Assembly (NCBI GenBank): GCA_944321715.1
Contig: CALUMJ010000014.1
Span: forward strand, 1 to 51,643
DNA: 51,643 nucleotides
Direction: 5' to 3'
Origin: an uncultured Muribaculaceae bacterium
GTDB lineage: Bacteria > Bacteroidota > Bacteroidia > Bacteroidales > Muribaculaceae
The notes beneath the pieces are model-generated. The model was given only the letters and a program-made list of their open reading frames with translations. It searched no databases and had not been told where the DNA came from. The position numbers were made by a program, and so were the translations under genes. Every line of letters starts with the position of its first letter. Positions within the stretch are counted from its first letter, which is position 1. Shown piece by piece: positions 1 to 51,643 of the stretch.

Positions 1-44
1 AGGTGGTTTTGTGCTGTTGGATAGCTGCGGCAAGGTTTTGGTGG

Positions 45-195
45 TTATAGTTTTATTACGTTCGGTGTGTTTAGGTTTGTGTAGTCGCTGCTCATGATTG
101 CGCCGTTGGAATAGGTGGTGCCGTTGGAATAGGTGGTGCCGTGCTGGGCGTGTATGTGGCCGAAAAGGTGAAGCCGTGGCTTTACGGCTGTGAGC
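45..195 (-). pseudogene. C-terminal remnant of a calcineurin-like metallophosphoesterase
   Basis: Reading the minus strand gives a run containing KPRLHLFGHIH, which matches the last metal-binding GHxH motif of calcineurin-like phosphoesterases, followed by about 35 residues ending at a stop near 45. Upstream of about position 195 the similarity stops and plus-strand BspA-like sequence begins, so the catalytic N-terminus is missing. Inside the remnant an 18-base unit is present twice in tandem (105-122 and 123-140), duplicating the hexapeptide TTYSNG. Family assignment rests on the GHIH motif and the NG-rich tail only. It is probably a non-functional fragment. Confidence 0.55.
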
Positions 196-198
196 CGC

Positions 199-1093
199 TT
201 GAAATTGACAGGGACAATCAATGCCGATGACATACAATGGCTTATTGTCGGAATGCGCAATTGAAGGTAATGCCATCCACGACAACGCTTTCGGCAGCAG
301 TTCCGACCCAAATTATACGCTGTAAGAAATAATCCTCCCCGACGATGTGACAAGTATTGGCGAACGAGTATTTGCTAATTGCCGTGGCCTTGTGAACATA
401 CATCTGCCACAAAATTTGAAATCGATGGGTGCGTATGTTTTCAGCGATTGCCGTTATCTTAGTGGAATAAATTTGCCATCATCAGTTAACAGTATCGGAA
501 GCAACCCATTCAGATATTCTAAAATTGAAAATTTCACAGTTGACGATGGCAACAATTGGTTTAATATGGCAGAAAATGCGCTTGTTGATGCAGATGGCAG
601 CACGTTATATGCCATGCCAGTTAAATATTTTGGTAATTATAGTGTGCCTGATGGCGTTGAGGTGATTGGAGGGCAAGCATTTATTAAATGCTGCACTATC
701 GATATTCTCACGTTGCCGACCACGCTGGAACGCATAGGGTCGTATGCGTTTGCATATTGCTACGGCTTGACCGACGTGTATAGCCATGCAATAGAGGCTC
801 CTGTGCTTGGAGATTCGGCTTTTTATCCCGAGTGTAGCACATGTGTCCTGCATGTGCCTGAAGGGTGTATCGACGAGTATAAGCAGAATGGCTGGGATAT
901 ATTTGCCAACATTGTCGATGATGTGGAAAATCCCACGTCGGGCATCGAGGAGATTGGAAATTACAAGCATTCGGACAGGAATGTTACCATATACACAATC
1001 GATGGGCTGCCAGTGGCCGCCCCATGTGCCAACGGCATATACATTTACAAGTATGACAATGGAAAAGTCGAGAAAAGAGTATTCAGGCAATAA
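199..1093 (+). pseudogene. BspA-like leucine-rich-repeat surface protein, decayed 5' end
   Basis: The intact part (from the GTG at 347) is about 248 residues of BspA-type repeats of the form L-P-x-x-L/V-x-x-I-G-x-x-A/V-F-x-x-C. The C-terminus (TIYTIDGLPV...GIYIYKYDNGK) resembles a type IX secretion sorting domain. Upstream the protein continues but is broken. LKLTGTINADDIQWL, a typical BspA N-terminal block, is readable from 199; the sequence then needs a frame change around 240-260 to reach IEGNAIHDNAF, and an in-frame TAA at 323 interrupts what should be TLxEIILPDDV. Two lesions plus junction with a foreign gene remnant at about 195 indicate a pseudogene. A shortened product from 347 would lack any export signal. 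Confidence 0.7.
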
Positions 1094-1191
1094 TATATAA
1101 AAGAGTTAAAAGCGGAGGGAAATGGGGGTGGGGGATGGTAAGTTTTACGATACAATTTGTTATATTTGAGGAAATCAAAATTTTAAATCTC

Positions 1192-1899
1192 ATGGAAAAG
1201 ACTAACCGTATTCCCGAAGCGTTGCTCATAGCCATTGCAATGGTGGTGATGGGCTTGTGCCTGAAAGTGGGCATCGACAATTTCACTAACAAAGACCGCC
1301 GTGTGACGGCCAAAGGGCTTGCCGAGCGTGAAGTGGCGGCCGACAAGGTGACGTGGCCCATAGTGTCGGTGGAACTTGGAAATGACTTGCCGCAGTTATA
1401 CAACAAGATTAACGCCACGACTGCTAAAATCAGGGCGTTCTTGAAAGAGAATGGCGTGCCCGACAGCGACATATCGGTCAACCCGCCTGTGGTGCATGAC
1501 AAGAATGCCAACCTCTATTCCAACGAAAGGGTGGTGAACCGCTACAATATAACATCGGTGATAACTGTCACTTCGGGTGAAGTCGATAAAATACGTGACA
1601 TAATCACTCGTCAAGGCGAGTTGCTAAAGCAGAGTGTGGCCATTGTGGACGGTGGGTATGAAAATCCTATTGTGTATGAATACACTGGTTTTAACGAAAT
1701 TAAGCCAGAGATGATGAAGGAGGCGATTGCTAATGCACAGGCTACAGCCGAACAGTTTGCCGAGAATTGCAATAGCGACCTTGACAAAATCATCACTGCC
1801 ACGCAGGGGCAGTTCACCATTGAGAACCGTGACAACAATTCGCCGCACATCAAGAAAATACGCGTGGTATCGACTATCACCTACTCGCTAAGCAATTAA
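1192..1899 (+). CDS. SIMPL (DUF541) domain protein, membrane-anchored
   Basis: A 235-residue protein with an N-terminal hydrophobic segment (about residues 7-25) followed by a SIMPL/DUF541 domain recognisable from VTAKGLAEREVAADKVTWPI and the later IENRDNNSPHIKKIRVVSTITY end. SIMPL proteins are periplasmic or envelope proteins of poorly defined function. A longer reading from 1135 exists, but the ATG at 1192 is preferred: a Bacteroidales-type -7 box TATATTTG lies at 1161-1168, inside the longer reading, and the hydrophobic anchor follows directly after 1192. It stands alone between a pseudogene and a repeat element. Confidence 0.8.
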   Translation: MEKTNRIPEALLIAIAMVVMGLCLKVGIDNFTNKDRRVTAKGLAEREVAADKVTWPIVSVELGNDLPQLYNKINATTAKIRAFLKENGVPDSDISVNPPVVHDKNANLYSNERVVNRYNITSVITVTSGEVDKIRDIITRQGELLKQSVAIVDGGYENPIVYEYTGFNEIKPEMMKEAIANAQATAEQFAENCNSDLDKIITATQGQFTIENRDNNSPHIKKIRVVSTITYSLSN

Positions 1900-1924
1900 T
1901 AGAAACAATGGATAATTGACAGGC

Positions 1925-2094
1925 GGGTGTATCAAAATAGCATATTTGTAACATCGTAGAGCCGTGGCGTGCCGCGGCTCTACGATGTTACATTGCAAGT
2001 GTTTGTAATACAATTGAATACAATCTGTACAGACGAGCCGCGGCACGCCACGACTCTACAATAAATAAACGTATTTGCAATTTTGATACACCCC
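1925..2094. repeat. MITE-like palindromic element, copy A (TIR GGGTGTATCAAAATAGC)
   Basis: A 170-base non-coding element. The left end is GGGTGTATCAAAATAGC (1925-1941) and the right end is GCAATTTTGATACACCCC (2077-2094), its imperfect inverse. Inside are two GC-rich palindromes of the type TAGAGCCGxGGCxxGCCxCGGCTCTA, at 1951-1988 (38 bases, almost perfect with wobble pairs) and 2033-2059, in inverted arrangement. The same ends and cargo recur at 7034-7208, and the same ends with a different palindrome at 15759-15930, 15629-15970 and 21403-21452. No open reading frame is present, so any mobility would depend on a transposase elsewhere. Confidence 0.85.
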
Positions 2095-2112
2095 ATTGTT
2101 TTATTAATTTTG
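2081..2112 (+). promoter_or_regulatory. Promoter of the DUF5715-like gene, -33 box inside repeat copy A
   Basis: TTTTG at 2081-2085, a 19-base gap, and TAATTTTG at 2105-2112 match the Bacteroidales sigma-ABfr consensus (TTTG, 19-21 bases, TAnnTTTG). The ATG follows 22 bases after the -7 box. The TTTTG is part of the right terminal repeat of the mobile element, so the element appears to supply half the promoter. Confidence 0.65.
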
Positions 2113-2134
2113 TTCTCGAATAATTAATACGGGA

Positions 2135-2833
2135 ATGAAAAGAATAATGATACTTCTGGCGATGATTGCCATTCTGGTTTGTTGCGGCGGCGGTGATGAA
2201 GATGGCCAAAGTGCCACGGCCGAGTTGGCCAATGGTGAGTATGTCGCTACAGCCGACACGACGGTGGTTATGCATCGGTTGAAGGTGCGTCCGATTGGCA
2301 GCTATTCACGCACATTTAACGATGTCAATGCCGAGCATCTTGCTGTAGCACGCTCCATCGGCATCAAGCCAATATCATCGCTTTACGATGCCTACAACCT
2401 GAATAAGCCGATAATGCGAATAAGCACATGCAACGATTTCCATTTGGATGAGCTGACGCATTCGGTGCCATACCTTGTGCCTGAAGCGACCAAATTGCTG
2501 CATGATATAGGCCGCTCGTTCAGCGATACTGTGATGGCTCGCGGCGGCAAGAAGTATAAAATCAGGGTTACCAGTGTCACACGAACCGACCACACGGTGT
2601 CGATGCTGCGTCGCGGCGGCAATGTCAATGCCACCAGCGAGTCGGCTCACCGTTATGGCACTACGTTTGATGTGAGCTACATACGCTTTATGTGCTGCGA
2701 TTCCACTTTCGTGGTTGCTCCGCAAGACTTGCGTGGCATTCTTGCCGAGGTTCTTGCCGATTATCGCGATAGCGGACGTTGCTTGGTTAAATATGAGGTG
2801 AAACAGGGCTGTTTCCACATAACTGCACGATAA
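2135..2833 (+). CDS. DUF5715-like lipoprotein with M15/YcbK-like fold signature
   Basis: A 232-residue exported protein. The N-terminus MKRIMILLAMIAILVCCGGG is a signal peptide with a lipobox ending at a Cys, so it is a predicted lipoprotein. The C-terminal half has SAHRYGTTFDVSY and ends in GCFHIT, giving the H-x6-D and late H pattern of peptidase M15/YcbK-like zinc sites; the middle carries RVTSVTRT, also typical of that fold. I recognise it as similar to Bacteroides DUF5715 proteins; whether it cuts peptidoglycan is unknown. The promoter overlaps repeat copy A. It ends 24 bases before the AsmA-like gene and may be cotranscribed with it. Confidence 0.7.
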   Translation: MKRIMILLAMIAILVCCGGGDEDGQSATAELANGEYVATADTTVVMHRLKVRPIGSYSRTFNDVNAEHLAVARSIGIKPISSLYDAYNLNKPIMRISTCNDFHLDELTHSVPYLVPEATKLLHDIGRSFSDTVMARGGKKYKIRVTSVTRTDHTVSMLRRGGNVNATSESAHRYGTTFDVSYIRFMCCDSTFVVAPQDLRGILAEVLADYRDSGRCLVKYEVKQGCFHITAR

Positions 2834-2857
2834 ACACAGGAAAGGAAAAACAATATT

Positions 2858-5800
2858 ATGAACGCCAAAGCTAAAAAAATCATCAAAAGGACGCTAAAAG
2901 TGCTGCTATGGACTGTGGTCACGTTGGTGGTGCTTGTGGCGGTGATGTTGTGGGCGGTGGTATGGGCAATATCGCCTGAAAACCTTACGCGGTATGCCGA
3001 GCAAGCGGCAAATAAATATCTTGATGCCAAGGTAGAAATCGGAAGGCTTGAACTCACGGCCTATTCCACATTCCCGATATTGCATGTCGATATTGACAGC
3101 CTAAGTATAGCTTCGAGCAACTTGGATTCGATAGCTGGTGCGGACGGATTGTCGTTACCAGCCGATGCGTCGCACTTGGTTTCGTTCTCGCGGTTGCATT
3201 TTTCTATGAACCTTGCCGAGGCCATGATAGGGCGAATCGACATAAACGACCTGACAGTCAAAGACCTTGATGCCAACATAGTGGAATTGTCGCCAACAGT
3301 GAGCAATTATGCTATTGTACCAGCCAGCAGCGTTGCCGCCGACACGGTTGCCAGCGACACAGCAATGATTGAATTACCGTGGATACGCTGTAAGCGTATT
3401 GTTTTAGAGGGTACTACGCGCTTGGCTTATTACTCGGCTGCCGATGCGTTGTCGGCAAGCATCGAACTCGACACGGCTTCGGTCTATTCGAGAGGTCGCG
3501 ACAAGTATGAACTGAAATTCGCAGGTGTAGCCGATTGCTCGATGGGTGGCGAGAGAGTCGTGTCGGACTTGCCATTCAATATGGGGTTTGATGCTAAGTG
3601 GAACTATCGCAGGGCTATGGATATTGGCATTACCGACTTGCAAGCCCGGTTACTTGACATTCCCATTACAGGAGGAGTGACATTGCTTGCCGAGGAAGGC
3701 GAACCGTTGCTGCATGATTTCACGCTCGCGGTCGATTCGGTGCGTTTCGCATCGGTGCTGCCTCAATTGCCTGTCGAGTATCGCCGCATGTTCAGCCGTG
3801 TTAATAGCAATCTCATGGTTTCGGCCGACGTGAAACTGAACGAGCCATACGTTTTGACTTCGGCTAACGAAGGCGCATTGCCTTCGATGTCGGCTCGACT
3901 TGTGATTCCCGATTCATATTGGCACAGGATAGGACGACGTGGACGCATCGACAAACTTGCGCTCGACGCCCAAGTGGAGATTGACGGGCAGCGTCCGAAT
4001 GCAAGTACCGTCACGCTCAACAATTTGGTGCTTAATGGTGTGGCAGTGAAGTTGCAACTGGCAGGACGTGCGACAAACTTGTTTGCCGACCCTCATGTAA
4101 CAGCTACTTTGAACGGGCATACCGATTTGGGCGTAATCACGAGCATGGTCAATGTGCCGCTCAATTTCACAGTGACTGGAGAGGCCGAGGCAAATGCTTC
4201 GGTAGATATGGCTATGAGTGACTTGAGTAAGGAGAATTTCCACAAGGTGAAGGTTGATGGCAGCTTGGGCTTGCACAATATTGTGTATGACAGTCCGCTC
4301 GACACGATGAATGTGCGATTGGACAATGCTTTGCTCACATTTGGCAGTCAAGGCACGTATATGCGCCGCGACTCAACCGAAGGCGACGACTTGCTGAGTG
4401 TGAAAGTGCGCATCGATACACTCGATGCCTCGTTGCCGGGCATCACTCTCTCGATGCTTGGCGTGGGTGCCGGCGCTGGTGCGGTAGGGCTGGGGCAGAC
4501 CGACACCACGCAAATTGTTCCGATGGGATTTAACGTGTCGGCGCAAAAAGTGCGTATGAAGCAGGCCAATGGTACGTTCCTTGCAAGTCGTGGGGCATCG
4601 TGCCGTGGCAGCGTGTCGCGTTTCCGTGGGTTGAACCGTGTGCCGGTTTTTTATCTCGGTTTCGGACTTGACACGCTTTTCTATCGCGACAACTCTCAGT
4701 TTGTATATCTTAAAGACAGCAAAATAGACCTTGTGGCCAGCAGGCGCATAAATATGCGCCGAGTCAACCGCACTCGTCAATTGGTCGATACTTTACGAGC
4801 CCAGCATCCCGACTGGAGCAATGATTCGTTGTTGGCTGTGGTGCGCAACATTCAAGCACAACAGCGCGAGGCCGCCAAGGAGAGGCGTATGCGCCGTCGG
4901 CAGAACAGGCAACAGGTGCGATTAGACGATGAAGAGATTCTCGACATGTCGGTGGATAGCGGATTTTCGCGCTTGCTCTCACGTTGGCAATTGGGTGGCC
5001 GCATCAGAAGTAACACTGGAGCGATGTACACGCCCTACTTCCCGGTGCGTAACCGCATCACCGATGTTGACGTGAAATTCAATACCGACAGTGTGACAGT
5101 GGAAAGCTTTAACTACAAGGTGGGCAACAGCAATTTCAGCCTGCGTGGGAAGTTGAAGAACATACGTTCGACCATGATGGGGCGCAATCGTCGTCCGCTC
5201 GATATTGCTATGATATTGAGGGCCGACTCTATCGACGTGAACCAACTTGTAAAGGCCGCCGCCGATGGCATGGCCTACTCTGGCGATGCAGTGGGGCTTA
5301 ATAGCATTGACAGCGCTGTAACCGACATTGACGAATTGCAGGAACAAATAGATGTGACGCAGTCCGACACGGCACAACTTGCAGCTTTTGTGGTGCCGCG
5401 CAATATAGAGGCTAAAATTGCCGTCCGCAGCAACAATATTACTTTTGCCGACATGAATTTCAATGAATTTGACGGCAACTTGTTCATACACGACGGCGTA
5501 ATCAACCTTAATGAGTTGAAGGCCATGTCAGACATCGGTTCGGCACGGTTTAATGCCATGTATGCCTCGACCGACCGCCAGAATATAAAATTCGGCATGG
5601 ACTTGGAATTGAAAAAGATTCGCGTCAAGGAGTTCCTGAACATGATACCGGCAATCGACTCGGTGATGCCGCTGTTGCAGTCGGTCGATGGTATAATCGA
5701 TGCCGACCTTGCCACCACGGCCAACATCGACTCGGTGATGAATATCGACATACCGTCGCTGCGTGCGGCTGTAAAGCTGCACGGCGACAGCCTTGTGTTC

Positions 5801-6490
5801 ATGGATGCCGAAACGTTCAAGAAAATAGCCAAAATGCTGCGATTCAAGAACCGCGAGCGCAACATGATTGACGAGATGACCGTTGAGCTGCTTGTCGAAA
5901 ATTCGCAAATGATGCTGTACCCGTTCATGTTCAATGTTGACCGCTATCGCCTCGGCGTGCTTGGGTATAACGACTTGGACTTGAATTTCCGCTACCATAT
6001 ATCGGTGTTGAAATCGCCCATACCGTTTAAGTTCGGTATAAACATTTATGGAAATCCCGACGACATGCATTTCCGTTTTGGTGGCGCAAAGTATAAAGAA
6101 GATGACTTGCGTGCCGAGATGGTTGAAATTGTCGATACGACCCGCATAAACTTGCGTGACCAAATCAATTCGGCTTTGCGCCGTGGAGCTAATGCTGCTT
6201 TGCGTTCTGACCTCAATGTTACGGGTCGTCGCCCCAATATGCGCCGCATGATGGAAGATGCGGAAAGCGACAAACTAACGGTTGCCGACAGCCTGCAAAT
6301 GATGCAGGAGGGATTGATAGAGCGTACCGACAGCGTGGCACAGCCAGCAGCGGAAGCAGTTCGGTCCACGACTACCGATGACGGCAATGGCGAGGAGCGT
6401 CGTGACGATGGCGACGCGGCTTGCTTGTTGCACCACAGGTTCCAGGCCGTTGAGCCTCGCCAGCAGGATACCCGAAGCGTGAAGATGTGA
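2858..6490 (+). CDS. Large AsmA-like envelope protein
   Basis: A 1210-residue protein. Residues about 13-37 form one hydrophobic N-terminal segment, directly followed by a segment with the AsmA pattern NLTRYAEQAANKYLDAKVEIGRLELTAYSTFPILHVDIDSLSI. The long beta-rich body repeatedly shows inner-membrane-anchored AsmA/TamB-like strands (for example VKFNTDSVTVESFNYKVGNSNFSLRGKLKNI) and ends with an AsmA C-terminal block around residues 980-1100. AsmA-like proteins are linked to lipid transport between membranes and envelope homeostasis. The last roughly 40 residues (after QPAAEAVRSTTTDDG) are low in beta character and compositionally odd (AACLLHHRFQAVEPRQQ), which could reflect a late frameshift or a neutral tail. 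Confidence 0.85.
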   Translation: MNAKAKKIIKRTLKVLLWTVVTLVVLVAVMLWAVVWAISPENLTRYAEQAANKYLDAKVEIGRLELTAYSTFPILHVDIDSLSIASSNLDSIAGADGLSLPADASHLVSFSRLHFSMNLAEAMIGRIDINDLTVKDLDANIVELSPTVSNYAIVPASSVAADTVASDTAMIELPWIRCKRIVLEGTTRLAYYSAADALSASIELDTASVYSRGRDKYELKFAGVADCSMGGERVVSDLPFNMGFDAKWNYRRAMDIGITDLQARLLDIPITGGVTLLAEEGEPLLHDFTLAVDSVRFASVLPQLPVEYRRMFSRVNSNLMVSADVKLNEPYVLTSANEGALPSMSARLVIPDSYWHRIGRRGRIDKLALDAQVEIDGQRPNASTVTLNNLVLNGVAVKLQLAGRATNLFADPHVTATLNGHTDLGVITSMVNVPLNFTVTGEAEANASVDMAMSDLSKENFHKVKVDGSLGLHNIVYDSPLDTMNVRLDNALLTFGSQGTYMRRDSTEGDDLLSVKVRIDTLDASLPGITLSMLGVGAGAGAVGLGQTDTTQIVPMGFNVSAQKVRMKQANGTFLASRGASCRGSVSRFRGLNRVPVFYLGFGLDTLFYRDNSQFVYLKDSKIDLVASRRINMRRVNRTRQLVDTLRAQHPDWSNDSLLAVVRNIQAQQREAAKERRMRRRQNRQQVRLDDEEILDMSVDSGFSRLLSRWQLGGRIRSNTGAMYTPYFPVRNRITDVDVKFNTDSVTVESFNYKVGNSNFSLRGKLKNIRSTMMGRNRRPLDIAMILRADSIDVNQLVKAAADGMAYSGDAVGLNSIDSAVTDIDELQEQIDVTQSDTAQLAAFVVPRNIEAKIAVRSNNITFADMNFNEFDGNLFIHDGVINLNELKAMSDIGSARFNAMYASTDRQNIKFGMDLELKKIRVKEFLNMIPAIDSVMPLLQSVDGIIDADLATTANIDSVMNIDIPSLRAAVKLHGDSLVFMDAETFKKIAKMLRFKNRERNMIDEMTVELLVENSQMMLYPFMFNVDRYRLGVLGYNDLDLNFRYHISVLKSPIPFKFGINIYGNPDDMHFRFGGAKYKEDDLRAEMVEIVDTTRINLRDQINSALRRGANAALRSDLNVTGRRPNMRRMMEDAESDKLTVADSLQMMQEGLIERTDSVAQPAAEAVRSTTTDDGNGEERRDDGDAACLLHHRFQAVEPRQQDTRSVKM

Positions 6491-6514
6491 TAATAGTTTA
6501 CATCATCGACAATG

Positions 6515-6575
6515 GGGCTGTGTCATAATTGCGAGATTCCCACGAGCTGGGTGATTGGGCATTTTGACACAGCCT
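6515..6575. repeat. Short inverted-repeat element (GGGCTGTGTCA ends)
   Basis: GGGCTGTGTCA (6515-6525) and its inverse TTGACACAGCC (6564-6574) flank about 38 bases without coding potential, just downstream of the AsmA-like gene. The ends resemble those of the larger palindromic element at 25563-25786 (AGGCTGTGCCGTAA). It may be a tiny MITE remnant or a weak terminator-like hairpin; no long T-run follows. Confidence 0.45.
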
Positions 6576-6745
6576 CTTGGTTAGTGTGTGGTTGGATGGC
6601 TTCGTCACCCCCTCACATAGGCTATCACATGGGTTAAATTTGAAAGAACCGTGTGATTTTGTGCAGATTTTGCCATGTTTGTGTTGCTTGATTGAATGTT
6701 TATCATTAACTTTGCAGTCCGAAAAAGCATCATCACAAATTATCG

Positions 6746-6820
6746 GCTCCCGTAGTTCAACGGATAGAATGGAAGTTTCCTAAACTTTAGATAGCAGTTC
6801 GATTCTGCTCGGGAGTACCA
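6746..6820 (+). tRNA. tRNA-Arg (CCT anticodon)
   Basis: A complete cloverleaf can be drawn: acceptor GCTCCCG pairing with CGGGAGT (with a terminal G-U), D arm, anticodon arm GAAGT/ACTTT with loop TTCCTAA (anticodon CCT), T arm GCAGTTCGATTCTGC, discriminator A and an encoded CCA at 6818-6820. A strong terminator follows at 6856-6895. Confidence 0.93.
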
Positions 6821-6855
6821 CAGTTGCGGCGCAGAAAGCCGCAAAGGCGCACAAA

Positions 6856-6895
6856 GCACCGACAGCCCGTTTGCCAGCTGTCGGTGCTTCTTTTT
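6856..6895 (+). terminator. Intrinsic terminator after tRNA-Arg
   Basis: Perfect 11-bp stem GCACCGACAGC / GCTGTCGGTGC with a 10-base loop, followed by TTCTTTTT. It lies 36 bases downstream of the tRNA. Confidence 0.85.
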
Positions 6896-6959
6896 GCGCC
6901 CCAACGCCCCTTTTGATTTCACAAAAACAGTACATATAAAACGGCGATGTTGACGCTGC

Positions 6960-7033
6960 TTATCCTATCTGCAATGGGTATTCGTCTTCGGGCAGGGTGT
7001 CGCCATGTTTCGCCAGTTCGTCCTGCGTGCGGC
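6960..7033 (-). pseudogene. Orphan 3' end of an unidentified gene, cut by repeat copy B
   Basis: The minus strand reads RRTQDELAKHGDTLPEDEYPLQIG and a stop at 6960. This run has ordinary protein composition and, upstream, breaks exactly at the end of repeat copy B (7034). It looks like the C-terminus of a gene interrupted by the element, but I cannot name the family and the fragment is only 24 residues. Nothing else coding is seen between the tRNA terminator and 7246. Confidence 0.3.
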
Positions 7034-7208
7034 GGGGGTGTATCAAAATAGCAACCTTGTATATTTTGGTAGAGCCGTGCGGCGCGCCGCGGCTCGTTTG
7101 TGCGAATTGGAACAAACTGAATGCCAATTGTTTGCATTGCGGCAAAAATTGAGCCGCGGCACGCCACGGCTCTACAAGATTACATATATGCTATTTTGAT
7201 ACACCCCC
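7034..7208. repeat. MITE-like palindromic element, copy B
   Basis: A 175-base element. The left end GGGGGTGTATCAAAATAGC (7034-7052) and right end GCTATTTTGATACACCCCC (7190-7208) are perfect 19-base inverted repeats. It carries the same cargo as copy A: GTAGAGCCGTGCGGCGCGCCGCGGCTC near 7070-7096 and GAGCCGCGGCACGCCACGGCTCTAC near 7151-7175. The perfect ends suggest a younger copy than A. Confidence 0.85.
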
Positions 7209-7245
7209 TGCAAAAACAGGGCTGCTATTTCTTCATATTACCTCT

Positions 7246-8070
7246 TTACCGCTGCCGTTTATAGACATCGTAGGACTCGCCCTTTATCAGGTCGCCGTTC
7301 GCGTTAGTGTCCAGGTTGCTGAAGATGTGGTAGGTGTCTTCGTCCACTTTCTCTAAGAGGTAGTCCGTTCTGTTGCCCGACTCCAGGTTGACTAAGGCCA
7401 GCTGGCTCGACTTCAGGTTGACGGCCCAGGCGTATTCATAGGTGGTCTCCTGGTCGCCTAAACGTAGGTACTTCTTGGACGTGCCATCCTCGTAATACTC
7501 GTACCACAGCTCGTCGGGCTTTGGGTCTGTGTCCTTCACCCACTCGCCGTTCTCCTTGTGGTAGCCGTCTTGGTAGGTCCAACGGCCGCCAATCAGCCAC
7601 TCGGCCAAGGTAGGTTCGTCGGCCATGCGGACGTAGCGGAAGTACATCTCCCCTTGCACCATCTCGTCCTTGTCGGTGTCATAATACTGCGGGACTTTCA
7701 GTTCCATCACCCGGTCGTCCAGCGAAACTATGTCCATCGGGTAGCCTCCAACCGTGATGCTGTTGTTCGCTTCATCCACTGTCCAGGTTTGCAAGCTGAT
7801 GTTGGTCATGCCGTTGGGTGGCAGGGTGAGCTGCTCTATCGCGGTGCCGTCGGCGCGGTAGGTCATGAACAAGGCTTCATTCTCTTCTGGCAGGGCGATT
7901 TCCTGCTTTCCGTCCTTCAGCGTGTAGGAATACTCCTGTGACCATTTGCCCAGGATGTGTTCGGCGATTGGTTTCAATACGGTCGGAGTCATGTCCTCGT
8001 TGTTGTCGTCACAAGCGACAAGCATGGTGACCATGGCCGCCACCAATGCCAAAGGTGTCAATCTTTTCAT
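7246..8070 (-). CDS. Lipocalin-like lipoprotein with two related domains
   Basis: A 274-residue predicted lipoprotein. The start at the second Met (MKRLTPLAL) is preferred because it gives a standard signal peptide ending in the lipobox LVAC at Cys20. After a short D/N-rich linker come two similar blocks: ILGKWSQEYSYTLKDG...LFMTYRADGTAIEQ (about 40-80) and LIGGRWTYQDGYHKENG...LWYEYYEDGTSKKYL (about 160-200). Both have the G-x-W and YxxDGT pattern of lipocalin-like (DUF4923/DUF5004-type) Bacteroidetes proteins, which form small outer-membrane-anchored barrels of unknown ligand. No obvious partner gene is adjacent; the flanks are a mobile repeat and a transposase stub. Confidence 0.75.
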   Translation of the reverse strand: MKRLTPLALVAAMVTMLVACDDNNEDMTPTVLKPIAEHILGKWSQEYSYTLKDGKQEIALPEENEALFMTYRADGTAIEQLTLPPNGMTNISLQTWTVDEANNSITVGGYPMDIVSLDDRVMELKVPQYYDTDKDEMVQGEMYFRYVRMADEPTLAEWLIGGRWTYQDGYHKENGEWVKDTDPKPDELWYEYYEDGTSKKYLRLGDQETTYEYAWAVNLKSSQLALVNLESGNRTDYLLEKVDEDTYHIFSNLDTNANGDLIKGESYDVYKRQR

Positions 8071-8202
8071 ACTTTCTATCATTTTTGTTTAATTAACGTA
8101 AGTTAGATGAAAACATAATTGCTTGATTGTTCGGAGGAATAGCGATAAAGCCAATAATTTTATAAGGTAAAAATTAGGAACAAAAAAACTAAAATTATCG
8201 TT

Positions 8203-8310
8203 ATGCTTGCGAAAGACAAAATTACGGAAATTTTCTTCACGGCAGACGATTTCTGCAAAATTTTTGACGAGATGTTGCATCGCACTAATGACCGATTCGG
8301 GTTAAAATAA
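8203..8310 (+). pseudogene. N-terminal stub of an IS982-like transposase with one terminal repeat
   Basis: The plus strand from the ATG at 8203 reads MLAKDKITEIFFTADDFCKI FDEML, which matches the N-terminus I know from Bacteroidales IS982-family transposases (xxDKITEIFxxxDDFCKxF). It stops making sense after about 26 residues, where CTAATGACCGATTCGGGTT (8285-8303) follows; that sequence matches the right end of the element at 11941-12130 at 18 of 19 positions. So an IS copy has been internally deleted down to a transposase stub and one end. The rest of 8083-8330 is AT-rich with no other feature. Confidence 0.6.
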
Positions 8311-8330
8311 CATTCATTTTGAAATACAAA

Positions 8331-8366
8331 AAAATGGCGCGTCGGCATTCCCGACGCGCCATTTTT
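8331..8366 (-). terminator. Terminator of the frd/sdh operon
   Basis: A 10-bp GC-rich stem (GGCGCGTCGG with CCGACGCGCC, loop of 5) flanked by A-runs and T-runs on both sides, 19 bases beyond the iron-sulfur subunit stop. It can work in both directions. Confidence 0.85.
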
Positions 8367-8384
8367 ATTTTTGGTGGGTTGTGA

Positions 8385-9140
8385 TTAGTCTTTGAATTTT
8401 GCGCACAGGAACTCGCGGTTGAGGCGGGCGATGTTGCTGAGCTTAATGTTTTTGGGGCATTCGGCTGCACAGGCACCAGTGTTGGTGCAGTTGCCAAATC
8501 CCAGTTCGTCCATCTTGCTTACCATAGCCTTTACGCGGCGAGCAGCCTCGGCACGCCCTTGTGGAAGGAGTGCGAATTGGCTAACCTTTGCCGAAACGAA
8601 AAGCATAGCCGAGCCGTTTTTGCAAGCAGCCACGCAAGCACCGCAACCGATGCATGTTGCCGAGTCCATTGCCTCGTCGGCAGCGGTTTTGGGGATTAAT
8701 ATTGCATTGGCATCTTGTGCGCCGCCGCAGTTGAACGAAACGTAACCGCCGGCTTGCTGTATTTTGTCGAATGCGTTGCGGTCAACCATGAGGTCCTTGA
8801 TGATTGGGAATGCAGCCGAGCGCCAAGGTTCAACGGTGATGGTTTCGCCATCGTGGAAACGACGCATGTATAGCTGGCAAGTGGTGGCACCGGTGGCTGG
8901 GCCATGTGGGTGTCCGTTGATGTAGAGCGAACACATTCCGCAGATGCCTTCGCGGCAGTCGTGGTCGAATGCAATAGGCTCTTCGCCTTTCTCGACCAAC
9001 TGCTCATTAAGGATATCAAGCATTTCAAGGAAAGAAGTGTCGGTGGGTATGTCTTTCATTGGATACTCTTTAAACCCGCCCTGTTCTTTCGGCCCGGCTT
9101 GACGCCAAACTTTGAGAGTGAAACTTATATTTGATTCCAT
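8385..9140 (-). CDS. frdB: Fumarate reductase/succinate dehydrogenase iron-sulfur subunit
   Basis: A 251-residue electron-transfer subunit that passes electrons between the flavoprotein and the membrane cytochrome b. It has an N-terminal 2Fe-2S ferredoxin domain with Cys62, Cys67, Cys70 and Cys88 (CREGICGMC) and a C-terminal domain with [12 protein letters not shown] (Cys163-173) and [13 protein letters not shown] (Cys218-228) for the 4Fe-4S and 3Fe-4S centres. It is the last gene of a C-A-B operon, 23 bases after frdA, and is followed by a strong terminator. In Bacteroides this complex works mainly as fumarate reductase in anaerobic fumarate respiration to succinate; the direction cannot be read from sequence, so sdhB is an equal name. 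Confidence 0.95.
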
Positions 9141-9163
9141 TGTTTAGATACTGTGTTTAAAAG

Positions 9164-11179
9164 TTAAGACTTGTAGTTACGGGTTTGAACCTTGATGGCT
9201 TCGTAGTGCAACGGTTCCTTGATGAGAGTTGGAGCCACTTCATCGGAGCCGTTGTATTTCCAGCACGAAACGTAGAAGTAGTTTTCGTCGTCACGTTTGG
9301 CTTCACCTTCGGGTGTCTGGTATTCTTCGCGGAAGTGACCGCCGCAGCTTTCGTTGCGGTTGAGAGCGTCGTAAGCTATGAGTTCACCCATGGTGATAAA
9401 GTCGTTGAGGCGGAAAGCCTTGTCGAGCTCGATGTTCATGCCCTCTTTCGAGCCTGGAACAAACAGGTTGGTTTCAAATTCCTTGCGCAAGTCTTTGAGC
9501 AGCTTCAAAGCCTTTTCAAGACCTTCCTTGGTGCGTCCCATACCCACATACTCCCACATGATGTGGCCGAGTTCCTTGTGGATAGAGTCAACCGAACGTT
9601 TACCCTTGATGTTCATCAAGTGGTCGATTTTTGCTTGAACTTCTTTTTCGGCCTTGTCAAACTCGGGAGTGTTGGTGCTGAAGTGCGGCACTGTGATTTG
9701 GTCGCTCAGATAGTTTTGTATTGTATATGGCAATACGAAGTAACCATCGGCAAGACCTTGCATGAGGGCCGAAGCACCGAGTCGGTTGGCGCCGTGGTCG
9801 GAGAAGTTGCATTCGCCGATTGCAAACAAGCCCTTTACTGTGGTTTGCAATTCATAGTCAACCCAGATGCCGCCCATTGTGTAGTGGATTGCGGGGTAAA
9901 TCATCATCGGGTTGTAGTAATCCTTGCCGTTGATTGTGCGAGCCAGTTCACCCGGGTTAACGTCGGTGATTTCTTCGTACATGTCGAAGAGGTTGCCATA
10001 ACGCTGGCGAACGGTGTCGATGCCGAGGCGTTCGATACTTTCGGAGAAGTCGAGGAACACGGCAAGGCCTGTATTATTCACGCCATATCCCTTGTCGCAA
10101 CGTTCCTTGGCTGCACGTGATGCTACGTCGCGAGGCACGAGGTTGCCGAATGCCGGATAGCGGCGTTCGAGATAGTAGTCGCGGTCTTCTTCGGGAATGT
10201 CGCTACCTTTCTTGCGGCCTTCTTGCAGAGCTTTGGCATCTTCGAGTTTCTTAGGTACCCAAATGCGGCCGTCGTTACGCAACGACTCGGACATAAGTGT
10301 CAGTTTGGATTGCTTGTCGCCATGCACAGGGATGCAAGTCGGGTGGATTTGCACGAAAGCAGGGTTGGCGAAGAAAGCCCCCTTGCGGTAGCAAGCCATG
10401 GCTGCGCTACAGTTGCAGGCCATTGCGTTGGTCGAAAGGAAGTAGGTGTTGCCATAACCGCCAGTGGCGATTACCACAGCGTGGGCTGCAAAACGTTCGA
10501 GCTTGCCGGTGACGAGGTTGCGTGCTATGATACCACGTGCGCGGCCGTCGATAATTACGATGTCGTGCATTTCATAGCGGTTGTAGCTCTTCACCTTGCC
10601 CATTTGTATCTGGCGGTTGAGCGACGAATATGCGCCGAGCAGCAATTGTTGCCCTGTCTGACCTTTGGCATAGAATGTACGAGATACTTGTGCGCCGCCA
10701 AACGAACGGTTGGCCAGAGTGCCGCCATATTCGCGTGCGAAAGGAACGCCTTGTGCCACACATTGGTCGATGATGGCATTTGAAACTTCGGCAAGGCGGT
10801 AAACATTGGCTTCACGTGCGCGATAGTCGCCACCTTTTACAGTGTCGTAGAACAGACGGTAAATCGAGTCGCCATCGTTTTGGTAGTTCTTGGCTGCATT
10901 GATACCACCCTGTGCGGCAATCGAGTGTGCGCGTCGTGGCGAGTCTTGGATGCAGAAGTTAAGTACGTTGAACCCCATTTCGGCAAGTGTCGAAGCAGCC
11001 GATGCGCCAGCAAGGCCAGTGCCGACAACGATTATGTCTAAGCGGCGTTTGTTGGCAGGGTTGACGAGCTTTTGGTGGGCCTTGTAGTTAGTCCATTTTT
11101 CCGCTATCGGACCTTCGGGAATTTTAGAATCGAGGACCGTTTGGGCGGCATTATTTTTATCTTTCTTAATATCTTCCAT
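9164..11179 (-). CDS. frdA: Fumarate reductase/succinate dehydrogenase flavoprotein subunit
   Basis: A 671-residue catalytic subunit that interconverts fumarate and succinate with covalently bound FAD. The N-terminus carries the FAD-binding signature [19 protein letters not shown] (about residues 52-70) and [11 protein letters not shown] (about 85-95), the block holding the histidine usually modified by [23 protein letters not shown] and [12 protein letters not shown] are typical active-site neighbourhoods. The length fits the B-type Bacteroidetes/epsilon-proteobacterial enzyme. It lies 49 bases after the cytochrome gene and 23 bases before frdB. Confidence 0.95.
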
Positions 11180-11228
11180 TTCAGTATTGAAGTTTTAAAG
11201 AGGTTTATTACTTTGCCATGAGGGAAAA

Positions 11229-11879
11229 TTACAACATAAATGTAAACCAGATAGCTTCAATGGCAAAAAGCAAGCATACGATTGTAGCCCAAACGTTGGA
11301 AGTGGCTTTCAGGCGTTCCAACCAAATGCTATTGTTGGCGCCAAGCGACTGGAATGCGCTCCAGAAGCCGTGTGTCATGTGGAACCACAAAGCGATGAAC
11401 CCGATGAGGTAAACCGGCAAAACCCAAACTTGGCTGAAAGTGGTTTCGATGAAGTACATTCCTGGTTCGATGTGTTCGCCGAGGAGTTCGGGCAATTGCA
11501 TTTTAGCCCAGAATTGCACCAAGTGTACAATCATGAAGCACACTACGATAATCCCCAGCACGAGCATGTTCTGTGATGCCCATTCCACATTGGCAGGGCG
11601 TTTGCTCACTTGATAAGCATCGTTGCCACGTGCGCGGCGGTTTTGCAAAGTGAGCCAAAACGAATAGATAATGTGAATTACGAACCCGGCAGCGAGAACG
11701 AGTGTGCCGAGAATCGCATACCAGTTGGCGCCGAGGAAACTGCAGATGGCGTTATACCCTTCGGCAGAGAATATCGCCACAGCGTTCATCAGCACGTGGA
11801 AGGTTACGAATAGGACGAGGAAAAGCCCAGTGACTCCCATCACCATTTTCCTGCCTACGGACGAATTTGTTAACCACAT
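11229..11879 (-). CDS. frdC: Fumarate reductase/succinate dehydrogenase cytochrome b subunit
   Basis: A 216-residue membrane anchor with five predicted membrane helices (for example VTGLFLVLFVTFHVLMNAVA, WYAILGTLVLAAGFVIHIIY, MLVLGIIVVCFMIVHLVQFW, VWVLPVYLIGFIALWFHMTH and VWATIVCLLFAIEAIWFTFM). Histidines in these helices (FHVLMN, VIHIIYSFW, MIVHLVQFW, FHMTHGFWSA) are the expected haem ligands of a di-haem B-type cytochrome b558 that reacts with menaquinone. First gene of the C-A-B operon. No clean TAnnTTTG box was found in the AT-rich upstream region. Confidence 0.93.
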   Translation of the reverse strand: MWLTNSSVGRKMVMGVTGLFLVLFVTFHVLMNAVAIFSAEGYNAICSFLGANWYAILGTLVLAAGFVIHIIYSFWLTLQNRRARGNDAYQVSKRPANVEWASQNMLVLGIIVVCFMIVHLVQFWAKMQLPELLGEHIEPGMYFIETTFSQVWVLPVYLIGFIALWFHMTHGFWSAFQSLGANNSIWLERLKATSNVWATIVCLLFAIEAIWFTFML

Positions 11880-11940
11880 AGTAGTTCTGAATTAAGTGTT
11901 AATAAATTTGATTTATGTTATATTTAGAAATTCATTGTTT

Positions 11941-12130
11941 AACCCCAATCGGTAATTAGACCGCAAAAAGTGAATTTCATAGAGCATTTTCAAAATGCTT
12001 TCATTCTCTTGCCGGCATATTGTTTGCCGATTTGTTGCGGCATAGTCCACTACGCCTTTACCAAAGTTGTCAACCAATCTGCTCGATAGTAGAATGAAAT
12101 CATTTTGAAATCTAATGACCGATTTGGGTT
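11941..12130. repeat. Non-coding MITE-like element with IS982-like ends
   Basis: This 343-base intergenic region holds a 190-base element with inverted ends: 11941-11960 (AACCCCAATCGGTAATTAGA) and 12111-12130 (TCTAATGACCGATTTGGGTT) match at 18 of 20 positions after inversion. Just inside are further inverted blocks (TGAATTTCAT / ATGAAATCA). The right end is nearly identical to the end at 8285-8303 next to a transposase stub, which suggests an element mobilised by an IS982-type transposase. No coding potential inside. Confidence 0.65.
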
Positions 12131-12222
12131 GAACCGCACCAAAACAGTTTCTCCGTGCAAAATTATTGCATTTCGACGTTACTGCAAAAATTAAAGAAAA
12201 AATTCTTTAAATAAAATTTGCT

Positions 12223-14562
12223 TTAACGGCGTTTGGCGCGCTTTTTTTCATCTTTCTTTTTACTGCCACGCTTTGCTGTGCGCTTGCGGCTACGTCCTCC
12301 GCCATTGATGCTCTCGTATTCATCGCGCATCTTGTCGCGGCGCGATTCTTTCCGTCGCGATGTCGTTGAAGCGACGGTGATTGGAGCCGAGTCAATGTGG
12401 TGGGTGCCGACAGGGTGTTTCTCGTCGATGAGAGCCATGTCGAGTTGCTTTTTCACCAAGTCGGCGCGAGCGATTTGCACAGTGACGTGGTCGCCAAGTC
12501 GGTAGCGTTTCTTTTGTCGTCGGCCTATGAGGCAATAGTTCTTGTCGTCAAATTCGTAGTAGTCGTCTTCGAGGTCACGGATAGGGACAAGTCCTTCGCA
12601 CTTGTTTTCGTCGATTTCCACATATAATCCCCATTCAGTGACTCCCGAGATTGTTCCTTCATATACCTTGCCAAGGCGTTCGCCCATGAACTCCACTTGC
12701 TTGTATTTAATCGAAGCCCGTTCGGCCTGGGCAGCAAGTTGTTCCATTTCACTTGAGTGCTTGCATTGCTCTTCCACTTTTTCCTGGTTGGCACTGCGTC
12801 CGCCAGCCTTGTAGCGGTCGAGCAGGCGGTGTACCATCACGTCGGGATACCGGCGTATGGGGGAGGTGAAATGGGTGTAATAGTCGAATGCCAGCCCGTA
12901 GTGCCCGATGTTGACTGTCGAATATATGGCTTTAGCCATTGAGCGGATGGCGAGTATCGACAGCATGTTTTCTTCGGGTGCGCCCTTGATGTCGGTCAGC
13001 AGCTTGTTGAGCGACTTGTTGACCTCCGATGCAGTGCCTGTAGTCTTGATTTTTCTCCCGAACGAACGCACAATTTCGGCAAAATTGTCTAGGCGTTCTT
13101 CCATAGGTTTGTCGTGGATGCGGTAAACAAATGTCTTGGCTTTCTTTCCGCTTGGCACCTTGCCGATGCTCTCGGCTACTTTACGGTTGGCCAAAAGCAT
13201 GAATTCCTCGATTAATTTGTTGGCATCTTTCGACACCTTGAAATATACGTCAATCGGTTTCCCTTGCTCGTCGATGTCGAATCTTACCTCGAAGCGGTCA
13301 AAGTCAACAGCACCATTTTCATATCGGCGGCGGCGCAATATTTTGGCAAGTCGGTCGAGGACAAGTATTTCGTCGGCATAGTCGCCTTTACCGGTTTCGA
13401 TGATTTCTTGCGCCTCTTCGTAGGTGAACCGGCGGTTGCTGCGAATCACCGTGTGGCAAATCTCGGTATTCAGCACGTTGGCGTCGTCGTCCATTTCGAC
13501 AATGCATGAGTATGTGAGTTTTTCCTCATCGGGACGGAGCGAACATATTTCGTTGCAAAGACGTTCGGGCAGCATAGGCACAGTACGGTCAACCAAGTAA
13601 ACCGATGTGGCGCGATTATAAGCCTCGCGGTCGATGATTGAGCCCGGAGTGACGTAATGCGATACGTCGGCGATGTGTACACCCACTTGCCAGTTGCCAT
13701 TAGGCAATTTTTGTAGCGACAGAGCGTCGTCAAAGTCTTTGGCGTCTTTTGGGTCGATTGTAAATGTCACCACATCTCGCATATCCTTGCGAGCGGCGAT
13801 GATTTCGGGCGTGATTGTCGCATCGATTTCGTCGGCGGCTTTTTCCACTTCCTCGGGGTATCGGTATGGCAGCCCGTATTCGGCAAGGATTGCATGGATT
13901 TCGGCATTGTTTTCGCCAGCAGCGCCCAATATATCGATGATTTCGCCGACGGGGCTGTTGGCATCGTCGGGCCAATCGATTATTTTAGCCACAGCCTTGT
14001 CGCCTTGCTTGCCACCTTTCAGCTTGTCAAGCGGGATAAGGATGTCGGTAGCGAGGTATTTGCTGTCGGTGATGAGGTGCGCAAAGTATTTTTCTACTTG
14101 CAGCGTGCCGATGAACACCTGTTCTTTCTTTTCGATGATTTCAATAACCTCGGCTTCGGGTTCAAATCCACGTCGTTGCGCCGAGATGTGCACTTGCACA
14201 CGGTCGCCATTGAGGGCGTGCATCGAGTTTCGCTCGGCAACGAATATGGCTTCGCCTTCCTGGTCGAGGATAACGCTGTTCTTGCCATTGCTGCGGCGTA
14301 CAAATGTGCCAGTGGCAACGTTGCTGCGCGATTTTGATTTAAACCGTCCTGGATTTACTTCGACAAGCAGTCCTTCGAGAGCAAGTTCTTCGAGAACTTC
14401 CACAACGAGGGCGCGTTGCTTGGGCGTTTCGGCTCCGATTGCGGCCGACACTTGTTTGTAATTGTAAGGTATGTTTTCTTCTCGGTTGAAGAAGTCAATC
14501 ACTTGACTTTCTGTTTCTTTCTTTTTTCGAGATGCCTTTTTTCCTTCCTGGTCGTTTGCCAT
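12223..14562 (-). CDS. rnr: Ribonuclease R
   Basis: A 779-residue 3'-to-5' exoribonuclease that degrades structured RNA. In order: a basic leader, a winged-helix-like segment (about 20-75), a cold-shock/OB region (about 80-230), the RNB catalytic domain with the aspartate cluster DPKDAKDFDDALSL (about 268-281) and HYGLAFDYYTHFTSPIRRYPD near 570, an S1 domain (GTISGVTEWGLYVEID, about 640-720), and a strongly basic tail ending KKKDEKKRAKRR. The tail is typical of RNase R, where it aids RNA binding. Monocistronic in this window; no close partner. Confidence 0.95.
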   Translation of the reverse strand: MANDQEGKKASRKKKETESQVIDFFNREENIPYNYKQVSAAIGAETPKQRALVVEVLEELALEGLLVEVNPGRFKSKSRSNVATGTFVRRSNGKNSVILDQEGEAIFVAERNSMHALNGDRVQVHISAQRRGFEPEAEVIEIIEKKEQVFIGTLQVEKYFAHLITDSKYLATDILIPLDKLKGGKQGDKAVAKIIDWPDDANSPVGEIIDILGAAGENNAEIHAILAEYGLPYRYPEEVEKAADEIDATITPEIIAARKDMRDVVTFTIDPKDAKDFDDALSLQKLPNGNWQVGVHIADVSHYVTPGSIIDREAYNRATSVYLVDRTVPMLPERLCNEICSLRPDEEKLTYSCIVEMDDDANVLNTEICHTVIRSNRRFTYEEAQEIIETGKGDYADEILVLDRLAKILRRRRYENGAVDFDRFEVRFDIDEQGKPIDVYFKVSKDANKLIEEFMLLANRKVAESIGKVPSGKKAKTFVYRIHDKPMEERLDNFAEIVRSFGRKIKTTGTASEVNKSLNKLLTDIKGAPEENMLSILAIRSMAKAIYSTVNIGHYGLAFDYYTHFTSPIRRYPDVMVHRLLDRYKAGGRSANQEKVEEQCKHSSEMEQLAAQAERASIKYKQVEFMGERLGKVYEGTISGVTEWGLYVEIDENKCEGLVPIRDLEDDYYEFDDKNYCLIGRRQKKRYRLGDHVTVQIARADLVKKQLDMALIDEKHPVGTHHIDSAPITVASTTSRRKESRRDKMRDEYESINGGGRSRKRTAKRGSKKKDEKKRAKRR

Positions 14563-14775
14563 AATACAGGGATTTAAAGAGGGTTAATACCAGTATAATA
14601 GGACATGAAATTCCTGCTTACCAGTTATGATGTTACAAATTTAAGTTTTTTTTCTTTTAAAATGAAATATGCCCGTCCGTTAAAATGCGCAAAAGTGGAA
14701 TTTGTGCGGGGGGGATTCAAACTTTCACCAAATTCGTTGGCGACTTTTGCAAAAAAAGAATGTATTCAGGAAATC

Positions 14776-15510
14776 ATTTTTCTGCCCGATGGCAGCACTC
14801 GTCCCTTGTTGTATTTCTGTGATGTGAAGGTCGTTCCAGGCGAAATCGAGCAACGGCGCGAGGACTTGAAGAGTAACAAAACATTGACGGCACGTCTGGA
14901 AAACCGCGACTTGGGTAGTGCAGTGAATGAGCTTAGACAGGTTCTCGACAGCCAGATTACTTTGCCCTCGGGTTACAGCATCTCGTTTGGAGGGGCATAC
15001 GCCGAGCAGCAACAGTCGTTCCGCGAATTGGCTATGATACTCGGCCTTGCCACGTTGCTGGTGTTGACGGTGCTCATGTTTCTGTTTCGCGAGTGGCGCA
15101 TTTCGTTGGCAGTGCTGGCAGTTTCTTTGTTGGGTATTTGTGGTTGCTTGCTGGCACTTTGGGTTACAGGCATTCCGCTCAACGTTAGCAGCTACACGGG
15201 TATCATCATGATTGTTGGCATTTTGGCCGAAAATTCCATATTCACCGTATGGCAATATAAAATGAACCGCATGAGCGGCGGTAATGTAGATGAAGCGGTA
15301 GATTACGCCATAGCTTTGCGCATACGCCCGAAGCTGATGACCGCCATTGGCGCAGTCCTTGCCTTGATGCCGCTTGCCCTCGGCATGGGAATGGGAGCGC
15401 AGATGCAACAGCCGCTTGCAGTGGCTGTGATAGGCGGGTTTGTTGTGGGATTGCCATTGCTCTTGGTGGTGCTGCCCACGCTGATGCGGAGGATTTACCG
15501 AAACGATTAA
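14776..15510 (+). pseudogene. C-terminal fragment of a heavy-metal/drug RND efflux permease
   Basis: From FLPDGSTRPL onward the reading frame matches the last quarter of CzcA/CusA-like RND permeases: GEIEQRREDL, ARLENRDLGSAVNE, LPSGYSISFGGAYAEQQQSF, then transmembrane helices and RLRPKLMT-like and LALGMGMGAQMQQPLAVAVIGGF blocks, ending at a normal C-terminus. Family members have about 1000 residues or more; only about 244 remain. The frame extends back to an ATG at 14605, but that added stretch shows no RND similarity and crosses the fragment boundary near 14776. No adaptor or outer-membrane partner is adjacent, so this is a remnant. Confidence 0.85.
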
Positions 15511-15628
15511 AGTGGCAGCCTTGCCAGCGCATTTGTTACTGCCACAATGCACAGTTCTGTGTGAACGCAACCGGGTGCGATATTAGCAAAAAGACACGGC
15601 TCTTTCATTTAAATGCAGCACCTGGGAA

Positions 15629-15970
15629 GGTGTATCAAAATAGCGATGCCTGAAACAATCAGCATTGCAGGCAGGTAATTGTGTAGAGCTGTCATATCAT
15701 GTCGGCTCGTTACTGCCACATTTACATCGTATTAAGGTTGTGTTCGAGCTGTCATCGAAGGTGCATCAAAATTGGAATACTGTAGATAAATGTAGAGACG
15801 CGATTTATCGCGTCTGCTTCGGCTGAATATACAATTATCTAATATACAGCATAATGAATTGTTGCAATGGCAGACGCGATAAATCGCGTCTCTACAAAAA
15901 CACAAAAAAATTTGAATTTTGATACACCCTCTACAACAAAGTAAATGAATTTGCTATTTTGATACAGCCC
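15629..15970. repeat. MITE-like element, outer copy D with nested copy inside
   Basis: The 596-base gap between the RND remnant and the EamA gene is mostly repeats. The outer ends are GGTGTATCAAAATAGC (15629-15644) and GCTATTTTGATACAGCCC (15953-15970), the same ends as copies A and B but 342 bases apart. The excess length is explained by a second element of standard size nested inside (15759-15930). The outer copy keeps degraded cargo (GTAGAGCTGTCAT near 15681-15695 and GAGCTGTCAT near 15746-15755). Confidence 0.7.
15759..15930. repeat. MITE-like element, inner copy E with a different palindrome
   Basis: A 172-base element with ends AGGTGCATCAAAATT (from 15759) and AATTTTGATACACCCT (to 15930). 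Its cargo differs from A and B: GTAGAGACGCGATTTATCGCGTCT at 15792-15815 and its inverse AGACGCGATAAATCGCGTCTCTAC at 15872-15895. Same architecture (end, palindrome, spacer, inverted palindrome, end) with a swapped palindrome. Confidence 0.75.
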
Positions 15971-16071
15971 CTACATAACCTGCAGATTGCGGGTACGTGT
16001 GTACATGATGATGATGGAGGTGGAGCTTCAAAATTTCTACAAAATTGTGCCTTATTTTTGTGCGGATAGGA

Positions 16072-16079
16072 TAATTTTG
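16072..16079 (+). promoter_or_regulatory. -7 box upstream of the EamA gene
   Basis: TAATTTTG matches the Bacteroidales -7 consensus and lies 27 bases before the ATG at 16107. No well-spaced TTTG -33 box was found, so this is a weaker call. Confidence 0.4.
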
Positions 16080-16106
16080 CACCGTTTTAGACATGGAGGT
16101 ATAGCT

Positions 16107-16523
16107 ATGTGGAAATACTATGCGTTGCTGTCGGCTTTTTTTGCCGCATTGACGGCCATTTTTGCGAAAGTGGGCGTGAAGGATATTAATTCGGACTTGG
16201 CGACCGCTATTCGAACCACTGTCATTCTGCTATTGACGTGGGGGATAGTGCTGTTTGGCTCGCATGTGGGTGAAATAAAGGAAATCCCGCGCCACGCATG
16301 GCTATTCTTGGTATTGAGCGGGTTGGCGACTGGCTTGTCGTGGCTGTTTTATTTCAAAGCATTGCAATTGGGCGATGTGTCGCGTGTGGCACCGATTGAC
16401 AAATTGAGCGTGGTGATAACCATAGTCCTTTCGTTCTTGTTCTTGAAAGAAACCGTCAGCCTGCGGGTCGTGGCCGGTGCATTGTTAATTACAGGCGGAA
16501 GCATCTTAATGTTGGTCAAATAA
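16107..16523 (+). CDS. Small EamA/DMT-family membrane transporter (single domain)
   Basis: A 138-residue integral membrane protein with about five helices, beginning MWKYYALLSAFFAALTAIFAKVGV and including GLSWLFYFKALQLGDVSRVAPIDKLSVV, the typical EamA half-transporter motif. Single-domain EamA proteins act as dimers or hetero-dimers; the substrate is unknown. A longer reading from 15987 is rejected because a TAATTTTG promoter box lies at 16072 and hydrophobic sequence starts only at 16107. Its stop (16521-16523) overlaps the expected start of the response regulator, implying translational coupling. Confidence 0.85.
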   Translation: MWKYYALLSAFFAALTAIFAKVGVKDINSDLATAIRTTVILLLTWGIVLFGSHVGEIKEIPRHAWLFLVLSGLATGLSWLFYFKALQLGDVSRVAPIDKLSVVITIVLSFLFLKETVSLRVVAGALLITGGSILMLVK

Positions 16524-16528
16524 AATTA

Positions 16529-17200
16529 TTGATAGTAGAAGATGAGCGTGAGTTGTCGGACAGCATGGTGGCATACCTTAGTTCCGAAAATTATGTGTGC
16601 GAACAGGCATTCACTTATAGCGAAGCACGGACTAAAGTCGCGCTTTATGATTACGACTGTGTGCTGTTAGACTTAATGTTGCCTGGTGGTAACGGGTTGG
16701 ATATTTTGCGCGACATACGTCGGCGACAAAACCCGACAGGTGTCATTATCATATCGGCCAAGGGGGCGCTCGACGACAAGGTGGCCGGCTTGGAAATCGG
16801 GGCGGACGATTATTTGGCAAAGCCGTTCCACTTGGCCGAGCTCTCGATGCGCATTTATGCCATAATCAGGCGCAGGGAGTTTTCGGCCAGCAATATATTG
16901 CGCAGCAATGGCATTGAGATTAACCTGCCAGCCAAGTCGGTCAGTGTAAATGGCAGCCAAGTAATACTCACGCGGACCGAATATGAGCTTTTGCTCTTTT
17001 TCATAGGCAACCGCAACAGGGTCATTTCAAAGGCATCGATGGCAGAACACCTAAGTGGCGACATGGCCGACATGCTTGACAACTATGATTTTGTATATAC
17101 GCATATCAAAAACTTGAAGGCCAAGCTCGCCGAGGCTGGGGTGCGCGACTGCATCAGTAATGTATATGGCACGGGGTATAAGTGGATGGATAGCAATTGA
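16529..17200 (+). CDS. OmpR-family response regulator with damaged start codon
   Basis: A receiver domain (acidic pocket VEDE, phospho-acceptor Asp in LLDLMLPGGNG, Lys in YLAKPF) followed by an OmpR-type winged-helix DNA-binding domain (LTRTEYELLLFF, NYDFVYTHIKNLKAKL, VYGTGYKW). The usual beginning of the family is MK(I/L)LIVEDE. In this frame the sequence reads ATA AAA TTA TTG ATA GTA GAA from 16520, so the expected ATG is ATA; the ATA overlaps the EamA stop as ATAA where ATGA would be normal. The coordinates use the first canonical alternative, TTG at 16529. It is partnered with the downstream kinase, which is itself frameshifted. Confidence 0.8.
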   Translation: MIVEDERELSDSMVAYLSSENYVCEQAFTYSEARTKVALYDYDCVLLDLMLPGGNGLDILRDIRRRQNPTGVIIISAKGALDDKVAGLEIGADDYLAKPFHLAELSMRIYAIIRRREFSASNILRSNGIEINLPAKSVSVNGSQVILTRTEYELLLFFIGNRNRVISKASMAEHLSGDMADMLDNYDFVYTHIKNLKAKLAEAGVRDCISNVYGTGYKWMDSN

Positions 17201-17220
17201 CAATTAATCATTGATGAATT

Positions 17221-18299
17221 ATGGGGAGGCAAAGTCTTTCGCGGAAGATGTTGACGCAGTTTGTGGTTTGCATAGCTGTGCTGTTGTTGCTTGCCACGCC
17301 TGTTTTTTATTTCCTTACCGAGCATTACTATGCCGAGGACATGATAGATATTATCGAGGCGGTGGAGCGTGGGCAATCAATTCCGACACTCGACTTGGAG
17401 CAAGACATCATGCAGGGAGTCATGATACAGTTTGGTGTGATAATCATTGTGTTGGCCGTGCTATTGTGCTCACTGTGCGCTTCATTTCCCATAGGCTGTG
17501 GAAGCCTTTCGATGAAATGCTTTTACAGATAGAAAAGTTCCGGTTGGAAGATGGCGCAATACCTCATCTGCCCGAAAGCGATGTCTATGAGTTTGCGCGA
17601 TTGGGCAATACGTTGACCACATTGATGCAAAACAGCCTTGCCAGCTACCGCACCCAGAAAGAATTTACCGAGAATGCCTCGCATGAGTTGCAGACTCCGC
17701 TTGCCGTGTTTCAAAGCAAGCTCGACTTGCTGCTGCAGCAACCCTCCTTGACCGAACGTCAAGCCGAACTGATACAAGCCCTCTATGAAACAGCCAACCG
17801 CCTTGCCCGATTAAACCGCAACTTGTTGCTTCTTGCCAAGATAGATAACAGGCAATATGGGCAGATGGAAGAAATCGTGGTGGTGGAATTTTTGAGAGAG
17901 CTTGTTCCATTCCTGCAAGGCATTACACGTGGCATTAATATATGCGAAGTGTTCAATGACAGCACATTGACAGTGCGTGCCAATCGCACATTGCTTGAAA
18001 GTTTGGTGAACAACCTCGTTGTCAATGCAGTCCGTCACAACCGCCCCGGTGGTGAAATTACAATTGCTGTGGATAACGGTCAACTTGCCATATCGAACAC
18101 GTCGGACGAACCTGCTTTAAACAAAGAGTTAATCTTCAACCGCTTCTATCGTCCACACGGACAGTCGAAAGGCAACGGACTGGGGCTTGCGATAGTGAAA
18201 GCAGTGTGTGAATATCACGGGTGGAAAGTGAATTACCAGCATCACGACGGCAAGCACCAGTTCACAGTGAGTTTCGGTGGAATGTCATTGCCTGTTTGA
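17221..18299 (+). pseudogene. Sensor histidine kinase broken by a frameshift
   Basis: The N-terminus (from ATG 17221) has one membrane helix (MLTQFVVCIAVLLLLATPVF), a short periplasmic loop and a second helix (MIQFGVIIIVLAVLL). From about 17469 the family-like continuation (LTVRFISHRLWKPFDEMLLQIEKF) is in another frame and goes on through the H-box FTENASHELQTPLAVF, N-box LVNNLVVNAVRHN and G-box KGNGLGLAIVKAV to 18299. The pieces fit with one base missing at about 17461-17475. There is no homopolymer or slippery heptamer there, so a point deletion or an assembly error is more likely than programmed frameshifting. Its response regulator partner lies 20 bases upstream. The 3' end overlaps the convergent EFR1 gene by 15 bases. 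Confidence 0.85.
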
Positions 18300-19214
18300 T
18301 GCCTTTATGTCCCACAGCGAAACGTGTTCGTTGCGGTATCGTGCTTCGGGATTTTTCTCGCCGTTGCGCACGAGCAAGTTGCGTTCGCCAGTTGAGAATT
18401 GTATGGCTTTCTGCGGGCAATTTTGAATGCAGGCGAAGCAAAACTCGCACTCACCATCGGTTTTCACACCTTGCGAGGTCATTTCATAGTTGCCTCTCGG
18501 GCAAACGTCCACACAAGCGGCACAACCGATGCAGCGGTCGGTTACAACGAAGTAATCCTGGCTTAGCAATAAGAAGCCTTTGTCGGGGTCGAGGCCCGAG
18601 CGTTGCAGGAATTCTTGATGCTGCATGCGTTCTTCTTCGGTGACAGGTTCGTGCCAGTGCCTTTGTTGGGCAATGTCGGCCGAGATGCGTTGCAGATTTG
18701 CAGGGATGCCCTTGTCGATTTTTATTTGTTCGTTCATGTCGAAGTTTGGCAGCCAGTTGTCCACCATAATCATGGTGGTGATATAATCAAATCGGTTGCC
18801 GGCATCTTGCGAAATCCTGTCCCATATTTCCACGGCATCGCATTTGCGGTTGCCAAAAGTCAAAACGGCGAATTTGTAGGGAGCCACCAGCCGGGCATGT
18901 TTTATGAAATTCCTTACCATCGATGGAGGCATGTGTCCGTAAATAGGATATACGATGCCAATTTCGTCGGCTTCAAATTCATATCGGTCTTGCTTGACTA
19001 ACTGGGGGATGCTGAGTATTTCTGTATTGTTGTCGGCGAGCTGGCGTGCGACATACAGGCAGTTTCCCGTGCCTGTGAAATACAATATAATGCGTTTTTT
19101 CGGTGAATTGCCACATGCCGCCAGTGACGAAATGCCTGTTGCAGTCACGGCTGTGCCAGCCATTAATAATCCCATCTGTTTCAGTGCTTCCCTTCGGGTA
19201 ATACCATTTTTCAT
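18285..19214 (-). CDS. EFR1-type flavodoxin/ferredoxin fusion protein
   Basis: A 309-residue protein starting MKNGITRREALKQMG, a twin-arginine-like signal with a hydrophobic segment ending in LAAC, so it may be exported or lipid-anchored. Residues about 37-180 form a flavodoxin fold (RIILYFTGTGNCLYVARQLADN, binding the flavin phosphate). The C-terminal region has two 4Fe-4S motifs, CIGCAACVDVCPRG and CEFCFACIQNCPQ, then RYRNEHVSLWDI, the typical EFR1 end. It probably passes electrons between an external donor and a flavin. A longer start at 19262 is rejected because a TAATTTTG -7 box (minus strand, 19238-19245) lies inside it. Confidence 0.85.
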   Translation of the reverse strand: MKNGITRREALKQMGLLMAGTAVTATGISSLAACGNSPKKRIILYFTGTGNCLYVARQLADNNTEILSIPQLVKQDRYEFEADEIGIVYPIYGHMPPSMVRNFIKHARLVAPYKFAVLTFGNRKCDAVEIWDRISQDAGNRFDYITTMIMVDNWLPNFDMNEQIKIDKGIPANLQRISADIAQQRHWHEPVTEEERMQHQEFLQRSGLDPDKGFLLLSQDYFVVTDRCIGCAACVDVCPRGNYEMTSQGVKTDGECEFCFACIQNCPQKAIQFSTGERNLLVRNGEKNPEARYRNEHVSLWDIKASNRQ

Positions 19215-19417
19215 AAACATCAATTTTGCTATTGATGCAAAATTAATAAGTGCGCGGTCCATATTGCTTACACAGATTACAGATTAACATATCAATTTTA
19301 CAGATGGCAAATGTGTGGCTTGAACGACAGTAAAATATGTATGTCAATCTGTTATTTGTGTAACAAAATCTTGGTACACACATATTAATTTTGCAACAAA
19401 TAAATAACAGAAGAAAG

Positions 19418-19987
19418 ATGAAGAAGTTTTATTTGTTAGCGTTTGCACTGGTGTCGGTATTTGCATTGGTGTCGTGCCAAGATGATTTTGACCCCGACTA
19501 TCCGGCCGATGAAATACAGTATGATGGCAGCAGGCGGATATTAGTCGCTTATTTTTCGCAGACAGGCAATACCGAGCGTCTTGCCAATCAAATAGTGGAG
19601 GCGACGGGTGCCGATGTGTATCGCATCGAGGCTGCGGAACCGTATGCCAGCAATCCATACGATGACAGCGACCGCATTCAAAACGAGTCGTACAACGACC
19701 TCCGCCCCGAAGTGGCCAATCTGCCTGATAATGTCGAGGATTACGATGTGATTATGGTCGGTTCGCCCATTTGGTGGCATAATCCGGCCATGGTGGTATG
19801 CACTTTCTTGGAAAGTTACGACTTGAGCGGAAAGATTATAGTTCCGTTTTTCACATACGGCTCGACCGAATATTTGCAGCAATCTATCGATAAGATACAC
19901 GAGGTGACTCCTGCGTCAACCCACTTGCGCACTTATTTGGGTGGAGATGTGGAAGAATGGCTTCGTGAAATACACATTTTACAATAA
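19418..19987 (+). CDS. Flavodoxin-family lipoprotein
   Basis: A 189-residue protein with a signal peptide and lipobox (MKKFYLLAFALVSVFALVSC, Cys20), then a flavodoxin domain: RILVAYFSQTGNTERLANQI (FMN phosphate loop), DYDVIMVGSPIWWHNPAMVVCTFLESYDLSGK, and PFFTYG. It resembles flavodoxin_4 proteins often found next to aldo/keto reductases in Bacteroidales. A -7 box TAATTTTG lies at 19386-19393, so the ATG at 19418 is chosen over 19391. Divergent from the EFR1 gene and 10 bases upstream of the aldo/keto reductase. Confidence 0.88.
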   Translation: MKKFYLLAFALVSVFALVSCQDDFDPDYPADEIQYDGSRRILVAYFSQTGNTERLANQIVEATGADVYRIEAAEPYASNPYDDSDRIQNESYNDLRPEVANLPDNVEDYDVIMVGSPIWWHNPAMVVCTFLESYDLSGKIIVPFFTYGSTEYLQQSIDKIHEVTPASTHLRTYLGGDVEEWLREIHILQ

Positions 19988-19997
19988 TTAAGCTATA

Positions 19998-21380
19998 ATG
20001 AAAGATAAAAAGACAATATCTCGCAGGGATTTCTTGAAAGTGGCGGGTGTCGCCAGTGCCGTTGCCGGACTGGCTGCTTGTGGCAGAACCGACAGTTTGC
20101 CGACGGACGGCAGCGATGCGCCACTTGGCGAGATGACGCGCCGCAACTTGACTGGTGACAACGTGTCGCTTCTCGGATATGGCTGTATGCGTTGGCCGAT
20201 GAAACCTGCGGCAGACGGCAAAGGTGAAGTAGTGGACCAAGATGCCGTGAATGCGCTGGTGGACTACGCTTTGGTTCACAATGTGAATTATTTCGACACA
20301 GCACCGCCTTATTGCCAAGGGCTGTCGGAAGAGGCGACGGGCATCGCTCTCAGCCGCCATCCTCGTGACTCATATTATATTGCCACGAAAATGTCTAACC
20401 ACAGGCTTTACGGAGCCGGGCTTCGAGGCAAGGATTTGCATGACGCTTCGGTGCAGATGTACCACAATTCGTTCAAGAACCTACGGACAGACTATTTCGA
20501 CTACTATCTATTCCATATACTTGGAACAGGTGCCGGGATGGAGGAGATGCGTGGACGACTATATGATTGCGGCATAGCCGATTTTATCTTGAAAGAGAAA
20601 GAGTCCGGGCGAATACGCAAACTCGGATTCTCGTTTCATGGCGATGTCAAGGTCTTTGATTATATGCTGCAAGAATCGGGCATACCATGGGATTTCGTGC
20701 AAATACAGCTTAACTACCTTGATTGGCGACATGCGTCGGGAATGAATGTCAATGCCGAATATTTGTATGGCGAATTGGCAAAACGTAATATTCCTGCTGT
20801 CATTATGGAACCACTGTTGGGAGGGCGGTTGTCGAAGGTACACGACCATATTGTAGCCAAACTTAAACAGCGGGAGCCTGAGCGAAGTGTGGCGTCGTGG
20901 GCTTTCCGTTTTGCAGGGAGTTTCCCCAATGTGCTCACGGTGCTAAGCGGCATGACGTATATGGAGCATTTGCAAGACAATCTGCGCACGTATTCTCCTT
21001 TGCAACCTTTGACCGACGAAGAATTTGCATTCCTCCAAGAAACGGCAAGCCTGATGATGCAATATCCGACTGTTCCGTGCAACGATTGTAAATATTGTAT
21101 GCCATGCCCGTATGGGTTGGATATTCCAGCCATTTTATTGCACTATAACAAATGTATAAATGAAGGGAATATGCCACATAATGTGGGTGATGATAACTAC
21201 AAGCAAGCTCGCCGGGCTTTCCTTGTCGGTTATGACCGCAGTGTGCCGAAGTTGCGCCAAACCAATCATTGCATAGGTTGTGGGCAATGCAATCCACACT
21301 GTCCGCAAAGCATAGATATACCCAAAGAGATGCAACGCATCGACCATTTTGTGGAACGTTTGAAACAAAATAATTTGTAA
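19998..21380 (+). CDS. Exported aldo/keto reductase with C-terminal ferredoxin domain
   Basis: A 460-residue protein with a twin-arginine signal (TISRRDFLKVAGVASAVAGLAAC), so it is probably folded with its cofactors in the cytoplasm and exported. Residues about 50-330 are an aldo/keto reductase barrel; the expected Asp and Tyr are in YFDTAPPYCQG, the Lys in YYIATKMS and the His in DYYLFHIL. The C-terminal part has CNDCKYCMPCPYG and CIGCGQCNPHCPQ, two iron-sulfur motifs. With the flavodoxin lipoprotein just upstream and the EFR1 protein divergent, it probably belongs to an envelope redox relay; the substrate is unknown. Confidence 0.9.
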   Translation: MKDKKTISRRDFLKVAGVASAVAGLAACGRTDSLPTDGSDAPLGEMTRRNLTGDNVSLLGYGCMRWPMKPAADGKGEVVDQDAVNALVDYALVHNVNYFDTAPPYCQGLSEEATGIALSRHPRDSYYIATKMSNHRLYGAGLRGKDLHDASVQMYHNSFKNLRTDYFDYYLFHILGTGAGMEEMRGRLYDCGIADFILKEKESGRIRKLGFSFHGDVKVFDYMLQESGIPWDFVQIQLNYLDWRHASGMNVNAEYLYGELAKRNIPAVIMEPLLGGRLSKVHDHIVAKLKQREPERSVASWAFRFAGSFPNVLTVLSGMTYMEHLQDNLRTYSPLQPLTDEEFAFLQETASLMMQYPTVPCNDCKYCMPCPYGLDIPAILLHYNKCINEGNMPHNVGDDNYKQARRAFLVGYDRSVPKLRQTNHCIGCGQCNPHCPQSIDIPKEMQRIDHFVERLKQNNL

Positions 21381-21402
21381 CCTTCTGTAATAGCTGTATA
21401 TA

Positions 21403-21452
21403 TGTAGAGGGTGTATCAAATTAGTTGCTATTTTGATACACCCTCCTCTACA
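21403..21452. repeat. Minimal palindromic copy C of the GGGTGTATCAAAATAGC element
   Basis: A 50-base near-perfect palindrome: TGTAGAGGGTGTATCAAA, a short centre, and TTTTGATACACCCTCCTCTACA. It contains only the two terminal repeats with almost nothing between them, so it looks like an internally deleted copy of the A/B/D/E elements. It could also act as a transcript-end hairpin for the aldo/keto reductase gene. Confidence 0.75.
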
Positions 21453-21589
21453 ATAAATAAATGCAATTACGGTACATTCTCCGTTTGTGGTAGTAATCGA
21501 ACAGCTTTTTTGTGAAAAGACTCGCAAAGTAGCGCAATATAACTTCAGAATATCACCAAATTCGCCTTTTATTTTTGCCACGACTAAAA

Positions 21590-22550
21590 ATGGAAGTTAT
21601 GGCAAAGAGAACTTGGGTCGCTGTTGTATGTTGCTTGTTCGGTCGGTTGCTTTATGCTGCCGGAAGCTGTGACTACGACGAGGCGGCCACTGTCACCGAC
21701 AGTATATCGGCAGGGCAGCTTGGCGAAGTCGTGGTACAAGGCCGACGTTCCACTTATGCGCAGCATCTTGATAAACGTGTGTTCAATGTCGGTACCGACT
21801 TGATGAGTGCATCGGGTTCGGTCAGCGACTTGATGCGCAACATTCCCTCGGTGCAGGTTGATGTGGATGGCAATGTCAGCCTGAGAGGAAACGAGAATGT
21901 GAGCATACTGATTGACGGGAAACCATCTACGTTGATGAATGCCCGCATACGTGCCGATGCGCTACGGCAGATTCCAGCCAGCGAAATTGAAAAAATCGAA
22001 GTGATAACCAACCCTTCGGCACAATACAAACCCGATGGGGTGAGTGGCATCATCAACCTTGTGATGAAAAAAGAGAAGCAGCAAGGGTTGAGCGGAAGCA
22101 TTGCGGCCAATGTGGGTACAAGAAAACGAGCCAATGCCACAGCCACGGTAGCTTACAATACCCAACGAGTCAATCTCTCGGTCAGTTACGGCATACGCCG
22201 TGACTTATATGAACCTAATATAACCGACAACCGTGTGCGCAACGACAGCATCGTGGCATATACATCGCAATCGACCACAGGCATAGCCTATCCGCTCTCG
22301 CACATCATCAGGGTTGAAACCGACTGGAAAATCAACGGTCGCAACCGTTTGCAAGTGTATGGAAACTATGACCGCCGACATTTCATACGCACCGAAAACA
22401 TATATGCAACCGACAGGAATTCCAATCAAGAATGTATATAGTATTGGTACTCCACAGTTAAGACAACGCTTGGAGCAGAAAATGAACACCAGGGTATTTT
22501 ATATCGGAATAGCTTGGAATTTCGGCTCTATAAAACATAAACAAAAATGA
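21590..22550 (+). pseudogene. TonB-dependent receptor-like protein with a large internal deletion
   Basis: The N-terminal frame encodes a signal peptide and a plug domain: GQLGEVVVQGRR, VSDLMRNIPSVQVDVDGNVSLRGNENVSILIDGKPS, IEKIEVITNPSAQYKPDGVSGIINLVMKKEK, then the first barrel strands to about 22420. It then runs into a stop at 22441. In another frame the last bases encode QLRQRLEQKMNTRVFYIGIAWNFG, the usual last beta-strand of this family. So the gene keeps both ends and has lost most of the barrel (roughly 400 or more residues by family length), with a frame break at about 22420-22450. A -7 box TATTTTTG is at 21570-21577, which places the start at 21590 or 21599. The last codons overlap the PAP2 start (ATGA). 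Confidence 0.85.
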
Positions 22551-23773
22551 AACCACATTGCATATTGGTTATATTGTGTGCACTGAGCATGGCATTGCCG
22601 CTTAAAGCACAAACAGACAGCACAAGTATCAAATCGTACAATGAGCCATTTATCGACCGCATGGCATCGTCACGGGCATTTGATATGACCTACATAGGTG
22701 TGCCGTTGGTCGTGGGCGGACTTATTGTTAAAAGCGAGGACGACCATTTTCGCAATTTGCGCGATGATTATATGCCGCGTTTCAACCGTCATGCCAACGA
22801 TTACTTGCAATTTCTTCCTGCTGCTGTCATGCTTGGAATGAAAATAGGTGGTGTGGAAGGACGTAGCTCATGGGGGCGAATGCTGACGTCTGATGCCTTT
22901 TCGGCATTGATAATGGGCAGCGTCGTGTATTCATTGAAGCAAACGACCCATGTCATGAGGCCCGATGGCTCAAACGACCATTCGTTCCCATCGGGCCATA
23001 CGGCTATGGCATTTATGGCTGCTACCATGCTGTCGAAAGAATATGGACACAAAAGTCCGTGGATAAGTGTAGGTGCCTATTCTGTAGCAACGGCCACTGG
23101 CCTTATGCGCATGGCCAACAACAAACATTGGCTCAGCGATGTACTGGTTGGTGCTGGCATAGGCATTCTTTCGACCGAACTCGGATATTATCTTGCCGAC
23201 TTGATATTTAAGGAGAATGGCATCAATCATTATATGTCGGCGGAAGATTTTGCGACATTTTGCAATCCCTCATTTCTACAATTGTACATGGGATTGAATG
23301 TCATGCCAGGAATATATAAATTTGACAACGACGTGTTGCAATTCTCTGCTGGCAGCACAGTTGGCGTTGAAGGTGCTTATTTTTTTAACCCTTATTTTGG
23401 CGTTGGAGGCAAATCGGGTATTTCCAATGCGGCAGTAATATGGAATGGCGAAGCTCAGGAACAATCACTTGACCTTGTGTCGTTGTATGCAGGTGCTTAT
23501 TTTTCCTATCCCATTGCATCTCGATTTATGGTAGAAAGTAAAATGATTGCTGGATATGTGCATTCGTCGTCGCTCGACTTGTCGGGCAAGCCTGTTGCAA
23601 ATCGCAATATGGCAGGAATTTCAACAGGGGTTTCACTAACGTTCAGGCCGAAGCCACGGTTGGACATGAAATTGTTTGCCGACTACGAAATGCTGCCTTC
23701 ATTGTTGCAGTCCGATTCTCGCAGTGTAGGACATATCCTTACGTTTGGAGGCAGTGTCGGTATAATGTTTTAG
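22547..23773 (+). CDS. PAP2-family lipid phosphatase with C-terminal outer-membrane-barrel-like domain
   Basis: A 408-residue protein. Signal peptide at 1-22. Residues about 80-225 form a PAP2 acid phosphatase domain with KQTTHVMRP, FPSGHT and RMANNKHWLSDV, the three catalytic motifs (K-x6-RP, PSGH, SR-x5-H-x3-D with RM in place of SR). Residues about 240-408 have alternating beta-strand sequence (LQLYMGLNVMPGIYKFDND, FSAGSTVGVEGAYFFNPYFGVGGKSG, LTFGGSVGIMF) ending in a C-terminal Phe, as in small outer-membrane barrels. The substrate is a lipid phosphate or pyrophosphate by family; next to dgkA, undecaprenyl pyrophosphate or lipid A is possible. Starts with ATGA overlap on the receptor remnant. 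Confidence 0.88.
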   Translation: MKPHCILVILCALSMALPLKAQTDSTSIKSYNEPFIDRMASSRAFDMTYIGVPLVVGGLIVKSEDDHFRNLRDDYMPRFNRHANDYLQFLPAAVMLGMKIGGVEGRSSWGRMLTSDAFSALIMGSVVYSLKQTTHVMRPDGSNDHSFPSGHTAMAFMAATMLSKEYGHKSPWISVGAYSVATATGLMRMANNKHWLSDVLVGAGIGILSTELGYYLADLIFKENGINHYMSAEDFATFCNPSFLQLYMGLNVMPGIYKFDNDVLQFSAGSTVGVEGAYFFNPYFGVGGKSGISNAAVIWNGEAQEQSLDLVSLYAGAYFSYPIASRFMVESKMIAGYVHSSSLDLSGKPVANRNMAGISTGVSLTFRPKPRLDMKLFADYEMLPSLLQSDSRSVGHILTFGGSVGIMF

Positions 23774-23775
23774 CG

Positions 23776-24135
23776 ATGGAAAAGGGTAAATTTTCGGTAA
23801 AAGGGAGGATTGCGAGTTTTGGTCATGCAATGAATGGGCTTGCGCACTTTTTCTCGACCGAACATAATTCATGGCTTCATGCAATAGCGGCTATTGTAGT
23901 TGTAATTGCCGGGTTCATTTTTAGGATAACGGTCATGGAGTGGGTGGCAGTGGCGATAGCCATAGGGATGGTTTTTATGTCGGAAATTGTGAACACAGCA
24001 ATAGAATACCTGTGCGATTTCATAAAGCCTGAATACGACCAATCAATCAAGGTGATAAAAGACTTGGCTGCCGGGGCAGTCCTGTTCAGTGCCGCTGCGG
24101 CGCTTGTCATCGGCATTTTGGTGTTTGTGCTTTAA
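23776..24135 (+). CDS. dgkA: DgkA-family diacylglycerol/undecaprenol kinase
   Basis: A 119-residue integral membrane kinase with three predicted helices and the DgkA motif SEIVNTAIEYLCDFIKPEYDQSIKVIKDLAAGAVL. It phosphorylates a lipid alcohol (diacylglycerol in proteobacteria, undecaprenol in Gram-positives; not decided for this group). It follows the PAP2 gene by 2 bases, so a lipid phosphatase and a lipid kinase are made together, consistent with recycling of a lipid carrier. Confidence 0.92.
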   Translation: MEKGKFSVKGRIASFGHAMNGLAHFFSTEHNSWLHAIAAIVVVIAGFIFRITVMEWVAVAIAIGMVFMSEIVNTAIEYLCDFIKPEYDQSIKVIKDLAAGAVLFSAAAALVIGILVFVL

Positions 24136-24149
24136 CCCAAATTTGGTGA

Positions 24150-24201
24150 CCGAAAATCCATCTCAAGCCATTGAACAAAATATTCAAAACAGTTTCTTAT
24201 T
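24150..24201. repeat. Partial copy of the element at 25563-25786
   Basis: CCGAAAATCCATCTCAAGCC ATTGAACAAAATATTCAAAACAGTTTCTTA here aligns with 25723-25771 at most positions, where it forms the inner part of the right arm of the palindromic element. Terminal AGGCTGTGCC sequence is missing, so this is a fragment. It overlaps the last bases of the radical SAM gene. Confidence 0.55.
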
Positions 24202-25255
24202 TTGTAGTTGAATCCATGAGTTTATTGTAGGAGCATCCTTTCATCTTTCCGCATTCGTCGCGAAGGTGCATGGCTCCGCCACGGCAAACATTCCAGACTT
24301 TGCATGTTGAACATTCATCTCGCTTCATCCACTCTCTGCCACGGAACCGCTGGAAACGGTTGTTCCATACCTCCATAAAGCTGTCGTGATAGATGTTGCC
24401 CTGGTCAAATTTGCTTCTGATGCTCAAACAGCCGGAAATGGCACCATCATATCTCACCGAAGCTATATTGATGCCTGCGCCGCAGAAGAAAGGATAATCC
24501 CTAACCTCCATTTCATAATTGCCCAGATAGCCTTCGCAAGAATATGACACACAGATGTCACTTTTGGACCGCTCCGCCTTGATAAAGTCCATCAAATCTC
24601 GGAATTGTTCAGACGACAGCAGCAGCTCCGCATCATTCGCCGCCCTGCCTATCGGAAACACTGTAAAGAGCCGCCAGTGCGTCACGCCTAAAGTCAACAG
24701 GAAATCTTTGAAATGAGGCAAGGTGGAAAAGTTACGCTTATTGACACAGGTAATCACATCCCATGTGATGTCAGAGTGTGCCAGTGCTTGGATAGCACCC
24801 ACGGCTTTGCTGAAACTGTTCTTATTTCCGCGCATCCAATTATGTTCTTCCTCAAAACCGTCCAAACTGATGGCAATGGTTTTCAATCCAGCATCTGTCA
24901 GTTGTCTTAACTTCTCTACATCGAGCAGCATACCATTCGATACCATCCCCCAAACGAATCCTCTGCGGGTAATCTCTTTCCCACATTCTATGATGTCTTT
25001 TCTGACAAGCGGTTCACCACCCGTCGTGACAATCATAATCTTCGCAGGGCTTTTCTCCAACGCTATTTCATCAAGAACCCTCGCAAAGTTGGCAAACGGC
25101 ATGTCCTCGGGCATGTCATCTTTCCGACAATCGCTGCCGCAATGCCGACAGTTCAAGTTACAGCGCAGGGTACATTCCCAAAACACCTGCTGCAACAGGT
25201 GGCGTTGAGTCCTGGATTCAACGAATTCTTCTATCGTCATTCTCATTTGGTGCAT
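24197..25255 (-). CDS. Radical SAM/SPASM peptide maturase (candidate RiPP enzyme)
   Basis: A 352-residue radical SAM enzyme. The 4Fe-4S motif CNLNCRHC places ligands at Cys32, Cys36 and Cys39, with extra cysteines at 28 and 43. VTTGGEPL and ISLDGFEEEHN are typical SAM-barrel motifs. The C-terminal third is a SPASM domain: CGAGINIASVRYDGAISGCLSIRSK, then ECSTCKVWNVCRGG and CGKMKGC, supplying auxiliary cluster ligands. SPASM enzymes mostly modify ribosomal peptides by C-S, C-C or related crosslinks. It starts 13 bases after a small gene encoding a Cys/Tyr/Pro repeat peptide, its probable substrate. It is not a PqqE or AnSME by context. The overall GC and codon pattern (CGG, CTT, AAA) differs slightly from the flanking genes. 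Confidence 0.88.
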   Translation of the reverse strand: MHQMRMTIEEFVESRTQRHLLQQVFWECTLRCNLNCRHCGSDCRKDDMPEDMPFANFARVLDEIALEKSPAKIMIVTTGGEPLVRKDIIECGKEITRRGFVWGMVSNGMLLDVEKLRQLTDAGLKTIAISLDGFEEEHNWMRGNKNSFSKAVGAIQALAHSDITWDVITCVNKRNFSTLPHFKDFLLTLGVTHWRLFTVFPIGRAANDAELLLSSEQFRDLMDFIKAERSKSDICVSYSCEGYLGNYEMEVRDYPFFCGAGINIASVRYDGAISGCLSIRSKFDQGNIYHDSFMEVWNNRFQRFRGREWMKRDECSTCKVWNVCRGGAMHLRDECGKMKGCSYNKLMDSTTK

Positions 25256-25268
25256 TTGCTTCTGTCCA

Positions 25269-25517
25269 TCAATCCTTATGGAAGAGTCGCGTGAAGATAG
25301 TTTTTAACAGATTTTTCCACTTCTTGCCTGTTGATTCAGTTTCCATGGCAGGCGGCGGTGGTGGGCCATATACGCATCCTATAGGCTCATCAATCAGCTC
25401 TCTTTCTTCATCCTCCCTAACAGGTGGTGGACCGTACACGCATTCCATAGGCTCATTAATAAAGTCAGATGGGTCGTGAAATTTGTGCGTGTGTTTGTTT
25501 TCAGAATCGTCTTTCAT
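25269..25517 (-). CDS. Candidate RiPP precursor with two CVYGPP repeats
   Basis: An 82-residue peptide without a signal sequence. Residues 19-33 and 41-55 are two copies of a unit of the form (F/L)-I-(N/D)-E-P-x-x-C-V-Y-G-P-P-P, with Cys26 and Cys48 separated by 22 residues. Between them lies an acidic linker (VREDEERE); a basic amphipathic stretch (GKKWKNLLKTIFTRLF) ends the protein. The direct neighbour downstream on the same strand is a radical SAM/SPASM enzyme, 13 bases away. Repeated short cores with conserved Cys and Tyr next to a SPASM protein are the normal architecture of a multi-core RiPP precursor. I recall YGPP-rich small proteins in Bacteroidetes but know of no characterised product. 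Confidence 0.75.
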   Translation of the reverse strand: MKDDSENKHTHKFHDPSDFINEPMECVYGPPPVREDEERELIDEPIGCVYGPPPPPAMETESTGKKWKNLLKTIFTRLFHKD

Positions 25518-25562
25518 ATCGCATTTTATTAAGTAGTTATATTTTGCAAAAGACTTAAAAAG

Positions 25563-25786
25563 AGGCTGTGCCGTAAAAACTTAGAAACTATTTTGATTTT
25601 ACATAAATGATTTTATGTGAAGTTCCTTGTCCATTTTTTGAGCGTGCATTCGACCGTTTTTGATTGTTTCTTTCGACGTTCGGTTCACTAAATTTACTCA
25701 AAAAAAACAATCAAAACCGACTCGAAAAATACATCTTAAACCATTGAACAAAAAAGCAAAACAGTTTCTTAATTACGGCACAGCCT
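25563..25786. repeat. 224-base palindromic MITE-like element (AGGCTGTGCCGTAA ends)
   Basis: The gap between the precursor and thioredoxin holds one element. Ends AGGCTGTGCCGTAA (25563-25576) and TTACGGCACAGCCT (25773-25786) are perfect 14-base inverted repeats, extended inward by TTAGAAACTATTTTG versus the inverse of CAAAACAGTTTCTTAA. The centre contains a second inverted pair (CCGTTTTTGATTGTTTCT near 25658 with AAAAACAATCAAAACCG near 25704). No coding potential. A fragment of the right arm recurs at 24150-24201 on the other side of the radical SAM operon. Confidence 0.75.
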
Positions 25787-25808
25787 GATGCTCCGGATTG
25801 GGGCAATG

Positions 25809-26123
25809 TCAAAGTAAGTCCTTGATGTTGGCTTCTATTTCTGATGCCGGACGAGCACCGACCAGACGGCTTACGACTTTCCCGTCTTTGAAGAAGAGCA
25901 ACGTAGGCAGGCCGCTGATTTGGTAGCTTGCTGCAATGTCGTTGTCGTCGTCCAAGTTGTATTTGCCGATTGTCACTTGGCCTTCATACTTTGCGGCGAG
26001 TTCATCGATTACTGGTGCCAGTTTTTTGCACGGGCCGCACCAAGTGGCCCAGAAATCAATGACGACAGGCTTTCCCGATTGGATTTCTTGCTGGGTGTTG
26101 TCGTCGGTAAAAACAAATGCCAT
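25809..26123 (-). CDS. trxA: Thioredoxin
   Basis: A 104-residue thioredoxin with the active site WCGPC in VVIDFWATWCGPCKKLAPVID and the cis-proline block ISGLPTLLFFKDGK. It reduces protein disulfides in the cytoplasm. The ATG giving MAFVFTDDN is chosen because the family starts there; an upstream MITT extension adds nothing recognisable. It lies 31 bases after dnaE on the same strand, so it may be cotranscribed with it. Confidence 0.95.
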   Translation of the reverse strand: MAFVFTDDNTQQEIQSGKPVVIDFWATWCGPCKKLAPVIDELAAKYEGQVTIGKYNLDDDNDIAASYQISGLPTLLFFKDGKVVSRLVGARPASEIEANIKDLL

Positions 26124-26154
26124 AGTTGTAATCAATAATTAAAATTGTTAGTTG

Positions 26155-29100
26155 TCAGTTTATTGAAAATACGATTTCTTCGTTGTTGAGCTTGTTTATT
26201 AAATTGCGTGTGATTGGAATCTTGTATTTCGAGAGGAGTTGCACGCTGTGGCGGCTTTCCTCGTTGGTGATTTCGAAAAACAGGTTGCTGCGGTTCTCGG
26301 TCGATTTGTTCAAGCATGAAAGTAACATTTCGACCAATGCCGCGTTGATGGCCTTTTCGGGCAACTTGATAGTGATGCTTTTCAGCATGTGGCCTTTCAC
26401 GTTTTCGAGCAGGTCGATTGACGATATGTTGAAGTCAACGCGGTCGCTGTATTTGTTCTTTTGATAGGCTCCACGCACGATAATCGGAGTACCGACTACG
26501 CCATATTTGCCAAAGTTGATGAAATTGTTACCGAAAAGGAACATTTCGGCCGAACCAGAGTAATCCTCGATTTTCAAGATGCCATAGTTTGTGCCTCGTT
26601 TTGAAGGTTTCACGGTGTAATCAACCACTATGCCAGCCATGACGAGTTCCTGGTCGAGCTTGTCGGACTTTTCCTTCAAATCTTTAAGATGAGTATTGCA
26701 ACCATACTCGATTTCGACAAAGAACGGGTCGAGCGGGTGTGCCGACAGGTACATGCCCACCAACTCGCGCTCTTTTTCTAACCGCACGATTTCGGGCCAC
26801 TTCTCGGCAACAGGCAGCATAGGGCGCATGGCTTCGATGATGTCGTCGCCACCGAAAAGCGATGTCGCTTGCGATTGTTTGTCGGCTTGGAACTTCTGAC
26901 CATACCGCATGAGCGTTTCCGAGAAAGTTTCGCCTTTGGCATTCTGGACGAAGAAAGTTTCGCGCGATATGTCGTCGAAGCAATCGAATGCTCCCGACAA
27001 GGCAAGAGCTTCGAGAGTCTTGCGGTTGCAGCTTGCGAGGTTGACGCGTTCTACGAAGTCGAATATCGACTTGTATGGGCCGTTGGCATTACGTTCGTCG
27101 ATAATAGCGTTCACGGCATTTAGGCCCACACTCTTGATTCCAGCCAGCCCGAAACGTATATCACCCTTCTTGTTGGCACTGAACGACGTGAAACTTTCGT
27201 TGATGTCGGGGCCTTTGACCTCGATGTGCATCGATTTGCACTCGTCCATGAACTTCGTGAGCTTGTCGATGTCGCTGAAGTTGCGGCTTAGCACTGCCGC
27301 CATGTATTCCGATGGGTAGTTGGCCTTGAGGTAAGCAGTCTGGAATGCCACCCAGCTGTAACAAGTGGCATGGCTCTTGTTGAATGCATAAGAGGCAAAT
27401 TTTTCCCAATCGTGCCATATTTTTTCGAGTACATCTTTGTCGTAGCCACGTTCGGCACCGCCGTTGATGAACTTAGGCTTCAGCGAAGTCAGCTTGTCGA
27501 TTTGTTTTTTGCCCATCGCTTTGCGCAGCACATCAGACTCGCCGCGTGTGAAGCCGGCGAGCAACCTCGACAAGAGCATCACCTGCTCTTGGTAAACGGT
27601 GATTCCATAAGTGTCTTTCAAGTATTTTTCCATCACAGGGATGTCATACTCGATAGGCTTTTCGCCTTTTTTGCGCTTGATGAAGTCGGGGATATACTCC
27701 ATTGGCCCTGGGCGGTACAGGGCATTCATGGCGATGAGGTCTTCAAATGTGCTTGGTTGCAGCTCGATAAGGTATTTTTGCATACCTGCCGATTCAAACT
27801 GAAACGTGCCAGTGGTGCGACCTTCGCAATAAAGTTGGTAGGTTTTTGGGTCGTTGATGTCGATGTGGTCGATGTCGAGGTCGAAGCCGTGCGTCACTTT
27901 GATATTGGCGATAGCCTCTTTTATAATCGACAATGTTTTCAGGCCCAAGAAGTCCATTTTAATTAGGCCGGTTGACTCGATAACGCTGCCTTCATACTGC
28001 GTGACAAGCATTTTGCTGCCATCCTTGTCGGGTGCAGTGCTTACAGGCACCCAGTCGGTGATGTCGTCGCGCCCGATGATTACGCCGCAGGCGTGTACGC
28101 CAGTGTTGCGCACGTTGCCTTCGAGAGCCTCGGCATATTTGATGGTTTCGACGATGGTGGCATTCGAACTGTTAAGCTCGGCTTGGAACTCGGGGAAACA
28201 TTTTAGGCAGTTCTTGATGGTGACCTTGTATTTTTTCCCTTTGTCGTCCTCTGGCATGTCGTTGGGGCGGCTCGGAATGAATTTTGCAAGTCTGTCGCTC
28301 TCGGGCAGCGGCAAGTCTTCGACACGTGCCACGTCCTTGATAGCCATCTTTGCAGCCATTGTGCCGTATGTGATGATGTGTGCCACCTTTTCGGCACCAT
28401 ATTTCTCGGTGACGTATTTCAACACTTTGGCTCGCCCGTCGTCGTCAAAGTCAATGTCTATATCGGGCAATGATATTCGGTCGGGATTCAGGAAGCGTTC
28501 AAACAGCAGGTCATATTTGATTGGGTCGATTTGCGTTATACCGAGGCAATATGCGACAGCCGAGCCGGCGGCCGAGCCACGGCCGGGGCCTACCGACACG
28601 CCCATTTGGCGAGCGGCGGATATGAAGTCTTGCACAATAAGGAAATAGCCGGGGAACCCCATGTTCTTGATGGTGTCGAGTTCAAAGTCGATACGCTCGC
28701 GATGCTCGTTGTCGATATTGTCGCCCCACACCCGTTTGGCTCCTTCATATACAAGGTGTCGCAGATAGTCGTTGTTGTCGGTGAAGCCGTCGGGTAGCGG
28801 GAAATTGGGAAGAATAGGGTCGTGGTCGATTGAGTAGAACTCGGTCTTGTCGAGCAATTCAAGTGTGTTGCTCAATGCTTCGGGAAAATCAGGGAAGATT
28901 TCATTCATTTCTTCCTGGGTTTTCATCCATTCTTGTTTGGAATAAAGCATTCGCTTGGGGTCGTTGAGCGTTTTGCCCGTTGACACGCATATAAGTCGGT
29001 CGTGAGCTTCGGCATCGGCCTCGTTGACGAAATGCACGTCGTTGGTACATACAAGTTTGATTCCGAGTTCTTCGGAAAACTGTTTCAGCACAGCGTTCAC

Positions 29101-29805
29101 CTCTTGCTGCAAAGTGAACGTTTCGTGGTTGGCTCGCGGCACAGTTGCCTTGTGCCGTTGTAGCTCAAGGTAATAGTCGTCGCCAAATATGCTTTTGAAC
29201 CATTTTGCAGCTTCGCGGGCTTCGTCGATTTGCCCGTTCAGTATGAGTTTTGGTATTTCGCCTCCGAGGCACGCCGAACACACCATGAGTCCCTCGTGGT
29301 ATCGTTCGAGGTTTTCCTTGTCGGTTCGTGGGTGCGAATAGAAACCGTCGGTCCATGCCTTGGAAACAAGCTTCACCAGATTATGGTATCCTGTGAGGTT
29401 TTTTGCCAGAACTATCAAGTGCCGTCCGGTGTCGTGTTTCGACGTATGGTCGTAAAGCGATTTTTCGGCAACATACATTTCACAGCCGAAGATAGGCTTG
29501 AACAGCCGTTCTTGCGCTTCGGCGATTTTGGCTTTCAACTCGTTGATATTTTCCTCGTTTGGGCTATCGCTGTTCTCGGCTTCGGCAAGCTCTTTCTTCA
29601 GGTTCTTGATTTCCTTGTTGGTATCGGCATTCTTTTTTGTGCAGTAGTTGAAAAATTCCTTTATGCCGAACATGTTGCCATGGTCGGTTAAGGCGATGCC
29701 TTTCATTCCGTTGGCTATGGCTTTATCGACGAGAGCAGGAATAGAGGCCTGCCCGTCGAGAACCGAGTATTGCGAGTGTACGTGAAGATGTATAAACGGT
29801 TGCAT
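26155..29805 (-). CDS. dnaE: DNA polymerase III alpha subunit
   Basis: A 1216-residue replicative polymerase. The N-terminal PHP domain starts FIHLHVHSQYSVLDGQAS. The palm carries PDIDIDFDDDGR (catalytic aspartates, about residues 440-450) and GPGRGSAAGS before it; NALYRPGPMEYIPDFIKRKKG and KSHATCYSWVAFQTAYLKANYP are typical finger-domain blocks. Helix-hairpin-helix and OB-fold regions occupy the last quarter (YGILKIEDYSGSAEMFLFG). A possible promoter lies at 29832-29862. Normal full length for the family. Confidence 0.97.
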   Translation of the reverse strand: MQPFIHLHVHSQYSVLDGQASIPALVDKAIANGMKGIALTDHGNMFGIKEFFNYCTKKNADTNKEIKNLKKELAEAENSDSPNEENINELKAKIAEAQERLFKPIFGCEMYVAEKSLYDHTSKHDTGRHLIVLAKNLTGYHNLVKLVSKAWTDGFYSHPRTDKENLERYHEGLMVCSACLGGEIPKLILNGQIDEAREAAKWFKSIFGDDYYLELQRHKATVPRANHETFTLQQEVNAVLKQFSEELGIKLVCTNDVHFVNEADAEAHDRLICVSTGKTLNDPKRMLYSKQEWMKTQEEMNEIFPDFPEALSNTLELLDKTEFYSIDHDPILPNFPLPDGFTDNNDYLRHLVYEGAKRVWGDNIDNEHRERIDFELDTIKNMGFPGYFLIVQDFISAARQMGVSVGPGRGSAAGSAVAYCLGITQIDPIKYDLLFERFLNPDRISLPDIDIDFDDDGRAKVLKYVTEKYGAEKVAHIITYGTMAAKMAIKDVARVEDLPLPESDRLAKFIPSRPNDMPEDDKGKKYKVTIKNCLKCFPEFQAELNSSNATIVETIKYAEALEGNVRNTGVHACGVIIGRDDITDWVPVSTAPDKDGSKMLVTQYEGSVIESTGLIKMDFLGLKTLSIIKEAIANIKVTHGFDLDIDHIDINDPKTYQLYCEGRTTGTFQFESAGMQKYLIELQPSTFEDLIAMNALYRPGPMEYIPDFIKRKKGEKPIEYDIPVMEKYLKDTYGITVYQEQVMLLSRLLAGFTRGESDVLRKAMGKKQIDKLTSLKPKFINGGAERGYDKDVLEKIWHDWEKFASYAFNKSHATCYSWVAFQTAYLKANYPSEYMAAVLSRNFSDIDKLTKFMDECKSMHIEVKGPDINESFTSFSANKKGDIRFGLAGIKSVGLNAVNAIIDERNANGPYKSIFDFVERVNLASCNRKTLEALALSGAFDCFDDISRETFFVQNAKGETFSETLMRYGQKFQADKQSQATSLFGGDDIIEAMRPMLPVAEKWPEIVRLEKERELVGMYLSAHPLDPFFVEIEYGCNTHLKDLKEKSDKLDQELVMAGIVVDYTVKPSKRGTNYGILKIEDYSGSAEMFLFGNNFINFGKYGVVGTPIIVRGAYQKNKYSDRVDFNISSIDLLENVKGHMLKSITIKLPEKAINAALVEMLLSCLNKSTENRSNLFFEITNEESRHSVQLLSKYKIPITRNLINKLNNEEIVFSIN

Positions 29806-29831
29806 ATTGTTGACACTGAAAAATTGTGCCG

Positions 29832-29862
29832 TAAAATTAGCAAATACCCATTACTTGCAAAA
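29832..29862 (-). promoter_or_regulatory. Possible promoter of dnaE
   Basis: On the minus strand TTTTG (29858-29862), an 18-base gap and TAATTTTA (29832-29839) approximate the Bacteroidales consensus, with one mismatch in the -7 box, 27 bases upstream of the dnaE start. Confidence 0.4.
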
Positions 29863-29944
29863 CTCTTTAGAGCTAAACTTATTAACAATGAATTAATGTG
29901 TTGGTAATTAGAAGGTTGTGTGCGCGTTGTTTTTTGTGTGGGGG

Positions 29945-30376
29945 CTACGGTCGCCTGTTGTTGTATTGACGACTTTGCAGATAGTCATTGAGTATGATGG
30001 TGGCGGCGATGGTATCGACTACGGCTTTATCGCGACGGTCCATTTTTTTCATTCCGCCATCGAGCATAGAGCGGTGGGCGAGTGTCGATGTGAACCGTTC
30101 GTCGAACATTTCCACAGGGATACTGGGTAACTCCCGGTGCAGTCGGTTGAGGAATGGCTTCAGATATTGCACACTCTCGCTGGGCTGCCCGTTGAGCTGC
30201 CGCGGCATACCTACAACGATTAATTCCACCGGTTCTTTTGCTATATATTCTTTCAAGAAGTCGATTACTTTTGCCGTAGGTACGGTTGCAATGCCATTGG
30301 CCACGATTTTTAAAATGTCGGTGGCGGCAATGCCTGTGCGTTTGCGTCCGAAATCTATTGATATTATGCGTCCCAT
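29945..30376 (-). CDS. ruvX: Holliday junction resolvase-like protein (RuvX/YqgF)
   Basis: A 143-residue RNase H-fold protein starting MGRIISIDFGRKRTGIAATD, which contains the first catalytic Asp, with ELIVVGMPRQLNGQPSES, VEMFDERFTSTLAHR and MDRRDKAVVDTIAATIIL, all standard YqgF motifs. It is linked to pre-16S rRNA end processing. A longer start at 30424 is rejected because the family begins at MGR. Confidence 0.93.
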   Translation of the reverse strand: MGRIISIDFGRKRTGIAATDILKIVANGIATVPTAKVIDFLKEYIAKEPVELIVVGMPRQLNGQPSESVQYLKPFLNRLHRELPSIPVEMFDERFTSTLAHRSMLDGGMKKMDRRDKAVVDTIAATIILNDYLQSRQYNNRRP

Positions 30377-30731
30377 GATGCAAAGGTAAGCAATCTCGCT
30401 GGAATTGATTGCAAGTGAGTACAAGTAAAAAGATTAAATTAGACTGGCACGCTATTTTGTAAGTGATTGCGCTTGCAATGTGTGTTGTGTGGGTGACTTG
30501 TTTATTGGAGTGTTAAAATTAACTTTTTGTCGATTATTGAATTTCAACATGGGTCTTGATTAAATTCGGCCATTTTGTGATAAAAGCTAAAAATATCGAC
30601 TAACTGGCGCTAAATTAATGCGAAGCAGTGAAAGTTGTTAACAAATCGTATAAGGAGTTATCTTTGTAGGTGGTGCTAAGGTGTTAAATCAACTTTTGAT
30701 TGCATGAAATGTCAGCGTTTAATCTATTGTG

Positions 30732-30763
30732 TTTTGTGGAGATATGCGGTAATTGTAATTTTG
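30732..30763 (+). promoter_or_regulatory. Promoter of the TolC/MacAB operon
   Basis: TTTTG (30732-30736), exactly 19 bases, TAATTTTG (30756-30763), 41 bases before the tolC start. A second weaker -7-like box TATCTTTG occurs near 30660 with a TTG about 21 bases upstream. The remaining 428-base gap (30377-30804) is AT-rich and shows no other feature. Confidence 0.75.
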
Positions 30764-30804
30764 TGTCGAAATATATGAATTGGCTAATATATACTATTTA
30801 AACT

Positions 30805-32202
30805 ATGCAGACAATAAAAACATGTGCAATTGGAATGGCTTTGACTTACGCTTTTTGTTGCGGGCCGGTTATGGCGCAACAAGTGTCGGCGGATACCGCC
30901 AGCGTGCAGCAATTGCCACAGTCTTGGTCGTTTAATGAGTGTGTGGAGTATGCAAAAGCCAATAACATCGACTTGCGTCAATCGATGTTGACAAGGGAGT
31001 CGAGTGGTTATGACTTGGAAGCAGCACAAGGTCAGTGGCTACCAACGTTTAATTTTTCCACATCGCACAGTTTGAGCAATTACCCAAGTCCTGCTGGTGG
31101 AAATTTTTCATACGATGAGAACAACGGTACATTGACTTCCATCAGCAAGAATACCTACAATGGCAGTTACAGCATTACGGGTGGCTGGACTATATATAAC
31201 GGGAACCAACGCCGTAACAATATCAAACGCAACGAGTTGCAGAATGATATAAACGACATGGCGATAGAGCAATTGAACAACTCGCTCGAAACGCAGATTC
31301 TCAATTATTACTTGCAAATTCTTTATGCGCGCGAGGCTATCGACATCGCCCGCCAGTCGCTCGAAGTGAGCGAGGCGCAGATGAAGCGCGGCGAGGAATT
31401 GATGAATGCGGGGTCGATGTCGAGGGTGGATTATGTGCAGCTTGAGTCGCAGTACCAGACCGATAAATACAATGTGGTGACGGCCGAAAGCAACTATGAA
31501 ACATATAAAACGCAGCTGAAACAGCTGCTCGAACTGGGCATAGACTATGATATGCAAATCGACAGCATAGCTTTTGGCGATGAGATGATTTTGCAGCCGC
31601 TTCCCGACAAGGTGGAAGTGTACAACACTGCCATCGCTTGGTTGCCCGAAGTGCAACAGAGCGCATTGCAGCAAGACATGAGCGAACTTGACATAAAAAT
31701 AGCCAAGTCGGGATATTTGCCTACAATCTCGCTCAACGGGTCGGTGGGTACCGGAACCAATTCATCGAGCGATTTCTCGTTTGGCAGCCAAATGAAGCAT
31801 AATTTCAATGAACAGATAGGTGTCACCCTTTCAATCCCGATTTTTGATGCCAAGCAGACGAAGACTGAAGTGGCAAAGGCTCGCATCGACAAGATGAATA
31901 CCATCCTTGATTATCGCAGCTTGCTTAACGACGTGGCGCAAACCATAGAGAGTGCCTACCTCGACGCCCGCAATTCGCAGGCGCAGTATGCCAGCAGCAA
32001 GGAAGCTGTGCGGAGTGCCGAGCTTACCGACGAGTTGACTAATGAACAATTCAAACTCGGAATGGTCAACACGCTCGACTTGCTGTCGTCGCACAACGCA
32101 TTGCTCACGGCAAGGGTACAACTGTTGCAGGCCAAATACATGGCTTTGCTTAACTTGAAGATGCTCGACTATTATCAGCACAAAGGCATAACACTGCCAT
32201 GA
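30805..32202 (+). CDS. TolC-family outer-membrane efflux protein
   Basis: A 465-residue protein with a signal peptide (to about VMAQQ) and two TolC/OEP repeats, recognised by the starts WSFNECVEYAKANNIDLRQSMLTRES and the second-half GYLPTISLNGSVGTGT, LSIPIFDAKQTKTEVAKARI and LTDELTNEQFKLGMVNTLDLLSSHNALLTAR. It forms the trimeric exit duct of a tripartite pump. First gene of an operon with a MacA-like adaptor and MacB-like transporter. Confidence 0.93.
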   Translation: MQTIKTCAIGMALTYAFCCGPVMAQQVSADTASVQQLPQSWSFNECVEYAKANNIDLRQSMLTRESSGYDLEAAQGQWLPTFNFSTSHSLSNYPSPAGGNFSYDENNGTLTSISKNTYNGSYSITGGWTIYNGNQRRNNIKRNELQNDINDMAIEQLNNSLETQILNYYLQILYAREAIDIARQSLEVSEAQMKRGEELMNAGSMSRVDYVQLESQYQTDKYNVVTAESNYETYKTQLKQLLELGIDYDMQIDSIAFGDEMILQPLPDKVEVYNTAIAWLPEVQQSALQQDMSELDIKIAKSGYLPTISLNGSVGTGTNSSSDFSFGSQMKHNFNEQIGVTLSIPIFDAKQTKTEVAKARIDKMNTILDYRSLLNDVAQTIESAYLDARNSQAQYASSKEAVRSAELTDELTNEQFKLGMVNTLDLLSSHNALLTARVQLLQAKYMALLNLKMLDYYQHKGITLP

Positions 32203-32245
32203 TGCAATTCACATATATTTAAAAGAAAAAACGAAAAAACAATAT

Positions 32246-33514
32246 ATGAAAATGAAACGCAGTATTTCATTGTACAGGCCTAAAATAATGGCGGCAGCAG
32301 GAGTGTCGCTTATTATGGCGGTAGCCTCCTGCTCGAAAAAGGAGAATGTGAGTTTGCAAACCGCCACTGTGTCGAAGGGCGAAATCACAGAATCGGTGAC
32401 GGCAACCGGCACGCTTGAATGTGTAACGCAGGTTGACGTCGGTACGCAGGTAACAGGCATCGTGTCGAAATTATATGCCGACTTTAATTCGATAGTCACC
32501 CAAGGGCAGTTGATTGCCGAAATCGACAAGACGACGCTCGAAGCCGACTTGAAGTCGGCCGACGCGCAACTTGAAAGTGCACGCTTGGACTATGAGTATA
32601 ACAAGAAGAACTATGAGCGCGATGAAGCCTTGCACCAAAAGCAGCTTATCAGCGACTATGAATATGAAACGAGCCTGCACACCTACTTGGTGTCGAAAGC
32701 CGATTACGAGCGCATGCAGGCCAACCGCATTTCGGCTGCGCGCAACTTGAGTTATGCCGAGATTACTTCGCCAATGGACGGGATAGTGATTTCGCGCGAG
32801 GTGGAAATAGGGCAGACGGTGGTTTCCAATATGGAAGTAGCCAACTTGTACACCATAGGCGACCTCGATAAAATGCAAGTTGTGGCCGATGTCGATGAGG
32901 CCGATATAGGTTCGGTAAAAGAGGGGCAGAATGCACAGTTCACAGTAGATGCGTACCCCGACGACGTTTTTTATGGGAAAGTAACGCAAGTTCGCATAAG
33001 CCCTACTACCGACTCTAACGTCACCACATACGAGGTGCTTATAAGCACGTCTAACCCCGACCACAAGCTAATTCCGGGTCTGACTGCCAATGTGACTATC
33101 AAGGTAACAGAAGTGAAAGACGTTATGACGTTGCCAATCAAAGTGCTGCGTTTCAGCCCAATGGAATTTGCCAATGCCGAGGGATTGCCTGTGGCAGAGG
33201 ATATGCCCACGCCTCCGAATGGCGCAGAACCCGACGGGGAAATTCCCGACCCGACCATTGTGACCGACGATGCGCATCGCTTAGTGTGGGTGCTGACCGA
33301 CGATAACCGGCTTGTTCCTACCGAAATAGAAATGGGCGTGGAAAATGGCATAAACGTGGAAGTAAAAAGCGGCTTGAACGTGGGCGACAAAGTGGCGTTG
33401 CAATATACCACCGAGGTCCTTGAAGAGGAAACGTCGGGTGGTGAGAGCAATCCGTTCATGCCTACACCTCCGGGTCGTGATAAGAAAGGCAAGGATAAAG
33501 AAAAAGGAGAATAA
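32246..33514 (+). CDS. MacA-like periplasmic adaptor (membrane fusion protein)
   Basis: A 422-residue lipoprotein-like adaptor; the N-terminus has a hydrophobic segment and VASCSKKEN, a lipobox Cys. A split lipoyl domain (VDVGTQVTGIVSKLYADFNSIVTQGQLIAEID and ITSPMDGIVISREVEIGQTV), a coiled-coil hairpin between them (about 95-150), and beta-barrel blocks follow. A Pro/Gly-rich insertion (DMPTPPNGAEPDGEIPDPTIV) lies in the membrane-proximal part, and the tail is very basic. It links the MacB-like transporter to the TolC duct. It lies 43 bases after the TolC gene. Confidence 0.92.
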   Translation: MKMKRSISLYRPKIMAAAGVSLIMAVASCSKKENVSLQTATVSKGEITESVTATGTLECVTQVDVGTQVTGIVSKLYADFNSIVTQGQLIAEIDKTTLEADLKSADAQLESARLDYEYNKKNYERDEALHQKQLISDYEYETSLHTYLVSKADYERMQANRISAARNLSYAEITSPMDGIVISREVEIGQTVVSNMEVANLYTIGDLDKMQVVADVDEADIGSVKEGQNAQFTVDAYPDDVFYGKVTQVRISPTTDSNVTTYEVLISTSNPDHKLIPGLTANVTIKVTEVKDVMTLPIKVLRFSPMEFANAEGLPVAEDMPTPPNGAEPDGEIPDPTIVTDDAHRLVWVLTDDNRLVPTEIEMGVENGINVEVKSGLNVGDKVALQYTTEVLEEETSGGESNPFMPTPPGRDKKGKDKEKGE

Positions 33515-33567
33515 GCTATCATCACAAATTAAAGTTTTTAGGACTCTGTCTTTCTTTTAAGTAATCT

Positions 33568-34314
33568 ATGGAAAGGAAAGAAATAATAAGATTGGAAGGT
33601 ATAAGACGCAACTTCAAGGTTGGCAACGAGGAGGTACATGCGTTGCGCGGCGTGTCGTTTACCATTTACGATGGCGAGTTTGTGACCATCATGGGTACAT
33701 CGGGGTCGGGCAAGTCCACATTGCTCAACTTGCTGGGTTGCCTTGATACTCCTACAAAGGGGGAGTATTACCTCGATGGAATATCGGTACGCACCATGGG
33801 CAAGAACGACAGGGCAAAACTGCGCAACCGCAAGATAGGCTTTGTGTTCCAAAACTACAACTTGCTGCCGAAGACAACTGCACTTGAAAACGTCGAACTG
33901 CCGCTGCTGTACAACAGCAATGTATCGGCCCGCGAGCGGGCACGGCGTGCCACTGTGGCACTTGAGCAAGTGGGGCTCCACGACCGCATGTACCACAAGT
34001 CAAACCAGATGTCGGGCGGCCAGCAACAGCGTGTGGCTATTGCGCGGGCATTGGTCAACGACCCTGTATTGATACTTGCCGACGAGGCGACAGGAAACCT
34101 CGACACCCGCACGTCGTATAGCATACTTGTCCTTTTCCAGAAGTTGCACCAGTTGGGCAGGACTATCATATTTGTGACTCATAATCCCGAGTTGTCGCAA
34201 TTCAGCAGCCGCAACATAGTGTTGCGCGATGGTAAAATTGTCAGTGACGAGGTGAATACCAATATTCGTTCGGCGCAAGAAGTGTATGACTCATTGCCGC
34301 GCGAGGAGGATTGA
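33568..34314 (+). CDS. MacB-like ABC transporter ATP-binding protein
   Basis: A 248-residue ATPase of the LolD/MacB group: Walker [10 protein letters not shown] (residues 43-51), Q-loop [24 protein letters not shown], signature [15 protein letters not shown], Walker [13 protein letters not shown] and switch His in VTHNPEL. It powers the permease encoded just downstream. In many MacB proteins both parts are one chain; here they are separate genes. Confidence 0.95.
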
Positions 34315-34365
34315 TTCAGTGTTGATTCATAAGTCTGTGTCAAAAATGAGTAAATTTTAAGAATA

Positions 34366-35586
34366 ATGAATTTAGCAAATCTGTTTAAAATAGCACTCAA
34401 GGCATTAAGCAACAATAAGATGCGATGCTTCCTCACAATGCTTGGTATTATCATTGGCGTGGCGTCGGTCATCACAATGCTTGCCATAGGCCAAGGGTCG
34501 AAGGAGAGCATCCGCGCCCAGATTTCGGAGATGGGGTCAAACATGATAATGATAATGCCCGGTGGTGACATGCGAGGCGGTGTGCGCCAGAGTGCCGAAG
34601 ACATGCAGACGCTGAAGATGGCCGATTACGAGAGCATACGCAGCCAGTGTGACCATGTGGTGGGCGTGTCGCCCAATGTGAGTAGCTCGGGGCAGTATGT
34701 CAACGGCAACAACAACTACCCGTCGTCAATCAATGGCGTGACGAGCGACTACCTTGACATCAGGCGGCTCACGGTGGCAGAGGGGAATGTCTTTACCGAC
34801 CGTGACGTGCAGACCGCTGCGAAGGTGTGCATAATAGGGCAGACGATTGTCGATGAGCTGTTTCCCAATGGCGACAGCCCCATAGGCAAGGTGATACGCT
34901 TCGACAAGTTGCCGCTCACGGTAATCGGAGTCCTTGAGGCCAAGGGTTACAACAGCATGGGGCAGGACCAGGACGACATAGTGCTTGCACCCTATACGAC
35001 AGTGATGAAGCGCGTGCTTGCCATCGATTACATACAAGGCATAATATGCTCGGCCACTTCGGAGAGCTACACCGATACCGCTATCGACGAGATAACCAAC
35101 GTGCTGCGCACCAATCACAAGCTCAAAGCTGCCGACGATGACGACTTCACAATCCATTCGCAGCAGGAACTTAGCAACATGCTCAGCTCGACGAGCGACA
35201 TGATGACCACCCTGCTGGCGTGCATAGCCGGCATATCGTTGCTCGTTGGTGGCATAGGCATCATGAATATAATGTATGTGTCGGTGACCGAGCGCACACG
35301 TGAGATAGGGTTGCGCATGAGCATCGGGGCACGTGGCATCGACATCTTGTCGCAATTCCTCATCGAGTCGGTAATAATCAGCATCACCGGTGGCGTGATA
35401 GGCATCCTCATAGGCTGTACAGCGGCTTTCGTGGTGAAAGGCATATTGAACTGGCCTATTGCCATACAAGCCTATTCGGTAGTGCTGTCGTTCCTTGTAT
35501 GTACGTTCACGGGAGTGTTCTTTGGCTGGTATCCGGCCAAGAAAGCGTCTAACCTTGACCCAATAGAAGCCTTGCGATATGAATAA
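34366..35586 (+). CDS. MacB-like ABC transporter permease
   Basis: A 406-residue permease with the MacB/FtsX topology: a first helix (LTMLGIIIGVASVITMLAIG) after MRCFL, a periplasmic domain of about 230 residues (MacB_PCD), then three helices (LLACIAGISLLVGGIGIMNIMYVSVTERTREIGLRMSIGA, FLIESVIISITGGVIGILIG, YSVVLSFLVCTFTGVFFGWYPAKKASNLDPIEALRYE). Such mechanotransmission pumps export peptides, macrolides or siderophores from the periplasm. Its stop overlaps the kinase start by 8 bases, tying regulation to transport. Confidence 0.94.
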   Translation: MNLANLFKIALKALSNNKMRCFLTMLGIIIGVASVITMLAIGQGSKESIRAQISEMGSNMIMIMPGGDMRGGVRQSAEDMQTLKMADYESIRSQCDHVVGVSPNVSSSGQYVNGNNNYPSSINGVTSDYLDIRRLTVAEGNVFTDRDVQTAAKVCIIGQTIVDELFPNGDSPIGKVIRFDKLPLTVIGVLEAKGYNSMGQDQDDIVLAPYTTVMKRVLAIDYIQGIICSATSESYTDTAIDEITNVLRTNHKLKAADDDDFTIHSQQELSNMLSSTSDMMTTLLACIAGISLLVGGIGIMNIMYVSVTERTREIGLRMSIGARGIDILSQFLIESVIISITGGVIGILIGCTAAFVVKGILNWPIAIQAYSVVLSFLVCTFTGVFFGWYPAKKASNLDPIEALRYE

Positions 35587-36673
35587 AGAATTGACCGAAG
35601 CCGATGTCCGCGAGCCTTACCGCCGCCGCATGGTGGTGATGAAGTTTGTCACGCACTTCATAGTGCTGGTGATAATCTTCATTTTGCCCGAGGTGCTGCT
35701 CTCGTGGGGGCGCAGCATGCCCAAGTTTGTGTATGTGCACACGTTGGGCTACATTTTGGTGTTCTATCTTAATTATTATTTGTTAATAGATAGATTTTTA
35801 TTTAAACGTAATCGCAAATGGCTGTATTTTGTATCAAATTTATCTTTTGTATTTTGCTATTTATTTATTATCTTTGGGGTGCATTGTATGTATCCCCCGG
35901 TTTCGCCTCCTGGCACCGACGCACATTTGATGTTGCCCGAAGATTGGTACAAGAGGGGTATCATGAACCTGTTTTCGCGAGATTTTGTGATGATGGTGTT
36001 GTCGATAGGTACCAGTGTCGCACTGAAATTGAGCGAGAAATGGATGGGATGGCAGCAGCGCGAGCAACAGATGGCCGCGGAGCAGAAAGAGATGGAATTG
36101 AAGAACTTGAAGAACCAGCTAAACCCGCACTTCTTGTTCAACACGCTTAACAACATATATGCACTGATAGGCATAAGCCCAGAGCGTGCGCAATATGCGG
36201 TGCATGAACTCAGCCAGTTGTTGCGCTATGTGTTGTATGACAACGACAAGAACGTTCCGCTCGACAAGGAGATGCTGTTTGTGAAAAATTACATTGAGCT
36301 GATGCGCCTGAGGCTAAACAGCAACATGGTCACACTCAATGTTGACATACAGGAAACGCGTGGAGTGGGATTGATGATAGCCCCGTTGCTGTTTGTGTCG
36401 TTGGTCGAGAATGCATTCAAGCACGGAGTGTCGGCAAGCAGCAAGTCGCTGATAGATATCAGTATAACTGTGAACAATGGTATTGTTGTCTGCAAGGTCG
36501 TTAATAGTTATTTTCCCAAAGACGAGGGTGACCGCAGCGGCAAGGGTATAGGCCTAGTCAACCTGAGGCGGCAATTGTCGATACTGTATAACGGCAGGCA
36601 CACATTGACACAAAAGGTGGAAGACGGCCTTTACAAAACTTGTCTTGAGATAAATTTACAAGAAAACGCCTAA
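35579..36673 (+). CDS. LytS-type sensor histidine kinase of the efflux operon
   Basis: A 364-residue kinase with four predicted N-terminal helices (about 20-155) and a His_kinase domain: NQLNPHFLFNTLNNIYALIG with the phospho-accepting His, VENAFKHGVSASS (N-box) and GKGIGLVNLRRQL (G-box). The membrane segment shows a locally high AT content, due to hydrophobic codons. The start is set by overlap with the permease stop; the first ATG of the overlap is used. Its partner is the LytTR regulator 14 bases downstream. Confidence 0.93.
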   Translation: MNKELTEADVREPYRRRMVVMKFVTHFIVLVIIFILPEVLLSWGRSMPKFVYVHTLGYILVFYLNYYLLIDRFLFKRNRKWLYFVSNLSFVFCYLFIIFGVHCMYPPVSPPGTDAHLMLPEDWYKRGIMNLFSRDFVMMVLSIGTSVALKLSEKWMGWQQREQQMAAEQKEMELKNLKNQLNPHFLFNTLNNIYALIGISPERAQYAVHELSQLLRYVLYDNDKNVPLDKEMLFVKNYIELMRLRLNSNMVTLNVDIQETRGVGLMIAPLLFVSLVENAFKHGVSASSKSLIDISITVNNGIVVCKVVNSYFPKDEGDRSGKGIGLVNLRRQLSILYNGRHTLTQKVEDGLYKTCLEINLQENA

Positions 36674-36687
36674 TAAAAAATTTAACG

Positions 36688-37428
36688 ATGAGGAGAATTA
36701 GATGTTGCGTTATCGATGACGAGCCGTTGGCCTTGGAATTGATAAAAAGCTATGTGGAACGCACACCATTCTTGGAGCTTGTGAATGCATTCCCTTCGGC
36801 ATCTGCTGCCATTAAGACCATAATAGAAGAGGATATCGACCTTGTGTTCCTTGATATTCAAATGTCGGAACTCAATGGTACAGAATTTGCTAAGGTAGTC
36901 CCGCCACATTGCAAGGTGATATTTGTGACTGCGTTTGACAAATATGCCGTTGAAGCATTCCGTGTCGGCGCACTCGATTATTTGCTCAAGCCGGTGAATT
37001 ATTCAGAGTTTATCGAATCGGCCAACCGCGCCATGCGATGGTTTGTCATCGAAGAAAGGGCAAATAGCAACCAAGGCAGCGGACTTGAAAGCATCATAGT
37101 GAAGAGCGAGTATAAACTCATACAAATCCCTGTCGATGACATATTGTATATCGAGGGGCTTAAGGATTACGTGAAGATTTACCTTGAGAGCACTGGCACG
37201 AGCGTGATGTCGCTCATGAGCCTGAAAACGTTTGAAACCGGGCTGCCGCTGTCGCGATTCATGAGAATACATCGTTCGTATATCGTGCAGGTGTCAAAGA
37301 TAAGGCTCATCGAGCGCAACCGCATCGTATTCGGGAAAGAATATATACCCATATCCGACACTTACAAAAGTGCGTTCAATGAGTATATAACGAAACATAT
37401 ATTATCTCCAATCAAAATAGAGGAATAA
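36688..37428 (+). CDS. LytTR-family response regulator
   Basis: A 246-residue regulator. Receiver domain with DDEP near the start and acceptor Asp56 (LVFLDIQMSELNG), then a LytTR DNA-binding domain from about 140 (VKSEYKLIQIPVDDILYIEGLKDYVKIYL, FMRIHRSYIVQVSKI, YIPISDTYKSAF). Because it is in the operon of the pump it probably controls that pump. A strong terminator follows at 37535. Confidence 0.94.
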   Translation: MRRIRCCVIDDEPLALELIKSYVERTPFLELVNAFPSASAAIKTIIEEDIDLVFLDIQMSELNGTEFAKVVPPHCKVIFVTAFDKYAVEAFRVGALDYLLKPVNYSEFIESANRAMRWFVIEERANSNQGSGLESIIVKSEYKLIQIPVDDILYIEGLKDYVKIYLESTGTSVMSLMSLKTFETGLPLSRFMRIHRSYIVQVSKIRLIERNRIVFGKEYIPISDTYKSAFNEYITKHILSPIKIEE

Positions 37429-37534
37429 ACGGAGTAAATATGCCAATGCAAAATGTCAAAAACAAGATTATTCATCGTGGACTGATGAGGGATAATCTCA
37501 AAGAAGCACTCTAATTGAAGTTGATTCATTGGTG

Positions 37535-37568
37535 GGTGGCTGTCGTGATGACAGTCGCCCATTTTTTT
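37535..37568 (+). terminator. Terminator of the efflux/two-component operon
   Basis: GGGTGGCTGTC and GACAGTCGCCC form an 11-bp stem (two wobble pairs) with a GTGAT loop, followed by ATTTTTTT. Confidence 0.85.
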
Positions 37569-37643
37569 CGGCATTTCGAGCGGTATCGTTGGCAAATATG
37601 TATATTTTTGCATGGTATAAAATATGTAGCGGTTATAAAATTT

Positions 37644-38081
37644 ATGGAGAACGAAGACGAAAAATTCATGCGCATGGCCCTTGGCGAAGCTCGTATTGCA
37701 GCCTCGCAAGACGAGGTGCCGATAGGGGCTGTGGTCGTGTGCGGCGGTCAGGTCATAGCACGCGCGCACAATATGACCGAGGCTCTAATCGACCCAACGG
37801 CTCATGCCGAGATGCAAGCCATCACGTCGGCAACAAGTAACCTTGGCGGCAAGTATCTAACTGATTGCACTATTTATGTCACCGTGGAACCGTGCTTGAT
37901 GTGTGCCGGTGCCATAGCTTGGAGCCAAATGGGCAGGGTGGTGTATGGCGCAGCCGACGACAAGCGTGGCTACCATGTGTATTGTGATGCGCCTTTCCAC
38001 AAGCGCACGCAAGTGGCGACAGGTGTGCTTGCCGATGAATGCGCGGCCTTGATAACCGATTTTTTCCGCCGCAAGCGGTAA
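37644..38081 (+). CDS. tadA: tRNA adenosine(34) deaminase
   Basis: A 145-residue zinc deaminase with the catalytic HAEMQAI (His-Ala-Glu) and PCLMCAGA (Cys-x-x-Cys) motifs and the TadA-like context HNMTEALIDPTAHAE. It converts adenosine to inosine at the wobble position of tRNA-Arg(ACG). The first Met after the upstream TATATTTTTG box (about 37598) is MENEDEKFM at 37644, which gives normal family length; longer readings cross the terminator at 37535. Confidence 0.92.
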   Translation: MENEDEKFMRMALGEARIAASQDEVPIGAVVVCGGQVIARAHNMTEALIDPTAHAEMQAITSATSNLGGKYLTDCTIYVTVEPCLMCAGAIAWSQMGRVVYGAADDKRGYHVYCDAPFHKRTQVATGVLADECAALITDFFRRKR

Positions 38082-38139
38082 CAGATGCCGTCATGAGGCT
38101 TCTGGTGCAGTGGCGGTAATTCTTTATTGTTGACATGTG

Positions 38140-38169
38140 TTGTAATTACAGGGAAATTTTGTATTTTTG
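38140..38169 (+). promoter_or_regulatory. Promoter of the thiamin operon
   Basis: TTG (38140-38142), 19 bases, then TATTTTTG (38162-38169) match the Bacteroidales consensus and end a few bases before the TPP riboswitch. Confidence 0.75.
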
Positions 38170-38174
38170 CGCAT

Positions 38175-38252
38175 GACAAGGGGGTGCCTGCGTGGCTGAG
38201 ATTATACCCTATGAACCTGAACCAGGTAATTCTGGCGTAGGAATTGTTTATT
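38175..38252 (+). promoter_or_regulatory. TPP riboswitch (THI element)
   Basis: The conserved blocks of the thiamin pyrophosphate aptamer are all visible in order: GGGGTGCC, GGCTGAGA followed by TATACCC, TGAACCTGA, CAGGTAAT and CTGGCGTAGGAA. The outer stem GACAAGGGG would close with downstream sequence ending near 38252. The switch sits between the promoter and thiD, so the following biosynthetic genes are repressed by TPP. Confidence 0.95.
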
Positions 38253-38315
38253 TCCGTTTATATAATTCCAATCACGTTTTGTTTCCCCGTGTCCATTTTT
38301 TAAATTTGTTTTGGA

Positions 38316-39140
38316 ATGGAAAGATACCATACTGTGCTTTCAATAGCGGGGTCGGATTGCAGCGGCGGTGCTGGCATACAGGCCGATATGAAAACATGTT
38401 CGGCATTGGGAACGTATGCCATGAGTGTCATTGCTGCAATCACGGCACAGAACACGCAGGGCGTAAGAGGCATAATGGATGCATCGCCACAAATAGTGGA
38501 GCAGCAAATTGATGCGGTGTTTGAGGATATAGTGCCAGATGCCGTGAAAATAGGAATGCTGTCGAATAGTGCGATTGTCGAAGTCGTGGCTCGGCGACTT
38601 GCACATTATGCGCCACGCTGCGTAATTCTCGATCCTGTGATGGTTTCTACCTCTGGTTGCAAATTAATCGCTGACGAGGCTATTGGAATGCTTATGTCGA
38701 AGCTTGTGCCGATAGTGACACTCGTGACGCCAAATAGATATGAAGCCCAGCTTATGGCCGGGATGCATATCGAAACCATCGAGGATATTCGCCATGCAGC
38801 CATGAACATATTGGATATGGGTGCGAAGGCTGTATTGATAAAAGGTGGCCATTTCGATGATGAAAACATGACCGACTATCTGTTTACGTCGGCTGGAGAT
38901 TGCGAGGAATACAAGTCACACTTCATTGCTACTGCGAATACCCACGGCACAGGTTGCACTTATTCGTCGGCAATAGCATCGTTCATCGCGCTGGGATATG
39001 ACCTTAAAACCTCGATAGCACGAGCCAAGGAGTATCTCACTGAAGCTTTGACAGCTGGCGCAAATGTCGCCATCGGCCGCGGCCACGGCCCGGTAAATCA
39101 TTTTTATGCACCATTATCATTAAAAACATATAAGTCATGA
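38316..39140 (+). CDS. thiD: Hydroxymethylpyrimidine/phosphomethylpyrimidine kinase
   Basis: A 274-residue ribokinase-fold enzyme phosphorylating HMP and HMP-P. Motifs: LSIAGSDCSGGAGIQADMKT (substrate site), DAVKIGMLSN, VILDPVMVST, VTPNRYEAQLM, LIKGGH and NTHGTGCTYSSAIAS (anion hole and catalytic Cys/Asp region). First gene after the TPP riboswitch; its stop overlaps the thiS start by 4 bases. Confidence 0.95.
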   Translation: MERYHTVLSIAGSDCSGGAGIQADMKTCSALGTYAMSVIAAITAQNTQGVRGIMDASPQIVEQQIDAVFEDIVPDAVKIGMLSNSAIVEVVARRLAHYAPRCVILDPVMVSTSGCKLIADEAIGMLMSKLVPIVTLVTPNRYEAQLMAGMHIETIEDIRHAAMNILDMGAKAVLIKGGHFDDENMTDYLFTSAGDCEEYKSHFIATANTHGTGCTYSSAIASFIALGYDLKTSIARAKEYLTEALTAGANVAIGRGHGPVNHFYAPLSLKTYKS

Positions 39141-39340
39141 CAGTTTATGTAAACAACAAGGAATACTGTTTTGCCGATGGAGTTACCATAGCCGATGCCA
39201 TAGTGCAAATAGACGGCATTCCGACTTCGGGCATTGCGATTGCTCTGAACAATGAAGTGGTTCCAAATACATTGTGGAACGAAACTCATTTGTCCGATGG
39301 CGACAAGTTGACCATTATCAAGGCTTTTTATGGCGGCTAA
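39137..39340 (+). CDS. thiS: Sulfur carrier protein ThiS
   Basis: A 67-residue beta-grasp protein ending in the Gly-Gly required for adenylation and thiocarboxylate formation (LTIIKAFYGG). It carries sulfur for thiazole synthesis. Note that no thiF, which adenylates ThiS, is found in this operon. Confidence 0.95.
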   Translation: MTVYVNNKEYCFADGVTIADAIVQIDGIPTSGIAIALNNEVVPNTLWNETHLSDGDKLTIIKAFYGG

Positions 39341-39347
39341 TGCGACG

Positions 39348-39953
39348 ATGAAACTAATTGCCATCACCCCCGAATTGCCGCATGACCGCGAAGTGGAGTT
39401 TATCACACTAATCCTTGAATCGGGATTTGACTATGTGCATGTGCGCAAGCCCGATTTTGATTTGCAGCAAATGCGCCATTTCATCGAGAAAATTCCGCAG
39501 CTGTATCATGACAGGTTGAAGTTGCACAGCCATTTTGAGCTTGCGGCAGAGTACCGCGTGGCTGGGTTGCATCTAAACCGTCGTGCCTGCACAGTGCCGT
39601 CGTGCCTGCCCGATGGGTTGCGACTGAGCCGCTCGTGTCACACAGCAAATGAGTTGGTGGAACTTAGCCGATATGAATATGTGTTTTTAAGCCCCATTTT
39701 CGACAGTATCTCGAAACGTGGATATGCGAGCCGCTTTTCGCAAGGCGATTTAATCGAGATATTCAAGCACTTGGATACTGCAAGTCGGATAGTGGCCCTT
39801 GGCGGTATCATGCCTGGACATCTGGTTCAACTGTCACATTTGGGCTTCGTCGGCGCAGCATTTTTGGGTTACTTGTTCAATAGCAAGGGGGCAGACGAAT
39901 TAAAACAAAAGTTGACAATCATTCATAATACGATAAAATGTTACAATTTATAA
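39348..39953 (+). CDS. ThiE/TenI-like thiamin phosphate synthase family protein
   Basis: A 201-residue protein of the ThiE/TenI barrel family: FDYVHVRKPDFDLQQMRHFI, HSHFELAAEYRVAGLHLNRRA, LSRSCHTANELVELSRYEYVFLSPIFDS and ALGGIMPGHLVQL. The substrate-binding residues differ from the true ThiE just downstream (VHVRKPD instead of VQLRMK), which fits TenI (thiazole tautomerase-like) better. The ATG at 39330 also lies in frame but overlaps thiS; the ATG at 39348 gives MKLIAITPE, the usual start. Confidence 0.85.
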   Translation: MKLIAITPELPHDREVEFITLILESGFDYVHVRKPDFDLQQMRHFIEKIPQLYHDRLKLHSHFELAAEYRVAGLHLNRRACTVPSCLPDGLRLSRSCHTANELVELSRYEYVFLSPIFDSISKRGYASRFSQGDLIEIFKHLDTASRIVALGGIMPGHLVQLSHLGFVGAAFLGYLFNSKGADELKQKLTIIHNTIKCYNL

Positions 39954-40585
39954 CCAATTCGGCTATCCCGACGGTAGCCATTGACCAAGCCGTGTCGGCA
40001 ATGGAAGGCGGCTGCAAATGGGTACAGCTGCGCATGAAGAATGTTGGCCGCGACGTGGTTGTCGCTACAGCAAGGGAACTGAAGCCATTGTGTGCCCAGC
40101 GCGAATGTATCCTGATTATCGATGATTATGTCGATATTGCGAAGGAACTGCAATTAGATGGTGTACACTTGGGCAAAAACGATATGTCGCCGTCGCAGGC
40201 TCGTGTGATACTTGGCATGGGCGCAATAATCGGGGCAACGGCCAATACATTTGATGACATTTGCCACCTTGCGGTGCAAGATATTGATTATATCGGTCTT
40301 GGCCCATATCGCTTTACCAAGACAAAGGCAAATCTCAGCCCTATTATAGGACTTGACGGCTATGCGGCGATTATAGCAGAATGCCGGAAGAACAAGATTT
40401 TCATACCGACGGTCGCTATTGGAGGTATCGAGTATGACGACATTGCAAGTTTAATGGAAACAGGAGTCAACGGTGTGGCTGTTTCGGGAGCAATCATTGG
40501 GGCATCAAATCCTGCTGCCGAAACTCGTCGCATGATTGACTTATTGCAGAAAATAGTCGATAAACGCTTGAACAAACAACAATAA
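39938..40585 (+). CDS. thiE: Thiamin phosphate synthase
   Basis: A 215-residue ThiE barrel: MEGGCKWVQLRMKN, LIIDDYVDIAKELQLDGVHLGKNDM, IIGATANTFDDI, DYIGLGPYRFTKTKANLSP and VAIGGIEYDDI. It joins HMP-PP and thiazole phosphate into thiamin phosphate. Overlaps the preceding ThiE/TenI-like gene by 16 bases. Confidence 0.93.
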   Translation: MLQFITNSAIPTVAIDQAVSAMEGGCKWVQLRMKNVGRDVVVATARELKPLCAQRECILIIDDYVDIAKELQLDGVHLGKNDMSPSQARVILGMGAIIGATANTFDDICHLAVQDIDYIGLGPYRFTKTKANLSPIIGLDGYAAIIAECRKNKIFIPTVAIGGIEYDDIASLMETGVNGVAVSGAIIGASNPAAETRRMIDLLQKIVDKRLNKQQ

Positions 40586-40594
40586 TAAGGATAT

Positions 40595-41365
40595 ATGGAT
40601 AAATTGAAAATTGGAGATAGGGAATTTTCGTCGCGCCTTTTCGTGGGAACAGGCAAATTCTCTTCAAACGAATTGATGGAGCAATCCATCATAGCTTCGG
40701 GGTCGGAAATGATTACCGTGGCAATGAAACGCATCAACATGGACAATGACGCCGATGACGAGATGCTTAAGCATATCAACCGCGACGCAGTGCAATTCTT
40801 GCCAAATACGTCGGGTGTGCGCAATGCCGAGGAGGCTGTATTTGCCGCAAAATTGGCACGTGAATGTTTCGGCACTAATTTCATCAAACTCGAAATACAC
40901 CCAAATCCAAAATACTTGTTGCCCGACCCCATAGAAACGCTGAAAGCTACCGAGGAACTGGCAAAGTTAGGATTCACGGTGCTACCTTACATACAGGCCG
41001 ACCCTGTGTTGTGCAAGCGGTTAGAAGATGTAGGCACGGCTGCAGTGATGCCGCTCGGTGCGCCGATTGGCACGAACAAAGGGCTTAAAACTCGCGACTT
41101 GGTCGAAATCATCATTGCCGAGAGCCGTGTGCCTGTGGTGATTGATGCAGGACTCGGCGCACCGTCACATGCCGCCGAAGCCATGGAAATGGGTGCTGAT
41201 GCCGTGCTGGTGAATACTGCGATTGCCATGTCGAAAAATCCCGTTGAAATGGCACGTGCCTTCAAACTCGCGGTAGAGGCCGGCAGGATGGCATATCTTG
41301 CAGGGCTTGGCGTTCAATCCAACTATGCCAATGCCAGCAGTCCATTAACAGCATTTCTTGATTAA
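40595..41365 (+). CDS. thiG: Thiazole synthase ThiG
   Basis: A 256-residue barrel enzyme that builds the thiazole ring from DXP, ThiS thiocarboxylate and dehydroglycine. Motifs: [47 protein letters not shown] (Lys forming the Schiff base with DXP), [13 protein letters not shown] and [30 protein letters not shown]. Nine bases after thiE. Confidence 0.96.
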
Positions 41366-41374
41366 CATTTATAA

Positions 41375-43674
<2,300 letters not shown>

Positions 43675-43682
43675 ATTGATGT

Positions 43683-44792
43683 ATGTTTTCAGAAGAATTA
43701 AGTAAAATCAGTTGGGATGAAACCACCGATAAAATAGCGAGCAAAACACATGTCGATGTGGAAGAAGCCTTGCACAAAGACTTGTTGACAGTCGATGATT
43801 TCATGGCTCTTATATCTCCAGCCGCAGTGCCATACCTTGAACCGATGGCACGGTTGTCGCAATATTATACGCAAGAGCGTTTTGGCAAGGTGATAAGCAT
43901 GTACATACCACTGTACTTGAGCAATGCTTGCACAAACTTCTGCGTGTATTGTGGTTTCCAATATGGCAACAAGTTTGAACGTACAACTCTCACCGAGGAG
44001 CAAATCAAGGCCGAATGTGAAGCAATTCGCCGCCTTGGCCCGTTTGAAAACCTGCTCATTGTCACTGGAGAGTTCCCGGCTGTGGCAGGAGTAGATTATC
44101 TTGAGCGAGCATTGCAGATAGCCCGCCCGTATTTCAACAACCTGACGATAGAGGTGATGCCGCTTAAACAGAAAGATTACGAGCGGCTGACACACTCGGG
44201 ACTGAATGGCTGTGTGTGCTTCCAAGAAACGTACCACCGTGAACGATATAACGTTTACCACCCGCACGGTATGAAGTCGAATTTCGAGTGGAGGCTTAAC
44301 GGCTACGACCGCATGGGGGCAGCCAAGTTGCACAAGATAGGTATGGGTGTGTTGATAGGGCTTGAGGATTGGCGCACCGATATAACCATGATGGCATATC
44401 ACTTGCGATACTTGCAAAAGATATATTGGGAAACACGCTATTCGGTGAATTTTCCACGTATGCGTCCAGCCGAAGGTCATTTCCAGCCCAATGTGGTGAT
44501 GACCGACAAGGAACTTGCACAGGTGACGTTTGCTTTCCGCATTTTCGACCACGATGTTGACATATCTTATTCTACTCGTGAAAGTCCTACTTTCAGGGAG
44601 AACATGATGAAGCTGGGTGTGACATCGATGAGTGCTGGCAGCCGAACCGAGCCGGGTGGCTATGTCAAGGCGCATCAAGCCCTCGAACAATTTGCCGTGA
44701 GCGACGAGCGGTCACCGCAGATGGTGAGCGATGACATTCACCGATTGGGATATGAAGTGGTGTGGAAAGACTGGGATAAGATTTTCGACTGA
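43683..44792 (+). CDS. thiH: 2-iminoacetate (dehydroglycine) synthase ThiH
   Basis: A 369-residue radical SAM enzyme splitting tyrosine into dehydroglycine and p-cresol. The cluster motif CTNFCVYCGF (C-x3-C-x2-C) and LYLSNAC, VTGEFPAVAGVDYLERAL, IEVMPLKQKDYERLTHSGLNG, FQETYHRERY and INFPRMRP-like blocks are typical. Its use of tyrosine (rather than glycine via ThiO) fits an anaerobe. Last gene of the thi operon. Confidence 0.96.
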   Translation: MFSEELSKISWDETTDKIASKTHVDVEEALHKDLLTVDDFMALISPAAVPYLEPMARLSQYYTQERFGKVISMYIPLYLSNACTNFCVYCGFQYGNKFERTTLTEEQIKAECEAIRRLGPFENLLIVTGEFPAVAGVDYLERALQIARPYFNNLTIEVMPLKQKDYERLTHSGLNGCVCFQETYHRERYNVYHPHGMKSNFEWRLNGYDRMGAAKLHKIGMGVLIGLEDWRTDITMMAYHLRYLQKIYWETRYSVNFPRMRPAEGHFQPNVVMTDKELAQVTFAFRIFDHDVDISYSTRESPTFRENMMKLGVTSMSAGSRTEPGGYVKAHQALEQFAVSDERSPQMVSDDIHRLGYEVVWKDWDKIFD

Positions 44793-44797
44793 TATTA

Positions 44798-45472
44798 TTA
44801 CAATATGGGCGTGGCATCGGGCTGCGCCCATATTGTATCGGCGTATGTGGCGAGCGAAATCACGGCATCGGGCATGATGCACGAGATTACTGCTAACTCC
44901 TCGGCAGGTGCAATGGCTGCCGAAGCTCGGTGTGTAATAAATTCGCCATGAGTGGATTGTAATGGCTTGCCAATGGAGTAATGGCCGCTAAGGCTTGCTC
45001 CGCCATGTCCACCGAACAATTTGTAAAGAGCCTCTTTTGCAGTCCACGCTATGGTGTTTGCAACGATGTCGTTTGGCTGAATTTCCGTTAATTCGAGTTG
45101 GTTTAGAAATTTTTCCCGTACACGTAATACACGGCTGCTGCATCGCTCGATGTCAATGCCGATGTTGTGTGAATCGTTATGAGCAATTGCTACCCAGCCG
45201 CCTGTGTGGCTGATGCTGATGTGGCAGTTGTCGATGTTGATGACAGGTGCGCCTGTTGGTGTGTGGCTTAGTGCTGCCTGTTTGCCGAAAATGTGGTGCA
45301 ATAGCAGGGCTTCGGCCAATTTTTCTTTCAACCGCTTTTCGCAACAATCGAGTGGTGGCAATGCTATGCTCGCGCAGCTACATCGTTCCATGAGTGTGGC
45401 AGAGTCTTCGTCGAGCCGCCACAGGTGCAATGTGGTGCCATCGGGGTAATATGTTGGGTGCAAGGGTGGCAT
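44798..45472 (-). CDS. 4'-phosphopantetheinyl transferase superfamily protein
   Basis: A 224-residue PPTase that transfers phosphopantetheine from CoA to carrier proteins. Signature motifs: ISISHTGGWVAIAH, NIGIDIERCSSRV (the Mg-binding D-x-E) and WTAKEALYKLFG. The Met at 45472 (MPPLHPTYY) is chosen; the longer reading to 45682 crosses into the divergent transglycosylase gene and its promoter region. A TAATTTTG-like box on the minus strand near 45481-45490 supports the shorter start. Convergent with thiH. Confidence 0.9.
   Translation of the reverse strand: MPPLHPTYYPDGTTLHLWRLDEDSATLMERCSCASIALPPLDCCEKRLKEKLAEALLLHHIFGKQAALSHTPTGAPVINIDNCHISISHTGGWVAIAHNDSHNIGIDIERCSSRVLRVREKFLNQLELTEIQPNDIVANTIAWTAKEALYKLFGGHGGASLSGHYSIGKPLQSTHGEFITHRASAAIAPAEELAVISCIMPDAVISLATYADTIWAQPDATPIL
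44800..44836. terminator. Hairpin between convergent thiH and PPTase genes
   Basis: ACAATATGGGCG and CGCCCATATTGT form a perfect 12-bp stem with a 13-base loop. It lies 8 bases after thiH and inside the last codons of the PPTase gene. No T-run follows, so a terminator role is uncertain; it may protect both 3' ends. Confidence 0.5.
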
Positions 45473-45569
45473 ATCACACAAAATTACACAAAAAAGCACA
45501 AATATCGTGGCAAAGCGGCGGCTTTGGTGCTTTTTTTGTGTAAGTTTGCGTGGATTAATATTTTCCGAG

Positions 45570-46964
45570 ATGAAAAAAGGTTTATTTGCTTTGTTGTTAG
45601 CGGTTGTGGCAATGGCGGTGTGGTCGTGCAGCCGTAAACCGCATGCGCACTTGACAGTGGCACAACTGCCCGATACGCTCATAGTGGGTACGCTCTACAG
45701 CCCTATATCATATTTCTACTATAAGGAAGACACGATGGGGTATGAATATGAACGAGTGTGTAATTTTGCCGAGGAAAAAGGAATAGCCACTCGTTTTGTC
45801 GTTGCCAACAATATGGATGCCATGATTGCCATGCTTGACTCGGGCATTGTCGATGTGATTGCATACGAAGTGCCAATTACTGCCGAGTTCAGGGAGCGTG
45901 TGCTCAGTTGTGGTACCGAGAATATCACACACCAAATATTGGTGCAGCCACGTAGCGACACTATGATAACCGATGTGACTCAACTTGTGGGGCGTGACGT
46001 GTATGTGGAGAAAAACTCGAAATACGAGGCTCGATTGCGCAACTTGGACGACGAAGTGGGCGGCGGCATCAAGATACACACCATTGACGAGGATTCGCTC
46101 ATAACCGACGACCTGGTGGAAATGGTGGCCGAAGGCAAGTTGCCGCTTACTGTGGTCGATAGCGACATAGCCCGGCTTAACCGTACTTATTATAGCAATA
46201 TAGACATATCGCTCGAAGTGAGCTTCCCACAACGTGCTGCATGGGCGGTGAAGAAGGGAAATCAATGGCTTGCCGACAGTATAACGCAATGGAGCAAGGG
46301 TGAACAGCAGCGTCCGGCTTACAAATTGCTGCTAAAACGCTACTTCGAGTTGAGCAAGATGGGGTTTACCGAGGCCGATGACGTAATGACGGTGGCGATG
46401 GTTTCGGAAAATCTGCGCAAGGGTTTCATTTCGCAATACGATGACCTGTTTCGGCATCATGCCGCCCTGATTGGATGGGATTGGCGCATTTTGGCTGCTC
46501 AAGCTTGGGTGGAGTCGAAGTTCAACAATGATGTCGTGTCGTGGGCTGGTGCGCGAGGATTGATGCAGTTGATGCCTCGCACTGCAAAGGCATACGGTTT
46601 AACGCAAGAAGAAATCACCGACCCCGACAAGAATATTGGTGCTGCCGTGCAGAGTATCCGCGACCTCGACCGTTCACTTTCTAAATACGTCGCCGACCCT
46701 GCAGAACGGCTTAATTTCATCATTGCTGCTTATAATTCGGGCATCGGGCATATATATGATGCCATGGCACTTGCCAGGAAGTATGGCAAGAACCCGGCAG
46801 TGTGGTATGGCAATGTGGAAGAGGCCGTGCTGTGGAAGTCGAACCCCGAGTTTTACAACGACGAAGTGTGCCGGTTCGGTTATTTCAGAGGGAGGCAAAC
46901 GGTGAATTACGTCAGGGAGGTGAACCGCTATTATGCTTTATATAAGTCGCATATAGCAAAATAA
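45570..46964 (+). CDS. MltF-like membrane-bound lytic transglycosylase
   Basis: A 464-residue lipoprotein (signal MKKGLFALLLAVVAMAVWSC, Cys20). Residues about 35-270 are a solute-binding type 3 domain (TLIVGTLYSPISYFYYKED, DVIAYEVPITAEFRERV, LVGRDVYVEKNSKYEARL) and about 295-440 a SLT lytic transglycosylase domain with catalytic Glu in AAQAWVESKFN, then GARGLMQLMPRTAKAYG and FIIAAYNSGIGH. It cuts glycan strands of peptidoglycan. The -7 box TAAGTTTG is at 45541-45548, so the ATG at 45570 is used instead of an upstream one at 45507. Confidence 0.93.
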   Translation: MKKGLFALLLAVVAMAVWSCSRKPHAHLTVAQLPDTLIVGTLYSPISYFYYKEDTMGYEYERVCNFAEEKGIATRFVVANNMDAMIAMLDSGIVDVIAYEVPITAEFRERVLSCGTENITHQILVQPRSDTMITDVTQLVGRDVYVEKNSKYEARLRNLDDEVGGGIKIHTIDEDSLITDDLVEMVAEGKLPLTVVDSDIARLNRTYYSNIDISLEVSFPQRAAWAVKKGNQWLADSITQWSKGEQQRPAYKLLLKRYFELSKMGFTEADDVMTVAMVSENLRKGFISQYDDLFRHHAALIGWDWRILAAQAWVESKFNNDVVSWAGARGLMQLMPRTAKAYGLTQEEITDPDKNIGAAVQSIRDLDRSLSKYVADPAERLNFIIAAYNSGIGHIYDAMALARKYGKNPAVWYGNVEEAVLWKSNPEFYNDEVCRFGYFRGRQTVNYVREVNRYYALYKSHIAK

Positions 46965-46996
46965 TGATTTTTTTGTGTAAAAAATACACTGTATGA

Positions 46997-47028
46997 TTTT
47001 GTAGTGTCGGAATTACGCAGTATATTTG
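46997..47028 (+). promoter_or_regulatory. Promoter of the Nudix gene
   Basis: TTTTG (46997-47001), exactly 19 bases, TATATTTG (47021-47028), 30 bases before the ATG at 47059. A full match to the Bacteroidales consensus. Confidence 0.75.
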
Positions 47029-47058
47029 TGGTGTAATTATTACGGAGAATTTTTATCC

Positions 47059-47772
47059 ATGGAAGAATTGAAGTATCATTACAAGTATCCCCATCCGGCC
47101 GTTACCACCGATTCGGTAGTGTTTGGCTTTGATGGCAAGTCGCTTCACATTTTATTAGTGGAACGAGGCATTGAGCCATACAAGGGTTCGTGGGCATTGC
47201 CGGGAGGGTTCATGAAGATTGACGAAACGGTAGAGGATTGTGCCAAACGCGAGCTGAGTGAGGAAACAGGCGTTACCGATGTATATTTGGAGCAGTTCCA
47301 CACGTTCAGCGCAGTGTACCGCGACCCTCGCGAGCGAGTAGTGACTGTGGCGTTTTTCGCCCTTGTGAGGAAATCCGACTTTCAGTTGCTTGCCGGCGAC
47401 GATGCGGCACGGGCAAGTTGGTTTGAGGTGGACGAGCTTCCTCCGCTCGCATTCGACCACGATGAAATCATCAAGATGGCTCGTGAACACATAAAGGAGG
47501 TGCTGCGTACACGTCCGATTGCGTTCAAACTGCTCGATGAGAAATTTTCGATAGCCGAGTTGCAGCGACTATATGAAGCAATCAACGGTACGCAATATGA
47601 CCGCCGTAATTTCCATAAAAAGATGACATCGACGGGTTATTTGCGCTCCGAAGGTGTCAGCACGGTAGCCAATCACAATCGTTTCCCCAATCTTTATAGC
47701 TTTGATGAAGACACTTATGTTGAGGAGCAAGAAGCTTCACCTAAGAAGTGGAATCCTTTTAATGTCAAATAA
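47059..47772 (+). CDS. Nudix hydrolase-like transcriptional regulator (NrtR type)
   Basis: A 237-residue protein. Residues about 18-150 hold a Nudix domain with a complete Nudix box GGFMKIDETVEDCAKRELSEETGV; residues about 155-225 form a winged-helix segment (KFSIAELQRLYEAINGTQYDRRNFHKKMTSTGYL), the NrtR architecture. NrtR proteins repress NAD or sugar-related genes and sense ADP-ribose or similar ligands. The Nudix box still has REx2EE, so hydrolysis is possible. No NAD biosynthesis gene is adjacent. The ATG at 47059 follows the promoter above; a longer reading from 47026 starts inside the -7 box. Confidence 0.88.
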   Translation: MEELKYHYKYPHPAVTTDSVVFGFDGKSLHILLVERGIEPYKGSWALPGGFMKIDETVEDCAKRELSEETGVTDVYLEQFHTFSAVYRDPRERVVTVAFFALVRKSDFQLLAGDDAARASWFEVDELPPLAFDHDEIIKMAREHIKEVLRTRPIAFKLLDEKFSIAELQRLYEAINGTQYDRRNFHKKMTSTGYLRSEGVSTVANHNRFPNLYSFDEDTYVEEQEASPKKWNPFNVK

Positions 47773-47783
47773 TAAAAGAAACG

Positions 47784-48524
47784 ATGAAAACTGAGATTTA
47801 CAACCTTATTATCCTTGATGAATCGGGTTCGATGGATTGCGTCAAGTCGCAAACCATCAGCGGGTGCAATGAAACTATCAACACAATTCGTTCGGCACAA
47901 GAGAAATTTGCCGGTACGCAAGAGCATTATGTGAGTATTTATGCTTTTCAGGCCGACGGACATGTGCCATCGCGTTACATTGTCAAAAACGAGCCTATTG
48001 CCAACGTGAGGCACATCAATGGCGAGTTGTACGCCCCTTGGGGCAGTACACCGTTGTATGATGCCGTTGGTTCGACGCTGGTCGATTTGAAGGCTACGGT
48101 GAAAGGAAAGGAGATGGCAATCGGGAATGTGACCATCATCACCGACGGTATGGAAAATGCTTCACGGCACTATACACTGCAGAAGGTTGCAAAGATGATT
48201 GATGAGCTGAAAGAGCTTGGGTGGAGCTTTAATTTCATAGGGGCTAACATCGACGTGAAAGGGACTGCCGCATCGCTCAATATCGACAATTCAATGGAGT
48301 TCCAGCAAGACGCTGTCGGTACGCAGATGATGTTTGCCCGTGAGCGTAGTAGCCGCATGAGGTGGATGGAACGTACCAACGAAGTGATGATGGAAGCAGA
48401 TTATTGTGCAGCCCCAACTGGTGCCGCACCAGATTGTGAGAAATCAAAAGGAAAACGCAAAAACATCTTCAGCAGGCTCAGGGATGCTGCAGCCAATTAT
48501 TTTGAAGAAGAGGACAAGAAATGA
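47784..48524 (+). CDS. VWA-domain protein
   Basis: A 246-residue protein with a von Willebrand A domain from the start: MIDAS motif DESGSM (residues 11-16), the conserved Thr in WGSTPLYDAVGSTL and Asp in IITDGMEN. No signal peptide or membrane segment, so it is cytoplasmic. The C-terminal 60 residues are charged (EKSKGKRKNIFSRLRDAAANYFEEEDKK). Similar to stand-alone TerY-like VWA proteins; its partner is unknown. It begins 11 bases after the Nudix gene. Confidence 0.88.
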   Translation: MKTEIYNLIILDESGSMDCVKSQTISGCNETINTIRSAQEKFAGTQEHYVSIYAFQADGHVPSRYIVKNEPIANVRHINGELYAPWGSTPLYDAVGSTLVDLKATVKGKEMAIGNVTIITDGMENASRHYTLQKVAKMIDELKELGWSFNFIGANIDVKGTAASLNIDNSMEFQQDAVGTQMMFARERSSRMRWMERTNEVMMEADYCAAPTGAAPDCEKSKGKRKNIFSRLRDAAANYFEEEDKK

Positions 48525-48531
48525 AGCATTG

Positions 48532-48678
48532 ATGAACATCTATGTAAAAGGAAGCAAGGTGGGCGGAGCTATAAGCGACGCCCTCGGCTATCCTCTTGGA
48601 GCCGGCAATTGTCGGTGGCTTGGAATTGGTGGGTTGCAGTCGGCGTTGTGGGTAAAAAATAAAAAGGAAGCACGATGA
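48532..48678 (+). CDS. 48-residue small protein, translationally coupled
   Basis: A small open reading frame between the VWA gene (7 bases upstream) and the fucosyltransferase-like gene, whose start overlaps its stop as ATGA. It encodes a Gly-rich, slightly basic peptide (VGGAISDALGYPLGAGNCRWLGIGGLQSALW) with no signal peptide. The tight spacing on both sides argues that it is translated. I do not recognise its family. Confidence 0.55.
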   Translation: MNIYVKGSKVGGAISDALGYPLGAGNCRWLGIGGLQSALWVKNKKEAR

Positions 48679-49478
48679 AAACAATTCACTTGTCACCGAT
48701 AGGGGGATTGGGCAACAGGATAAGGACAATCGCATCGGTGTATAACTATTGCATTGGCAACGGCGCGAGGCTGGTAGTCCATTGGTTCAAGGAACGCCGA
48801 AAAGATGGGTTGAATGCTTCGTTCAATTCGTTATTTAAGCCAGTCGAGGCGTTTAACGTGGTTGATTGCCGATTTGCCGACTACTGGACTAATAATTTGC
48901 CTATGAAACGCAATCTGTATGTGCCTCGGCTGCTCGACTATGTGGCAGGACGCAAGGCATTGTACGACATCGGTAATGATGAGCTGCAGCGATGCACGAT
49001 TGATGGCGAAGTGGTGATTGTGACAGGGTCGCAGCAAGGAGAAATGTATCCACTGCACAAGTTGTTTGTGCCAGTTGGGGTGTTGCAGGCCGAGATTGAC
49101 GCATTCGGTCGCAGGCTTGGCGGGAATGTAGTTGGGTGTCACATACGTCGCACCGACAATGCTATCTCGATAAAAAACTCATCGATAGAGAAATTTGAAA
49201 GGCAATTGGATGCGCTTTTTGAAGCCGATGCTGAGGTGAAGGTGTTTCTGTGCTCGGACGATGAAGATGTGAAACGGCATTTTGTCGAGCGTTATGGCGA
49301 TTGCAAGATTGTCACTCGCCATTCGGTGCTTGAACGCGATTCGTGGCGTGGCATAGCCGATGCCGTGGTTGAGATGTGGCTATTGTCGAGGGCGCGGGTA
49401 ATATATGGGTCGTATTGGAGCTCTTTTTCCGACATTTCGGCTTCTCTTGGACATTCAAAATTAGTGGTTGTGAAGTGA
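48675..49478 (+). CDS. Fucosyltransferase-like glycosyltransferase
   Basis: A 267-residue protein. The beginning SPIGGLGNRIRTIASVYNYC resembles the G-G-L-G-N-x-(L/I) nucleotide-sugar loop of GT11/GT23-type fucosyltransferases; GNVVGCHIRRTDNAIS matches their HxRR(T/G)D motif, and WSSFSDISASLGH the terminal S-x-F-S/T block. So a GDP-sugar transferase, probably a fucosyltransferase, is likely; donor and acceptor are unknown. It is unusual for such an enzyme to be linked to a Nudix/VWA cluster rather than a polysaccharide locus. Confidence 0.7.
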   Translation: MKTIHLSPIGGLGNRIRTIASVYNYCIGNGARLVVHWFKERRKDGLNASFNSLFKPVEAFNVVDCRFADYWTNNLPMKRNLYVPRLLDYVAGRKALYDIGNDELQRCTIDGEVVIVTGSQQGEMYPLHKLFVPVGVLQAEIDAFGRRLGGNVVGCHIRRTDNAISIKNSSIEKFERQLDALFEADAEVKVFLCSDDEDVKRHFVERYGDCKIVTRHSVLERDSWRGIADAVVEMWLLSRARVIYGSYWSSFSDISASLGHSKLVVVK

Positions 49479-49520
49479 GTTAAGTGTTAAATAAAAAGTA
49501 TTAAAAAAGTAGTATCGGTG

Positions 49521-49658
49521 TTGTTGGTTGCAGTTTTTTTAACTAACTTCGCAACACGTATGTGAGGTACGTGCAGCCCCCTGTCGTGGGGCAAAGAAAC
49601 AAGCTATGGTAAAGCAAAAAGTTATAATATACACTCACAGATATTAATTATTACTATT
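49521..49658 (+). promoter_or_regulatory. Promoter and structured leader of the NifU-like/GGGtGRT operon
   Basis: TTG (49521-49523), 20 bases, TAACTTCG (49544-49551) give a near-consensus promoter. The transcript would begin close to hairpin 1, CACGTA/TACGTG (49555-49573, loop TGTGAGG), followed by hairpin 2, GCCCC/GGGGC (49576-49592, loop CTGTCGT), then an A-rich tail of about 66 bases to the ATG. The two tandem hairpins and unpaired purine-rich linker (AAAGAAACAAG) resemble a cis-regulatory RNA, but I recognise no riboswitch class. Confidence 0.55.
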
Positions 49659-50351
49659 ATGGTTTATTCACAGGAAGTACAACACATGTGCTGTGTAAAA
49701 AAGGGAGCTAACCACCCTTCTGCCCCTATACCAGAGGAAGGAAAATGGGTTAGGTCGAAAGAAATCAAGGATATTTCGGGGCTTACCCACGGAATAGGGT
49801 GGTGTGCTCCGCAACAAGGCGCTTGCAAGTTGACTCTCAACATCAAAGAAGGTATCATTCAAGAAGCATTGGTTGAAACTATCGGTTGCTCGGGTATGAC
49901 CCACTCGGCAGCAATGGCATCGGAAATACTTCCGGGCAAGACAGTGCTTGAAGCATTGAATACCGACCTTGTGTGCGATGCAATCAACACTGCAATGCGC
50001 GAATTATTCCTCCAGATTGCATACGGTCGTTCGCAATCGGCCTTCTCTGAAGGTGGCCTCGTTGTAGGAGCTTCGCTTGAAGACCTCGGCAAGGGCTTGC
50101 GCAGCCAAGTGGGAACTATGTTTGGCACATTGGCAAAAGGCCCTCGTTACCTTGAAATGGCCGAAGGATATTGCACACGCATGGCTCTTGATGAAGACAA
50201 CCAAGTTATTGGTTACGAATTCTTGCACCTTGGCAAGTTTACCGATGCCCTCAAGAATGGCTTGACCCCCGAAGAGGCTCTTGAAAAGGCAAAAGGCCAC
50301 TACGGACGTTTTGAAGAGGCAGCTAAATATATTGACCCACGTAAAGAATAA
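49659..50351 (+). CDS. NifU-like iron-sulfur cluster scaffold family protein
   Basis: A 230-residue protein related to the U-type scaffold domain (IscU/NifU N-terminal): GWCAPQQGACKLTLNIKEGIIQEALVETIGCSGMTHSAAMASEILPGKTVLEAL contains the conserved Cys positions and the helix of that fold. The N-terminus has an additional CC pair. Longer than classical IscU (about 130 residues). Codon use is strongly biased (CGT, GAA, AAC, GGC), suggesting high expression. It is the first gene of a two-gene operon with a GGGtGRT family protein 15 bases downstream. Confidence 0.8.
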   Translation: MVYSQEVQHMCCVKKGANHPSAPIPEEGKWVRSKEIKDISGLTHGIGWCAPQQGACKLTLNIKEGIIQEALVETIGCSGMTHSAAMASEILPGKTVLEALNTDLVCDAINTAMRELFLQIAYGRSQSAFSEGGLVVGASLEDLGKGLRSQVGTMFGTLAKGPRYLEMAEGYCTRMALDEDNQVIGYEFLHLGKFTDALKNGLTPEEALEKAKGHYGRFEEAAKYIDPRKE

Positions 50352-50366
50352 AAGGAGGACACCACA

Positions 50367-51377
50367 ATGTTAAGAGAAGTAAAATTTGAATCGCAAGACC
50401 GCCGTATCAAGCAAATCCTTGCTGCTCTCAACGAATACGGCATTAAAGATATAGAAGAAGCCAACAAGATTTGTGAAGAGGCCGGCATCGACCCTTACAA
50501 GACTTGTGAAGAAACTCAGCCGATATGCTTTGAAAATGCAAAGTGGGCCTACGTGGTTGGTGCTGCTATTGCATTGAAGAAAGGTTGCAAGAATGCAGCC
50601 GACGCAGCCGAGGCCATCGGTATCGGTTTGCAAGCATTCTGCATTCCTGGCTCTGTTGCCGATGACCGTAAGGTAGGTTTAGGCCATGGTAACCTTGCTG
50701 CACGTCTTCTCCGTGAAGAAACAAAGTGCTTCGCATTCTTGGCTGGCCATGAATCGTTTGCAGCAGCCGAAGGCGCAATAAAGATTGCCGCAAAGGCCGA
50801 CAAAGTGCGCAAGGAACCGTTGCGTGTGATTCTTAATGGCCTTGGCAAGGATGCTGCTCAAATCATCTCGCGTATCAACGGCTTTACATACGTTCGCACA
50901 GAATTTGACTATTTCACTGGCGAATTGAAAGTTGTTGAGGAGATTCCTTACTCGAAAGGTCCGCGCGCCAAAGTTAAATGCTATGGTGTCGATGACGTGC
51001 GTGAAGGCGTAGCCGTGATGTGGAAAGAGGGCGTTGACGTGTCAATCACAGGCAACTCGACCAACCCGACTCGCTTCCAGCACCCGGTAGCTGGCACATA
51101 TAAGAAAGAACGTGTGCTTGCTGGCAAGCCATATTTCTCGGTTGCATCGGGTGGTGGCACAGGCCGCACTTTGCACCCCGACAACATGGCTGCTGGCCCT
51201 GCATCATACGGTATGACCGACACTATGGGCCGTATGCATAGCGACGCTCAATTTGCTGGTTCGTCGTCGGTTCCTGCACACGTTGAGATGATGGGCTTCC
51301 TTGGTATCGGTAACAACCCGATGGTAGGTTGCACAGTGGCAGTAGCCGTTGACGTTGCAACAGCTTTGAGCAAGTAA
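50367..51377 (+). CDS. GGGtGRT family protein
   Basis: A 336-residue protein containing VASGGGTGRTLHPDNMAAGPASYGMTDTMGRMHSD, which is the sequence that gives the GGGtGRT protein family its name. Its biochemical role is unknown. It is preceded by a NifU-like gene and an RBS-like AAAGGAGG just upstream of the ATG. Codon use indicates high expression. The N-terminus carries CEEAGIDPYKTCEETQPIC, three Cys that could bind a cluster from the scaffold partner. Confidence 0.85.
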   Translation: MLREVKFESQDRRIKQILAALNEYGIKDIEEANKICEEAGIDPYKTCEETQPICFENAKWAYVVGAAIALKKGCKNAADAAEAIGIGLQAFCIPGSVADDRKVGLGHGNLAARLLREETKCFAFLAGHESFAAAEGAIKIAAKADKVRKEPLRVILNGLGKDAAQIISRINGFTYVRTEFDYFTGELKVVEEIPYSKGPRAKVKCYGVDDVREGVAVMWKEGVDVSITGNSTNPTRFQHPVAGTYKKERVLAGKPYFSVASGGGTGRTLHPDNMAAGPASYGMTDTMGRMHSDAQFAGSSSVPAHVEMMGFLGIGNNPMVGCTVAVAVDVATALSK

Positions 51378-51408
51378 CAAGAATTAGAATTAGCTTGTTG
51401 AAATAACG

Positions 51409-51443
51409 CAAGTACCTGCGGCTTATTGCCGTGGGTACTTTTT
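51409..51443 (+). terminator. Terminator of the NifU-like/GGGtGRT operon
   Basis: AAGTACCTGCGG and CCGTGGGTACTT form a stem with one mismatch around a CTTATTG loop, followed by TTTTTT. Confidence 0.85.
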
Positions 51444-51530
51444 TGTTGTAATTTGGGTATTTGCTGGCAGCTGGAGGAATAAGGATACATGCGCCTTTTG
51501 CAATTGGGACTTGAGGTGTGGGAAGTAAAA

Positions 51531-51571
51531 AAGCGCCGCTTTTCACTTGATTGCGAAAAGCGGCGCTTTTT
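51531..51571 (-). terminator. Terminator downstream of tRNA-Ala
   Basis: AAGCGCCGCTTTTC and GAAAAGCGGCGCTT form a perfect 14-bp stem with a 10-base loop. T-runs flank it on both strands; it lies just beyond the 3' end of the minus-strand tRNA. Confidence 0.85.
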
Positions 51572-51575
51572 ATTG

Positions 51576-51643
51576 TGGAGTATAGCGGACTCGAACCGCT
51601 TACCTCAACACTGCCAGTGTTGCGCTCTACCAGATGAGCTAAT
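51576..51643 (-). tRNA. tRNA-Ala (GGC anticodon), 5' end outside window
   Basis: The minus strand shows D arm GCTC/GAGC, anticodon stem CAACA/TGTTG with loop CTGGCAG (anticodon GGC), T arm AGCGGTTCGAGTCCGCT and acceptor 3' strand ATACTCC followed by A. The 5' strand of the acceptor is cut off except for two bases. Position 70 is T, compatible with the G3-U70 pair of alanine tRNAs. No CCA is encoded. Confidence 0.88.

Follow-up and report, generated by a model that had tools for sequence, protein, structure and literature searches.

Does a radical SAM enzyme with a SPASM domain, encoded in an uncultured Muribaculaceae bacterium, modify the small peptide whose gene precedes its own and, if so, at which residues and by what reaction? 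The two genes lie on a contig of 51,643 nucleotides (CALUMJ010000014.1), the whole of which is referred to here as the window. The original prediction, made from the DNA letters, saw in the pair a candidate undescribed system for a ribosomally made peptide, in which each CVYGPP unit is a core modified at Cys and/or Tyr.

The gene pair and its surroundings

The predicted arrangement was confirmed from the ORFs: an 82-residue peptide with two EPxxCVYGPPP units lies 13 bases ahead of the radical SAM/SPASM gene on the same strand, with the units, and thus Cys26 and Cys48, spaced 22 residues apart; the tyrosines are at positions 28 and 50 (Table 1). The C-x3-C-x2-C motif and the SPASM cysteines expected of the enzyme were present, except that the usual sixth SPASM Cys is replaced by Ala. 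No protease, transporter or RRE gene was found among the adjacent genes, as predicted. The flanking genes were identified by profile scans as encoding a PAP2/beta-barrel protein, a prokaryotic diacylglycerol kinase and a thioredoxin, and a DnaE-like ORF was also recognized beside the pair by reading the ORF list. The peptide itself (computed unmodified mass 9531.6 Da) had no match among the NCBIfam families and none above cut-off in Pfam, and lacked a lipobox; its basic C-terminus could plausibly form an amphipathic helix.

Table 1. Features of the peptide and enzyme genes in the window
Feature	Position	Strand	Remarks
Substrate peptide gene, two CVYGPPP cores	25269..25517	-	82 aa; candidate substrate
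Radical SAM/SPASM enzyme gene, TIGR04133 (rSAM_w_lipo)	24197..25255	-	352 aa; PF04055, PF13186; proposed splicease-like core modifier
Core 1, C26-V-Y28-G-P-P-P32	25422..25442	-	Sequence, repeat and codon comparison
Core 2, C48-V-Y50-G-P-P-P54	25356..25376	-	Sequence, repeat and codon comparison
Basic C-terminus (residues 65-82), which may form an amphipathic membrane-binding helix	25272..25325	-	Sequence
C32-x3-C36-x2-C39 (binds SAM cluster), then HCGS signature (38-41)	25139..25162	-	Enzyme alignment
SPASM region, Cys 258, 276, 315, 318, 324, 341; Ala328 in place of the sixth SPASM Cys	24233..24484	-	

A 38-nt direct repeat, with copies that are 84 % identical and spaced by 66 nt, encodes the two units. 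The seven codons of the CVYGPPP copies showed four synonymous and no amino acid differences, and the other seven codons compared showed four amino acid changes, a pattern that would fit selection on the core. A degenerate DNA pattern for CVYGPP matched two sites in the 2.8-Mb assembly (92.9 % complete), both of them in this gene, and the reversed control matched none. There was no sign of further X-Tyr-Gly substrates in the same genome by a DNA pattern for YGPP, which matched 13 sites, fewer than the 34 of the reversed control. Relatives of the peptide were sought by sequence in 295 genomes of the order at E ≤ 1, and none of the matches in the 53 genomes listed was convincing: only the window's own genome gave a match below 1e-3, the next best E value being 0.008, and the weak matches (L002-L030) were left out of the analysis. 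A separate search of the genome contigs found no relatives of the peptide either.

A MITE-like repeat of about 190 bp, with the ends AGAAACTGTTTTG...CAAAACAGTTTCT, occurs at positions 25580-25774 and 24153-24202 of the window, and has 43 matches in the genome, of which about 25 (including the window copy) are near full length. The repeat brackets the cassette, with the full copy immediately before the peptide gene and the solo end immediately after the radical SAM gene. An empty site without the cassette was not found, since the neighbouring diacylglycerol kinase gene is kept in only two of nine genomes of the genus.

Enzyme family TIGR04133

The enzyme matched NCBIfam family TIGR04133 over residues 11-346 with 501.4 bits (cut-off 425). 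Among 149 sampled genomes of the order, 32 had a TIGR04133 match above the cut-off, and proteins matching the window enzyme at E ≤ 1e-40 were found in 27 of 198 genomes of the same family by rank. TIGR04133 genes are also annotated on plasmids, in Parabacteroides distasonis and Treponema saccharophilum, where they sit beside genes annotated as 'radical SAM-associated putative lipoprotein'; the P. distasonis partner (WP_005853865.1) carries the peptide EIPCEYGSPHANF. The system is therefore undescribed in part only: no paper on the function of TIGR04133 was found by literature searches, whose reach did not extend to a 2022 splicease survey, whereas the family has been named by NCBI, without an assigned function, and is paired there with the lipoprotein family TIGR04134. 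The enzymes most similar to that of the window were those of loci L063 (61 % identity), L062 (60 %), L064 (59 %) and L070 (56 %).

Three cysteines (Cys43, Cys170 and Cys240, window numbering) are conserved in TIGR04133 and specific to it. At the sixth SPASM Cys site the window enzyme has CRGGA and a Nostoc enzyme of family TIGR04103 has CRGGC. The three extra cysteines and the loss of the sixth SPASM Cys suggest an altered auxiliary cluster.

A YGxP motif in the neighbouring genes

The neighbours of TIGR04133 genes were compared in 61 loci, comprising 30 from the profile survey of the order (window included), 28 from the family search (a second copy of the window was dropped from these) and three from plasmids. 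As the neighbour on either side we took the longest ORF adjacent on the same strand, whether or not it held a motif. In the 52 loci with an upstream neighbour ORF, the commonest gapped three-residue pattern was YG.P (41 loci), followed by C.YG (17), and the best shuffled pattern reached nine. When both sides were considered, YG.P or YGP occurred in a directly adjacent same-strand ORF in 56 of the 61 loci, the window peptide with its two YGPP included. Among the others, YGxP was found one gene further out in L035 and L047; L085 has CMYGTGP, L051 has QYG alone, in a secreted protein encoded downstream, and no YG motif was present within the stretch read in L042. Opposite-strand ORFs of the same loci, used as a control, contained 14 YG.P, in 10 of the loci, over a total of 161,066 residues.

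Of seven enzymes scoring just below the TIGR04133 cut-off, six had partners with ACYGxP and the seventh lay at a contig end. No adjacent YGxP gene was found in five loci of other SPASM enzymes parsed in the same way (L181-L184 and L188), the one exception being in L182, where a 54-aa ORF with YGxP lies at a distance of about 1 kb from the enzyme gene; three more (L185-L187) could not be parsed. The co-occurrence of motif peptides with SPASM genes across genomes, proposed with the original prediction as a check on it, was thus strong, and the family is linked to YGxP-bearing neighbours. We infer that the neighbour is the substrate of the enzyme.

Constant and variable residues of the motif

The neighbours yielded 109 motif instances, which were selected by YGxP or YGP and include about 10 ORFs that look like chance occurrences. 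Pro at +3 was near-constant (97 of 109), and the residue X before Tyr varied (V 38, M 18, E 11, K 10, C 9, L 7), so that only Tyr, Gly and Pro can be required by the enzyme, to judge from these alignments. Cys was the commonest residue at -2, where it occurred in 23 instances, and was found at -1 in nine; 77 had Cys at neither position. The proposal that the core is modified at Cys and/or Tyr is thus upheld for Tyr-Gly, which is constant, and weakened for Cys, which is optional. The conserved core Cys that serves as thioether donor in sactipeptides and ranthipeptides was not found across the family. It is kept in the window peptide (twice) and in the CVYGPPP peptides of L062, L063 and L070, in which Cys possibly has a role of its own. 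The motifs of the L064 peptide (VEDVYGPP, VEVVYGPP, AEGVYGPP and IEDVYGPP) are all free of Cys.

In several of the lipoproteins of L054-L060 (e.g. FQACYGTPQD), the apparent lipobox Cys is the residue that precedes Tyr-Gly. Splicing at such sites would change the lipidated residue.

Diversity of the partners and recognition

It had been predicted that either the first residues of the peptide or its helix tail act as the recognition part. This was not borne out, because, after masking of the motif, no match at E < 1e-3 was found in the set of 89 ORFs for the window peptide or for those of L062, L063 and L070, nor among these four, despite their related enzymes. The L062 and L063 peptides have a hydrophobic C-terminal stretch where that of the window is basic and amphipathic. 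(Single-linkage clustering was used for singletons only, since one of its groups took in 61 of the 89 ORFs, probably because of their signal peptides and simple sequence.) The motif is the sole common denominator of the partners and is therefore probably itself the recognition element, rather than a leader or tail.

Other partners included a TIGR04134 lipoprotein in L034 (100 bits, cut-off 39.8) and coiled-coil-like lipoproteins. Exported-looking partners directly downstream of the TIGR04133 gene were also observed, with an acyl-carrier domain (PF00550) in L076, L079 and L088 and a TonB C-terminal domain (PF03544) in L074, in each case combined with YGPP/YGAP motifs. The acyl-carrier domains of L079 and L088 have a DSL-type site.

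Comparison with PlpXY and other SPASM systems

According to two reports (PMC10533398, PMC11002830), the splicease PlpXY excises tyramine at X-Tyr-Gly and tolerates varied X; a splice tag derived from PlpA2 (Table 1 of PMC10533398) reads ...RPLYGLPI and so contains YGxP. PMC11002830 also places PlpX in IPR026482 and describes Nif11 or nitrile-hydratase leaders and a truncated RRE partner, PlpY. The window pair resembles PlpXY in combining a radical SAM and SPASM enzyme with an adjacent precursor in which X-Tyr-Gly, often in several copies, is present (Val-Tyr-Gly, twice, in the window), and YGxP occurs in both.

For comparison with IPR026482, which we take to be TIGR04103 and the family of PlpX, 80 cyanobacterial TIGR04103 loci were sampled that are related to a Nostoc locus whose Nif11 precursor ends in LYGLPPELF. 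YG was present in Nif11/NHLP precursors in 76 of the 80 loci, and in the tail of 118 of 125 Nif11/NHLP-type ORFs (GY control, 18 of 125). At the 198 sites in these precursors, X was mostly Leu (86) or Met (52), and Pro at +2 or +3 occurred in 32. Eleven enzyme positions (40, 41, 169, 194, 205, 242, 247, 248, 252, 288 and 330, window numbering), including 40-41 of HCGS, W194, E248 and R252, were the same in at least 93 % of the 61 TIGR04133 and at least 15 of 17 TIGR04103 enzymes, and in fewer than three of eight other SPASM proteins.

In other respects the two systems differ. The window enzyme scored 133.7 bits against TIGR04103, far below the cut-off of 725 and slightly below its scores against TIGR04053, NirJ2 and AhbD (138-140 bits), and has one SPASM Cys fewer. 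No PlpY-like RRE gene lies beside the pair, and the peptide has no Nif11/NHLP leader (no Pfam family above cut-off). On the TIGR04133 side, the +3 Pro is near-constant and the substrates would be membrane-associated proteins of several folds. Because of the subclass score, the RRE partner and the leader type, the window pair was not classed as a member of the splicease family, yet it may work like one. A quick tree search with 66 rows (30 of the 61 family enzymes, the seven below the cut-off, 17 TIGR04103 enzymes and 12 others) left TIGR04133 poorly placed relative to TIGR04103 (SH-aLRT 29), a GDL-motif family being nearer TIGR04103. The 17 TIGR04103 enzymes in this tree were 16 picked from the 80 loci and a Nostoc plasmid gene, ten branches were long, and NirJ and AhbC/D were left out.

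Within its own family, the window pair resembles the TIGR04133/TIGR04134 pairing, in that its enzyme is a member and a small YGxP protein is encoded upstream of the radical SAM gene in the same order. It differs in that the partner is not a lipoprotein, lacks a TIGR04134 match and has two CVYGPPP cores and a putative basic C-terminal helix. TIGR04134 had no matches in the window's own genome, and its control likewise had none anywhere. The GDL-motif enzymes with DUF1843 partners (TIGR03913), represented by two loci only (L095 and L177), have a related SPASM enzyme and differ in partner family as well as in their position nearer TIGR04103. In the Azospirillum locus (L177:826-1038) the DUF1843 partner carries RPYGPAM, and the chemistry of GDL-motif enzymes may also take place at X-Tyr-Gly. 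On an Agathobacter rectalis plasmid (L093:3713-3928), an unannotated 35-aa ORF ending in GPVMYGTGVRM precedes a radical SAM gene directly, and is a candidate X-Tyr-Gly system in a Firmicute. The Agathobacter enzyme and that of L181 both scored highest against TIGR04103, followed by TIGR03913, TIGR04133 and AhbD; the upstream neighbour of the L181 enzyme has no YG. The maturases of ranthipeptides, sactipeptides and mycofactocin (PapB, StsB and MftC) share the radical SAM and SPASM architecture, but the window enzyme scored lower against their profiles (71.5, 77.9 and 119.6 bits, respectively) and the TIGR04133 motifs do not conserve the Cys on which thioether chemistry depends.

Proposed reaction and alternatives

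Tyramine splicing by the TIGR04133 enzyme appears, with slightly better than an even chance, to be the best explanation. The two genes would then form a minimal, leader-free, splicease-like modification cassette, whose enzyme would read the short x-Tyr-Gly-x-Pro motif and have the Tyr-Gly backbone as its site of action. Each Val-Tyr-Gly would give up the equivalent of one tyramine (C8H9NO, about 135 Da) and the chain would be rejoined, converting Val27 and Val49 into alpha-keto-beta-homovaline residues. The formula of the lost unit corresponds to 135.07 Da, and the value given in PMC10533398 is 135.0757. Each C-[keto-Val]-G-P-P-P of the product would hold an electrophilic alpha-ketoamide, and the product, having lost about 270 Da overall, might be anchored by its C-terminal helix to the inner side of the membrane. 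A role as a membrane-held electrophile or protease inhibitor is speculation, the latter being possible because spliceotide products are described as protease inhibitors in PMC11117315, which cites Scott et al. (2022) for this. The loss of 2 Da per repeat named with the original prediction would fit a crosslink, and the X-Tyr-Gly precedent would predict about 135 Da.

Splicing accords with the linkage of the family to YG.P or YGP, with Pro at +3 as the sole near-constant residue besides the selected Tyr and Gly, with the need of PlpXY for X-Tyr-Gly with varied X (PMC10533398 and PMC11002830) and with the purifying pattern on the core codons. The YG of the TIGR04103-locus precursors, the 11 common enzyme positions, and the VMYGTG and RPYGPA found beside two other related SPASM enzymes point the same way. 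Set against these are the low TIGR04103 score, exceeded by those for TIGR04053, NirJ2 and AhbD, the weak tree support with the GDL family nearer TIGR04103, the lack of a PlpY-like RRE gene and of a Nif11/NHLP leader, and the L181 neighbour without YG. Moreover, X includes Glu, Lys and Asp where TIGR04103 precursors have mostly Leu or Met, and with one SPASM Cys short and three family-specific Cys the cluster chemistry may differ. Another radical chemistry at the same motif, in which Tyr (e.g. its beta-carbon), Gly or Pro is modified or Tyr and Pro are linked and tyramine is kept, would better accommodate the +3 Pro that is mostly missing in TIGR04103 precursors, the different SPASM Cys pattern and the failure of the tree to place TIGR04133 as sister to TIGR04103. 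It nevertheless seems unlikely, given that splicing is the one characterized X-Tyr-Gly chemistry found in print (PMC10533398 and PMC11002830) and that the 11 positions are held in common with TIGR04103.

A crosslink, thioether or other, from Cys26 and Cys48 to Tyr or a neighbouring residue, as in sactipeptides and ranthipeptides and with 2 Da lost per repeat, would explain why -2 is most often Cys and why this Cys recurs in the peptides of the window, L062, L063 and L070. It is improbable in view of the 77 instances with Cys at neither position, among them those beside the closely similar L064 enzyme, and of the CYGTP lipoproteins, in which Cys looks like the lipidated residue. As the main reaction of the family, a Cys-Tyr crosslink was rejected because Cys is not conserved. 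That the peptide stays unmodified, the motif serving just as a docking site or a membrane-proximal element while the enzyme acts on something else, is very improbable: the neighbours are indeed very diverse and mostly membrane-anchored, and no product is known, but the motif is the sole feature that they share and its copies in the window appear to be under purifying selection.

Implications for the family

A broader reading, which we put forward tentatively, is that TIGR04133 is a leader- and RRE-independent protein splicease that uses a five-residue x-Y-G-x-P tag and installs reactive ketoamides on membrane-anchored proteins of many folds. The substrates would then possibly range over lipoproteins, coiled coils, proteins with acyl-carrier and TonB C-terminal domains and tail-anchored peptides, and the hosts might comprise Bacteroidales and some other bacteria. 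The window peptide could represent a double-site form, in which the thiol of the Cys at -2 might mask the ketoamide reversibly or act with it. Part of such an extension of spliceases may already be covered by the 2022 survey of Scott et al.

If this is true, the orphan family TIGR04133 would gain a concrete chemistry, the removal of about 135 Da at Tyr-Gly, and backbone splicing would no longer be confined to leader-guided peptide natural products but would reach ordinary membrane proteins of gut-type bacteria. An enzyme that needs only a five-residue tag, and neither leader nor RRE, would also be a tool for introducing ketoamide handles or protease-inhibitor warheads.
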